Source of the DNA: a virus
IMG/VR virus record: IMGVR_UViG_3300036820_000205
Coordinates: 1 to 36,283 of that record
Direction: 5' to 3' (one strand)
DNA length: 36,283 nucleotides
The stretch's first letter is position 1. The number at the start of each line of letters is the position of its first letter. The notes under the pieces were generated by a model. That model had not been told where the DNA came from and did no database searches. It saw only the letters and a program-made list of their open reading frames with translations. This document shows, one piece after another, positions 1 through 36,283 of the stretch. The position numbers were made by a program, and so were the translations under genes.

Positions 1-531
1 GGGCTGCTTGATCGTACCGGCTTCCCTGGCAAGCACATCTGCGGGATCGTCGGCCCTGAAGAGAGCCGAGTGCGCGTCAAGGACTGGCTAAGCGACCGAG
101 TACAGGTCTGTGTAGAGGCCGATGAGGGTTACGAGCAGGTAACGCTCCAGCGCCTGCATGACCTGTGCAAACGCGTGCTGAACCCCGTCGTACCGGTCCT
201 GTACACGCACACCAAAGGCGCCTTCCACAACTCAACGCTCAACGCCAACTGGCGCCGCGAGATGGATGAGATGCTAATAGCCCCTTGGCCTCTGCGGATA
301 CAGCAGCTCACGGACTTCGACACGATTGGCCTGCACTGGCTGACACACGAAGAGTACCCGGACCAGATCCAGCAACCAGGTATATTCGGCGGGAACTTCT
401 GGTGGGCTACCGCGGGCTACCTCGCCGGACTCCCTGAGCTGGACTGGTCGGAACGCCACGGCGCGGAGGGCTGGGTCGGCCTGAATGATCCTCAGGCACT
501 GAATCTGAAACCCGGCTGGCCCGTCTACTAA
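1..531 (+). CDS. Glycosyltransferase-like protein, C-terminal part (5' end outside window)
   Basis: The reading frame is open from base 1, so the gene begins upstream; the GTG at 70 is only an internal candidate start. The visible part holds LYTHTKG, a following W-R-R-x-M-x-E stretch and GGNFWWATAGYLAGLP, then ERHGAEGW. This combination resembles the C-terminal part of glycosyltransferase-like proteins in which a 'HTKG' segment and a 'GNFWWA' segment recur; that is recalled family knowledge, not a search result. No signal peptide or membrane segment is visible in this part. It precedes a cluster of small accessory genes including a methyltransferase, which would fit modification of a surface or virion component. 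Assignment is tentative; the fold could also belong to an uncharacterised family. Confidence 0.5.
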   Translation, partial: GLLDRTGFPGKHICGIVGPEESRVRVKDWLSDRVQVCVEADEGYEQVTLQRLHDLCKRVLNPVVPVLYTHTKGAFHNSTLNANWRREMDEMLIAPWPLRIQQLTDFDTIGLHWLTHEEYPDQIQQPGIFGGNFWWATAGYLAGLPELDWSERHGAEGWVGLNDPQALNLKPGWPVY

Positions 532-546
532 CGTTCACTGCCCGAC

Positions 547-552
547 TAGACT
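547..552 (+). promoter_or_regulatory. -10 element TAGACT close to a GTG codon
   Basis: TAGACT lies 7 nt before the GTG at 560. The same hexamer recurs at 18770, 28093 and 11468 on plus and at 30051-30046 on minus. The predicted start of transcription falls at about 559-560. Either the GTG at 560 is a leaderless start or the RNA has a 63-nt leader before the ATG at 623. No clear -35 element. Confidence 0.45.
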
Positions 553-622
553 GGCTGCCGTGAACCCGATTTACTTCTTCATCTACCCAGAGGCCTACTA
601 CCTCGCTACCCAAGGAGAAATC

Positions 623-751
623 ATGAATCCTGAACCTCTCGACGAGACCCCTAGTACAGGCAAGCCCGAGATCCGCGGAGGCGACAAGTTCGAAGACCTG
701 GACTTCGACGACACGGACTACGAACACTTCTGGGGCGACGATGACTCCTAA
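623..751 (+). CDS. Small acidic protein of unknown function
   Basis: The ATG at 623 is preceded by AAGGAG with good spacing and gives 42 aa. An in-frame GTG at 560 would add 21 residues rich in Tyr and Phe and sits 7 nt downstream of a TAGACT hexamer, so a longer leaderless form is possible; I prefer 623 because of the ribosome binding site. The product is very acidic, with the segment FEDLDFDDTDYEHFWGDDDS at the C-terminus. It overlaps the next gene by 11 nt. I do not recognise a family; such acidic tails sometimes act as protein-binding or DNA-mimic surfaces, but nothing here shows that. Confidence 0.6.
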   Translation: MNPEPLDETPSTGKPEIRGGDKFEDLDFDDTDYEHFWGDDDS

Positions 752-1034
752 TCTCGACTGGGAAGCCGTCCTCTGGGAGATGGCCGAGCGTGCCTACACC
801 GCGTACCGCGAGGACGCCAAAGGGCAGAGCTACAATGGCCGCCCTATCCCCGAGTGGCTCGATGTCAACCCGAAGATCCAGCGCCATTGGCTCGCGGCAA
901 TCAGCGCGCTTGCCCGGCCCGAGGGTCGCGCGCAGGCTGAGGCCGCGGTAAACGAGTCCCTGAACCGGCGTCCAGTCGCTAAGACTATCGGCGAGCTAGC
1001 CAAGGACGTCGCCGAGCACGAGAGGACCCCATGA
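741..1034 (+). CDS. Hypothetical phage protein, 97 aa
   Basis: Starts at ATG 741 inside the end of the preceding gene and ends with a 4-nt ATGA overlap onto the methyltransferase gene, so the genes are probably translationally coupled. The N-terminal part (W-E-M-A-E-R-A-Y-x-A-Y-R-E-D followed by PIPEW and Q-x-H-W) resembles small proteins common in actinobacterial phages, which have no established function. The C-terminal half (Q-A-E-A-A-V-N to the end) is Ala/Glu rich and probably helical. No membrane segment. Confidence 0.7.
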   Translation: MTPNLDWEAVLWEMAERAYTAYREDAKGQSYNGRPIPEWLDVNPKIQRHWLAAISALARPEGRAQAEAAVNESLNRRPVAKTIGELAKDVAEHERTP

Positions 1035-1597
1035 TCCCCGACCTCGTCACTGAGCCGACCAAGGCCGGTCACGTACAGCGGCAGATCCGGTGGGCGCAGA
1101 GCGAAGAGCACCGCCTGCTGATGCACGGCGACCGCAAGGACCCGACCTACCTGCCCTTCATGCCGTACCAGCTCGCCGACTTCACCGCAGTTCTGGTGGA
1201 GTGCATGGCCGAGACGGTAGGACCTAAATTCCTGGACGTAGGCTGTGGCACCGGCACCAAGATGGTCCTCGCCCGCGAGCTGTTCGGCCTTGAGCCCTCT
1301 GGTGTAGAGATCAATCCGGCTATGGCTTCTCGTGCACAGGCCCGCGGTCCGGTGCGGGAGGGTGATGCGCTGACTGTCAATGCCGGCTTCTACGAGAATG
1401 CGGACATCATCTGGCTGTACCGGCCGTTCCGTGACGCGGACAAGGAAGCTTCCCTCGAAGGCAGGATCATGGCTTCTATGAAACACGGCGCGATCTTGGC
1501 CGGCGGAGCGTGGGAGATCTGTCCAGCAGCAGTAGGATGGAACACCATTGTGGACGACTGGGCCGACATGAGGCGGGGAGCATGGCAAAAACCGTAG
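1031..1597 (+). CDS. Class I SAM-dependent methyltransferase
   Basis: 188 aa starting at ATG 1031 in a 4-nt overlap with the upstream gene. Motif I of the Rossmann-type methyltransferase fold is clear at residues 67-76 (KFLDVGCGTGTK), followed by an acidic residue ending the second strand (SGVEINP, E93), which normally contacts the SAM ribose. A later segment (GDALTV, then ADIIWLYRPF) is where strand 4 is expected. The substrate cannot be read from the sequence: there is no NPPY motif for adenine methylation and no PC motif of 5-methylcytosine enzymes. With a glycosyltransferase-like gene upstream, modification of a sugar or small molecule is as likely as nucleic acid. Confidence 0.8.
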   Translation: MIPDLVTEPTKAGHVQRQIRWAQSEEHRLLMHGDRKDPTYLPFMPYQLADFTAVLVECMAETVGPKFLDVGCGTGTKMVLARELFGLEPSGVEINPAMASRAQARGPVREGDALTVNAGFYENADIIWLYRPFRDADKEASLEGRIMASMKHGAILAGGAWEICPAAVGWNTIVDDWADMRRGAWQKP

Positions 1598-1905
1598 TTG
1601 ATAAGTGGAAGATAGACGAGCGCGACCGGCTGCGTAAAGAGCTGACTCGCATCCTGCAACCGCTGCCGTTCGACCCGTCCGTGGAAGCCGCCATCGACCT
1701 GATCCTAGCCGAGCGCCAAGACGGCTACAACGAAGGTTGGTCAGAAGGCTGGGATGACGGTAACTCCGAGGGCTACGACGACGGGTACGAGAACGGCCGT
1801 GGCGACAATGCCGACTTACGAGTTCAAGTGCCCTGCGTGCGGGGCTCGCGACGAGATCGAAGAGCTGATGTCCGAGATCAGCGAAACCATAGTGCTGTGC
1901 ATTGA
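1582..1905 (+). CDS. Protein with GX3-type Gly/aromatic tetrad repeats
   Basis: ATG 1582 overlaps the end of the methyltransferase gene by 16 nt and has GGGGAG just upstream; 107 aa. After an N-terminal helical part comes a strict four-residue repeat, seven times: DGYN EGWS EGWD DGNS EGYD DGYE NGRG. Glycine at every fourth position recalls the deca-GX3 motif of Yae1/Lto1 and the GxxxG runs of FliH, where it forms tightly packed helices. The last 32 codons overlap the next gene in another frame, and this tail (Arg rich) looks like by-product coding rather than a conserved domain. Function unknown. Confidence 0.6.
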   Translation: MAKTVVDKWKIDERDRLRKELTRILQPLPFDPSVEAAIDLILAERQDGYNEGWSEGWDDGNSEGYDDGYENGRGDNADLRVQVPCVRGSRRDRRADVRDQRNHSAVH

Positions 1906-2065
1906 AGACTCTTGCTGGGTTGAAGGGGTAGAGATGAAGCGCGTCTTCACCGCCCCGGCTACCGTGTTCAAGGGTTCCGGCTTCTACCGCAATGACAACA
2001 GGCCCAAACCTAAGCCCGAGGTGACCGTGACCAAGGACGCGACTGTGAAGAAGGACTCAAAGTGA
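1808..2065 (+). CDS. FmdB-type zinc-ribbon protein
   Basis: ATG 1808 gives 85 aa beginning MPTYEFKCPACGA, the hallmark N-terminus of the FmdB putative regulatory family, with a CxxC knuckle at the start. The second metal-binding pair is only partly recognisable (C-I-E-D-S-C). It then has the family's FKGSGFYR segment. The C-terminal tail is Lys/Pro/Thr rich. An in-frame start at 1754 exists but gives an unrelated Thr/Arg-rich extension and is rejected because the family begins at MPTYEF. The role of FmdB-type proteins is poorly established; nucleic-acid binding is inferred from the ribbon. The stop overlaps the next start by 4 nt. Confidence 0.8.
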   Translation: MPTYEFKCPACGARDEIEELMSEISETIVLCIEDSCWVEGVEMKRVFTAPATVFKGSGFYRNDNRPKPKPEVTVTKDATVKKDSK

Positions 2066-2607
2066 CCGTACAGCCCGGTACCATCGGCCTTACCCAGATC
2101 TCCGGTGATGTAGGCAAGCTAATCCGCATCGGCCAGCTCCTGAACGGAGACGGCTTCGCTGATTACCAGCACGCCTTCCTGTCGATCGCTGGACGTACTG
2201 CATCTGGCCCGCTTCCTGACGGCTCGATCCTTGAGGCTGAGCCAGGCGGGGCGCGCGTCGGCAACGTGAGCGAATATTCTCACATCTACTGGTGTGAGAA
2301 TATCGCCGCGAAGTACGGCAAGGCCCTGAATGACGTGGTAGCCGCGGCTCAGAAGTACATCGGCGTGCCCTATTCGTTCCTGGACTACCAGGCTATCGCG
2401 ATGCACCGGCTGCATATCCCCGGTGGCCGCCCGCTGCGTGAGTACGTGGACTCAACGAAGCACATGATCTGCTCCCAGCTCTGTGATCAGGCGTACTTCG
2501 ACGCGAACATTCAGCTCTTCGAGGACGGTCGCTGGCAGGGCTACGTAACCCCGCTCGACCTGTACACCCTGGACCGGGCTCTGGGCGCTAGCGGGTGCTT
2601 CAAGTGA
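2062..2607 (+). CDS. Papain-like (permuted NlpC/P60, YiiX-type) protein
   Basis: 181 aa from GTG 2062 in a 4-nt overlap with the FmdB-type gene. The order of motifs is that of permuted papain-like amidases: His first in QHAFLSIAG (H37), an acidic segment EAEPGGARVG (E60), then GVPYSFLDY and the Cys motif HMICSQLCDQAY (C137). In classical NlpC/P60 enzymes Cys precedes His; in the permuted YiiX/YaeF group it follows, as here. Such proteins cleave peptide or ester/amide bonds in cell wall or lipid. There is no signal peptide. A role in lysis is possible since small membrane proteins lie nearby, but a virion or unrelated role cannot be excluded. Confidence 0.65.
   Translation: MTVQPGTIGLTQISGDVGKLIRIGQLLNGDGFADYQHAFLSIAGRTASGPLPDGSILEAEPGGARVGNVSEYSHIYWCENIAAKYGKALNDVVAAAQKYIGVPYSFLDYQAIAMHRLHIPGGRPLREYVDSTKHMICSQLCDQAYFDANIQLFEDGRWQGYVTPLDLYTLDRALGASGCFK
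2274..2303 (+). other. Strong AT-rich hairpin inside the papain-like gene
   Basis: ATATTCTCACA (2274-2284) and TGTGAGAATAT (2293-2303) form a perfect 11-bp stem around an 8-nt loop. GCG at 2270-2272 and CGC at 2304-2306 can extend it past one bulged A. It lies within coding sequence and is unusually AT-rich for this genome. No T-tract follows, so it is not a clear terminator. Confidence 0.5.
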
Positions 2608-2753
2608 CCGGCGACCAGTATGACGCCCTTCTCAGCGAGGCACCTAAGACCGCCAAGGCGATCGACAACGCTATGAAGAAGGCAGGGCTAGACGGCTGGT
2701 CTCGGCTCGCCTACGGTAAAATCCTGTTCGAGCACATACTGAACAACGCCTGA
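2604..2753 (+). CDS. Small hypothetical protein, 49 aa
   Basis: GTG 2604 overlaps the preceding stop codon in the 4-nt GTGA arrangement used throughout this operon. The product begins MTGDQYDALLSEA and ends KILFEHILNNA; it is short, soluble and probably a helix pair. The TGA at 2751 lies just upstream of a promoter for the next gene, so this is likely the last cistron of the first operon. No family recognised. Confidence 0.55.
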   Translation: MTGDQYDALLSEAPKTAKAIDNAMKKAGLDGWSRLAYGKILFEHILNNA

Positions 2754-2772
2754 CGACTAGCTCTACAGCCGG

Positions 2773-2778
2773 TATCCT
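2773..2778 (+). promoter_or_regulatory. Promoter with -10 TATCCT, predicted leaderless start
   Basis: TATCCT is followed by exactly 6 nt and then the ATG at 2785, so transcription should begin at or next to the start codon. A TTGACA-like sequence, CTGACG at 2750-2755, sits 17 nt upstream. The same TATCCT + 6 nt + ATG arrangement occurs at 33108. There is no Shine-Dalgarno sequence between hexamer and ATG. Confidence 0.65.
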
Positions 2779-2784
2779 TGGACT

Positions 2785-3006
2785 ATGGACAGCCGGTACA
2801 CCTACGACGTGGAAAGCACGGAGCTCACGGATGAAGAGCACCGTGCTTTCGCTACTGCTGTCCAAGCCCTCTGCAAGGTAGACATTCAGCACGCCCTCTC
2901 GATCAAGCTCAGCTCCATCAAAGTACCTTGCAGCACCGCTGCGGCAGACTACGTCCAGCGCATAGCCCGGACCATGTGGCAGACCGCGGCCAAGATCTCG
3001 GAATAA
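2785..3006 (+). CDS. Hypothetical protein, 73 aa, predicted leaderless
   Basis: The ATG at 2785 lies 6 nt after the -10 hexamer, which fixes the start better than any ribosome binding site could. The product has an acidic N-terminus (SRYTYDVESTELTDEEHR), two Cys residues and an otherwise helical character (FATAVQALCKV, then AAADYVQRIARTMWQTA). No membrane segment or known motif. Having its own promoter, it may be expressed at a different time from the upstream operon. Confidence 0.65.
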   Translation: MDSRYTYDVESTELTDEEHRAFATAVQALCKVDIQHALSIKLSSIKVPCSTAAADYVQRIARTMWQTAAKISE

Positions 3007-3051
3007 ACCCGGCACCCTGTTTGCTTTCCCTGTTAACGAAGGGAGCTCCAT

Positions 3052-3363
3052 ATGGAATTCTGCAACCACAAGATGACCAACCACCGGCTCTGCGGCCGAC
3101 CGCTCTTCCACCAGGGACGTCACCTGAGCGAACAGTCCTTGGCGCACAGGATCGAGCACGAGAAGGAAAACCGCCGTCAGGTCCGCGTAGCGAGCAAGAC
3201 GAGGCATCGCGGCATAGCGATGGAAGTCCCGCCGCACCTCCTGCCCGGCTCGGCGCTGGCTAGCCTCGCTAAGTACCGCGCGAGCGGCATGGTCCGGCCG
3301 GGGGACACGCTGTATGAGAAGATCGCGACAAGACTGCTTCAGCGCGAGGGGATCACGGCGTGA
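3052..3363 (+). CDS. Small basic protein with Cys/His N-terminus, 103 aa
   Basis: ATG 3052 follows GAAGGGAG with good spacing. The N-terminus MEFCNHKMTNHRLCGRPLFH plus the following Q-G-R-H carries two Cys and several His residues spaced as in a small zinc-binding unit, followed by a strongly basic helix (R-I-E-H-E-K-E-N-R-R-Q-V-R-V). The C-terminal part resembles no family I know. Nucleic-acid binding is an inference from charge and possible zinc site. It overlaps the next small gene by 4 nt. Confidence 0.6.
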   Translation: MEFCNHKMTNHRLCGRPLFHQGRHLSEQSLAHRIEHEKENRRQVRVASKTRHRGIAMEVPPHLLPGSALASLAKYRASGMVRPGDTLYEKIATRLLQREGITA

Positions 3364-3509
3364 CTGCCGAGAAGATCTTCCTGTACCTGGTTGCCGTGGC
3401 CGCGATCGTCGGGTTCATCCTGCTATGGAGGTATCTGGACAGCCACACGTGCCAGCTAACGTCCCATTGCACTCAGCAGTTCTGGGGGTATAGGGTGAAA
3501 CAAAGGTAG
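3360..3509 (+). CDS. Small single-pass membrane protein, 49 aa
   Basis: GTG 3360 overlaps the upstream stop codon by 4 nt. Residues 6-24 (IFLYLVAVAAIVGFILLWR region) form one clear transmembrane helix, followed by a short tail with two Cys residues (HTCQLTSHCTQQ) and a basic end (RVKQR). Size and topology would fit a small holin, antiholin or other membrane accessory, and the papain-like gene is close, but no lysis cassette is demonstrated. Confidence 0.55.
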   Translation: MTAEKIFLYLVAVAAIVGFILLWRYLDSHTCQLTSHCTQQFWGYRVKQR

Positions 3510-3536
3510 GTCCCCGAGTCCTGGGAGGTGGTTGCG

Positions 3537-3605
3537 ATGATACGCACTGCTAACTGGGAGGTGATCCGGTTATCTAACGGCGAAGCCCGTACTTCACTGC
3601 TCTAG
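3537..3605 (+). CDS. Possible 22-codon ORF running into the terminator
   Basis: ATG 3537 has GGGAGG upstream (about 3523-3528) and encodes MIRTANWEVIRLSNGEARTS plus two Leu. Its stop codon lies in the loop of the terminator hairpin, so a translating ribosome would cover the 5' arm. It may be a leader peptide influencing termination, or chance. Confidence 0.25.
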   Translation: MIRTANWEVIRLSNGEARTSLL

Positions 3606-3620
3606 CGAAGTACGGGCTTC
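3582..3620. terminator. Bidirectional hairpin terminator
   Basis: GAAGCCCGTACTTC (3582-3595) and GAAGTACGGGCTTC (3607-3620) form a perfect 14-bp stem with an 11-nt loop, followed on plus by TCTGTGTTCT. It lies between convergent genes (plus genes ending near 3509/3605, minus gene ending at 3629), so it can stop transcription from both sides. Confidence 0.85.
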
Positions 3621-3628
3621 TCTGTGTT

Positions 3629-3787
3629 CTAGGGCTTACGCTCGACGAGCAGCGCCGCCGCGATACAGGCGATAGCCGCACAGGGCAGCCACAGCGGGTT
3701 CGCGACGGTGATTACAGCACCGAGAGCAAAGGCACCTACAGCGGCAAAGACCACTGCGGCACCCAGGAGGACACGGACAGCGAACAT
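3629..3787 (-). CDS. Small hydrophobic membrane protein, 52 aa
   Basis: The start ATG (complement of 3785-3787) has an excellent AAGGAG four bases upstream. The product begins MFAVRVLLGAAVVFAAVGAF and continues through ALGAVITVANPLWLPCAA to end LLVERKP. It has two hydrophobic segments (about residues 4-28 and 34-48) separated by a short NPLW turn and ends with a charged tail. Two helices, small size and a charged C-terminus match class II holins in outline, but many phage proteins look like this. It is the last gene of the minus block and abuts the bidirectional terminator. Confidence 0.65.
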   Translation of the reverse strand: MFAVRVLLGAAVVFAAVGAFALGAVITVANPLWLPCAAIACIAAALLVERKP

Positions 3788-3840
3788 CAGACTCCTTCTG
3801 TTGACACGCTTACTAGTGTCTCAGGAGCCTCGGCGGCTGT

Positions 3841-4035
3841 CTACGGGCAAGAGGCTGTTGCCGCGAACTCGGGGTCGTACGAGTTCTGGAAGCGCGCTGG
3901 AGCGTTAGTCACGCCCTGGGAGCAGCCACACAAGCAGGAGATGTGGCCCGTAGCGCTCATAGTCACACGCTCGCAATTCCAGCACACGACGGGAACGGGT
4001 TTATCATCGTCGTCATTGCGATCTACCGGGTACAT
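3841..4035 (-). CDS. Small zinc-ribbon-like protein, 64 aa
   Basis: ATG 4035 overlaps the upstream stop in a TGATG junction, so it is probably coupled to the phosphoesterase gene. It has an acidic run (DRNDDDDK) followed by VVCWNCERVT and SCLCGCSQG, giving CxxC and CxC pairs about 17 residues apart, suited to one structural zinc. Function unknown; it might partner the phosphoesterase because the two are translationally linked. Confidence 0.6.
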   Translation of the reverse strand: MYPVDRNDDDDKPVPVVCWNCERVTMSATGHISCLCGCSQGVTNAPARFQNSYDPEFAATASCP

Positions 4036-5381
4036 CAGGAGTACACCTTCAGGTTGGTCCAGCCACAGCCGACGCCAGGCGTGAGATCGACGGTCACCTG
4101 ACCGGACACTACCTGCTCACCGGTCTTGTGCCTGTACCAGGATGAGCCGCCGTCCATCGCGGGGACCTGAATCCAAGTCCGGCCGCCTCCAGTGAACTCC
4201 ACGCGCAGGTGATGCCAGTGGGCCGAGACCAAGATGTCCGCTTCGCCGATTGACTGACGGCCGTGGCTCTGCTTGCCCCACCAGTCGAGGACCTTGGCCG
4301 GGTTTCCGCCTGTTACGTGCCCGTGGGTGAAGCCGACAGTGAGCTTGGGGTCTACCTGGATAGTGAGGTGGGGCTCTCCGGCCTCAGGGAAGGCCCAGGA
4401 GACGTGCTGGAAGCCTTCCCGGTCTGAGAGGTAGTCCGCGGCGGCTGAGGCGCCCTCAATGGCCCAGGAGTCCGTGTGGGGCATAATCTGGAGCCGGGTG
4501 GTCTCGTCGTGGTTGCCGGGGACGACCGGAACGAGGACGTTCTTGGCGTACGGAGCGAGCGTGAGGAGCTGGTGCATCATCAGGCGGCGGTAGACGCGCA
4601 CCTGGGCGGTGATGGGCAGGTCCAGAGAGGCGATGTTCCGGCCGCCCTGTGAGACGATGCCTTCGATGCAGTCGCCTAGCCAAGGTAGCACAAGAAGTTC
4701 CACACCCCCCGACTCGGCGAGATCCTTGGCGATGTCGTTGGTGTACCGCGCAAAGCGCTCTATGGTCGCTTCGGTGCCACCTCCCTCGGGCTTGCCGAGC
4801 TGTAGGTCTCCCGAGGGAACCATGAGAATTCGCGGGGGGGCGAGAAGTTCGGTCTCCCAGAGCGGTGCCCGGATGGGGTACTGGGCGAGTATCGCGTCCA
4901 TGTCTTCAACGCTGACACCCTTGGGCTGCTTCGTCGCGCGAATCCAGTAGGCCTTGAGTTCGGCGCCGTTCTCACCGTAGGTCTGGTAGGTAGTGAGCTT
5001 GGTGATAACCCACTCATCCGGGTCAAGGTTCGCATCGAGCAGGAGCTGCCGGTCATCCGCAGACTGCTCGGCCGGCTGGAGCGGCGTCTTGAACTCGGCG
5101 GTGTCCCCGGAGATCGTGATGCCGGGTGTCCATTTCGTTACGGGTACGGCCTTGTGGGTGACCGCGGCGGGGCGCTGGGTGTCCGTAACGGCGTAGGGAT
5201 CAGCCAAGATGTCGGACGCCTCCATCAACGCGACGGAGTTTGCCTTGCGCCAACGGCGGACCGAGGTTTCCCCGCAGCCCCATCGCTGGGAAACCGCGTT
5301 GTGGGGTAGGCGCCCGTTCCTAAGGTCTGCTTCCAGATCCTTACTCTCCGAAGCGCGGTCTGCTAGCGACAACCTAGTCAC
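4035..5381 (-). CDS. Calcineurin-like metallophosphoesterase with N-terminal HTH
   Basis: 448 aa from GTG 5381. Residues about 27-46 (HNAVSQRWGCGETSVRRWRK) look like a helix-turn-helix that would bind DNA. The C-terminal two thirds carry the two-metal phosphoesterase motifs in order: GDLQLGK (D192, with Q in place of the usual H), GDCIEG (236-241), GNHDE (289-293), HGH (353-355) and AHWHH (387-391). This superfamily contains nucleases of the SbcD/Mre11 type and phosphatases. The DNA-binding N-terminus suggests a DNA substrate. The usual DxH motif being DxQ is a point to test. Upstream lies the hairpin group 5460-5631. No Shine-Dalgarno is obvious at the chosen start. Confidence 0.85.
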   Translation of the reverse strand: MTRLSLADRASESKDLEADLRNGRLPHNAVSQRWGCGETSVRRWRKANSVALMEASDILADPYAVTDTQRPAAVTHKAVPVTKWTPGITISGDTAEFKTPLQPAEQSADDRQLLLDANLDPDEWVITKLTTYQTYGENGAELKAYWIRATKQPKGVSVEDMDAILAQYPIRAPLWETELLAPPRILMVPSGDLQLGKPEGGGTEATIERFARYTNDIAKDLAESGGVELLVLPWLGDCIEGIVSQGGRNIASLDLPITAQVRVYRRLMMHQLLTLAPYAKNVLVPVVPGNHDETTRLQIMPHTDSWAIEGASAAADYLSDREGFQHVSWAFPEAGEPHLTIQVDPKLTVGFTHGHVTGGNPAKVLDWWGKQSHGRQSIGEADILVSAHWHHLRVEFTGGGRTWIQVPAMDGGSSWYRHKTGEQVVSGQVTVDLTPGVGCGWTNLKVYS

Positions 5382-5459
5382 CCATCTGTAGACGAACCAT
5401 CATGCTCAACGGTACCCGATCATCATACTGCCTGCTCAACAACCCTTGACGATAACTAA

Positions 5460-5517
5460 TTCCCCGGCTCGGCGTCGAGCGTCTGGTTTTCGTAGGACCT
5501 ATGACCGAGCCGGGGAA
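5460..5517 (-). repeat. Hairpin element U1 (30-nt loop family)
   Basis: Stem TTCCCCGGCTCGG (5460-5472) with CCGAGCCGGGGAA (5505-5517), 13 bp. The next position (C5473/A5504) is unpaired, and inside it lies the 30-nt loop 5474-5503 with core TGGTTTTCGT at loop positions 11-20 (one base off consensus). Separated from U2 by 5 nt. Confidence 0.85.
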
Positions 5518-5522
5518 GTTAA

Positions 5523-5572
5523 TGCCGATAGCGTGCTCGATCTGGGTTTCGTCGTGAGTTTGGCTATCGACA
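5523..5572 (-). repeat. Hairpin element U2 (30-nt loop family)
   Basis: Arms TGCCGATAGC (5523-5532) and GCTATCGACA (5563-5572) pair at 9 of 10 positions (one C/A mismatch). Loop 5533-5562 is 30 nt with the exact core TGGGTTTCGT at loop positions 11-20. Seven nt separate it from U3. Confidence 0.85.
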
Positions 5573-5579
5573 AGAATAG

Positions 5580-5631
5580 TGCTCGGCGGCGTTCAGGACC
5601 TGGGTTTCGTATGGACTATGGCCGCCGAGCA
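5580..5631 (-). repeat. Hairpin element U3 (30-nt loop family)
   Basis: Perfect 11-bp stem TGCTCGGCGGC (5580-5590) / GCCGCCGAGCA (5621-5631). Loop 5591-5620 is 30 nt with core TGGGTTTCGT at positions 11-20. It lies 6 nt beyond the stop codon of the Tnp_20-like gene. The stem sequence is shared with U7 and almost with U9. Confidence 0.9.
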
Positions 5632-5637
5632 AGCTTG

Positions 5638-6597
5638 TTACTCCGAGACGATCCAGAGGTCCCGGAGGAATTCCTTCGCTACAATCCGGTGCGAATGGGC
5701 CTGCTGATGACCTGGGCGCCACGGAGATCCCGGCTCTCCCCATTCGGGATGCTGAACCGTACCGCAGCCATTAGAGCCCATCGGCGGACGCTTCTTGTTC
5801 TGGCACTGGCGGGTGTGTACCTTAGACGCGGCGTCGGCTTTAGCCTCAGTCAGCACCTGGAAGTACTTCGAGTTAGCGATAGATTCATGCCGGGAAGAGC
5901 GCTGAAGGTAGGAACTGAACGTGTACAGGAGCGGACGAAGAACGGTTCGCTTGCCGCCACGGAGCTTGTCTTCTCCGGTTGGGGAGTGCCCGAGGATATC
6001 CCCGCGAGGATTGGACATCGGGTCTCCGCACCCGGCGTACTGCCAGAGCTGGGAGACGCTGCGCTCGAATGGCTCTCCGGGGATCAGGTTCTTATGCTTG
6101 TCGTCCCACGCGTAGGGAGTAGCTATCCGCGGGTGCCCGAGAACGCCGATGACCCGGGCGAACAGCACGCCGTCTCCGAAGCCGGGGATCGCCCGTGCCC
6201 AGTTGCGGACGTGGTCGGGGATCTGCCGGGAGTACTCGTCGAGCAGCATGGCCTTGAACATCTCTTCCTGCTGCTCGGCCGCGCCGACGATGGCCTTGCC
6301 GATGAGGGAATCCGCGGTGTTGCCTCGCTCGACCCGGTTCACGGCGCTGACGCGGGCCTTCTTGGCATCGGTCAGGGATTCGGCGATGCTGCGGAAGGCC
6401 GAGAGGTCCCCCCAGGACATAACCGGAGCAGGCGTCTGTCGCATGGTTTTCGTCAATCCTTTGGCCTGCTCCGAGCTTGCTCCCTGCTGAGGCGCCACGG
6501 GGTTGGATTTCGTCTTGAGCGTGGCCTCAGCAGGGAAGTCTTCGATGAGCCCGAGCTTGCGGGCCTGTGCGGGGGTGTATTCTTTGATTATGGTCAT
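5638..6597 (-). CDS. Stand-alone IS110-type Tnp_20-like protein
   Basis: 319 aa; ATG 6597 has AAGGAG six bases upstream. The C-terminal half resembles the transposase_20 (IS116/IS110/IS902 C-terminal) domain: ARAIPGFGDG (135-143), SVSQLWQYAGCGDP (180-193), GGKRTVLRPLL (214-224), KYFQVL (244-249) and a closing PGHQQAHSHRIVAKEFLRDL (295-314). The N-terminal DEDD RuvC-like nuclease domain of full IS110 transposases (about 150 aa with early D and E) is absent; residues 1-60 instead are partly encoded by hairpins U5 (about residues 21-39) and U4 (42-58). An in-frame ATG at 6420, just past U4, would give a 260-aa form but has no ribosome binding site. Hairpins lie on both sides. The resemblance is by eye; a helical DNA-binding protein of another family is possible. 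Function unknown; RNA-guided DNA binding is a hypothesis. Confidence 0.6.
   Translation of the reverse strand: MTIIKEYTPAQARKLGLIEDFPAEATLKTKSNPVAPQQGASSEQAKGLTKTMRQTPAPVMSWGDLSAFRSIAESLTDAKKARVSAVNRVERGNTADSLIGKAIVGAAEQQEEMFKAMLLDEYSRQIPDHVRNWARAIPGFGDGVLFARVIGVLGHPRIATPYAWDDKHKNLIPGEPFERSVSQLWQYAGCGDPMSNPRGDILGHSPTGEDKLRGGKRTVLRPLLYTFSSYLQRSSRHESIANSKYFQVLTEAKADAASKVHTRQCQNKKRPPMGSNGCGTVQHPEWGEPGSPWRPGHQQAHSHRIVAKEFLRDLWIVSE
6424..6473 (-). repeat. Hairpin element U4, inside the Tnp_20-like gene
   Basis: Perfect 10-bp stem CGGAGCAGGC (6424-6433) / GCCTGCTCCG (6464-6473). Loop 6434-6463 is 30 nt with core TGGTTTTCGT at positions 11-20. It lies in codons 42-58 of the gene that starts at 6597 and ends 3 nt before an internal ATG (complement of 6418-6420). 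Confidence 0.85.
6481..6536 (-). repeat. Hairpin element U5, inside the Tnp_20-like gene
   Basis: Perfect 13-bp stem TCCCTGCTGAGGC (6481-6493) / GCCTCAGCAGGGA (6524-6536). Loop 6494-6523 is 30 nt with core TGGATTTCGT at positions 11-20. It lies in codons 21-39 of the coding region, 7 nt from U4. Confidence 0.85.
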
Positions 6598-6615
6598 GGC
6601 ATTCTCCTTGATAGG

Positions 6616-6661
6616 TGTCCGGCGTTTTTGCTGTGGGTTTCGTAAGATGCTTGGCCGGACA
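6616..6661 (-). repeat. Hairpin element U6 (30-nt loop family)
   Basis: Perfect 8-bp stem TGTCCGGC (6616-6623) / GCCGGACA (6654-6661). Loop 6624-6653 is 30 nt with core TGGGTTTCGT at positions 11-20. On the minus transcript it sits immediately upstream of the AAGGAG of the Tnp_20-like gene and could affect its translation. Confidence 0.9.
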
Positions 6662-6666
6662 AAGGA

Positions 6667-6718
6667 TGCTCGGCGGCGTCTGAGTTATGGGTTTCGTGCC
6701 TTGCATGGCCGCCGAGCA
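6667..6718 (-). repeat. Hairpin element U7 (30-nt loop family)
   Basis: Perfect 11-bp stem TGCTCGGCGGC (6667-6677) / GCCGCCGAGCA (6708-6718). Loop 6678-6707 is 30 nt with core TGGGTTTCGT at positions 11-20. Five nt from U6 and 17 nt from U8. Confidence 0.9.
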
Positions 6719-6735
6719 AGTCTATGTAATTGTAA

Positions 6736-6781
6736 GGCTGAGCGTAGCTTCTCTGGGTTTCGTGGAGCGTCTGGCTCAGCC
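6736..6781 (-). repeat. Hairpin element U8 (30-nt loop family)
   Basis: Perfect 8-bp stem GGCTGAGC (6736-6743) / GCTCAGCC (6774-6781). Loop 6744-6773 is 30 nt with core TGGGTTTCGT at positions 11-20. Eight nt from U9. Confidence 0.9.
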
Positions 6782-6789
6782 AAAAGGTA

Positions 6790-6837
6790 CTCGGCGGCGT
6801 TAAGCAGTTGGGTTTCGTACCAAGTTTGGCCGCCGAG
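6790..6837 (-). repeat. Hairpin element U9 (30-nt loop family)
   Basis: Perfect 9-bp stem CTCGGCGGC (6790-6798) / GCCGCCGAG (6829-6837). Loop 6799-6828 is 30 nt with core TGGGTTTCGT at positions 11-20. It lies 6 nt beyond the stop codon of the gene at 6844-7317, mirroring U3 beyond the Tnp_20-like gene; both are followed by GCAAG. Confidence 0.9.
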
Positions 6838-6843
6838 CAAGTC

Positions 6844-7317
6844 TTATTCGATAAGGTCCATGCAGGTGACGTTAGCCGTCTCGATCGCGAGGATAGCCTT
6901 GCGGTGACGGTCGATGTCTGCCTGATGTCCTGCGATGTACTTCTGAGAGTGATCGATAGCCGTCTGGTGCTGCCCGACCGTTGCCTGTCCCCACGCGACT
7001 TGTCCCTCACCGGGAACGTAGAACGTCTCGACGGCTAGCTTCTTGCGGGCTTCAGTGGCGGTGTTCACGTACTCGGTCCGGTGGTCTCCGCGGCGCTCGG
7101 CGCTAGACAGCTCCCGTTCGGCTACGTGCCACGTCTTCTCCGCAGTCGCGACGTAGGACCGGAGCATCGTGCTCGCGTGGTTCCGGACGAGCCCAAACAG
7201 GGCTTCAGCGGGGTCCTTGCCGGTCAAGGCCGCGTTCAACGCCTTCCGGGTGATGTCGTTCAGGTCACGGGTACCGGCGTCAAGCTCGGCCCGGATGAGG
7301 GCGGTGATGTCTGTCAT
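6844..7317 (-). CDS. Helical protein of unknown function in the hairpin locus
   Basis: 157 aa from ATG 7317, with TAGGAG upstream at good spacing. The sequence is mostly amphipathic helix: LIRAELDAGTRDLNDITRKA at the start, a long charged middle (TAEKTWHVAERELSSAERRG) and a C-terminal helix with repeated His/Gln (GQHQTAIDHSQKYIAGHQAD). A central FYVPGEGQVAWGQATV segment recalls small proteins of actinobacterial mobile elements and phages that lack a known function. It is flanked by hairpin U10 upstream and U9 just after its stop, and precedes the Tnp_20-like gene on the same strand, so the two probably form one transcript. It may be a partner of that protein or of the RNA. Confidence 0.65.
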   Translation of the reverse strand: MTDITALIRAELDAGTRDLNDITRKALNAALTGKDPAEALFGLVRNHASTMLRSYVATAEKTWHVAERELSSAERRGDHRTEYVNTATEARKKLAVETFYVPGEGQVAWGQATVGQHQTAIDHSQKYIAGHQADIDRHRKAILAIETANVTCMDLIE

Positions 7318-7335
7318 GATGATCTCCTACGGGTT

Positions 7336-7385
7336 AGGGCCTAGCGCCTGTCCTTTGGGTTTCGTTTTTACGGTGGCTAGGCCTT
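7336..7385 (-). repeat. Hairpin element U10 (30-nt loop family)
   Basis: Stem AGGGCCTAGC (7336-7345) / GCTAGGCCTT (7376-7385), 10 bp with one G-T wobble (7337/7384). Loop 7346-7375 is 30 nt with core TGGGTTTCGT at positions 11-20. On the minus transcript it is the first element, directly upstream of the ribosome binding site of the gene at 6844-7317. Confidence 0.9.
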
Positions 7386-7425
7386 GCGATCATCACAACC
7401 AGGTGACCCGCAGAGGTATTCCCGG

Positions 7426-7431
7426 TACTCT
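7426..7431 (+). promoter_or_regulatory. -10 element TACTCT for the head-tail operon
   Basis: TACTCT in the context CCGG-TACTCT-G lies 22 nt before the TTG start at 7454, with GGGAGGT between. The region 7386-7453 is divergent: minus genes start on its left, the tail operon on its right, so it should hold promoters for both. Confidence 0.45.
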
Positions 7432-7453
7432 GAAAATAGTCCTGGGAGGTACT

Positions 7454-8479
7454 TTGAGCTCGATCGTTTTGTATGATAACGCTCTGAACTACACGGTCCG
7501 TACCGTGGAGTTCACGCAAAGTAGTGTGCCCGCTAACGTCACTACTCTTACGGCTGTCGTCATTGACCCCGCTGGCGGCTCTACAACCTACACTCTGGGC
7601 TCATCGGCTAACCTGACAAACACGAGTGCGGGCAACTACGCGCTGAAGCTCTCTACGGAACCCTCCGTCGCAGGATCGTATGGTCTCTGGTCCGTCGTAT
7701 GGATACCAACTCTCACTAGCGGCAACCTTGATGAGTACGTACAGACCGACACCTTCCGGACCTTCCCGACCACGGACGCCCTGACCGGCCTGACTAGCTG
7801 GTACTGCGGCAAGGAAGAGCTGAAGAGCCGTCTGAGCATCGCCGAGAGCGACACCGCCTCCGACTACGAGATCGTTTTTGCTATCCAGACGGTCATGGAC
7901 TGGATCAACCAGTACTGCCAGCGACACTTCTACCAGGTAACGGAGGCTCGTACATTCTCGCCCGCGGGCAGCGTCTGGGAGATGCATATCGACGACCTGG
8001 TCAGCACCCCTAGCGTCGTGGAGGCCACTCAGGTAGCCCTGGACTATCAGGGGAACGGCGACTACAACGTCACCTGGACGTACGGCCTCAACTACACGCT
8101 CAAGCTAGGCACTCCCGCGGACCTTGAGAACAACTACAATGTGAACAGCGTCGGCATCGCCCGCCCCTACACTCAGCTTCAGGTACTTCAGGGCAACGAA
8201 GGCGAGAACGACGCGGTCGGCGGGGGCTGGCTGCCCTTCATCTGGCCCTTCACTCGCTATGACAGGGTTCAGATCACCGGAACGTGGGGCTGGAATGCGG
8301 TTCCTCCGGGCGTCAGCATGGCCGCACTGATCCTCGCGACGGACTTCTTCAAGATGAAGGACTCCTACTACGGCATGCAGGGCGTTTCAGACCTCGGAAT
8401 CGCGAAAATCTCTTCGAACCCCTGGGTGACAGAAATGTTGCGGCCCTACGTGAAGTACCGCAAGAAGGTCGGGGTCTAA
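7454..8479 (+). CDS. Head-to-tail adaptor with N-terminal Ig-like domain
   Basis: TTG 7454 is chosen because GGGAGGT lies four bases upstream; the frame is open farther back but that sequence is shadow coding of the opposite gene. 341 aa. Residues about 1-110 are beta-rich (YTVRTVEFTQ, then TTLTAVVIDPAGGSTTYTLG and GSYGLWSVVWIP) and look like an immunoglobulin-type domain. The rest begins TSWYCGKEELKSRLSI and AIQTVMDWINQYCQRHFY, the helical pattern of gp6-like head-tail connector proteins, and ends with an alpha-helical region (VSMAALILATDFFKMKDSYY) typical of such adaptors. It opens the plus-strand structural operon. The capsid gene is presumably upstream of the window. Confidence 0.75.
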   Translation: MSSIVLYDNALNYTVRTVEFTQSSVPANVTTLTAVVIDPAGGSTTYTLGSSANLTNTSAGNYALKLSTEPSVAGSYGLWSVVWIPTLTSGNLDEYVQTDTFRTFPTTDALTGLTSWYCGKEELKSRLSIAESDTASDYEIVFAIQTVMDWINQYCQRHFYQVTEARTFSPAGSVWEMHIDDLVSTPSVVEATQVALDYQGNGDYNVTWTYGLNYTLKLGTPADLENNYNVNSVGIARPYTQLQVLQGNEGENDAVGGGWLPFIWPFTRYDRVQITGTWGWNAVPPGVSMAALILATDFFKMKDSYYGMQGVSDLGIAKISSNPWVTEMLRPYVKYRKKVGV

Positions 8480-8500
8480 GCTCCTCCGCTCACGGGCCGG

Positions 8501-8506
8501 TAAACT
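8501..8506 (+). promoter_or_regulatory. -10 element TAAACT, predicted leaderless start
   Basis: TAAACT in context GCCGG-TAAACT-G is followed by exactly 6 nt and then ATG 8513, the same geometry as at 2773 and 33108. No Shine-Dalgarno fits between it and the ATG. Confidence 0.6.
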
Positions 8507-8512
8507 GGGCTC

Positions 8513-8782
8513 ATGGTCGTCTACCACGCTCTCGTCATGGCTGGTCTCTGGCACGATGCCCTGAACTGGGGGGTGGGTGCCCTGCTGGGCTTTGCGCTCG
8601 CAAGAATTCCCTGGAAAAGGCATCAGAAGAAGCGGGCCGCCGACCAGGCCGAACTCATGGACCGCCTCAACGCCGACACCCCCGGAGGGCTAGGCGAAAT
8701 CGCTACTCTTCTGCGTGAAGACGGCTTCACAAACCTCGCGGCGCTACTCACGGACAAGACTCAGGAAGAAGGCCCCTCGTGA
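8513..8782 (+). CDS. Small membrane-anchored protein, 89 aa
   Basis: ATG 8513 is set by the promoter 6 nt upstream. The N-terminal 30 residues are hydrophobic (MVVYHALVMAGLWHDALNWG, then VGALLGFALARI), giving one or two membrane helices. They are followed by a basic stop-transfer stretch (KRHQKKR) and a soluble, acidic C-terminus (RLNADTPGGLGEIATLLRED). It sits between the head-tail adaptor and other head-tail genes and overlaps the next start by 4 nt. Comparable small membrane proteins are common in actinophage structural operons with no assigned function. Confidence 0.65.
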   Translation: MVVYHALVMAGLWHDALNWGVGALLGFALARIPWKRHQKKRAADQAELMDRLNADTPGGLGEIATLLREDGFTNLAALLTDKTQEEGPS

Positions 8783-9045
8783 AGCTTATCGTGCAGCTCA
8801 AACGAAACGCGTACGCAATCGAATGGTCGTTCGCTAGGGTCCAGATCCGGGATCTCCGCGACGAAGACGATGAGCCGGAAGAGGACGAAGAGGCGCTGGA
8901 CGAGGCGCAGATGCGTCAGGACCCGGCCGGCTCGGTGTACTGCCAAGTGGAGCGCCGGAGTGACCACGAGCGCCCTGCGGACTGGGTCGTCCCGATCGAA
9001 GCCGAGGTTCCGGACCCGTACAAGGGATTCGGTTTTGGCAGCTAA
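8779..9045 (+). CDS. Hypothetical acidic protein, 88 aa
   Basis: GTG 8779 overlaps the previous stop in the GTGA arrangement. An N-terminal beta strand pair (MKLIVQLKRNAYAIEWSFAR) is followed by a strongly acidic linker (DLRDEDDEPEEDEEALDEAQ) and a C-terminal segment with basic and aromatic residues (CQVERRSDHERPADWVVPIE). The position suggests a virion or assembly accessory. No family recognised. Confidence 0.65.
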   Translation: MKLIVQLKRNAYAIEWSFARVQIRDLRDEDDEPEEDEEALDEAQMRQDPAGSVYCQVERRSDHERPADWVVPIEAEVPDPYKGFGFGS

Positions 9046-10261
9046 GAACCCGGTCTCCGCTAAGACCAAGAAAAACCGTGCCGCGGCGAAGAAAACTGCC
9101 CAGAAGGCGGCACCGGTGGGCCTGCATGCGACCGCTGCTCAGTGGAAGGCCTACCAGAAGGCGTACACCGCGGCATATCAGAACATTCGCATCAACAACG
9201 CCGCCCGGGCGCTACGTGCTGGCCGGTTGCAGGCCGCGAACAAGGCTATCCAGGCGTCAAACAGCGCCCGTCACCAAGCCATGGCCGCTTCAGTAGCCGC
9301 CTTCGCCGTCCAGCAGAGCGCTCGCGGGGCTCAGGGCACGGCTCTAAGCGCTCGCACGAACGAAAACCTCCGTCAGCACCTCGCGGTCCTCTCTCGCGCC
9401 CAGTACGCGGAGGCTTCGTCGCGAACGTACATGCAGCAGGCCGTTCAGCAGACTATGACCGCTGGTGCCGCGCACACGTACGAGGAAAAAGCGTTCAAAG
9501 CGAGCACTCGCATCGCCCGGACGGCCTATAAGAACTCAAAAGGCGCCAAAGCGAAGGCTACGGGCAAGAAACGCGGGCGCCCGCTCAAGATTCTCGGTGG
9601 TTCGTCGAGCGCGAGCACCAATCAGAGCCAGAATGTGGACACCGCGCTGAAAACGAGCACCACAGCGTCCCGAGGCCGGTCTAGTGTCCACGCGACGAGC
9701 GTTCACCAGAGCGCGAAGTCGAACCGCGCGACAGGAAAGGGGAACCGGACCCAGGCGGCCCAGGCTAAATCCGCGAAACAGTCCCACGCCTCCTCAGCTA
9801 AGTCGAAAAAGGCTCCTACCAAGGCCTATAAGGGCCGTACGGCCGCGCTGCCGTTCCCGCTGCTCAAGGACCCCGCTTCACCATGGATGGGGAACGAGTC
9901 GAGCCCGGATTGCGTGGTCATGGCGGTCGCTAACTCGTGCCTTCTGATGACGGGCCTCCGGCTGAATGCTACAGAGCTTGCCTGGCTGCACTCGATCTAT
10001 GCCGAGCCGAGTATTCTGCGCCTGCTGACCGAAATGAAGCTCAACCGGTGGTCCGATAGAGTAAAACTGAAGGACTTCTGGTCGGTAAACCCGTGGTACA
10101 CGCTCACCCCCGGACTGGTCGTGGGCTATGAGACCGAATGGGGGCCGCACGCCGCGCTTCTGCTACCAGACTTTCAGGTTGCTAGCTGGGGTGAGGAAGT
10201 GCCTCTCACGGCGACCGTGGACGAAGCATGGACATTGAAATGGGAGACAACCGGTGGATGA
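9035..10261 (+). CDS. Large basic protein with papain/C39-like C-terminal domain
   Basis: TTG 9035, with AAGGGA upstream, overlaps the end of the preceding gene by 11 nt; 408 aa. The first 260 residues are Ala/Lys/Gln/Ser rich and largely helical or disordered (VSAKTKKNRAAAKKTAQKAA, later KAKATGKKRGRP), suited to binding nucleic acid or filling the virion. The C-terminal 140 residues look like a cysteine-peptidase fold: ESSPDCVVMAVANSCLLMTG (Cys near residue 291) and EWGPHAALLLPDFQVASWGE (His near 369), the Cys-then-His order of C39/papain-like domains. It could be a virion protein ejected into the host or a maturation factor. It is not a recognised capsid protease. The functional call is tentative. 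Confidence 0.5.
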   Translation: MAAKNPVSAKTKKNRAAAKKTAQKAAPVGLHATAAQWKAYQKAYTAAYQNIRINNAARALRAGRLQAANKAIQASNSARHQAMAASVAAFAVQQSARGAQGTALSARTNENLRQHLAVLSRAQYAEASSRTYMQQAVQQTMTAGAAHTYEEKAFKASTRIARTAYKNSKGAKAKATGKKRGRPLKILGGSSSASTNQSQNVDTALKTSTTASRGRSSVHATSVHQSAKSNRATGKGNRTQAAQAKSAKQSHASSAKSKKAPTKAYKGRTAALPFPLLKDPASPWMGNESSPDCVVMAVANSCLLMTGLRLNATELAWLHSIYAEPSILRLLTEMKLNRWSDRVKLKDFWSVNPWYTLTPGLVVGYETEWGPHAALLLPDFQVASWGEEVPLTATVDEAWTLKWETTGG

Positions 10262-10850
10262 GCTGACTGAAAACGAGATCAGGGAGCAGCAGATAGAGGC
10301 AAAATTTCTCGAAAGCACCAAACTGCCGCGAAATCCGGTCAACGTCTGCAAGAGCATGTACCTGGCCTGGAAAACCCCCAAGCCGCACGCCATCACAGGA
10401 GATATGCTCCAGGGGGGCGAGCGCGTGACGTGGCGGGTCATGTCGATCTACCGGCGCTGGTCGGTGTTCTTCCTGCTTCAGATCCTCACACTTGTCTGGT
10501 GGACACACCCGTTCCTGTTCCCGGGCGGACTGGTCGGGTGGAACCTGCTGTGGTCCGATCTGGCGGTCATCGTCGAGATGATGGTCGGCATAGCCTTCAT
10601 GAACCAGAGTATGCGGGACGCAAAGATCATCCGTAACTCCCTCGCCGACCTCCAGATCATCGCGCTGGGCCAGAAGCAGCTCACCGAGGACCATGACGCC
10701 GACATGCTGATGCTGAGAGCGCTCTATCACGCTGTACATCCGGATGGCGACGGCAACCTGATCGTCAGCATAGACGGCGAGAAGCATACACTGGAGCTCT
10801 CCGGCCCTACCCTGCCCGACCCTGTCACCCAGGAGGATTTCGATGGCTAA
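10254..10850 (+). CDS. Two-helix membrane protein (DUF1003/iron-permease-like)
   Basis: GTG 10254 has GGGAG seven bases upstream and overlaps the upstream gene by 8 nt; 198 aa. Two hydrophobic helices (WSVFFLLQILTLVWW and WSDLAVIVEMMVGIAFMN) are linked by a short loop and followed by QSMRDAKIIRNSLADLQIIA, which resembles the end of DUF1003 and low-affinity iron-permease-like proteins, where the second helix runs into an 'NRxxxRD' or 'QNxxxRD' helix. N- and C-termini are soluble and probably cytoplasmic. It is unusual inside a tail-gene operon; a role in entry, superinfection exclusion or membrane assembly is speculative. Confidence 0.55.
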   Translation: MDELTENEIREQQIEAKFLESTKLPRNPVNVCKSMYLAWKTPKPHAITGDMLQGGERVTWRVMSIYRRWSVFFLLQILTLVWWTHPFLFPGGLVGWNLLWSDLAVIVEMMVGIAFMNQSMRDAKIIRNSLADLQIIALGQKQLTEDHDADMLMLRALYHAVHPDGDGNLIVSIDGEKHTLELSGPTLPDPVTQEDFDG

Positions 10851-11304
10851 CCTCAGCGTTGTACGCACCAACATGGCCAACCAGATCAATCAGTACGTTC
10901 AGCCTGCCCTGACCGCCGTGGCGTACCCTCTCGACCAGATCAACCCGCCGTGTGCGATGATCCTGCCCGCAAAGGACACCGCTAAGTACGGTCGGACGCT
11001 AGGCGGACCCTTCGCACACATCGGCGGGACGCTGCTGGCCGCGACGGATTTCAATATTGATGTAATCGTGCTGGTCGGCCACGCAACGACGAGCGACCGC
11101 ATGCAGATGACCCTGGATCAGTGGCTGGGCTTCGAGAACGACGCCGCGGTGGTCAGCGTGCCCATGGCGATCGCTAAGGATGACACCCTGGGCGGCTCGG
11201 TTGCGTACTGCGAGCCTATGAGCTGTGATTCCTACGGCCCGATCGAGTGGAACGGCCAGTCCTTCTTCGGCGCCCGCATCCACTTCGCGGTCAGCCTCCA
11301 GTGA
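10843..11304 (+). CDS. Tail terminator-like protein
   Basis: ATG 10843 has AGGAGG upstream and overlaps the preceding stop; 153 aa. It begins MANLSVVRTNMANQINQYVQ and continues VAYPLDQINPPCAMILPAKD, the arrangement of small actinophage proteins that precede the tail tube gene and correspond to the tail terminator/tail completion family. The alternating beta segments (FNIDVIVLVG, AAVVSVPMAIA, FFGARIHFAVSL) agree with that fold. It lies one gene and a glycosyltransferase insertion upstream of the tail tube gene, the expected place. Confidence 0.65.
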   Translation: MANLSVVRTNMANQINQYVQPALTAVAYPLDQINPPCAMILPAKDTAKYGRTLGGPFAHIGGTLLAATDFNIDVIVLVGHATTSDRMQMTLDQWLGFENDAAVVSVPMAIAKDDTLGGSVAYCEPMSCDSYGPIEWNGQSFFGARIHFAVSLQ

Positions 11305-11471
11305 CCTACACCGAGCTGCTGGATACGCTCCGGGCTATGCAGGCAGGCCCGTTCTACGACTTCGCAGAAGGCGTCAGTGAGCTACCGGACTGTGGCCTGA
11401 AGACCCAGCTCGCCCAGGCTGTGATAGACATCCATAACGCGATAGTCAGGGCTAAGTACCTGCTCCAGTAG
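11301..11471 (+). CDS. Small hypothetical protein, 56 aa
   Basis: GTG 11301 is the start because it overlaps the preceding stop in the GTGA manner used by its neighbours; a longer reading back to 11247 would overlap the upstream gene by 58 nt. The product (MTYTELLDTLRAMQAGPFYD, then CGLKTQLAQAVIDIHNAIVR) is helical with no membrane segment. It ends the first structural operon just before a terminator-like hairpin. Confidence 0.6.
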   Translation: MTYTELLDTLRAMQAGPFYDFAEGVSELPDCGLKTQLAQAVIDIHNAIVRAKYLLQ

Positions 11472-11473
11472 AC
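11468..11473 (+). promoter_or_regulatory. TAGACT hexamer at the end of the small gene
   Basis: TAGACT overlaps the TAG stop codon of the gene at 11301-11471 and precedes a hairpin. It matches the recurrent -10 hexamer, but RNA from it would have to cross the hairpin at 11481-11519 to reach the glycosyltransferase. A second hexamer, TACAAT at 11505-11510, lies in the hairpin loop. Confidence 0.3.
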
Positions 11474-11480
11474 TAGGTCT

Positions 11481-11519
11481 GAGCCCGTGGCGCTCCGTAA
11501 AGGTTACAATCACGGGCTC
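11481..11519 (+). terminator. Intercistronic hairpin, probable terminator
   Basis: GAGCCCGTG (11481-11489) pairs with CACGGGCTC (11511-11519), 9 bp, around a 21-nt loop that contains TACAAT. It separates the head-tail operon from the glycosyltransferase gene. No T-tract follows, as often in high-GC genomes. Confidence 0.5.
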
Positions 11520-11538
11520 CCTACTACTTGGAGTGCTC

Positions 11539-12624
11539 GTGCGTATACTCATGGTCCATCCTGGCCCGGATTTCTCCGTCGCTGACGTCTACCGCGGCTG
11601 GTACAAGGCTCTGAAGGCCCTAGGCCACGAGGTCATGAGTTACAACACCAACGACCGGCTGACCTTCTACGGCCGCGCCCAGATGGAAGATGCCTCTGGT
11701 GAGCTGTGCTCCGAGTGCGGGCAGTACCCGCACCGCGGCGCGATGAGCAATAACGAACAGATCATGCAGATGGCTATGAAGGGAATCTCCGAGGCCTGCT
11801 ATATCTTCTGGCCCGATGTGGTGTTCTTCGTCAGCGCCTTCTACACGACCGCGGCGACGCTCCAGCTCATCCGTATGCGCGGCCACAAGATCGTGATGCT
11901 TCACACAGAGTCACCGTACCAGGACGATGAGCAAATGCTCCGCGGCCAGTTCGCCGACCTGAACCTGCTGAACGACTCGGCGAACCTTGAGCTGTGGAAG
12001 CAGCTCCCGAGCGTCACCGACTACATGCGGCACTCCTACGACCCGGAGTTCCATTATCCGGCCGATCGCAGCGTCACCCCCTACGAGTCTGACTTCTCCT
12101 TCGTCGGCACGGCCTTCGGCTCCCGGCAGAAGTTCTTCCACGACATGAAGCTGCATGAGAGCGGCCTTGAAGTGACCTTCGGCGGCAACGGCTGGGAGCA
12201 CGTCAAGCCCGAGTACGCAGATATCCTCCAGTACCTAGGTCACCGGCAAGACGAGTGCGTAGACAACACCGAGACCGCCCGGATCTACCGGCTGTCCAAG
12301 ATGGGCATCAACTTCTACCGCCAAGAGGGCGAAGAGGCCCATAAGGGCGAAGGCATCTGCATGGGTCCGCGGGAGATCGAGATGGCCGCCTGCGGACTGC
12401 CCTTCCTGAGGGACCATCGGCCCGAGAGCGACGAAGTGTTCGGGGCTATCCTCCCCGCGTTCACCGATGCCGAAGATGCCATAGGAATGCTCAAGTGGTA
12501 CGTCAAGCACGACAAGTCCCGCGAAGAGATGGCCCTTGCGTCCCGAGCCGCGATCGCCGACCGGACCTTCGACAACGCTGCGGTGAAGGCGATGGAGCTC
12601 ATGGAACTCGCTAATATCTGCTAG
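11539..12624 (+). CDS. CgeB-like glycosyltransferase inserted in the tail module
   Basis: GTG 11539 is preferred over GTG 11533 because TTGGAG lies five bases upstream of it; 361 aa. The N-terminus MRILMVHPGPDFSVADVYRG is a Rossmann-type first strand and loop, and VVFFVSAFYTTAATLQLIRM plus HKIVMLHTESPYQDD match the N-terminal half of GT-B, CgeB-like proteins. The C-terminal half holds DFSFVGTAFGSRQKFFHDMK and GPREIEMAACGLPFLRDHRP, the acidic donor-binding segment typical of that group (E-x-x-A-C-G-x-P). It probably transfers a sugar from a nucleotide donor; virion glycosylation has been reported in actinobacteriophages, so tail or capsid proteins are plausible acceptors. It interrupts the usual terminator-tube gene order with its own flanking hairpin. 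Confidence 0.75.
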   Translation: MRILMVHPGPDFSVADVYRGWYKALKALGHEVMSYNTNDRLTFYGRAQMEDASGELCSECGQYPHRGAMSNNEQIMQMAMKGISEACYIFWPDVVFFVSAFYTTAATLQLIRMRGHKIVMLHTESPYQDDEQMLRGQFADLNLLNDSANLELWKQLPSVTDYMRHSYDPEFHYPADRSVTPYESDFSFVGTAFGSRQKFFHDMKLHESGLEVTFGGNGWEHVKPEYADILQYLGHRQDECVDNTETARIYRLSKMGINFYRQEGEEAHKGEGICMGPREIEMAACGLPFLRDHRPESDEVFGAILPAFTDAEDAIGMLKWYVKHDKSREEMALASRAAIADRTFDNAAVKAMELMELANIC

Positions 12625-12648
12625 GTTGCGCAGGTAAGCCCTACAACC

Positions 12649-12654
12649 TACCCT
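12649..12654 (+). promoter_or_regulatory. Promoter for the tail tube gene
   Basis: TTGCGC at 12626-12631 and TACCCT at 12649-12654 are 17 nt apart, the best -35/-10 pair seen in the window. It leaves a leader of about 75 nt before the GTG at 12736; within it GACGTG/CATGTC can form a small hairpin. Confidence 0.55.
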
Positions 12655-12735
12655 GAATGTAGTAGTGTCGAGGCCGACGTGTAACTTCATGTCAGGAGCC
12701 GTCACGAGGAAACTTCTCTTGAGAGGGTGACCTTA

Positions 12736-13194
12736 GTGTCGCGTATCCATGGCCGTAACGGCATGGTGTACCTGGGGATTACTGGCCCGGGCGGATCTAC
12801 CGCTTCCGGGACCGCCGTTGCTAGCCCGATGGCTTTTGTCTCCGATTACACCATCAACTTCACTGTCGCCAAGGTGGACGTTACCGCCCTGGGTGACCAG
12901 AACCTGGTCTGGGTTTCCGGACTTCCGGACGCCTCTGGCGACTTCACCGGTTTCTTCGACACCGCTACCTCGCAGACCTACCAGGCCGCGGTTGACGGAC
13001 AGTCCCGGAACTTCTACCTGTACCCCTCGCTGACCGGGTCCGGTGGCGTGGACGTGAACGAGTACTTCTTCGGCACCATCCTGCCTGACTTCGCCGTTGC
13101 CGGTGGCGTCAGCTCGGCCGTGACCATGAAGTCCACGTGGAACGCCGCTTCGCAGGTCCAGCGCTACCCGGCCCTGGGTATAACCGGAACGTAA
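12736..13194 (+). CDS. Major tail (tube) protein
   Basis: GTG 12736 is chosen with GAGAGG eight bases upstream; GTG 12727 lies on top of that site. 152 aa. The sequence is beta-rich and Gly/Ser/Thr rich: NGMVYLGITGPGGSTASGTA, FVSDYTINFTVAKVDVTALG, DFTGFFDTATSQTYQAAVDG and FGTILPDFAVAGGVSSAVTM. The segments 'MVYLG', 'DYTINFTVAKVDVTALGDQN' and 'DASGDFTGFFD' are those of small siphovirus tail tube proteins. It has its own promoter and a strong terminator downstream, as expected for an abundant virion protein, and is followed by the chaperone pair and tape measure. Confidence 0.8.
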   Translation: MSRIHGRNGMVYLGITGPGGSTASGTAVASPMAFVSDYTINFTVAKVDVTALGDQNLVWVSGLPDASGDFTGFFDTATSQTYQAAVDGQSRNFYLYPSLTGSGGVDVNEYFFGTILPDFAVAGGVSSAVTMKSTWNAASQVQRYPALGITGT

Positions 13195-13202
13195 GCGTGA
13201 GA

Positions 13203-13234
13203 GAGCCCCGTGTCACGGACATGGCACGGGGCTC
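13203..13234 (+). terminator. Terminator after the tail tube gene
   Basis: GAGCCCCGTG (13203-13212) and CACGGGGCTC (13225-13234) form a perfect 10-bp stem with a 12-nt loop, 8 nt beyond the stop codon. It would limit read-through from the tube gene into the chaperone genes. Confidence 0.8.
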
Positions 13235-13248
13235 GTCTCCAGCCTAGG

Positions 13249-13254
13249 TAGGCT
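13249..13254 (+). promoter_or_regulatory. -10 element TAGGCT before the chaperone genes
   Basis: TAGGCT follows directly after the terminator and lies 60 nt upstream of GTG 13315. The same hexamer precedes the tape measure gene at 14464. No clear -35. Confidence 0.45.
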
Positions 13255-13314
13255 GTAGCGGGGACTGCTAGTTGCAGGCAGACTCTATCCTACCGAAGCT
13301 CAAGGAGCTACCAC

Positions 13315-13776
13315 GTGAGCACTACCGAATCGGAACTGGCCGCCCTTCAGATTGAGACCGCCGACCAGGCTGCCCTCCTGCCCGAGGACAAGCGCGTCAA
13401 GCGGACCGTCGATGGTCCCTCTCTGACCTTCAAGGATGAGGAGTTCGCTCTCTCCGAGGAGATTGGGTACATGGCCCTCATGGAGTGGGCGGCAGCTTCT
13501 GACCTAGCCGTAGACAGCGGCGAAGGCCTGATCGCTATCTACCACATGCTTCAGAGCGTCCTCCGGGACGATACCGAGTTCAAGGCCTTCAGGGCACACG
13601 CTCGTGTCACTAAGGGCGGCCCTGAAGAGCTGCTGGATTTCATCAACGCGGCTATGGAGGCTATCACTGCCCGCCCTACCGAGGGGCGCGAGCCCTCTGC
13701 CGATGGGTCCTCGGCCAGTACGCCCGCATCGAAGGCACGTACCGACGTGCCACGGGCCAAAGGCTCGAAACGCTAA
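13315..13776 (+). CDS. Tail assembly chaperone (upstream frame)
   Basis: GTG 13315 has AAGGAG upstream; 153 aa. It begins acidic (STTESELAALQIETADQAAL), has a central helical domain (SEEIGYMALMEWAAASDLAV, then IAIYHMLQSVLRDDTEFKAF) and ends in a disordered Ser/Ala/Lys tail. Place and character match the lambda gpG-type chaperone that coats the tape measure protein during tail assembly. A second open frame, -1 relative to this one, overlaps its 3' part and continues to 14087, which is the classic frameshift arrangement. Confidence 0.8.
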   Translation: MSTTESELAALQIETADQAALLPEDKRVKRTVDGPSLTFKDEEFALSEEIGYMALMEWAAASDLAVDSGEGLIAIYHMLQSVLRDDTEFKAFRAHARVTKGGPEELLDFINAAMEAITARPTEGREPSADGSSASTPASKARTDVPRAKGSKR

Positions 13777-14087
13777 ACGCCCGGCAGCTCTGTAATGTGG
13801 CCTGGTCGATGATCTACGATGAGATCGCGGAGGCGCGGCGGACGGCGCAGAGCGCTGGCGCGAAGTTCGAGAACACGCTTGAAGAGCAGGTAGAAGACGT
13901 AGAGATCAAGCTTGGCCTGCGTTTCGACAACGTGGCGTACGCACTGGAGCAGCACAAGAAGCTTCTCGCCCTTCAGGGCAAGGAGTGGGACGATACACCG
14001 GTCGAAATGGACTGGCGCATGCAGGATCGGGAGATCCCCGGCACCTTCATGGGCGACCCGAACGACCCGGCACGTAAAGGGAGGTGA
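13686..14087 (+). CDS. Tail assembly chaperone frameshift extension (-1 frame)
   Basis: The -1 frame is open from 13626 to 14087. Upstream of the only convenient start (GTG 13797) it already encodes convincing protein: RWVLGQYARIEGTYRRATGQ, then RLETLNARQLCNVAWSMIYD. That makes an independent start unlikely and a -1 shift likely, giving the lambda gpGT-type fusion. A candidate slip site is G-GGG at 13683-13686, where a P-site glycine tRNA on GGG can re-pair one base back on GGG; no perfect X-XXY-YYZ heptamer is present, so the exact site is uncertain and the start coordinate here is that candidate. The extension is helical and ends DPNDPARKGR, abutting the next gene. Confidence 0.75.
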   Translation, partial: ARALCRWVLGQYARIEGTYRRATGQRLETLNARQLCNVAWSMIYDEIAEARRTAQSAGAKFENTLEEQVEDVEIKLGLRFDNVAYALEQHKKLLALQGKEWDDTPVEMDWRMQDREIPGTFMGDPNDPARKGR

Positions 14088-14089
14088 CC

Positions 14090-14458
14090 GTGGCCGACTA
14101 CAACATCCACTGGGATGAAGAGGCACTTGAGGAGATGCTCAACACGCCTGAGGGCCTAGTTGGAAAGCTGCTTCAAGAGCTGAGCCTGAAAGCCGCTCTG
14201 ATAGCTAAGGCCGCGGCACCTACCCAGTCTCCGCGGACGTTCTCGTGGGGCAAGAAGGGCTCATCATCGTACCTGCCCTGGTCCGGAGGTTACACTAAGG
14301 CCCGGATCGTGCCCGCGATGGGATACACCAAGGGCGGCACGCTGTTCGGCGGGGTCAACGCTCCGTATGGGCCGACCCTCTTCCTTGAGCGGCCGGCCCG
14401 CCAGATGCACCGCACCTACCCCTTCCTGACCACGGGCCTGTATTCGATCTCTGTCTAA
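14090..14458 (+). CDS. Minor tail component upstream of the tape measure, 122 aa
   Basis: GTG 14090 follows AGGGAGG with five-base spacing; GTG 14084 lies within that site. The product starts MADYNIHWDEEALEEMLNTP, continues with a helix (LLQELSLKAALIAKAAAPTQ) and then a Gly/Tyr-rich beta part (GGYTKARIVPAMGYTKGGTL, then FGGVNAPYGPTLFLERPAR). The helix followed by 'R.SF.W' and a 'Y...LE.G'-like ending recalls HK97 gp10-like proteins, which act at the head-tail joint or tail completion, though such genes usually lie earlier in the operon. Assignment is tentative. Confidence 0.5.
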   Translation: MADYNIHWDEEALEEMLNTPEGLVGKLLQELSLKAALIAKAAAPTQSPRTFSWGKKGSSSYLPWSGGYTKARIVPAMGYTKGGTLFGGVNAPYGPTLFLERPARQMHRTYPFLTTGLYSISV

Positions 14459-14463
14459 TCGGC

Positions 14464-14469
14464 TAGGCT
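14464..14469 (+). promoter_or_regulatory. -10 element TAGGCT before the tape measure gene
   Basis: TAGGCT lies 22 nt before GTG 14492, with AAGGAGG between them, so the RNA would have a short leader carrying a standard ribosome binding site. Confidence 0.45.
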
Positions 14470-14491
14470 GTAAGATGACGAAGGAGGCACT

Positions 14492-17400
14492 GTGTCTGGA
14501 CGGTTGCTAGGCGAGGGCTATGTTGGCATCCTGCCGCAGACCGATGCTTTCCGGACCCAGGCCGACGCTAAGATCAAGCAGGCCCTGTCGGGCCTCAAGC
14601 CTACCGTCAACATCTCGCCGAACATCAACCAGGCCGCACTGGTCAAGACGATCGGCCAGCTCAAGGCTGAGCTAACGGCCCTCGGGCGCGGCAACAACGT
14701 CGTCATCAACGGCAATACTTCTATGCTCGCGGCCAAGCTAGCTGCTATCCAGGCACAGGCGACCGGTGTCAACCGGACCCTAAGCAGCGGCGCAGGCCCG
14801 AACCTCCTGAGTTCAACCTCCATCGCTACGGCGACGAACGAACTCGGCAAGATGGACAGCCGTATCCAGCAGCTCAAGCAGGACATGGCTGACGGAGGTA
14901 CGACGGGCGCCGCAGCGTTCGGGGCAATCTCTAAGGCAATCGCGATCGCCGAGGACAAGCTTCAGGCTCTTCGTTCCAACGGTATCGTCTCGCCGAGTGA
15001 TATCCAGGACGTCACGAACCTGGACCGCTCCCTGGCCGACCTCTCCAAGACCTTGCAGGCGTCCGCGGAAGCAGGCCGGTCGGCAGCCGGAGGCTACGGT
15101 TTCTTCGGCCGGATGGTTGCCGCTATCTCCCACACCTCCATCCCGCTGTTCGCGGCGGGCATGGACAAGCTCTCGGGCTCGGTTATCCCCGGCTTCGGAG
15201 ACGTGCTACTGGGAGCACTGCCGCATATGCTCGCCTATGCCTCTGGCATGCACATGCTGCTTGAAGCGGTTGTCGAGTTCACCGCGGTCTGGGCTCCTGC
15301 TACGGTCGCGATGCTTGCCTTCTTCGCCGCTGCGGCGCCTGAGGCTTATGCGATGTACAAGCAGCTCTACAACATGTACACGATCGGCAAGGCAACTGGC
15401 GATGTCTTTGCTAGCTACCCCAAACTGACCGGCGCCCTGACCGCAGCCCTGAAGCCTCAGCTACTGGAGCTCTACGGCATCGCCTTGCAGGGTATTGACG
15501 ACTCGTCGGGCAAGCTGGGTCCGGCCCTGGACATCGTGGCGAAGGGCGTGGACAACGTCGCGGCCCGTATCGTCGCGTGGACGCAGAACAGCAGTGGCGG
15601 ACTGGAGAAGTTCATAGCTTCTGGCGCCCACGATGCTGGCCTGCTGGCAGACGCCTTCGTCCAGCTCGGCCGCATCCTGCACACCGTCCTTCAGTCCGTG
15701 CCTGGCTATGCCGTGATGCTGCTGGAGTTCGGCGACGCCTGCCTGACCGTTCTGGCCGATGTTACGCGCTTCCTCCAGCCTGCCATCGCGCTGTTCCTGA
15801 AGCTCCACGGGGCAATCTTCTACCTGGGCTTGGCGACTACCCTCGTCGCGACGTTCGGTACCGCGTTCCTGAGCGCTATGACGGCTGTGGCCGCGGGCAC
15901 CGCGATTGAGGCTACTACCGGCAAGCTAGCTGGCATGGGCGCCGCTCTGGGGGGCCTGATCGGCGGGATGGTCAATGCCGCTAAGTACGCAATTGCTTTC
16001 AGCACGACACTGCTAGCTATCGCCCGGTCGGAAGGCATAGCAACCGCGGCTAGTGACCTGTTCGAAGGAGCCATGGCGGCGATTCCGTTCGGCCCGCTAG
16101 GCTTGGCTATCGCCGCGTTCTCCGCGATCGTCGGTTACGGCCTTTTCACGGCATTCACGAATGCTGGCACCGCTGCACAGAAGTTCAATGCGCAGATGCA
16201 GAAGATGGTCGCGCAGTCGAACTACCTAGCGCTTCAGCAAGATATCCAGGCGGCTATAGCGGCGACCGCGGCTAAGCTGAACGACGTCACCAACGTTTAC
16301 AGCAACCTGACGAACAACCTGAACGAGAACACTAAGGCTGCTCACGCAACTGCGGCTTCGTATGGCGGTCAGGCACAGGAACTTACGGCAGCTAAGGCCG
16401 CTATTACCCAGTACACCCAGGGGCTGGGCCTGCTGATTGAGCAGAGCGCTACCGCGTCGATCCGGCAGAACAACTTGGCTCAGCAGTACGGCGGTGTCGG
16501 CGCGGCTATGGGCCTGATGAACTTGGCCGGGGTCAAGGCTTCTTCCTTGGCTACGGACAGCGCTAGTCAGTACCACCTGCTTCAGATCCAGCTTCAGGGT
16601 GTTGCACAGGGCTACGGCCTGATGACCACGCAGGCGGGCGCGGCCGGTAACCAGCTCAATGCGATCAACATCAGCACCTCGGCGGCCGTCAAGGCCCTAG
16701 GAACGCTGACCGGGGCCGAGTCGGCGTGGCTGACCCTGCTGACCGGTGGCGTCGGTGACTTGCAGACCTTCGAGTCTGGCCTGAGCGGCCTTACCAAGGT
16801 GCAGACCTCTGTAGCGACCACGGCGGGCACCGCGGGTAGTGTAATAAAGACTACTTCTACCACTACTGCGGGCCTCGCTGTGGCTACGAGCAAGAACACC
16901 GCGGCTATGCTCTCCCAGCAGGCGGCTTTCGCCGGTCAGGTCAACGCTGCGGGGACGTACCTCGGCTCGCTCCAGAACTTGTCGGCCGCGATGGGTAACA
17001 CCAAGACATCTCAGAACCTGCTGATGCAGGCAATCAAGGGCACCGTCGCTCAGATGCTGCCGTTCGCTAAGGGTTCTGAGACGAACATCTCCATGCTGTC
17101 CGGTCTGGCTCAGCTAGTCGGCGGCCCAGCTACGACCAACTTCCAGACGCTGTCCAAGTGGGTCGGCAACACCAAGGACGCTGAAAACAACGCGGTCGGC
17201 GCGACGGACAAGCTGACCATAGCCTCGTCCAACCTATCGTCGGCGGCCAAGAATCTAGCGGGCACGCTGTCTCAGGACATCACTAACGCACAGGCTCTGG
17301 CTCTCACCCAGGGAGCTCTGACCACGGCGACGGACAAGTTCCACACCGCGATGGACAACAGCAACGACACGCTGAACGCGTCCGTGAAGCTCACTGGGCT

Positions 17401-18691
17401 CGACTATTACAACGCCCTGGTGAAGGCTACCCACAGTACGAGCACGGCGACCGAGTACACCGACGCGTTCATGAAGCAGCAGGGCTACACCCAGAACGCG
17501 ATCAATGAGATGAACTCGTACCTGGACAAGCAGGGCGAGAAGCTCAACAACACCGCGACGGCGGCCCAGAAGGCTCAGACGGCCCTGAACAACTACGCAA
17601 AGGGCGGTCCGTACAACGCGCAGGTCACCACCACAGTCAGCGCGACGGGTACCGTACAGGCTAAGGGCGCTGGTCCGGGCCTGAACGATGTCTTGGCTCA
17701 TATCTCGTTCACATCGAGCGGCCACTTCGCCGCGGGCGGTATCGTGCCAGGCGGAAGCCCCGGTGGCGACAACCATCTGGCGATGGTGAAGAGCGGCGAG
17801 CTGATTATCCCGAGCCAGCACGCCCCCCGGTTCGCGAACATGGCTAAGGCCGCGGGCATAAAGGGCTATGCAGCGGGCGGTGTGGTTCCTAGCCTCGGCG
17901 TCAGTAGCGCGGTCAATGCGGTCAACAACACCGACCAGACGGGCATGCAGACCGGTAGCCAGCAGATCATGACCCAGGCCGTCAAGGAAATGACCACCTC
18001 CATTAAGAACTCCTTGACGCAAGGAGCAGGCTCGGGCTCACCGGTCAACTTCTCTCCCACCGGAGGCGTCAACCAATGGAAGAGCGTGGTGCTTGAAGCT
18101 TTGGCGATGAACGGCCTGCCCTCTTCACTGCTGAACCAGGTGCTGTACCAGATGCAGACAGAATCGGGCGGCAACCCGAACGCGCAGAACAACACGGACG
18201 TCAACGCCCAGCATGGTGACCCGTCGCGAGGCTTGCTTCAGACCATCGGTACTACTTTCGCGGCGTACCACATCGCTGGTACCAGTTCGAACATCTTCAA
18301 CCCTCTGGCTAACGTAGCGGCAGCGATCAACTACGCTAAGCACACCTACGGTCCGTCCCTGATCAACGCCTCTGGAATGGGCATGGGTTCAGGTCATGGC
18401 TATTCGGCCGGAGGGATCACGCCAGAGGGCATCATCGGCATGGGTATGCGGTCCGGCACCCCCTACAGCATCGGTTCAGGCGAGTACGTCGGACCGCTGA
18501 TGGGAAACAGCGCCTCGGCTATGGGCCTAAACGGAAACACGGGCATGCTGATTCCGATCCTTCAAAAGCAGAACGCTTTGCTGGAGCGGGCCAACCAGAT
18601 CGCCTCTGGTCAAGCTCAGAACTACGCCCAGGGGCTGAACAACGCCGTGGGCGGCGGGGCGCGGAAGGCCTACTTCGCCTCGGGCGGGTAG
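14492..18691 (+). CDS. Tape measure protein with C-terminal transglycosylase domain
   Basis: GTG 14492 with AAGGAGG upstream; 1399 aa, the longest helical protein here, in the position that follows the chaperones. The N-terminal 200 residues are coiled-coil like with many Gln/Lys/Leu (AALVKTIGQLKAELTALGRG). Hydrophobic segments at about residues 230-290 and 430-560 (AAPEAYAMYKQLYNM is between, and LFLKLHGAIFYLGLATTLVA belongs to the second) can insert in the host membrane. The long middle is Thr/Ala/Gln rich. Near residues 1190-1290 is a soluble lytic transglycosylase-like domain: YQMQTESGGNPNAQ with catalytic Glu in the 'ESGG' motif (near residue 1224), then GDPSRGLLQTIGTTFAAYH. It sets tail length and can cut peptidoglycan during DNA entry. 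Confidence 0.92.
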   Translation: MSGRLLGEGYVGILPQTDAFRTQADAKIKQALSGLKPTVNISPNINQAALVKTIGQLKAELTALGRGNNVVINGNTSMLAAKLAAIQAQATGVNRTLSSGAGPNLLSSTSIATATNELGKMDSRIQQLKQDMADGGTTGAAAFGAISKAIAIAEDKLQALRSNGIVSPSDIQDVTNLDRSLADLSKTLQASAEAGRSAAGGYGFFGRMVAAISHTSIPLFAAGMDKLSGSVIPGFGDVLLGALPHMLAYASGMHMLLEAVVEFTAVWAPATVAMLAFFAAAAPEAYAMYKQLYNMYTIGKATGDVFASYPKLTGALTAALKPQLLELYGIALQGIDDSSGKLGPALDIVAKGVDNVAARIVAWTQNSSGGLEKFIASGAHDAGLLADAFVQLGRILHTVLQSVPGYAVMLLEFGDACLTVLADVTRFLQPAIALFLKLHGAIFYLGLATTLVATFGTAFLSAMTAVAAGTAIEATTGKLAGMGAALGGLIGGMVNAAKYAIAFSTTLLAIARSEGIATAASDLFEGAMAAIPFGPLGLAIAAFSAIVGYGLFTAFTNAGTAAQKFNAQMQKMVAQSNYLALQQDIQAAIAATAAKLNDVTNVYSNLTNNLNENTKAAHATAASYGGQAQELTAAKAAITQYTQGLGLLIEQSATASIRQNNLAQQYGGVGAAMGLMNLAGVKASSLATDSASQYHLLQIQLQGVAQGYGLMTTQAGAAGNQLNAINISTSAAVKALGTLTGAESAWLTLLTGGVGDLQTFESGLSGLTKVQTSVATTAGTAGSVIKTTSTTTAGLAVATSKNTAAMLSQQAAFAGQVNAAGTYLGSLQNLSAAMGNTKTSQNLLMQAIKGTVAQMLPFAKGSETNISMLSGLAQLVGGPATTNFQTLSKWVGNTKDAENNAVGATDKLTIASSNLSSAAKNLAGTLSQDITNAQALALTQGALTTATDKFHTAMDNSNDTLNASVKLTGLDYYNALVKATHSTSTATEYTDAFMKQQGYTQNAINEMNSYLDKQGEKLNNTATAAQKAQTALNNYAKGGPYNAQVTTTVSATGTVQAKGAGPGLNDVLAHISFTSSGHFAAGGIVPGGSPGGDNHLAMVKSGELIIPSQHAPRFANMAKAAGIKGYAAGGVVPSLGVSSAVNAVNNTDQTGMQTGSQQIMTQAVKEMTTSIKNSLTQGAGSGSPVNFSPTGGVNQWKSVVLEALAMNGLPSSLLNQVLYQMQTESGGNPNAQNNTDVNAQHGDPSRGLLQTIGTTFAAYHIAGTSSNIFNPLANVAAAINYAKHTYGPSLINASGMGMGSGHGYSAGGITPEGIIGMGMRSGTPYSIGSGEYVGPLMGNSASAMGLNGNTGMLIPILQKQNALLERANQIASGQAQNYAQGLNNAVGGGARKAYFASGG

Positions 18692-18802
18692 CGCCTAGGC
18701 TTAGCCTCCTATAGGCTTGGGGCGAACTTAGAACAACCCCGGTCGTGAGCATTTTGTTCCCAGGGCCGGTAGACTGGCTAGGACAGGACAAGGAGGCTCC
18801 AA
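18692..18802 (+). promoter_or_regulatory. Intergenic region with -10 TAGACT (18770-18775)
   Basis: TAGACT in context GCCGG-TAGACT-GG lies 27 nt before GTG 18803, with AAGGAGG between. Upstream, AGCCT/AGGCT arms (about 18702-18716) bracketed by CGCCT/GGGGCG could form a weak interrupted hairpin terminator after the tape measure gene. Confidence 0.45.
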
Positions 18803-21800
18803 GTGACCGTCAGTAACTACCCGTATTGGATGACGATCCAGGGTGACGGCACCCACGTAGCCGGAGCAGCCTCAGAGCAGATCCAGGTCTATCCTGGCCA
18901 GATTATTCAGCTCACCGTGACTGCGGCCTACGAACTCAACTACACCTACGCTTCGGGTGCGGCAGCCCTGACCCTGTCCTTCTTCACGGCTACCGGCACG
19001 CCTATATCCAGCTTCCTGGGTGCGGCGCCGACCACCATGGCCGGCGGAACGCAGTACCAGTTCAGCACCACAGCCAGTGAAGTCCCCTCCAACGCTTCCT
19101 ACGCCGTGGCCTACCTTCAGCAGGGCGGGGTCACCAGTACGGTACCCGCGTCGAACAACCTGCTCCAGATCTTTCAGGCCGAGGTGGACCAGGGCGGCGT
19201 GGCGATCAACCAGAACTACGCGTTCACCTACACGTACTTCCCGTGGTCGAACTACGGTACCGGCGCTCAGGTCGGGTGGACCTTCAGTCCCCTCATCGCG
19301 AACGACTTCGACTCCCTGGTTATTGACAACATTATTGAGACCCTGGGCGGCCCGGGCGGGGTTCAGTGCACGCTACCCGGTCTGCTTGACTCCAACGGTG
19401 CGGGTCCGCGATTCCGTATCTTGGCGCCTCCGTCGCTGAACAGCGCGGCGTACGGCTATGAAGCCTCCTATGACCTGAACGCCCCTCAGCCTACCCAGGA
19501 CGTCGTCGCGTCCATGCTGCTCGACGGAGAGCGCCCCTTCGGCACCCGCGCAAGCAACCGTACCATGTCGTACCCAATCATTATCTTCGGTACGCAGGCT
19601 GGCGGCATGAAGCAGGTATACGCCGCCATGGAGCTGCTGATGCAGACGATTGACCAGGGCTTCTTCCCGATCAAGTGGACCCCGGCCGACACCGGACTGC
19701 CTATGATCTTCGACAGCTTCCGCGCGCTTCCCAGCAACCCCGTGTACGGCTTCAACTACAACGCGGGTGGCTCCGCTACAGGGTCGCCGGTCGGACGGCC
19801 GAACTGCCCAATCGGCATGATCACGCTGTCGATACAGGCTATGCCATACGGCCGATCGGATGTTGATGGCGTTCAGAACCTGACCTTCACGAACCCGCTG
19901 GTCTCTGGTAACCCCGGCAGCTCGGCCGTCACTGTGGACAACTTCACCTCCATCAACGGACCAAGCGTTATCGGCAGCAAGACCGCGAGCGGCTCGGCCC
20001 TCACGAGCGTCATCCCGATCACCGCTTCGACGGCGACACAGGCCGGCACTCTAGTCACTATGACGTGTCCTAACGCTACCGCGCAGACGGTAACCGCGAC
20101 GGACACCAAGGGCAATACCTACTCGGTGGTCGGGTCCGAACAGCTCGCCTCAGCCCCCGCCGTCAGCATATTCACACTCGCTTCTCAGCAGAACTCAACG
20201 CCGCTCGTCGCGGGCACAGACACTATCACCGTCACGACGACCAACTCCCAGCCGATGACGTGCCGTGCCTACACGATCCCGTCGTTGCAGGCCCTGGACA
20301 CCCAGACAGTCAACTCCGGTACTACGGCCGCCCCTTCCGTCACGTCTCGGCCCGCTACCCAGTCCACCAACCCGGTTACGCTGGCCTTCTTCGCGAACAA
20401 TAACTCGCAGGTGGCTCAACAGGTAGCCGGTACCGCGGGCTGGACGTATGGTAACAACCTAGCAAACGGTACGCTGAGCACCGACATGTTCTGGCAGAGC
20501 GATGCGGGAACCACAGCGGTCACCTGCACCACTGCCTACGGCTCGTCCTCTCCCGTCGTCGCGGTGTGCCTCACCCTAGATGTCACGGTCGGCACCAACT
20601 GGATTCCGGACACGCAGAACATCATCTTGGCCGGGGGCAGCGCGCACTACTTCCCGCCACGGCCGATGCACATGCCGTGGCCGGCCGCGGTGTACCCGAA
20701 GACGCTCCCGGCCCCGGTAAACATCACCGGGCTGCCTAACCTCTCGGTGTGGTTCGGGCAGGCCTACGATGTCCAGTGGCCTCGCGACACCAAGTTCCGG
20801 TCGAATGTCACTCTCGCTTATGTGCTGACCGACAATAACGGCAAGACCCTCAGCTTCAGCGCCTCGTACAAGAACGTCACGTGGGGTGAGACGCCGACCA
20901 CGCCTAAGTGGACGCAGATCACCGCGTCTATTCCGCAGGGCAACACCAGCTTCTCTTACGACGCCGTATCGTCCTACCAGGTAACGGTCTCCAACTGGTC
21001 TGGCTCGGGTCACGTCGGCTATGTCCGTATGCACGCGTGGCTGAACGGCCTCACCGCAAACCCGCAGACCATCGCGAACGCCACCTCTCCTCGCGGCATC
21101 GTCTACAACGTCTTCGGAATGGCTGGCACCGCGCGATCAGAGATCTCCGTCCAGGCTCAGCTCCCCGCGGAAGCAAACCAGGTCGTCGAATACACCGGTC
21201 CGAGCTCCGGCTACTGGGTTGTGCCGCCGTACGTCTACACCGTCCAGGGCGAGACGTGGGGCGGCGGTGGCGCTGGCGCTACCTGTAACCTCGCGCGTGT
21301 CATCGGTGGTGCTGGTGGCGGTGGAGCGGCGTACTCCTGCGAACCCGCGCTCTCGGTGGTGCCCGGCCAGAAGGTCCCCTACAGCGTGGGCGCGGGTGGT
21401 CTCCCCGCACAGGTCTCTCCGACTGTCCTCCAGTTCGTCACCCCCGGCCTGTCCCACTGGACCTGCCCTATCGACGTCACCACGGCCAAGATTGAGCTGT
21501 GGGGCGGCGGTGCTGCTGGTGCCGCTGGTGGCGGTGGCGGGGGCGGTGCCGAGTACGCGGCCGAACCGAACTTCAGCTCCGGCACCTACGCGAACGGCCT
21601 CACGACCACTCTCACCCCTGGTGTCACCTACTACATCTGGGTTGCTCACGGCGGTACTGCGGACACCGGAACTTCTGCGGCGGCTCGTGGCTCGCGTCTA
21701 GGTGAAACCTCCTGGTTCGGTCCGACGAGCTGTCCGGGACCTAACCACGCGTACATCGTCTCCTATGGCGGGGTCTCTCCTCTTACCGGAGGCACGAACG

Positions 21801-24778
21801 GCGGCACGGGCGGCATCAACTCAACGGCTACCACGCGCTGGACTGGCGGTCAGGGCGGCTCATCCCCCGGTCCCGCTGGTGGTGGTGGTGGCGCGGCTGC
21901 TAACCCGACTGGCCGAGGGCTCCCCGGTGGAGACTCCCCCGCCTCGTCGGTGTACGGCCGCTGGCAGGGCTCGGGTGCGGGCGGTGTAGGAGCGACAAGC
22001 GTCAGCAACCCGCAGACCCAGGGTGGCTCCGGTGGTGCAGGTGCGAGCGTGCCGGGCTTCCCCGTCGCGGGAACTCAGCCAGGCGGTGGCGGTGGCGGTG
22101 GCTACTCCGGCCCTCCGTTGTCCAGCTCGATCCAGCCGGCCACCGAGAAGCTGTCACAGGCAACCGTGAACTTCCTCGGTGCTAACGGTGGCGCGGGCCT
22201 TGTCCAGATCTCCTACGAGATTGGTGGGGGCAGTCCGGTGCCTGGCGGGGCTACGTCCTTCGGCTCGCTAGCCACCACGGCTAAGGTAGTCACCGCTAAC
22301 GGCGGTAACTCTGCCTTGAGCAACTCCGCAGTGGGTGCACTGGGCGGTGTGGCCGGGGCGAACACAATCAGCTTTGGTGGCGGGCAAGGTGGCTTCAGTG
22401 TCACCGGACCGCAGGGTGCTTACATCGGTGCCCCTCGGGTCAACAACATCTTCCAGGCTTTGAACAACTTGGCCTACACCACGGCTAGCGGAACAACCAC
22501 TGCTGCGGCTAGCTCGTGTGCTCAGGGTGTCGGAGTCGTCTTGGTGGAGAGCGCGGCTCCTGTCTCGGACCTGTACGTCTCGGACTCCGCGGGAAACGTC
22601 TACACCCAGCAGAGTTCTCAGAGCGGCGGCACGGCAGGCACGGGGGGTGTGACGATCTACGCGTTCACCTCCAACCTCCAGTTCGCTATCACGACCGCTA
22701 CGACGCTGACCGTTGCCTCCGCAACAGCACAGCAGTACGGTGTGCTCTGGTACGCCTCTCCATGGCTAGTCGGCGGTATCACTGCCGCAAACGCAAGCAG
22801 CAGTCATGGAAACGGGACCGCGATCTCCGGAACATTCGCCGAGGGCGATGGCAGCTCCCTTCAGTACGAGCTGGTCTTGGTGGTCAACGACGGCACCCAG
22901 GCTTTTACCCAGACGGCGTACAACAACCGCCTCTGGTACCCCGCGAGCACTACCGGTAGTCAGACTGCGGGTGCTCTGATCATGAACGCCTACGTCGGCC
23001 TGAACGAGGGCGGCGCTAACGGCGTCAACACGGCCGACAACCTGACCGCTAGCATCGGCTCCGCAGCGAACTGGGCTACGCTTTGCATCCCGCTGCTCGC
23101 TGCTAACCAAGCGCAGAGCGTCGTGCAGATGGACTGGCGTACGGGCACCACGCCGGGGGCTTCTACCACCTGGACTAACGCTGCCTCTATCGACGCGCAG
23201 GGTGTCATCGCCGTCGTGGGTATGTGCGGATCAGGTGCCTCTATCACCGCGGCTCCCTCTGCTGTACACGATGCTTCCGGAAACGTATACACCAAGCAGG
23301 CTTACGTACAGCTACCGTCGAACGGCGGAAACATCTGGGCGTACACCGCACCAGTCACAGCGGGCTTGGCTCAGGGCGTCACCGGCTCGATCAACTGGGG
23401 TACGGTATCGGCCGCACCGGAGTACTGGGCCTCGGTGTACTGGCTGCCCAACGTCTCTGCCTCGGCTCCCGTCACCGCGGGCGCTACCGGCACGAGCACG
23501 ACCCCCGCAGTCACCTGGGCCTCAGTCACCGCTCAGCCTGACACCGTGCTACTATCCGTCTTGGCTAACGCAGTCAGCGCTAGCTTCACCGGGGGTCCTC
23601 CGGTCTCAGGTGGCACCAACCAGGTTGATCAGACATCCACCATGTCTCCGACCCCTGGTTACTTGAACGCACGCGTCTACGCTACACAGATCGTGGATGC
23701 GGCCTCAGGCGTCTTCTCCGGCACGTACAGCGGCTCTAACCCGTGGGGGTCACTGGGCCTAGGCTTCGCTCCGAACTCGTCCTACACCCCGGACAGCGCG
23801 CTAGGACAGGGCGGTGGAGCTGCCGCTGGCCCGAACGGACCTGGTTACCCGGCGACATTCAACTTCGGCGGCCCTGGCTTCGCAGGTGGAGGCAAGGGCG
23901 GTGCCGGTGCGCAGAGCTTGAACAGCGGCGGTGGCGGTGCTGCTATACCTGGTGGCGGTGGCGGTGGTGCGTGGGGAAACAGCGTCGCGGTCCCGCAGTC
24001 TGGTGGCCAAGGGGCGGCTGGACTGGTACGTCTGACGTGGCAGCCTCCGTTGCAGCCGTTCAACACGCTGATCATCCACAAGCCGAGCAACACCGCGAAC
24101 AACAACATCTCGCCGATCACACCGATACCGATCACTGACATCCCGAACAACACGGAATACACGGTTCCGGCGCTTGTCCCCGGTGTCAACGCGGTGTTCG
24201 ACAGTACGTACACCGTCTTGCTAGCGAACTACTACTGGGATTCGCCGCAGTCCTCCCGGCAGGTGTCCGTGACGATCAACCAGTACGAGTACCCCGGTGG
24301 TCCGCGGTACTCAGTGCAGGCAACCAAGGCACTGACCCCTGCTACGGACGTCGTGAACGGTGTAGTGAACCTCGGCGAAGTAACACTGCCGATCAAGGAC
24401 TACTCGAACCACAACGACCAGTCCTACTTCACCGTCGCAGTCAACGACACCGACACGAACGACCGGTTCATGGATGTCCTGATGCTGGACACCCAGGGCA
24501 GCACCGTGCTGATCAACGTCGCGCCTGGTACGCCTGGCTACGGGACCTACGTCAACTACTACGTAGACGAGACCACGCCTAACAAGGACCTGGGCTTCAT
24601 CGGTGCAACCGTGCAGGACCGCGAGCACCAGGTGAGCATCCTGGACTTCGCTTCTGTCAACGGAGGACCTTTGTATCTCTCGCCCGGCGACAACACGATC
24701 ATGACGTGGTCCCCGTCTGGTGCTCCGTACCTGGGCATCACGTACGCACCGCGCTGGTACCTAACGAGGACCGTCTGA
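18803..24778 (+). CDS. Very large minor tail protein (distal tail type with insertions)
   Basis: GTG 18803 with AAGGAGG upstream; 1991 aa. The N-terminal ~380 residues and the C-terminal ~240 residues (ending FASVNGGPLYLSPGDNTIMT and APYLGITYAPRWYLTRTV) look like the two halves of an actinophage distal-tail-type minor protein. Between them lies a long insertion: three similar beta-sandwich repeats at about residues 390-600, 1230-1420 and 1440-1650, each with a 'D-x-x-G-N-x-Y' strand, and glycine-rich blocks at about 813-870, 892-1146 and 1663-1745 (for example AAGAAGGGGGGGAEYAAEP). Glycine-rich blocks of this kind may form polyglycine-II bundles as in some phage adhesins; that is inference. 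The likely role is linking the tail tube to the tip and binding the host surface. The TGA overlaps the next ATG. Confidence 0.85.
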   Translation: MTVSNYPYWMTIQGDGTHVAGAASEQIQVYPGQIIQLTVTAAYELNYTYASGAAALTLSFFTATGTPISSFLGAAPTTMAGGTQYQFSTTASEVPSNASYAVAYLQQGGVTSTVPASNNLLQIFQAEVDQGGVAINQNYAFTYTYFPWSNYGTGAQVGWTFSPLIANDFDSLVIDNIIETLGGPGGVQCTLPGLLDSNGAGPRFRILAPPSLNSAAYGYEASYDLNAPQPTQDVVASMLLDGERPFGTRASNRTMSYPIIIFGTQAGGMKQVYAAMELLMQTIDQGFFPIKWTPADTGLPMIFDSFRALPSNPVYGFNYNAGGSATGSPVGRPNCPIGMITLSIQAMPYGRSDVDGVQNLTFTNPLVSGNPGSSAVTVDNFTSINGPSVIGSKTASGSALTSVIPITASTATQAGTLVTMTCPNATAQTVTATDTKGNTYSVVGSEQLASAPAVSIFTLASQQNSTPLVAGTDTITVTTTNSQPMTCRAYTIPSLQALDTQTVNSGTTAAPSVTSRPATQSTNPVTLAFFANNNSQVAQQVAGTAGWTYGNNLANGTLSTDMFWQSDAGTTAVTCTTAYGSSSPVVAVCLTLDVTVGTNWIPDTQNIILAGGSAHYFPPRPMHMPWPAAVYPKTLPAPVNITGLPNLSVWFGQAYDVQWPRDTKFRSNVTLAYVLTDNNGKTLSFSASYKNVTWGETPTTPKWTQITASIPQGNTSFSYDAVSSYQVTVSNWSGSGHVGYVRMHAWLNGLTANPQTIANATSPRGIVYNVFGMAGTARSEISVQAQLPAEANQVVEYTGPSSGYWVVPPYVYTVQGETWGGGGAGATCNLARVIGGAGGGGAAYSCEPALSVVPGQKVPYSVGAGGLPAQVSPTVLQFVTPGLSHWTCPIDVTTAKIELWGGGAAGAAGGGGGGGAEYAAEPNFSSGTYANGLTTTLTPGVTYYIWVAHGGTADTGTSAAARGSRLGETSWFGPTSCPGPNHAYIVSYGGVSPLTGGTNGGTGGINSTATTRWTGGQGGSSPGPAGGGGGAAANPTGRGLPGGDSPASSVYGRWQGSGAGGVGATSVSNPQTQGGSGGAGASVPGFPVAGTQPGGGGGGGYSGPPLSSSIQPATEKLSQATVNFLGANGGAGLVQISYEIGGGSPVPGGATSFGSLATTAKVVTANGGNSALSNSAVGALGGVAGANTISFGGGQGGFSVTGPQGAYIGAPRVNNIFQALNNLAYTTASGTTTAAASSCAQGVGVVLVESAAPVSDLYVSDSAGNVYTQQSSQSGGTAGTGGVTIYAFTSNLQFAITTATTLTVASATAQQYGVLWYASPWLVGGITAANASSSHGNGTAISGTFAEGDGSSLQYELVLVVNDGTQAFTQTAYNNRLWYPASTTGSQTAGALIMNAYVGLNEGGANGVNTADNLTASIGSAANWATLCIPLLAANQAQSVVQMDWRTGTTPGASTTWTNAASIDAQGVIAVVGMCGSGASITAAPSAVHDASGNVYTKQAYVQLPSNGGNIWAYTAPVTAGLAQGVTGSINWGTVSAAPEYWASVYWLPNVSASAPVTAGATGTSTTPAVTWASVTAQPDTVLLSVLANAVSASFTGGPPVSGGTNQVDQTSTMSPTPGYLNARVYATQIVDAASGVFSGTYSGSNPWGSLGLGFAPNSSYTPDSALGQGGGAAAGPNGPGYPATFNFGGPGFAGGGKGGAGAQSLNSGGGGAAIPGGGGGGAWGNSVAVPQSGGQGAAGLVRLTWQPPLQPFNTLIIHKPSNTANNNISPITPIPITDIPNNTEYTVPALVPGVNAVFDSTYTVLLANYYWDSPQSSRQVSVTINQYEYPGGPRYSVQATKALTPATDVVNGVVNLGEVTLPIKDYSNHNDQSYFTVAVNDTDTNDRFMDVLMLDTQGSTVLINVAPGTPGYGTYVNYYVDETTPNKDLGFIGATVQDREHQVSILDFASVNGGPLYLSPGDNTIMTWSPSGAPYLGITYAPRWYLTRTV

Positions 24779-27705
24779 TGGGCAGCGGACCGAAGCCGAA
24801 CCTGGTCAAGACCACAGCACTCTCCAAGGCGCAGGGGCTGTTCGCCCGGATCAACTCCCTGTTGCCCAGCTACTCAACGCCTATATCCCCGTCCACGGTG
24901 TACCAGCCTCTGCCTGCGAACATAGGCACCGGGGCTGTAGTCGGTAACGAGCTGCTCATCAACACCTCGGGCGCGTTGTGGGGGGTGTGGGTAGCGCCGG
25001 ACATCAACAGCGGTGCCGACTACCCGGTCCAGGTGGAGTGCTTCGCGGCCGGTGGCGGTGGCGGTGGCGGAACTATCACTCCGGGCAGTGGCGGTGGCGG
25101 TGGCGGTGGCGGTGAGTATGCCTGCGAACCTACGTACACCATAACTCCTGGCCTAGCGTACATCTGGATCAGGGGTATCGGCGGCCAAGCTGGCTTCGCA
25201 AACACTAACAACCAGCTTGTCGAAGGCGGTGGCGGCTTCAGTGGCGGTGACACGATCTTTGACGTATCTGGAGTCAATCTGCCTGGCGGGGTACACGCAC
25301 ACGGAGGAGCGCCCGGCGATGGTACCGCACCGGGTCAGGGCGGTCTAGGCGGTTCCGGGTCTGCTAACACGATCGCCTCGGCTGGCGGTGCGGGTGCGAC
25401 CAACAACTCTGGGTACGCATCTGACAACCCTCTAGCATTTTTGTCTAACCCCGGTAGCTTGTGGGCACACCTGCCGCCGAGCATCCCTATGTGGCTGCCT
25501 ATGGACGACTTCGGTACGCCACTCACCCAGTGCTACAACGAAGCTAACCCTACAGGCACTCCTGCTGGAGTCACCAACTTCACCGGGGGTGCGGCTACAA
25601 CCCTGTCTCCTGCCGCACCCAACCAGGTCCCGACACAGAACAACTTCACGGACCCTAACGGAAACTTCACCGAGTACGGTAGCTGTGTCCAGATAACTAA
25701 GGGCAACGTAAACAACCCTTCTGCGCGCATAAACTGCCCGTCGTTCGGCTTCTCTGGCAGCTACCTGATGATCAGCGGCTGGGTGCAGTGTGATCCGTCC
25801 GGTATCTGGGGGCCACCGAGCATCGCTAATGTCACCATTGCGGCTAACTGTGCCTACCCGAACGCTAACGTCCCCGGTATAGGCCTGTTCTTCCGTAACA
25901 CAGGCTCCTCAGGCGCTCCTGTGTGGCAGCTAGGGCTATATTGCGGTCAGACTTCTTCAATCAAAAACACGATCCTAGCTCCGGCTAGCGCAACGACACC
26001 TACACCGAGCACCTGGTACTACGTAGTCGGTGTGTTTAACAATGGCACGATGACCCTATACGTGAACGGTACCTCGGTGCAGTCCGGTGCCGCAGGATTC
26101 ACAACGGTCGGCGGTGGTGCGTACCCGATGGCGCTGGCTCTGCGTCCGGACACCAACACGGGTGGCTTCTTCGGGTACATGTCGAACTTCTGGTTCGCCG
26201 AAGGCGTACCTAATACGGCACTGCTAACCACAGCGTTTGGTTCTAGTCCTCCTACGGGTGGCGCGGGCGGCGGTGCTTCAGGTGGCCCGAGCACATCGAT
26301 CCCCGCGACAACGGCACCTTACTTCGTCGCTGGAGGCGCTGGAGTGGAGGCCTCCGGGATTACGGGCGGACAAGGCGGTACACCCCCTGCACAGCAGCCG
26401 CTCGTCTCGCAGATAACTACCGATGGACAAGGTGGCGGCGCGGGCTCTAACTCGGGCGTAAACAAGGGCGGTACTCTAGCTATCCAAGGAGCGGGGGGAG
26501 GCGGTTGCGGGGCGAGTACATCCCTGCTAGCGCCGACTACACTGACCGAAGTTGTCACAACCGCGGCCTCGTACAACGGGATTGACGGAACCAACCCCGG
26601 CGCTCTCTACAATCCGAACCAGCAGGGCACGCAGTCTACTCTCATCGCAGGCGGCCAAGCTTCTGACCCTACTACAGGATCTAAGAACGCGATCCTGCTG
26701 CTGCCTCCCGGCCTAGCGACTACGCTCACGGGCAAGACGATCGTGGACTGTTACTTGACGGTCTACAACGCGAACCCGACGAACACCATCGATCCTATCC
26801 TGGAGGTCAACTACTCCGCGGATGCGTCTCTGCCTACCCTCTACGAGAACACTGCGGCATACAGCTCAATAACGCAGCTTGCGCCGTACGTACTTCAGAG
26901 TTCGACGGATGCCCAGCAGATCAGCTTGATGAACACCGCCCTACCTGTAGCATTGCAGAACGGGACGGCAACTGCGATTGTGATCGGACCCGGTGGTACA
27001 GCCGCGACCCCGCCGAACGCTCAGCTTGATGCCTACAACGCACCCGCGGCGAACTACTTCTACACTAGCATCTATGGACCGGGCGCTACCGACTCGTTCG
27101 GCAACAGCCTTGAGCCCGTGCTGACGGTAATCTACACGACAGGAACACCCTTCCGAGGACAGACAGCCGGTGGTGGCTACATAGCTATCACCGCAATCAA
27201 CAACGAAGCAATCCCCGTCGCAACGGTCGAACCTTTCGCAGTAACGGATGCTGAAGGCAACCAGTTGGGTGCCGGATTCACGGGACAGATTCAGGCATTC
27301 AACCCGATGACCGCTAACCAGACGCCGGGTGCCTTCAAGCCAGAGATCTGGCACGACATGACGCCATATCTAATCAACAACTGGAGTGCGGTAACTGGGT
27401 ACGCGGTAGGCTTCCGGCTTACTGCTCAAGGAGACTTGCAGCTAACCGGCCGAATCTCTACTACCACAACAGGCACAGGTGTAGGTATAGCTGTGCTTCC
27501 CGCCGGTTACTTCACCGCCGCTATAGGCGCCAACAACATGGGTATACCTATAGGTCTGATCTCAGGTACACCCGCCGCTAACCTGCGTCTACTGCTGTCT
27601 AGCACAGGAGGGCTGTCGATCTCTTCGATAACATCCGGCAACAACTTGTCCCTAGACGGAGTGAGCTTTCCTATCAGCGTAGGCCCTTATCTACCTCTAA
27701 CCTGA
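24778..27705 (+). CDS. Glycine-rich minor tail protein with LamG-like domain
   Basis: ATG 24778 overlaps the upstream stop by one base; the extra 24 codons upstream are shadow coding. 975 aa. Residues about 90-115 are poly-Gly with EYACEPTYTITPGL, nearly the same as blocks in the preceding protein. Residues about 320-480 look like a LamG/concanavalin-type jelly roll: FSGSYLMISGWVQCD, STWYYVVGVFNNGTMTLYVN and GGFFGYMSNFWFAEGV. A second Gly-rich stretch and a beta domain follow. The C-terminus (HDMTPYLINNWSAVTGYAVG, then FRLTAQGDLQLTGRISTTTT) is the knob commonly ending actinophage minor tail proteins. It is a good candidate for carbohydrate receptor binding. Confidence 0.8.
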   Translation: MGSGPKPNLVKTTALSKAQGLFARINSLLPSYSTPISPSTVYQPLPANIGTGAVVGNELLINTSGALWGVWVAPDINSGADYPVQVECFAAGGGGGGGTITPGSGGGGGGGGEYACEPTYTITPGLAYIWIRGIGGQAGFANTNNQLVEGGGGFSGGDTIFDVSGVNLPGGVHAHGGAPGDGTAPGQGGLGGSGSANTIASAGGAGATNNSGYASDNPLAFLSNPGSLWAHLPPSIPMWLPMDDFGTPLTQCYNEANPTGTPAGVTNFTGGAATTLSPAAPNQVPTQNNFTDPNGNFTEYGSCVQITKGNVNNPSARINCPSFGFSGSYLMISGWVQCDPSGIWGPPSIANVTIAANCAYPNANVPGIGLFFRNTGSSGAPVWQLGLYCGQTSSIKNTILAPASATTPTPSTWYYVVGVFNNGTMTLYVNGTSVQSGAAGFTTVGGGAYPMALALRPDTNTGGFFGYMSNFWFAEGVPNTALLTTAFGSSPPTGGAGGGASGGPSTSIPATTAPYFVAGGAGVEASGITGGQGGTPPAQQPLVSQITTDGQGGGAGSNSGVNKGGTLAIQGAGGGGCGASTSLLAPTTLTEVVTTAASYNGIDGTNPGALYNPNQQGTQSTLIAGGQASDPTTGSKNAILLLPPGLATTLTGKTIVDCYLTVYNANPTNTIDPILEVNYSADASLPTLYENTAAYSSITQLAPYVLQSSTDAQQISLMNTALPVALQNGTATAIVIGPGGTAATPPNAQLDAYNAPAANYFYTSIYGPGATDSFGNSLEPVLTVIYTTGTPFRGQTAGGGYIAITAINNEAIPVATVEPFAVTDAEGNQLGAGFTGQIQAFNPMTANQTPGAFKPEIWHDMTPYLINNWSAVTGYAVGFRLTAQGDLQLTGRISTTTTGTGVGIAVLPAGYFTAAIGANNMGIPIGLISGTPAANLRLLLSSTGGLSISSITSGNNLSLDGVSFPISVGPYLPLT

Positions 27706-27711
27706 CCTAGC

Positions 27712-27717
27712 TACACT
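27712..27717 (+). promoter_or_regulatory. -10 element TACACT
   Basis: TACACT lies 24 nt before ATG 27742 with AAAGGAG between, giving a short leader with a strong ribosome binding site. Confidence 0.4.
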
Positions 27718-27741
27718 AGAAGCACAACCAAAGGAGAACTC

Positions 27742-28086
27742 ATGTCTGACACTTGGCCCGTCCCTTACGATGACAGCATGTCCGCACCCGGAGCTAGTTC
27801 AATTACCTATACCCTCCAGTATGAAGGATACGGGTATGAAGTTGGCGGAACGGTCTTTATAACAAGCATGCCTCTCCCTAATCAGGGGACGGAAGGGCCT
27901 TGCGCTCCTGACACTACGTTCTTTGACGGAGCAGTACAAGACTTCGTCACAGCCGTAAACGCACTACTGTCGGATCTAGGTACTGACATACATGTTCTGT
28001 CTATAACAAAATCAGACATCCTAGTAGCGGGGCTTAACTACGTAGGGTTGAACGGCGGCAGCTACAGCGGCGCTCTAGACGTCTAA
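27742..28086 (+). CDS. Small putative virion protein, 114 aa
   Basis: ATG 27742 is preceded by AAAGGAG. The protein is acidic and beta-rich: SSITYTLQYEGYGYEVGGTV, then FFDGAVQDFVTAVNALLSDL, which is a helix, and GLNYVGLNGGSYSGALDV. No signal peptide, membrane segment or known domain. It sits between two minor tail genes with its own promoter, so a tail-tip role is likely. Its codon use appears richer in A and T at third positions than its neighbours, which may mean recent acquisition. Confidence 0.65.
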   Translation: MSDTWPVPYDDSMSAPGASSITYTLQYEGYGYEVGGTVFITSMPLPNQGTEGPCAPDTTFFDGAVQDFVTAVNALLSDLGTDIHVLSITKSDILVAGLNYVGLNGGSYSGALDV

Positions 28087-28092
28087 CCCGAG

Positions 28093-28098
28093 TAGACT
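28093..28098 (+). promoter_or_regulatory. -10 element TAGACT
   Basis: TAGACT lies 23 nt before GTG 28122, with AAGAAGGGGG between. It is identical to the hexamers at 547 and 18770. Confidence 0.45.
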
Positions 28099-28121
28099 TG
28101 ACCTAAAGAAGGGGGTGCTCA

Positions 28122-29885
28122 GTGGCACTCGAAAAGCTCAACGCAACCCAGATCTGCACCTGGGCACCTCCGCTACCTCAGCGCGCGTTCAAGATCACGA
28201 AGGCCGGCACCACCACTGAAGACATGATCTTCGCGGGCTCGGCCTCGGACGGTCGTCGATACGGGTACTTCACCCTGGACACCACCCGCTGGGCTCAGCA
28301 AGAGGGTCAGCACACCCCCCCAATGCAAGCCGGTGAGAAGTTTCAGTGCTGGACGTCGTCCTCGGCAGGCACTACCTTCCCGTACCCTCCTCCCTTCGAA
28401 GACGCCGCGATGCTTCCGAACTCCAAGTTCGGCGCGGCACAGTACGCTATCGACGCGTACGGCATCTCCACGTGGACGGCTTCTATCTCCGGAGACCGTG
28501 AGACAGGCGGCCAGACTGCCCCGTACGGTATCAAGGCCGATCCTACCTTGTGTACGGTCGTCTCCGTCCAGCAGCTCAGCGGTACCTGGTGGGTGTACTA
28601 CTCCCCCGTCACATCGAACACCTTCAATGCGGGTCAGGATGGCATCATCACCGTCCCGCAGCCGTTCAACCCGAAGTGGCTCGGCACGATCGGTCACGTA
28701 GCGGACACGGACTACAGCTATTCCCTGCCTGGCGGCCCTGACTCGCTCTCATGCACGCTCCAGGTAGAGCCGACATACCGCACCGACGCCCTTAACACCG
28801 GCCGGATCGTCACCGCGCACCGCGGAGCCTCATGCATCTGGGAAGGCGTCCTGAACGAGCCCACGCCGACGCCTACCGGCTGGGATATCACCGCGAACGG
28901 GGTCGGTACGTACGGCGCGAACTTCGGAGCCTGGTGGGAGCCCGGAGCCGGCCCGACAGCAGGGTCTAACGGCTGGACTGCCGACGCCCCGATCGACTTC
29001 GCTATTGCCCGAGGACTGCGCTGGCAGAACGGCGGCATTGGCACCCCCTCAGGGATCTACCTAGGACCTGTCCAGGACCCCGGCTCGCTCATGATCACGG
29101 ACTTCCTGAATCTGCTGTGCACCGGAGGCTCCCTCACCTGGGAACTGCGTCAGCCGGCTGGCGCGAGCACTATGCCTCCCGCTCCGTGGCAGCTCAAGGT
29201 CTTTCAGCTCCCGCAGGACCAGTCCGGCAACCCGCTTCAGCCCGGCCCGTCCACTAAGGTCTCAACGCAGATCCTCCAGGGCGACAAGTTCAAGCGCGTG
29301 GACCTGCTTCAGGCACTGCCGCGGACCCCTCCGGACCTGTACATCATCAACACCAACCCGATACCGCGGACGATCAACGCGAACATTAACACCATCATCG
29401 TCTACTACCAGGCGACCAGCGACGTCACAGCCACATCCACGCAGAAGGCAAAGGCCGCGACGTTCACCACGGTCATGGTGGACAACCCCTCGTCGGTGGC
29501 GTCACAGGGGCGCATGGAGTACACCCTGGACGTGACGAGCGCCGGGACTATGAGTCAGGCTGCCGCGGCGGCTATTGGCCGGAACGTCCTGAACAAGTAC
29601 ATCCGGGTCAACTTCGCAGCGACGTTCAGCGTCCAGCCCGGACAGCTCCTGAACGTCGGGGGTTTTCCGGTGGACCTGGGCTGCAACTGGGGCGGCCGGA
29701 TCGCTACGGTACAGGTGAACAACGCAGCGTTCGGCGGAGAGGTGGGGTTCGCTCCACTGACGTTCCTGATCGGCGAGTACGAGTTCAACGACGCAACGCA
29801 GACCGCGGCTATCACGCCTTACCAGTCGGCTAGGACGGACATCAGCTCGATCATCAGCATGCTTTACCCCGGCCGGTTCAGCTAA
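28122..29885 (+). CDS. Minor tail protein, hub/baseplate type, 587 aa
   Basis: GTG 28122 follows a purine-rich site. The central part has VADTDYSYSLPGGPDSLSCT, VEPTYRTDALNTGRIVTAHR and GASCIWEGVLNEP, a pattern of siphovirus tail-hub proteins (gp27-like fold: strand, 'PGG', then 'G..V.....G..W.G.' strands). The later part (SSVASQGRMEYTLDVTSAGT, then ATFSVQPGQLLNVGGFPVDL) is also typical. An N-terminal beta domain of about 190 residues may be adhesin-like. The protein would close the tail tip with the two large minor tail proteins. It ends the structural module; the next genes lie on the opposite strand. Confidence 0.75.
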   Translation: MALEKLNATQICTWAPPLPQRAFKITKAGTTTEDMIFAGSASDGRRYGYFTLDTTRWAQQEGQHTPPMQAGEKFQCWTSSSAGTTFPYPPPFEDAAMLPNSKFGAAQYAIDAYGISTWTASISGDRETGGQTAPYGIKADPTLCTVVSVQQLSGTWWVYYSPVTSNTFNAGQDGIITVPQPFNPKWLGTIGHVADTDYSYSLPGGPDSLSCTLQVEPTYRTDALNTGRIVTAHRGASCIWEGVLNEPTPTPTGWDITANGVGTYGANFGAWWEPGAGPTAGSNGWTADAPIDFAIARGLRWQNGGIGTPSGIYLGPVQDPGSLMITDFLNLLCTGGSLTWELRQPAGASTMPPAPWQLKVFQLPQDQSGNPLQPGPSTKVSTQILQGDKFKRVDLLQALPRTPPDLYIINTNPIPRTINANINTIIVYYQATSDVTATSTQKAKAATFTTVMVDNPSSVASQGRMEYTLDVTSAGTMSQAAAAAIGRNVLNKYIRVNFAATFSVQPGQLLNVGGFPVDLGCNWGGRIATVQVNNAAFGGEVGFAPLTFLIGEYEFNDATQTAAITPYQSARTDISSIISMLYPGRFS

Positions 29886-29886
29886 G

Positions 29887-29959
29887 CTCTGGTGAGAGGA
29901 TTCGAACCTCTGCAACGCGGATTAACAATCCGCTGCTCTACCAACTGAGCTACACCAGA
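29887..29959 (-). tRNA. tRNA-Asn (GTT)
   Basis: On minus it folds as a full cloverleaf: acceptor TCTGGTG / CACCAGA, D arm GCTC...GAGC with AGTTGGTA, anticodon stem GCGGA / TCCGC around TTGTTAA (anticodon GTT), T arm with GGTTCGAATCC, discriminator G. CCA is not encoded. It starts 1 nt from the next tRNA. Confidence 0.95.
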
Positions 29960-29960
29960 G

Positions 29961-30033
29961 CTCCCCCACAAGGATTCGAACCTCAAGCCTTCGGCACCAG
30001 AAGCCGACGCTCTACCAATTGAGCTATAGGGGA
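29961..30033 (-). tRNA. tRNA-Gln (CTG)
   Basis: Cloverleaf on minus: acceptor TCCCCTA / TGGGGGA (one T-G wobble), D arm GCTC...GAGC, anticodon stem TCGGC / GCCGA around TTCTGGT (anticodon CTG), T arm TGAGG-TTCGAAT-CCTTG with wobble pairs, discriminator G. CAG codons are very common in the tail genes of this window, so it may support late translation. Confidence 0.93.
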
Positions 30034-30045
30034 TCGTACTCTTAC

Positions 30046-30051
30046 AGTCTA
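30046..30051 (-). promoter_or_regulatory. -10 TAGACT for the tRNA pair, overlapping a stop codon
   Basis: TAGACT on minus lies 12 nt before the 5' end of tRNA-Gln. Its TAG is at the same time the stop codon of the glycoside hydrolase gene (30049-30051). It predicts a start of transcription near 30039. Confidence 0.5.
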
Positions 30052-31308
30052 CGGGTTGAACGAGTCCTGAGCGTCAAACAAGTTCATGATATCCTGGCCG
30101 GCCCCGGCTCGCACCGCACCCTGAGACTGGTCGCAGCCCGAGGTCCAGCCCGAGTAGCTGTTGGGCGTGCTGTAGCTGCTGGTGCGGTTCATGACGTCGT
30201 AGCTGAGGTCGTTCTCGTCCGGTCCGAGGGTCCACATGGTCATGCCGATGTTCAGGCTGGCCAAGTAGCTCAGGTAGGTCGGCACCTCAGTGGGCGCGGC
30301 GCCCCAGCACTGACCGGCGTTGCCGTTGGGGTAGGCACCGTTGAACTCGGGGCCGACCTCGGTCCTGTTGGTCCACTCGCCGTCCACCACCGGTACGTTG
30401 TCCTGGGTGATGAGGTCCCCGAACTGGGTAGCCCAGTATCCGTCGCCGTACGGGTCGTTGCCGTTGGAGACGTGGTGGTAGGAGTACACCGAGTTGCTGT
30501 CTGGGTCCGCTATCAGGTCGGCCGGGGTAGTGATCAGGCTAGCGATCGGTGCTTCCTGCCAGATTTGAGCGGCCCATCCAAGCGCGCGGATGTAGTCGGT
30601 CAGATCCTGGAAGCCGATGAAACCGGTGGTGCCGTTGAGCCACTGATCGAGAGTCATGCTGGGCAGCCGCGGTTCGTTGAAGCTGTCAATGACGATGTTC
30701 GGGTCGCTGCCGTACGCCTGGTACATGTCCGACCAGAAGGTCTCGGTGTTGGCGGTCGGCATGTCCTCGGCCGTGGTGTTGCTGGTGCCGCCGAAGTCGA
30801 ACGGGATGCCCGCGTTGGGGCCGGTGTTGTTGGCTTCGGTCTGGGCGTTGATCACGACGACAAGGCCTAGGCCCTCGGCGTAGGAGATGGCGTCCTTGGT
30901 CAGGTTCTCGTAGTAGGTCGGCTCGCTGGAGTAGCTGGAGGGCTGGGTGGGATCGCCGTTGACCGAGTCCACGTACTGGTCCTGCTGGACCTGAATGCGG
31001 ACAGTGTTGCCGTGCCATGCCCCTGCGATGGCATCAAGCTCAGATTTCATCGTCGCGAGGGCCGGGGAGTTGGCGGCTGAGTAGCCGGACCCCACGTAGA
31101 CCTCGGACGGGAACTGGAGGTTGGACAGCGTGACGCCATAGTTAACGAAAGGCGTGCCGCCCTTGAGGATCGTCGAGCCACTGGTGGTGAACGCTCCGGC
31201 CGGGTTGGACAGGCCCGACGCATGAGCCTTCGGCGTGGTGAGGTAGGACCCGGCCGGGATGGCGCTGAACAGCACGACGGCAGCCGCGATAGCAGTTATT
31301 CGTTTCAT
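30049..31308 (-). CDS. Secreted GH5-like glycoside hydrolase
   Basis: ATG 31308 has AAGGAG upstream; 419 aa. Residues 1-30 form a clear signal peptide (MKRITAIAAAVVLFSAIPAG, Ala-x-Ala end near AHA-SG). The remainder looks like a clan A (beta/alpha)8 hydrolase of family 5: FVNYGVTLSNLQFP, GNTVRIQVQQDQYV, the acid/base motif SFNEPR (Glu 212), SYHHV (His 278-279) and the nucleophile motif VVDGEWTN (Glu 311). Family 5 enzymes retain stereochemistry and cleave beta-glucans, cellulose or mannans. No carbohydrate-binding module is seen. A secreted enzyme with a signal peptide is unusual in a phage: it may open exopolysaccharide or plant polymers, or be an auxiliary gene from the host. It follows a small membrane protein gene by about 20 nt. 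Confidence 0.82.
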   Translation of the reverse strand: MKRITAIAAAVVLFSAIPAGSYLTTPKAHASGLSNPAGAFTTSGSTILKGGTPFVNYGVTLSNLQFPSEVYVGSGYSAANSPALATMKSELDAIAGAWHGNTVRIQVQQDQYVDSVNGDPTQPSSYSSEPTYYENLTKDAISYAEGLGLVVVINAQTEANNTGPNAGIPFDFGGTSNTTAEDMPTANTETFWSDMYQAYGSDPNIVIDSFNEPRLPSMTLDQWLNGTTGFIGFQDLTDYIRALGWAAQIWQEAPIASLITTPADLIADPDSNSVYSYHHVSNGNDPYGDGYWATQFGDLITQDNVPVVDGEWTNRTEVGPEFNGAYPNGNAGQCWGAAPTEVPTYLSYLASLNIGMTMWTLGPDENDLSYDVMNRTSSYSTPNSYSGWTSGCDQSQGAVRAGAGQDIMNLFDAQDSFNP

Positions 31309-31330
31309 AGATTCTCCTTGGTGGTTGTAT

Positions 31331-31846
31331 TTAGACGAACGCCATGATCAGGACGACTATTACGAGTAGCAGCGCGAAAATTACGGAAGGAACCGGGGTT
31401 TCCGACGTCCACTTGTACAGAGACCGCCGCGGAGTCCTGGGCTTCTCTTCGTACGTCGGCAGCTTGGATGCTGCGTAGTCCAGTGGTGAGATATGTTTCG
31501 CCGGGTCGAACTCCTGGACTAGGCGGTCCAGTGCGTACTGAGTCCCGTTCAGGGTGTACTCTGTCAGCCAACCTTGGTACCCGAAGGGTCCTTTGTAGCC
31601 GTGCAGGTCGTAGTAGATCTGGTCTAGCTCGGCCTGCCTCTTCTGCACGGTCTTGTGGTGGTAGTCCACGCTCCATTCTGCGTGCGTCATAAGCCGAGGT
31701 GTGGGTTGGGAGTATGTCGGCTCGTAGGGGATATACCAGGCTGGCTCGTCCACGATCTGGCACTCCCCCGGTCCGATGCACCGGAGCGTTGTCGCCGAGG
31801 TGTGGTACCCGCCATACGGGCAATAGGGATTGTGGCATTGGATCAT
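31331..31846 (-). CDS. Zinc-ribbon and C-terminal membrane-anchor protein, 171 aa
   Basis: ATG 31846 is chosen because GGAGG sits five bases before it; a TTG at 31858 lies in that site. The N-terminus MIQCHNPYCPYGGYHTSATT followed by L-R-C suggests a small Cys/His metal site. The middle is Tyr/Pro rich, with helix VDYHHKTVQKRQAELDQIYY. The C-terminal 22 residues (SVIFALLLVIVVLIMAFV) form a single membrane helix preceded by basic residues, so the protein is a tail-anchored cytoplasmic protein. Function unknown; it is cotranscribed with the hydrolase gene. Confidence 0.65.
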   Translation of the reverse strand: MIQCHNPYCPYGGYHTSATTLRCIGPGECQIVDEPAWYIPYEPTYSQPTPRLMTHAEWSVDYHHKTVQKRQAELDQIYYDLHGYKGPFGYQGWLTEYTLNGTQYALDRLVQEFDPAKHISPLDYAASKLPTYEEKPRTPRRSLYKWTSETPVPSVIFALLLVIVVLIMAFV

Positions 31847-31907
31847 GGTCGCCTCCAAATAGGTCAGATACTAGTGGAACACCGGCCGACCGGAGGCTAT
31901 TCCGGGT

Positions 31908-32342
31908 TTAGGCTAGGTCCATCGTCGCGAGGAACATGCCCGCCGCGGTCTGCTCGCCGTCTCGTACAGGGAATCCGACGTCCGTGCCAGGCTCATAGTC
32001 CCGGATCAGATGCAGATAGTGCTTTAGCTGTACATCCTGAGTCGGGGTGAGTCCCCCGGACTTCCAGGCTTCGAGCAGGATGTCAATATGGGCGCGGTCA
32101 GGATGGGGCTGGTGCAGGATGTTGGCTTGGTTCATCGCAACCGAACGCCAGAAGACATCGATCTTGGTTTCGACTACGGTCAGGCGTTCCACAACAGGGG
32201 TCAAGGCAGTCGCGAGTGAAAGATCAATGATCTCCTTCATCTTCCCTACCTTGTGACGGCTCCGGTTCTGGTTCCATTCGAACAAAGCAACAGCAGCCAT
32301 TAGACACGTAGCCACGACGTAGATCACATACGACCAGTCCAC
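31908..32342 (-). CDS. N-terminally anchored membrane protein with helical tail, 144 aa
   Basis: GTG 32342 has a purine-rich site (GAAGAAG) upstream. Residues 3-22 (WSYVIYVVATCLMAAVALFE) form one membrane helix. They are followed by basic residues, a probable coiled coil (MKEIIDLSLATALTPVVERL, then TVVETKIDVFWRSVAMN) and a conserved-looking HPHPDR-like end (HQPHPDRAHIDILLEAWKSG). The overall design resembles small phage membrane proteins sometimes called holins, but no lysis gene adjoins it. It is separated from the next upstream gene by an intergenic hairpin. Confidence 0.6.
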   Translation of the reverse strand: MDWSYVIYVVATCLMAAVALFEWNQNRSRHKVGKMKEIIDLSLATALTPVVERLTVVETKIDVFWRSVAMNQANILHQPHPDRAHIDILLEAWKSGGLTPTQDVQLKHYLHLIRDYEPGTDVGFPVRDGEQTAAGMFLATMDLA

Positions 32343-32353
32343 GTCACTTCTTC

Positions 32354-32401
32354 CCCTTGACCGTAGCTGCCCCGCCGAGTTCGGAGCTCCTAGGTCAAGG
32401 G
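32354..32401 (-). other. Intergenic hairpin before the membrane protein gene
   Basis: CCCTTGACC (32354-32362) pairs with GGTCAAGGG (32393-32401), 9 bp, around a loop of 30 nt. The loop lacks the TGGGTTTCGT core, so it does not belong to the U1-U10 family despite the equal loop length. It lies directly upstream of the ribosome binding site of the gene at 31908-32342 and may be a terminator or translational control. Confidence 0.5.
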
Positions 32402-32423
32402 TACCGTACAGACCCGACTATGG

Positions 32424-33020
32424 TCAGGTGGTGGTGGTGATTGTGGGGCTCTCGATCCAGGTGACGCCGTCCGGGGAAACGGTCATGATCCGGCCGTCCC
32501 TCAGGAGAAGCGCGACCGAGCCGCCCGGCAGGACACTGAACCTGCCCGAGTTGCCCCCGCCACCGGGCGAGCTGGCCGAAGCACCGGGCGAGCTGGCCGA
32601 AGAACTTTCAACGTCCACAGAGCCGCCCCCGCCGCCGAGCGAGCTGGCGGTCTGGGTGTAACAGGCAGTGAACATGGGGACGTCTAGGATGCGATAAGCA
32701 TCGTAGCTGAAGGTCGGCGCCTTCCCCTTTAGGTCGGCCTGTTCGGCGTGCCACTCCTTGGCCTTAGCCCGGTTAGCGCGATCGTTTGCCTGCTCGTTCA
32801 TACGGGCCTGCGCGAGCTTCCGGTATTTGACCGACAGCACCTCCAGTGCGCGGGACATGGCGAGGACGTCACCGGTCACAGCGTCGAAGGTATCGCTCGG
32901 GTCGCGGCGGGATGAACCGGTCACGACGAAGTCACGGGTCCGGAGCCGGACGACGGTCGCGTTGTAGTCTTGGAGGGTTTCGACTTCGATCGTGCCCTCG
33001 TTCTTGGAATTGAGGTTCAT
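32424..33020 (-). CDS. DUF1876-like domain protein with Gly-rich linker
   Basis: ATG 33020 follows AAGGGAG; 198 aa. Residues about 10-68 resemble the actinobacterial DUF1876 domain: TIEVETLQDYNATVVRLRTR, then DFVVTGSSRRDPSDTFDAVT and GDVLAMSRALEVLSV, where 'A..RLRTRD...GxxxRRxPxD' and 'GDELAxxRAL' are family hallmarks. DUF1876 has a double-stranded-RNA-binding-like fold in published structures as I recall; its function is unknown. A helical middle, a Gly/Ser/Pro linker (SLGGGGGSVDVESSSASSPG) and a small C-terminal beta domain (GRFSVLPGGSVALLLRDGRI) follow. The chimeric build is unusual. Its leader shares CACCTATCAAGG with the Tnp_20-like gene at 6597. Confidence 0.65.
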   Translation of the reverse strand: MNLNSKNEGTIEVETLQDYNATVVRLRTRDFVVTGSSRRDPSDTFDAVTGDVLAMSRALEVLSVKYRKLAQARMNEQANDRANRAKAKEWHAEQADLKGKAPTFSYDAYRILDVPMFTACYTQTASSLGGGGGSVDVESSSASSPGASASSPGGGGNSGRFSVLPGGSVALLLRDGRIMTVSPDGVTWIESPTITTTT

Positions 33021-33107
33021 AAGCGCTCCCTTGATAGGTGGTTAGGCCTGCATGTGGTTGCTGACGCTACATATAACCAGCTCGGTCAACAGTATATTCC
33101 GGCTCGG

Positions 33108-33113
33108 TATCCT
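33108..33113 (+). promoter_or_regulatory. Promoter with -10 TATCCT, predicted leaderless start
   Basis: TATCCT in context CTCGG-TATCCT-TG is followed by exactly 6 nt and ATG 33120, nearly identical to 2773-2785. The region 33021-33119 separates divergent genes and should also hold a minus promoter; AT-rich sequence at 33070-33098 includes TATACT read on minus. Confidence 0.6.
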
Positions 33114-33119
33114 TGAATC

Positions 33120-33485
33120 ATGACAGAGCCTACCGAAGAGAAGAAGCGGCCGGAGCGCGTGCTGGTCAAGCCCGACCCCGACTCTCGCTTGGCCGGCCTG
33201 CTGTGCCTGTACGAGACCCGGAAGGCCGCGGCCGACGAGGCTAAGAAGGCGTACGACGAGCTGAAGACATCGATCCTGTCCGAGCTAGAAGCGATGCACG
33301 CCGAAGAGGACTCCCGGCCAACCAAGGCCTATGACATCCCCGGCTGTGACATGTACCCCCCGGTGGCCTATACCTTCCACTCGTCCTTCTACCTGTCGAA
33401 CCCGAAGATCCGTGAGTACCTGCCGGACGTGTACGAGGCGTTCAAACTGCCTAAGGAATACTGGGAGCTGAAGCGTGGAAAGTGA
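33120..33485 (+). CDS. Hypothetical early protein, 121 aa, predicted leaderless
   Basis: ATG 33120 is fixed by the hexamer 6 nt upstream. The charged N-terminus (MTEPTEEKKRPERVLVKPDP) leads to a helix (LYETRKAAADEAKKAYDELK, then TSILSELEAMHAEED) and a C-terminal aromatic part (YDIPGCDMYPPVAYTFHSSF, then YLPDVYEAFKLPKEYWELKR). Genes of this kind often precede RecB/Cas4-like nucleases in actinophages, as here. No enzymatic motif. Confidence 0.65.
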   Translation: MTEPTEEKKRPERVLVKPDPDSRLAGLLCLYETRKAAADEAKKAYDELKTSILSELEAMHAEEDSRPTKAYDIPGCDMYPPVAYTFHSSFYLSNPKIREYLPDVYEAFKLPKEYWELKRGK

Positions 33486-33768
33486 GCCTCTGACCCTCTA
33501 TGACATACGGGACATCGTGCTCAAGGCTAAGGCTCAGACGCGTCCTCCCGCTCCGGACTGCGTGGTCATGGACAGCGTGTGGCTAGGCCGGATACAGGAG
33601 TCGTTCAGCCCTGAAATTCACCCGGCGTACGGTGCCTACCAGCTAGGGGACAGGGTGTTCGGCCTTACTATCTACCTAGACGAGACCTACCCCGAGCCTA
33701 TCTTCCGCTGCGCCGGGGAATATCTAGCAGAGAGGGCAGCCCGTGACGGACAACCTGGTCCCACCTGA
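33475..33768 (+). CDS. Hypothetical protein, 97 aa
   Basis: GTG 33475 overlaps the preceding gene by 11 nt and has GGGAG upstream. The product has a helical start (EPLTLYDIRDIVLKAKAQTR) and a beta-rich middle (PDCVVMDSVWLGRIQESF, YQLGDRVFGLTIYLDETYPE). No recognised domain. It is part of the plus-strand early operon and overlaps the next gene by 26 nt. Confidence 0.6.
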   Translation: MESEPLTLYDIRDIVLKAKAQTRPPAPDCVVMDSVWLGRIQESFSPEIHPAYGAYQLGDRVFGLTIYLDETYPEPIFRCAGEYLAERAARDGQPGPT

Positions 33769-34015
33769 GTTCAGGAAGGCACTAGTCAAGCAGTACTTCA
33801 GGCTGAGCGTGAGCGACGAACTGATAGCCGACTCGCAGATCCCAGACCTGGACCTGTTCCTGTCCGACCCCGTGGCCTACTGCCTCAAACACCCGTACGT
33901 ACCGCCGACCCGCAGGCAGCGCCTGAAGACCTGGATCGGTACCCGCCGCGAGAAGCTAGGTGAGAAACTGTACGAGTTCGTCGCGGGCACTGACTTCCCT
34001 GACGACCAGTGGTGA
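33743..34015 (+). CDS. Hypothetical basic protein, 90 aa
   Basis: GTG 33743 lies within the 3' end of the upstream gene, with AGAGGG before it. An N-terminal helical part (MTDNLVPPEFRKALVKQYFR) and an acidic middle (DLDLFLSDPVAYCLKHPY) are followed by a basic helix (TRRQRLKTWIGTRREKLGEK). It ends 3 nt before the inserted HNH gene. No known family. Confidence 0.6.
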   Translation: MTDNLVPPEFRKALVKQYFRLSVSDELIADSQIPDLDLFLSDPVAYCLKHPYVPPTRRQRLKTWIGTRREKLGEKLYEFVAGTDFPDDQW

Positions 34016-34017
34016 CC

Positions 34018-34444
34018 CGTGGCTGATACGGAACTTTGTGGAAAGTGGATGCCGCTAGCCAAGGCCTCTTGTGCACGAAGTAAAGGTCATGGATACGAGT
34101 GCAAACAAGCCAAATCTCTTCAGGCACATCGGGACTCAGAACGTCTAAAGTATGCCTCTGACCCGGACCTACGAAAACAAAAGCGCCTTACTATAGATAG
34201 ACGTGCCGCCGAGATCAAAGACTTGATAGACAGTATCAAGCTGGACAGCGGTTGCATAGACTGCGGTTACGCTAAGCATGCTTGTGCCCTAGACTTCGAT
34301 CACTTGCCCGGTTTCGAAAAAGTAGGCGGTATAGCAAGGCTACGCCGACGCAAGCTAGAAATAATCGCTGCGGAGCTAGAGAAGTGTGAAGTAGTCTGCG
34401 CGAACTGTCATCGTGTACGCACAGAAAGGCGATCGCGTGGCTGA
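34018..34444 (+). repeat. 9-bp direct repeat bounding the HNH insertion
   Basis: CGTGGCTGA occurs at 34018-34026 and 34436-34444. Both copies provide a GTG start followed by Ala-Asp. Removing the interval between the copies would place the nuclease start 3 nt after the stop codon at 34015, in line with the tight packing of the operon. Confidence 0.6.
34019..34444 (+). CDS. Free-standing HNH endonuclease (inserted)
   Basis: GTG 34019; 141 aa. The C-terminal half is a zinc-stabilised HNH fold: SGCIDCGY (C79, C82), ACALDFDHLPG with the catalytic His of 'DFDH' (H95), and EVVCANCHRVRTERR (C127, C130, H131). The N-terminal half has another Cys/His set (LCGKW, SCARSKGHGYECK) that could bind DNA. 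Its base composition is visibly richer in A and T than its neighbours. It is bounded by a 9-bp direct repeat, CGTGGCTGA, at its own start (34018-34026) and at the start of the following nuclease gene (34436-34444), as though it entered exactly at that gene's start. It is probably a homing-type endonuclease. Confidence 0.82.
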   Translation: MADTELCGKWMPLAKASCARSKGHGYECKQAKSLQAHRDSERLKYASDPDLRKQKRLTIDRRAAEIKDLIDSIKLDSGCIDCGYAKHACALDFDHLPGFEKVGGIARLRRRKLEIIAAELEKCEVVCANCHRVRTERRSRG

Positions 34445-35279
34445 CAACTTTACTGTAAAAGACTTCATGGCGGCTACTCCGAAATCTACAGCAGGGTCCA
34501 CTAGGTGGGCCGAACAGTATGGCAACGAACTCAAGGGCATCGTCAAGAGATACGCGGCCCGAGCCCCGAGAAGTGTACAAAAGTCGCTTGGGCCGAGCGA
34601 GCTTGGGGAGGAATGTGACCGGCAAGTCGTCGCGAAGATGGCCGCTACCAAGCACACCAACAACGTCGGTGACCCGTGGCCCTCAGTGATGGGGACGGCC
34701 GGCCATGCCTATGTTGAAGGCGCTTTCCAGTGGGACAACGCCGACCAGCAGTACGCCCGGTGGATCACTGAGGCCCGAGTCACCCCCGACCCCGGCCCAG
34801 ACCCGCACCCCGGCACCGCCGACCTGTACGACGCCTACAACCGCGCGCTGGTGGACCACAAGTTTCTGGGCCAGGCGAGCATGACGAAGCTGAAGTCCAA
34901 GGGTCCGAAGCGCGTCTACTATATCCAGCTTCTGCTCTACCGACTCGGCTACCTGAACCTGGGCTTGCCGGTGGACCGTATTGTTCTCATCGCGTGGCCC
35001 CGCACTGGCAGTTCGCTCGACGACATGTACGTCTGGGAGCACACACCCACGGCCGAGGATGACGAGCTCGTAGCCGAGGTGCTGAAAAACACCGCGCGGC
35101 GGCAGGAGATAGCCCAGCTCGTCCGGACCAACCAGTTCAACATCATGGATGTCACGGCCACGCCGAGCGACGACTCCTGCTTCTACTGCCCGCTGTACCG
35201 GCCCCAGTCGGCCTACGACGGCAAGTACGGATGCCCCGGAACGCTCCTCAAGAAGTTACAGGCTGAGCCACCTTCGTAG
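34437..35279 (+). CDS. Cas4/RecB-like PD-(D/E)XK nuclease with iron-sulfur cysteines
   Basis: GTG 34437 (280 aa) is chosen because it matches the same GTGGCTGA start seen at 34019; GTG 34413 is a longer option inside the HNH gene. The nuclease core is clear: MGTAGHAYVEG (H90), HPGTADLYD (D129), ALVDHKFL (D140, K142) and YYIQLLLYRLGY (Q164), the motif order of RecB/Cas4-family exonucleases. One Cys near the N-terminus (C60 in EECDRQ) and a C-terminal cluster CFYC...GCPG (C248, C251, C266) match the four-cysteine iron-sulfur site of Cas4 and AddB. It likely degrades or processes DNA ends in replication or recombination. It overlaps the converging gene downstream by 24 nt. Confidence 0.85.
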   Translation: MADNFTVKDFMAATPKSTAGSTRWAEQYGNELKGIVKRYAARAPRSVQKSLGPSELGEECDRQVVAKMAATKHTNNVGDPWPSVMGTAGHAYVEGAFQWDNADQQYARWITEARVTPDPGPDPHPGTADLYDAYNRALVDHKFLGQASMTKLKSKGPKRVYYIQLLLYRLGYLNLGLPVDRIVLIAWPRTGSSLDDMYVWEHTPTAEDDELVAEVLKNTARRQEIAQLVRTNQFNIMDVTATPSDDSCFYCPLYRPQSAYDGKYGCPGTLLKKLQAEPPS

Positions 35280-35915
35280 CTTCTCGATCATCAAGGGCCG
35301 GTATGGTGTGCGGTTATAGTCATCCTTGTCGTCCTGATCGTTGAGGTAGTCGGCAGCGATGTCCCTGTCCACCAATTCGTTCAAGGCTGTCCTGAGATCA
35401 AAGCGCGGGGCCTCTACGATCTTACGCCGGAACCTCACGTACCGGACAGTACCGTTATCGTGGAAACCTATGGAGTCAAGCTGGGAGCCGTGAGCTTTCA
35501 GGATCTCAGCTACAGATGTGGGGCCTTGGAGCCGCCCGATGATCCATTGCCGGATCTGCGGGGTTACCGGCGACGTCGTGAGCATCATGCCGGATACCAC
35601 GGCAGCGGCAGGGGTGTATACAGCCACTCCACGGGGGTAGTTGTAATCAGGGTTCAAAGGAAGACCGGCTTCTTTTGCTTGTTCACGGTCTATAATCGAA
35701 TACCCGTGCGACTCCAGCTCTTCCCGGTGCGCCTGCGCTTGAATCCTGATCACATCCTCGCTCACCTGGTAGGCGTGCGCTAGTTCCTGACGGCTGATGA
35801 CGGGGCGCCCCTGGGGCCACGGGAAGCCGGGGATCTGGTAGACGGCATCGTCGAGCGCACGAACATACTCGGCACGAAGGGCGCTGCTCTGTATGAGAGC
35901 CAGTTCACTGTTCAT
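35256..35915 (-). CDS. Putative DNA-binding regulator, 219 aa
   Basis: ATG 35915 follows AAGGAG. Residues about 40-70 (VISRQELAHAYQVSEDVIRI, then QAQAHREELE) look like a winged or simple helix-turn-helix that reads 'S-x-x-E-L-A-x-x-Y-x-V-S-x-x-x-I'. The rest has a second helical block (TPQIRQWIIGRLQGPTSVAE) that could be another HTH, and an acidic C-terminal region (LNDQDDKDDYNRTPYRPLMI). It lies next to the iteron cluster at 35916-36283, so it could bind there as a repressor or initiator. Family not recognised. It runs against the nuclease gene with a 24-nt overlap. Confidence 0.55.
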   Translation of the reverse strand: MNSELALIQSSALRAEYVRALDDAVYQIPGFPWPQGRPVISRQELAHAYQVSEDVIRIQAQAHREELESHGYSIIDREQAKEAGLPLNPDYNYPRGVAVYTPAAAVVSGMMLTTSPVTPQIRQWIIGRLQGPTSVAEILKAHGSQLDSIGFHDNGTVRYVRFRRKIVEAPRFDLRTALNELVDRDIAADYLNDQDDKDDYNRTPYRPLMIEKLRRWLSL

Positions 35916-35927
35916 GTTTGCTCCTTA

Positions 35928-35957
35928 GTTAGCTAACGGGTTACCTGGGTCAACCCG
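35928..35957. promoter_or_regulatory. Palindrome and inverted repeat upstream of the regulator gene
   Basis: GTTAGCTAAC (35928-35937) is a perfect 10-bp palindrome just upstream of the regulator's ribosome binding site, and CGGGTT (35937-35942) / AACCCG (35952-35957) form a second inverted repeat. Either may be an operator for the adjacent gene product. Confidence 0.4.
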
Positions 35958-36005
35958 CCGAGCCTCGGGCCTATTCCCTCGCCTTGGCACCTATACATCT
36001 GTATT

Positions 36006-36177
36006 ACCCGTCACAAATCGCGATCCGTCACACAACCCGTCACACCTAAAACCCCAGGTCAGAGCTATAGTGTGATGGATGTGATGGATGTGACGGGTAA
36101 TAACCTATATACCCACACATACGCATACACACACAAGACAAGTACGTTTCGTCCCGTCACATCCGTCACCCGTCACA
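36006..36177. repeat. Iteron cluster of ACCCGTCACA-type 10-mers
   Basis: Copies on plus at 36006-36015 (ACCCGTCACA), 36023-36032 (ATCCGTCACA), 36035-36044 (ACCCGTCACA), 36152-36161 (TCCCGTCACA), 36161-36170 (ATCCGTCACC) and 36168-36177 (ACCCGTCACA); copies in inverted orientation at 36071-36080, 36080-36089 (both TGTGATGGAT) and 36089-36098 (TGTGACGGGT). An AT-rich run (36099-36140) lies between groups. An inverted partial copy (GTGACGG, 36273-36279) is cut by the window end. The 35916-36283 stretch has no convincing gene. Candidate replication origin or multi-site operator. Confidence 0.75.
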
Positions 36178-36283
36178 AGTGAATCGGTGGTCCAGTTTCC
36201 AGTCGGCTGGGAATGTTCGCAGCGCATGTATGGTTGTAGACGATGCACCGCTGGTGATGGCCCCCGACTTAAGTGACGGACCA

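Follow-up and report, generated by a model that had tools for sequence, protein, structure and literature searches.

What are the ten hairpins, each with a loop of exactly 30 nt and a fixed core, that surround a gene of IS110-like appearance in the virus record IMGVR_UViG_3300036820_000205? The window analyzed here is the whole 36,283-nt stretch of this 36-kb virus DNA, whose tape-measure and head-tail adaptor matches point to a tailed phage. A preliminary description, made from the letters of the sequence, had regarded the hairpins (U1 to U10) as a family without precedent, either arrayed structured RNAs or protein-binding DNA hairpins. All ten were located again on re-examination. They span positions 5460 to 7383 and fall into clusters of three, two, four, and one, with coding sequence in between.

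On the plus strand, the loop reads G-N9-TGGGTTTCG-N9-TG and is closed by a G-C pair; on the minus strand, each unit reads stem-CCA-N9-CG(AAAC)CCA-N9-CG-stem. The pattern CCA-N9-CG...CCA-N9-CG is present in 10 of the 10 units, U1 having UCA, with CCA as box C and CG as box D, and the loop repeat CGAAACCCA is fixed. Judged by sequence, each unit is a stem-loop TIGR unit, in which two 9-nt spacers are flanked by box C and box D. The variable blocks, given earlier as 8 nt, should be taken as 9 nt long, since in relatives the base at their border varies freely. Three copies of the core do vary as had been noted, each by one change only and always at position 4. That the stem always closes with G-C is explained by the boxes, as its closing pair is the one between box C and box D. 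The one exception recorded earlier, U1, has a 13-bp stem whose loop-closing mismatch, C.A on the plus strand, is a U.G wobble on the minus strand.

All units are read on the minus strand. Downstream of the IS110-like gene lie U1 (5460 to 5517; spacer A TAGGTCCTA, loop repeat CGAAAACCA, spacer B GACGCTCGA), U2 (5526 to 5569; A AACTCACGA, B GATCGAGCA), and U3 (5580 to 5631; A TAGTCCATA, B GGTCCTGAA). U4 (6424 to 6473; A AAGGATTGA, B TGCGACAGA) and U5 (6481 to 6536; A CGCTCAAGA, B ACCCCGTGG) lie within the gene, a placement that the preliminary description had missed. The third cluster consists of U6 (6616 to 6661; A AGCATCTTA, B CAGCAAAAA), U7 (6667 to 6718; A TGCAAGGCA, B TAACTCAGA), U8 (6736 to 6781; A GACGCTCCA, B GAGAAGCTA), and U9 (6790 to 6837; A AACTTGGTA, B ACTGCTTAA). 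It is separated from U10 (7338 to 7383; A CCGTAAAAA, B AAGGACAGG) by a gene on the same strand for a 157-aa protein (6844 to 7317), which has no Pfam or PHROG match and has U10 upstream of it.

The stems are perfect over 7 to 13 bp in nine of the ten units, each of which has exactly 30 nt in its loop; the range of 8 to 13 bp reported earlier fails for U2, with a perfect stem of 7 bp. A scan of the whole window for perfect stems of at least 7 bp around a 30-nt loop found 11, nine of which are listed units, and the same scan found 1 to 7 per window in shuffled windows. Compensatory change in the stems, already proposed in the preliminary description, was borne out: across the inner seven stem pairs of the ten units, 69 of 70 cells are Watson-Crick despite changing stem sequences, compared with a mean of 39 and a maximum of 60 when right arms were dealt among units (2,000 shuffles), and several Watson-Crick pair types are used at five of the seven positions. 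Minus-strand RNA folding was applied to U1, U3, U5, U7, and U10, and four of these five had z scores of −3.6 to −5.1 against shuffles (U1, −4.5), with U10 moderately stable (z, −2.8). A search of the hairpins against Rfam gave no match.

The gene at 5638 to 6597 (minus strand; 319 aa) encodes a product that matches phrog_4285, labeled "transposase" (2.3e-17). A Pfam search of this product gave no match and neither a nuclease nor a Transposase_20 domain, and a PDB search with the single protein gave nothing meaningful. Only a family profile, made from 27 relatives from viral contigs, yielded PDB matches, the two best being TasR (9mty; 1.3e-20) and TasH (2.4e-14). An AlphaFold model built from those 27 relatives had a mean pLDDT of 80, and all 11 of its Foldseek matches with E of <0.001 were TasH or TasR, with IS110 recombinases, including IS621 and ISCro4, ranking after them. 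The conserved part of the product is the Nop region alone, starting near residue 62 (approximately 6414 to 5641), without RuvC, HNH, or DEDD. We identify the gene as tasA, encoding a nuclease-less Nop-domain Tas protein and not a transposase. Its Nop domain and the portion of IS110 that binds RNA are related, and to this extent the earlier label of an IS110-like gene was apt; the transposase that the label implies, with its DEDD or other nuclease part, is absent.

The TIGR-Tas family, which targets DNA under RNA guidance, was described in 2025 (Faure et al., PMC12045711), and among the stem-loop arrays published there, whose anatomy agrees with that seen here, is a locus of 13 units in three subarrays with a TasA. 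The claim of a family without precedent is hence superseded. The hairpins are not a new RNA class, because the protein matches Tas and Nop proteins and because units accompany it elsewhere, being present in 23 of the 26 viral loci that were retrieved by means of the protein alone. The absence of homologues with the same elements had been named beforehand as grounds for abandoning the family, and it is these loci that supply them. The identity of the locus as TIGR-TasA is, in our judgment, nearly certain, and we are highly confident that the locus as a whole is best explained as a tailed phage's TIGR-TasA system of the stem-loop type.

The two genes of the locus are both on the minus strand. 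In seven of the seven motif-bearing records that have phrog_4285, this gene is opposite to the TGGGTTTCG strand, and the units in these records are predominantly on the tas strand, with a minority straying onto the other. The loci fetched by protein alone contain 158 tas-strand and 4 antisense units when scanned with a tas-strand motif (CCA-N(8-10)-CG..CCA-N(8-10)-CG within a stem), which gave 1 in reversed-sequence controls. Because the units share the tas strand, we take the guide RNA to be read from the minus strand here, in keeping with the earlier suggestion of arrayed, structured RNAs associated with an IS110-related gene and likely transcribed from that strand. The balance of G.U over A.C in the stems for minus-strand transcription (12 versus 8) is weak and nonsignificant.

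U4 and U5 raise a question of their own, since they lie inside the reading frame of the effector. The tasA ATG at 6597 is preceded by a ribosome-binding site (AAGGAGA), and no such site precedes the next ATG, at 6420; between the two starts the frame is open and holds both units. The N-terminal extension encoded there (residues 1 to 60; 6418 to 6597) is predicted to be mostly disordered, with a pLDDT of about 44 to 50 at residues 21 to 60. It is missing from most relatives, which begin near the point of ATG 6420, and a 59-codon frame could remain open by chance, so that tas might start downstream and the in-frame units be left untranslated. Against a downstream start, besides the good ribosome-binding site at 6597, stands the order of elements in G002, L142, and L150, where a start preceded by a Shine-Dalgarno sequence comes first, units come next, and the Nop core comes last. 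L151 and L152, the latter nearly a copy of the former, have five in-frame units that split two conserved Nop halves and are read as a Pro/Ser-rich insert. Stop codons in core-adjacent units, counted without requiring an open frame, are also rarer in the tas frame (4/850) than in the other two frames (30/1,704; P = 0.006), although distant units have no such bias (P = 0.56). We consider a downstream start improbable and find it very likely that guide units overlap the tas coding frame in-frame.

The main text of Faure et al. (PMC12045711) places arrays upstream and/or downstream of tas and, looked through for overlapping or in-frame units, describes none; units in frame within tas go beyond that text. 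Excising a guide from the transcript would destroy that tas message, and TasA bound at U4 or U5 would be expected to hinder tasA translation. The further idea that, in this branch of phage TIGR-TasA systems, guide loading and effector synthesis limit each other through guide units that also serve as coding DNA of their own effector is in our view somewhat unlikely. The arrangement of guides inside the effector bears on array evolution and control.

In the mechanism that we propose, a minus-strand transcript would run through U10, the 157-aa gene, U6 to U9, tasA with U5 and U4 within it, and U1 to U3 and would be cut into single hairpins. Expression is presumed here; for another stem-loop array with TasA, expression and processing into Tas-bound single units have been reported (PMC12045711). 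Each hairpin would constitute one tigRNA, closed by its stem at a pair between box C and box D and displaying in its loop spacer A, then the CG-AAAC-CCA loop repeat, and then spacer B, both spacers being 9 nt long. The two box C/D pairs would be bound by a dimer of TasA, and the ribonucleoprotein would locate a DNA site of 18 bp, with spacer A pairing to one of its strands and spacer B to the opposite one. The predicted site starts with the sequence of spacer A and continues, with a gap of 0 to 2 bp tolerated, into the reverse complement of spacer B; we derived this order from the C-5 rule and the 3′ overhangs of 8 nt given in PMC12045711.

That the hairpins are guides for DNA is very probable by analogy with TasR and TasH, for which tandem-spacer DNA targeting is established (PMC12045711). 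The tigRNAs might instead guide TasA to RNA in the manner of box C/D snoRNAs, given that the Nop proteins of snoRNPs act on RNA and that TasA here has no nuclease to report DNA cutting. However, TasR and TasH have the same guide layout and target DNA, TasR is inactive on RNA (PMC12045711), and no methyltransferase gene was seen beside tasA, all of which makes RNA guidance distinctly improbable. For DNA-guided TasA, which cannot cut, the likely effect would therefore be binding, unwinding, and bending of DNA that block a competitor, probably by halting transcription or replication of another mobile element. Silencing of competitors is a plausible function of TasA and its guides, which we advance tentatively.

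The protein and its array were also found in cultured phages. TBLASTN detected the TasA protein in 77 phage records, nearly all from Mycobacterium phages, and the array region was matched in 74 phage records; at the DNA level, the locus had no match among phages, and a motif scan of bacterial genomes returned 21 single-match stretches, about chance level. Approximately 74 cultured phages of Mycobacterium smegmatis have a stem-loop array with five slots next to a gene whose annotation is transposase or hypothetical; the five units of phage Kanely are directly upstream of gp71. Among 17 aligned mycophage arrays, stems and boxes are 87 to 100% identical (distinct units of one slot) and spacers 32 to 45%. 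Covariation across homologues, sought since the preliminary description, appears in slot 3 as the compensatory stem changes CGC/GGC, GTT/AAC, and CGG/CCG. Some spacer pairs or single spacers are common to several mycophages. Fixed slots with changing spacers are what guides under turnover look like.

This turnover of 9-nt blocks in fixed-stem slots, with pairs shared, makes a neutral loop unlikely and argues against hairpins that act only in cis, as terminators or as processing or protein-binding sites. Such a role would suit hairpins that occupy 5′ regions and the gaps separating the genes of a single operon, but these hairpins have no trailing U-tracts, none was called as a minus-strand terminator, and the loop core and boxes are fixed. 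We regard a purely cis-acting role as very improbable, and the protein-binding DNA hairpins offered in the preliminary description are not favored.

Target searches were made with spacers from both the window and the mycophages. Spacers matched their own and related contigs no better than did spacers dealt at random. Exact 18-nt targets of the ten window units and of ten mycophage spacer pairs were absent from 50,697 phage records in a BLAST search that was confined to these records, was sensitive to exact, ungapped 18-nt sites only, and recovered a planted 18-mer as control query at E = 6. A gapped target pattern for U3 had no match, and one for a mycophage spacer pair matched six contigs, which represent one homologous prophage locus and were judged a chance result. 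The lack of a target was counted against the TIGR-TasA reading, as were the CG of box D, where TasR has UG, and the finding of no sigma-70-like promoter upstream.

Contigs G001 and G010, large phage contigs from one metagenome, hold about 45 and 24 strict units, respectively. Part of these units stand head-to-tail at 37 nt, with edges that alternate between GCCCGGC and GCCGGGC; since the edges are palindromic and alternate, each serves either neighbor as a stem arm. These 37-nt palindromic-edge arrays are a link between the dual-repeat and stem-loop types, a link proposed on other grounds by Faure et al. (PMC12045711). Both these arrays and the carriage of the system by about 74 mycophages, with conserved stems and nearly random spacers in the 17 aligned arrays, go beyond the main text of that paper, which left open the action of TasA, the origin of spacers, and their targets in what is among the newest RNA-guided families. 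The function and target of TasA and the turnover of spacers can be asked about directly in the cultured M. smegmatis phages, which are tractable by genetics and are propagated in teaching laboratories.

An IS110 transposon with a multiplied bridge RNA, in which the gene would be a recombinase and the hairpins target- or donor-binding loops for transposition or inversion, is hardly credible: the Nop part is common with IS110 (PMC12045711) and IS621 and ISCro4 do appear in the Foldseek list, but Tas structures score far better by profile and by Foldseek, the window has no DEDD/RuvC part or Transposase_20 match, only the Nop region is conserved beyond 60 N-terminal residues predicted to be disordered, and ten one-loop hairpins stand where a single bridge RNA with two loops would be expected. 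The IS110/IS621 recombinase and its bridge RNA do share with the locus a Nop-type RNA-binding domain and dual guide segments in one loop; in the window, however, many single-loop guides replace the one bridge RNA, DEDD/RuvC is lacking, and recombination is not expected. Box C/D snoRNPs (Nop5/Nop58) share the Nop domain and the box C/D logic. They differ in that the locus has no K-turn and no L7Ae or fibrillarin partner and in that the guide pair of characterized Tas relatives targets DNA. CRISPR arrays are marked by identical direct repeats of 25 to 36 nt, long spacers, and cas genes; a CRISPR array was rejected for this locus, which has a 10-nt core, 9-nt split spacers, and palindromic stems that differ in sequence.

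Much closer in layout are the dual-repeat TIGR arrays with TasR or TasH (9MTY; 9W04 and others), which have in common with the window the box C CCA, 9-nt spacers A and B, a Nop effector, and a loop repeat that is rich in A and lies between boxes D and C. TasR repeats run from UG to CCA around an A-rich loop (PMC12045711), so that box C is identical and box D is CG in the window as opposed to UG. In contrast to the free hairpins and nuclease-less protein of the window, dual-repeat arrays have invariant edge repeats, 36-nt head-to-tail units, and RuvC or HNH; the 37-nt head-to-tail units with palindromic edges in G001 and G010 are an intermediate form. The stem-loop TIGR array of a Peromyscus leucopus gut contig (PMC12045711, Fig. 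7) likewise has a nuclease-less TasA and separate hairpins in subarrays, and there, too, varying palindromic stems replace the edge repeats. Relative to that array, the window is distinguished by a fixed loop repeat, a loop of exactly 30 nt, a box D of CG, and two units within the tasA reading frame.

The gene for the nuclease-less Nop-domain protein, tasA, is present in a cluster of cultured Mycobacterium smegmatis phages (Fromanvirus), as seen in Kanely (MN585976), at 2640-2946 and 2971-3681 of locus L164, and in loci L165 to L180. Across this cluster, tasA is annotated as a transposase, a hypothetical protein, or an HTH protein and is preceded upstream by five stem-loop TIGR units, the spacers of which vary from phage to phage. 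In phage Rubeus, gp71 (L169 338-628), annotated as a hypothetical protein, spans the TIGR array itself and is probably a spurious gene call.

In the window, an exonuclease-like gene (4035-5381, minus strand; phrog_284, 5.9e-51) comes straight after the TIGR array on the same strand. Elsewhere are a PHROG match described as enoyl-CoA hydratase/carnithine racemase-like (2062-2607, plus strand; 2.4e-15), adjacent tRNA genes for Asn and Gln (29886-30033, minus strand), and a protein with a cellulase domain of glycosyl hydrolase family 5 (30049-31308, minus strand; Pfam, 2.2e-14).

Within the related locus L151, the Nop-domain coding region of the tas gene contains five TIGR units in frame (4547-4825), which form a Pro/Ser-rich insertion. 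The large phage contigs G001 (L065 3372-5558) and G010 (L071 5118-5576) carry 37-nt head-to-tail TIGR arrays with palindromic edges; because these alternate between GCCCGGC and GCCGGGC, adjacent units have common stem arms and their hairpins are mutually exclusive.
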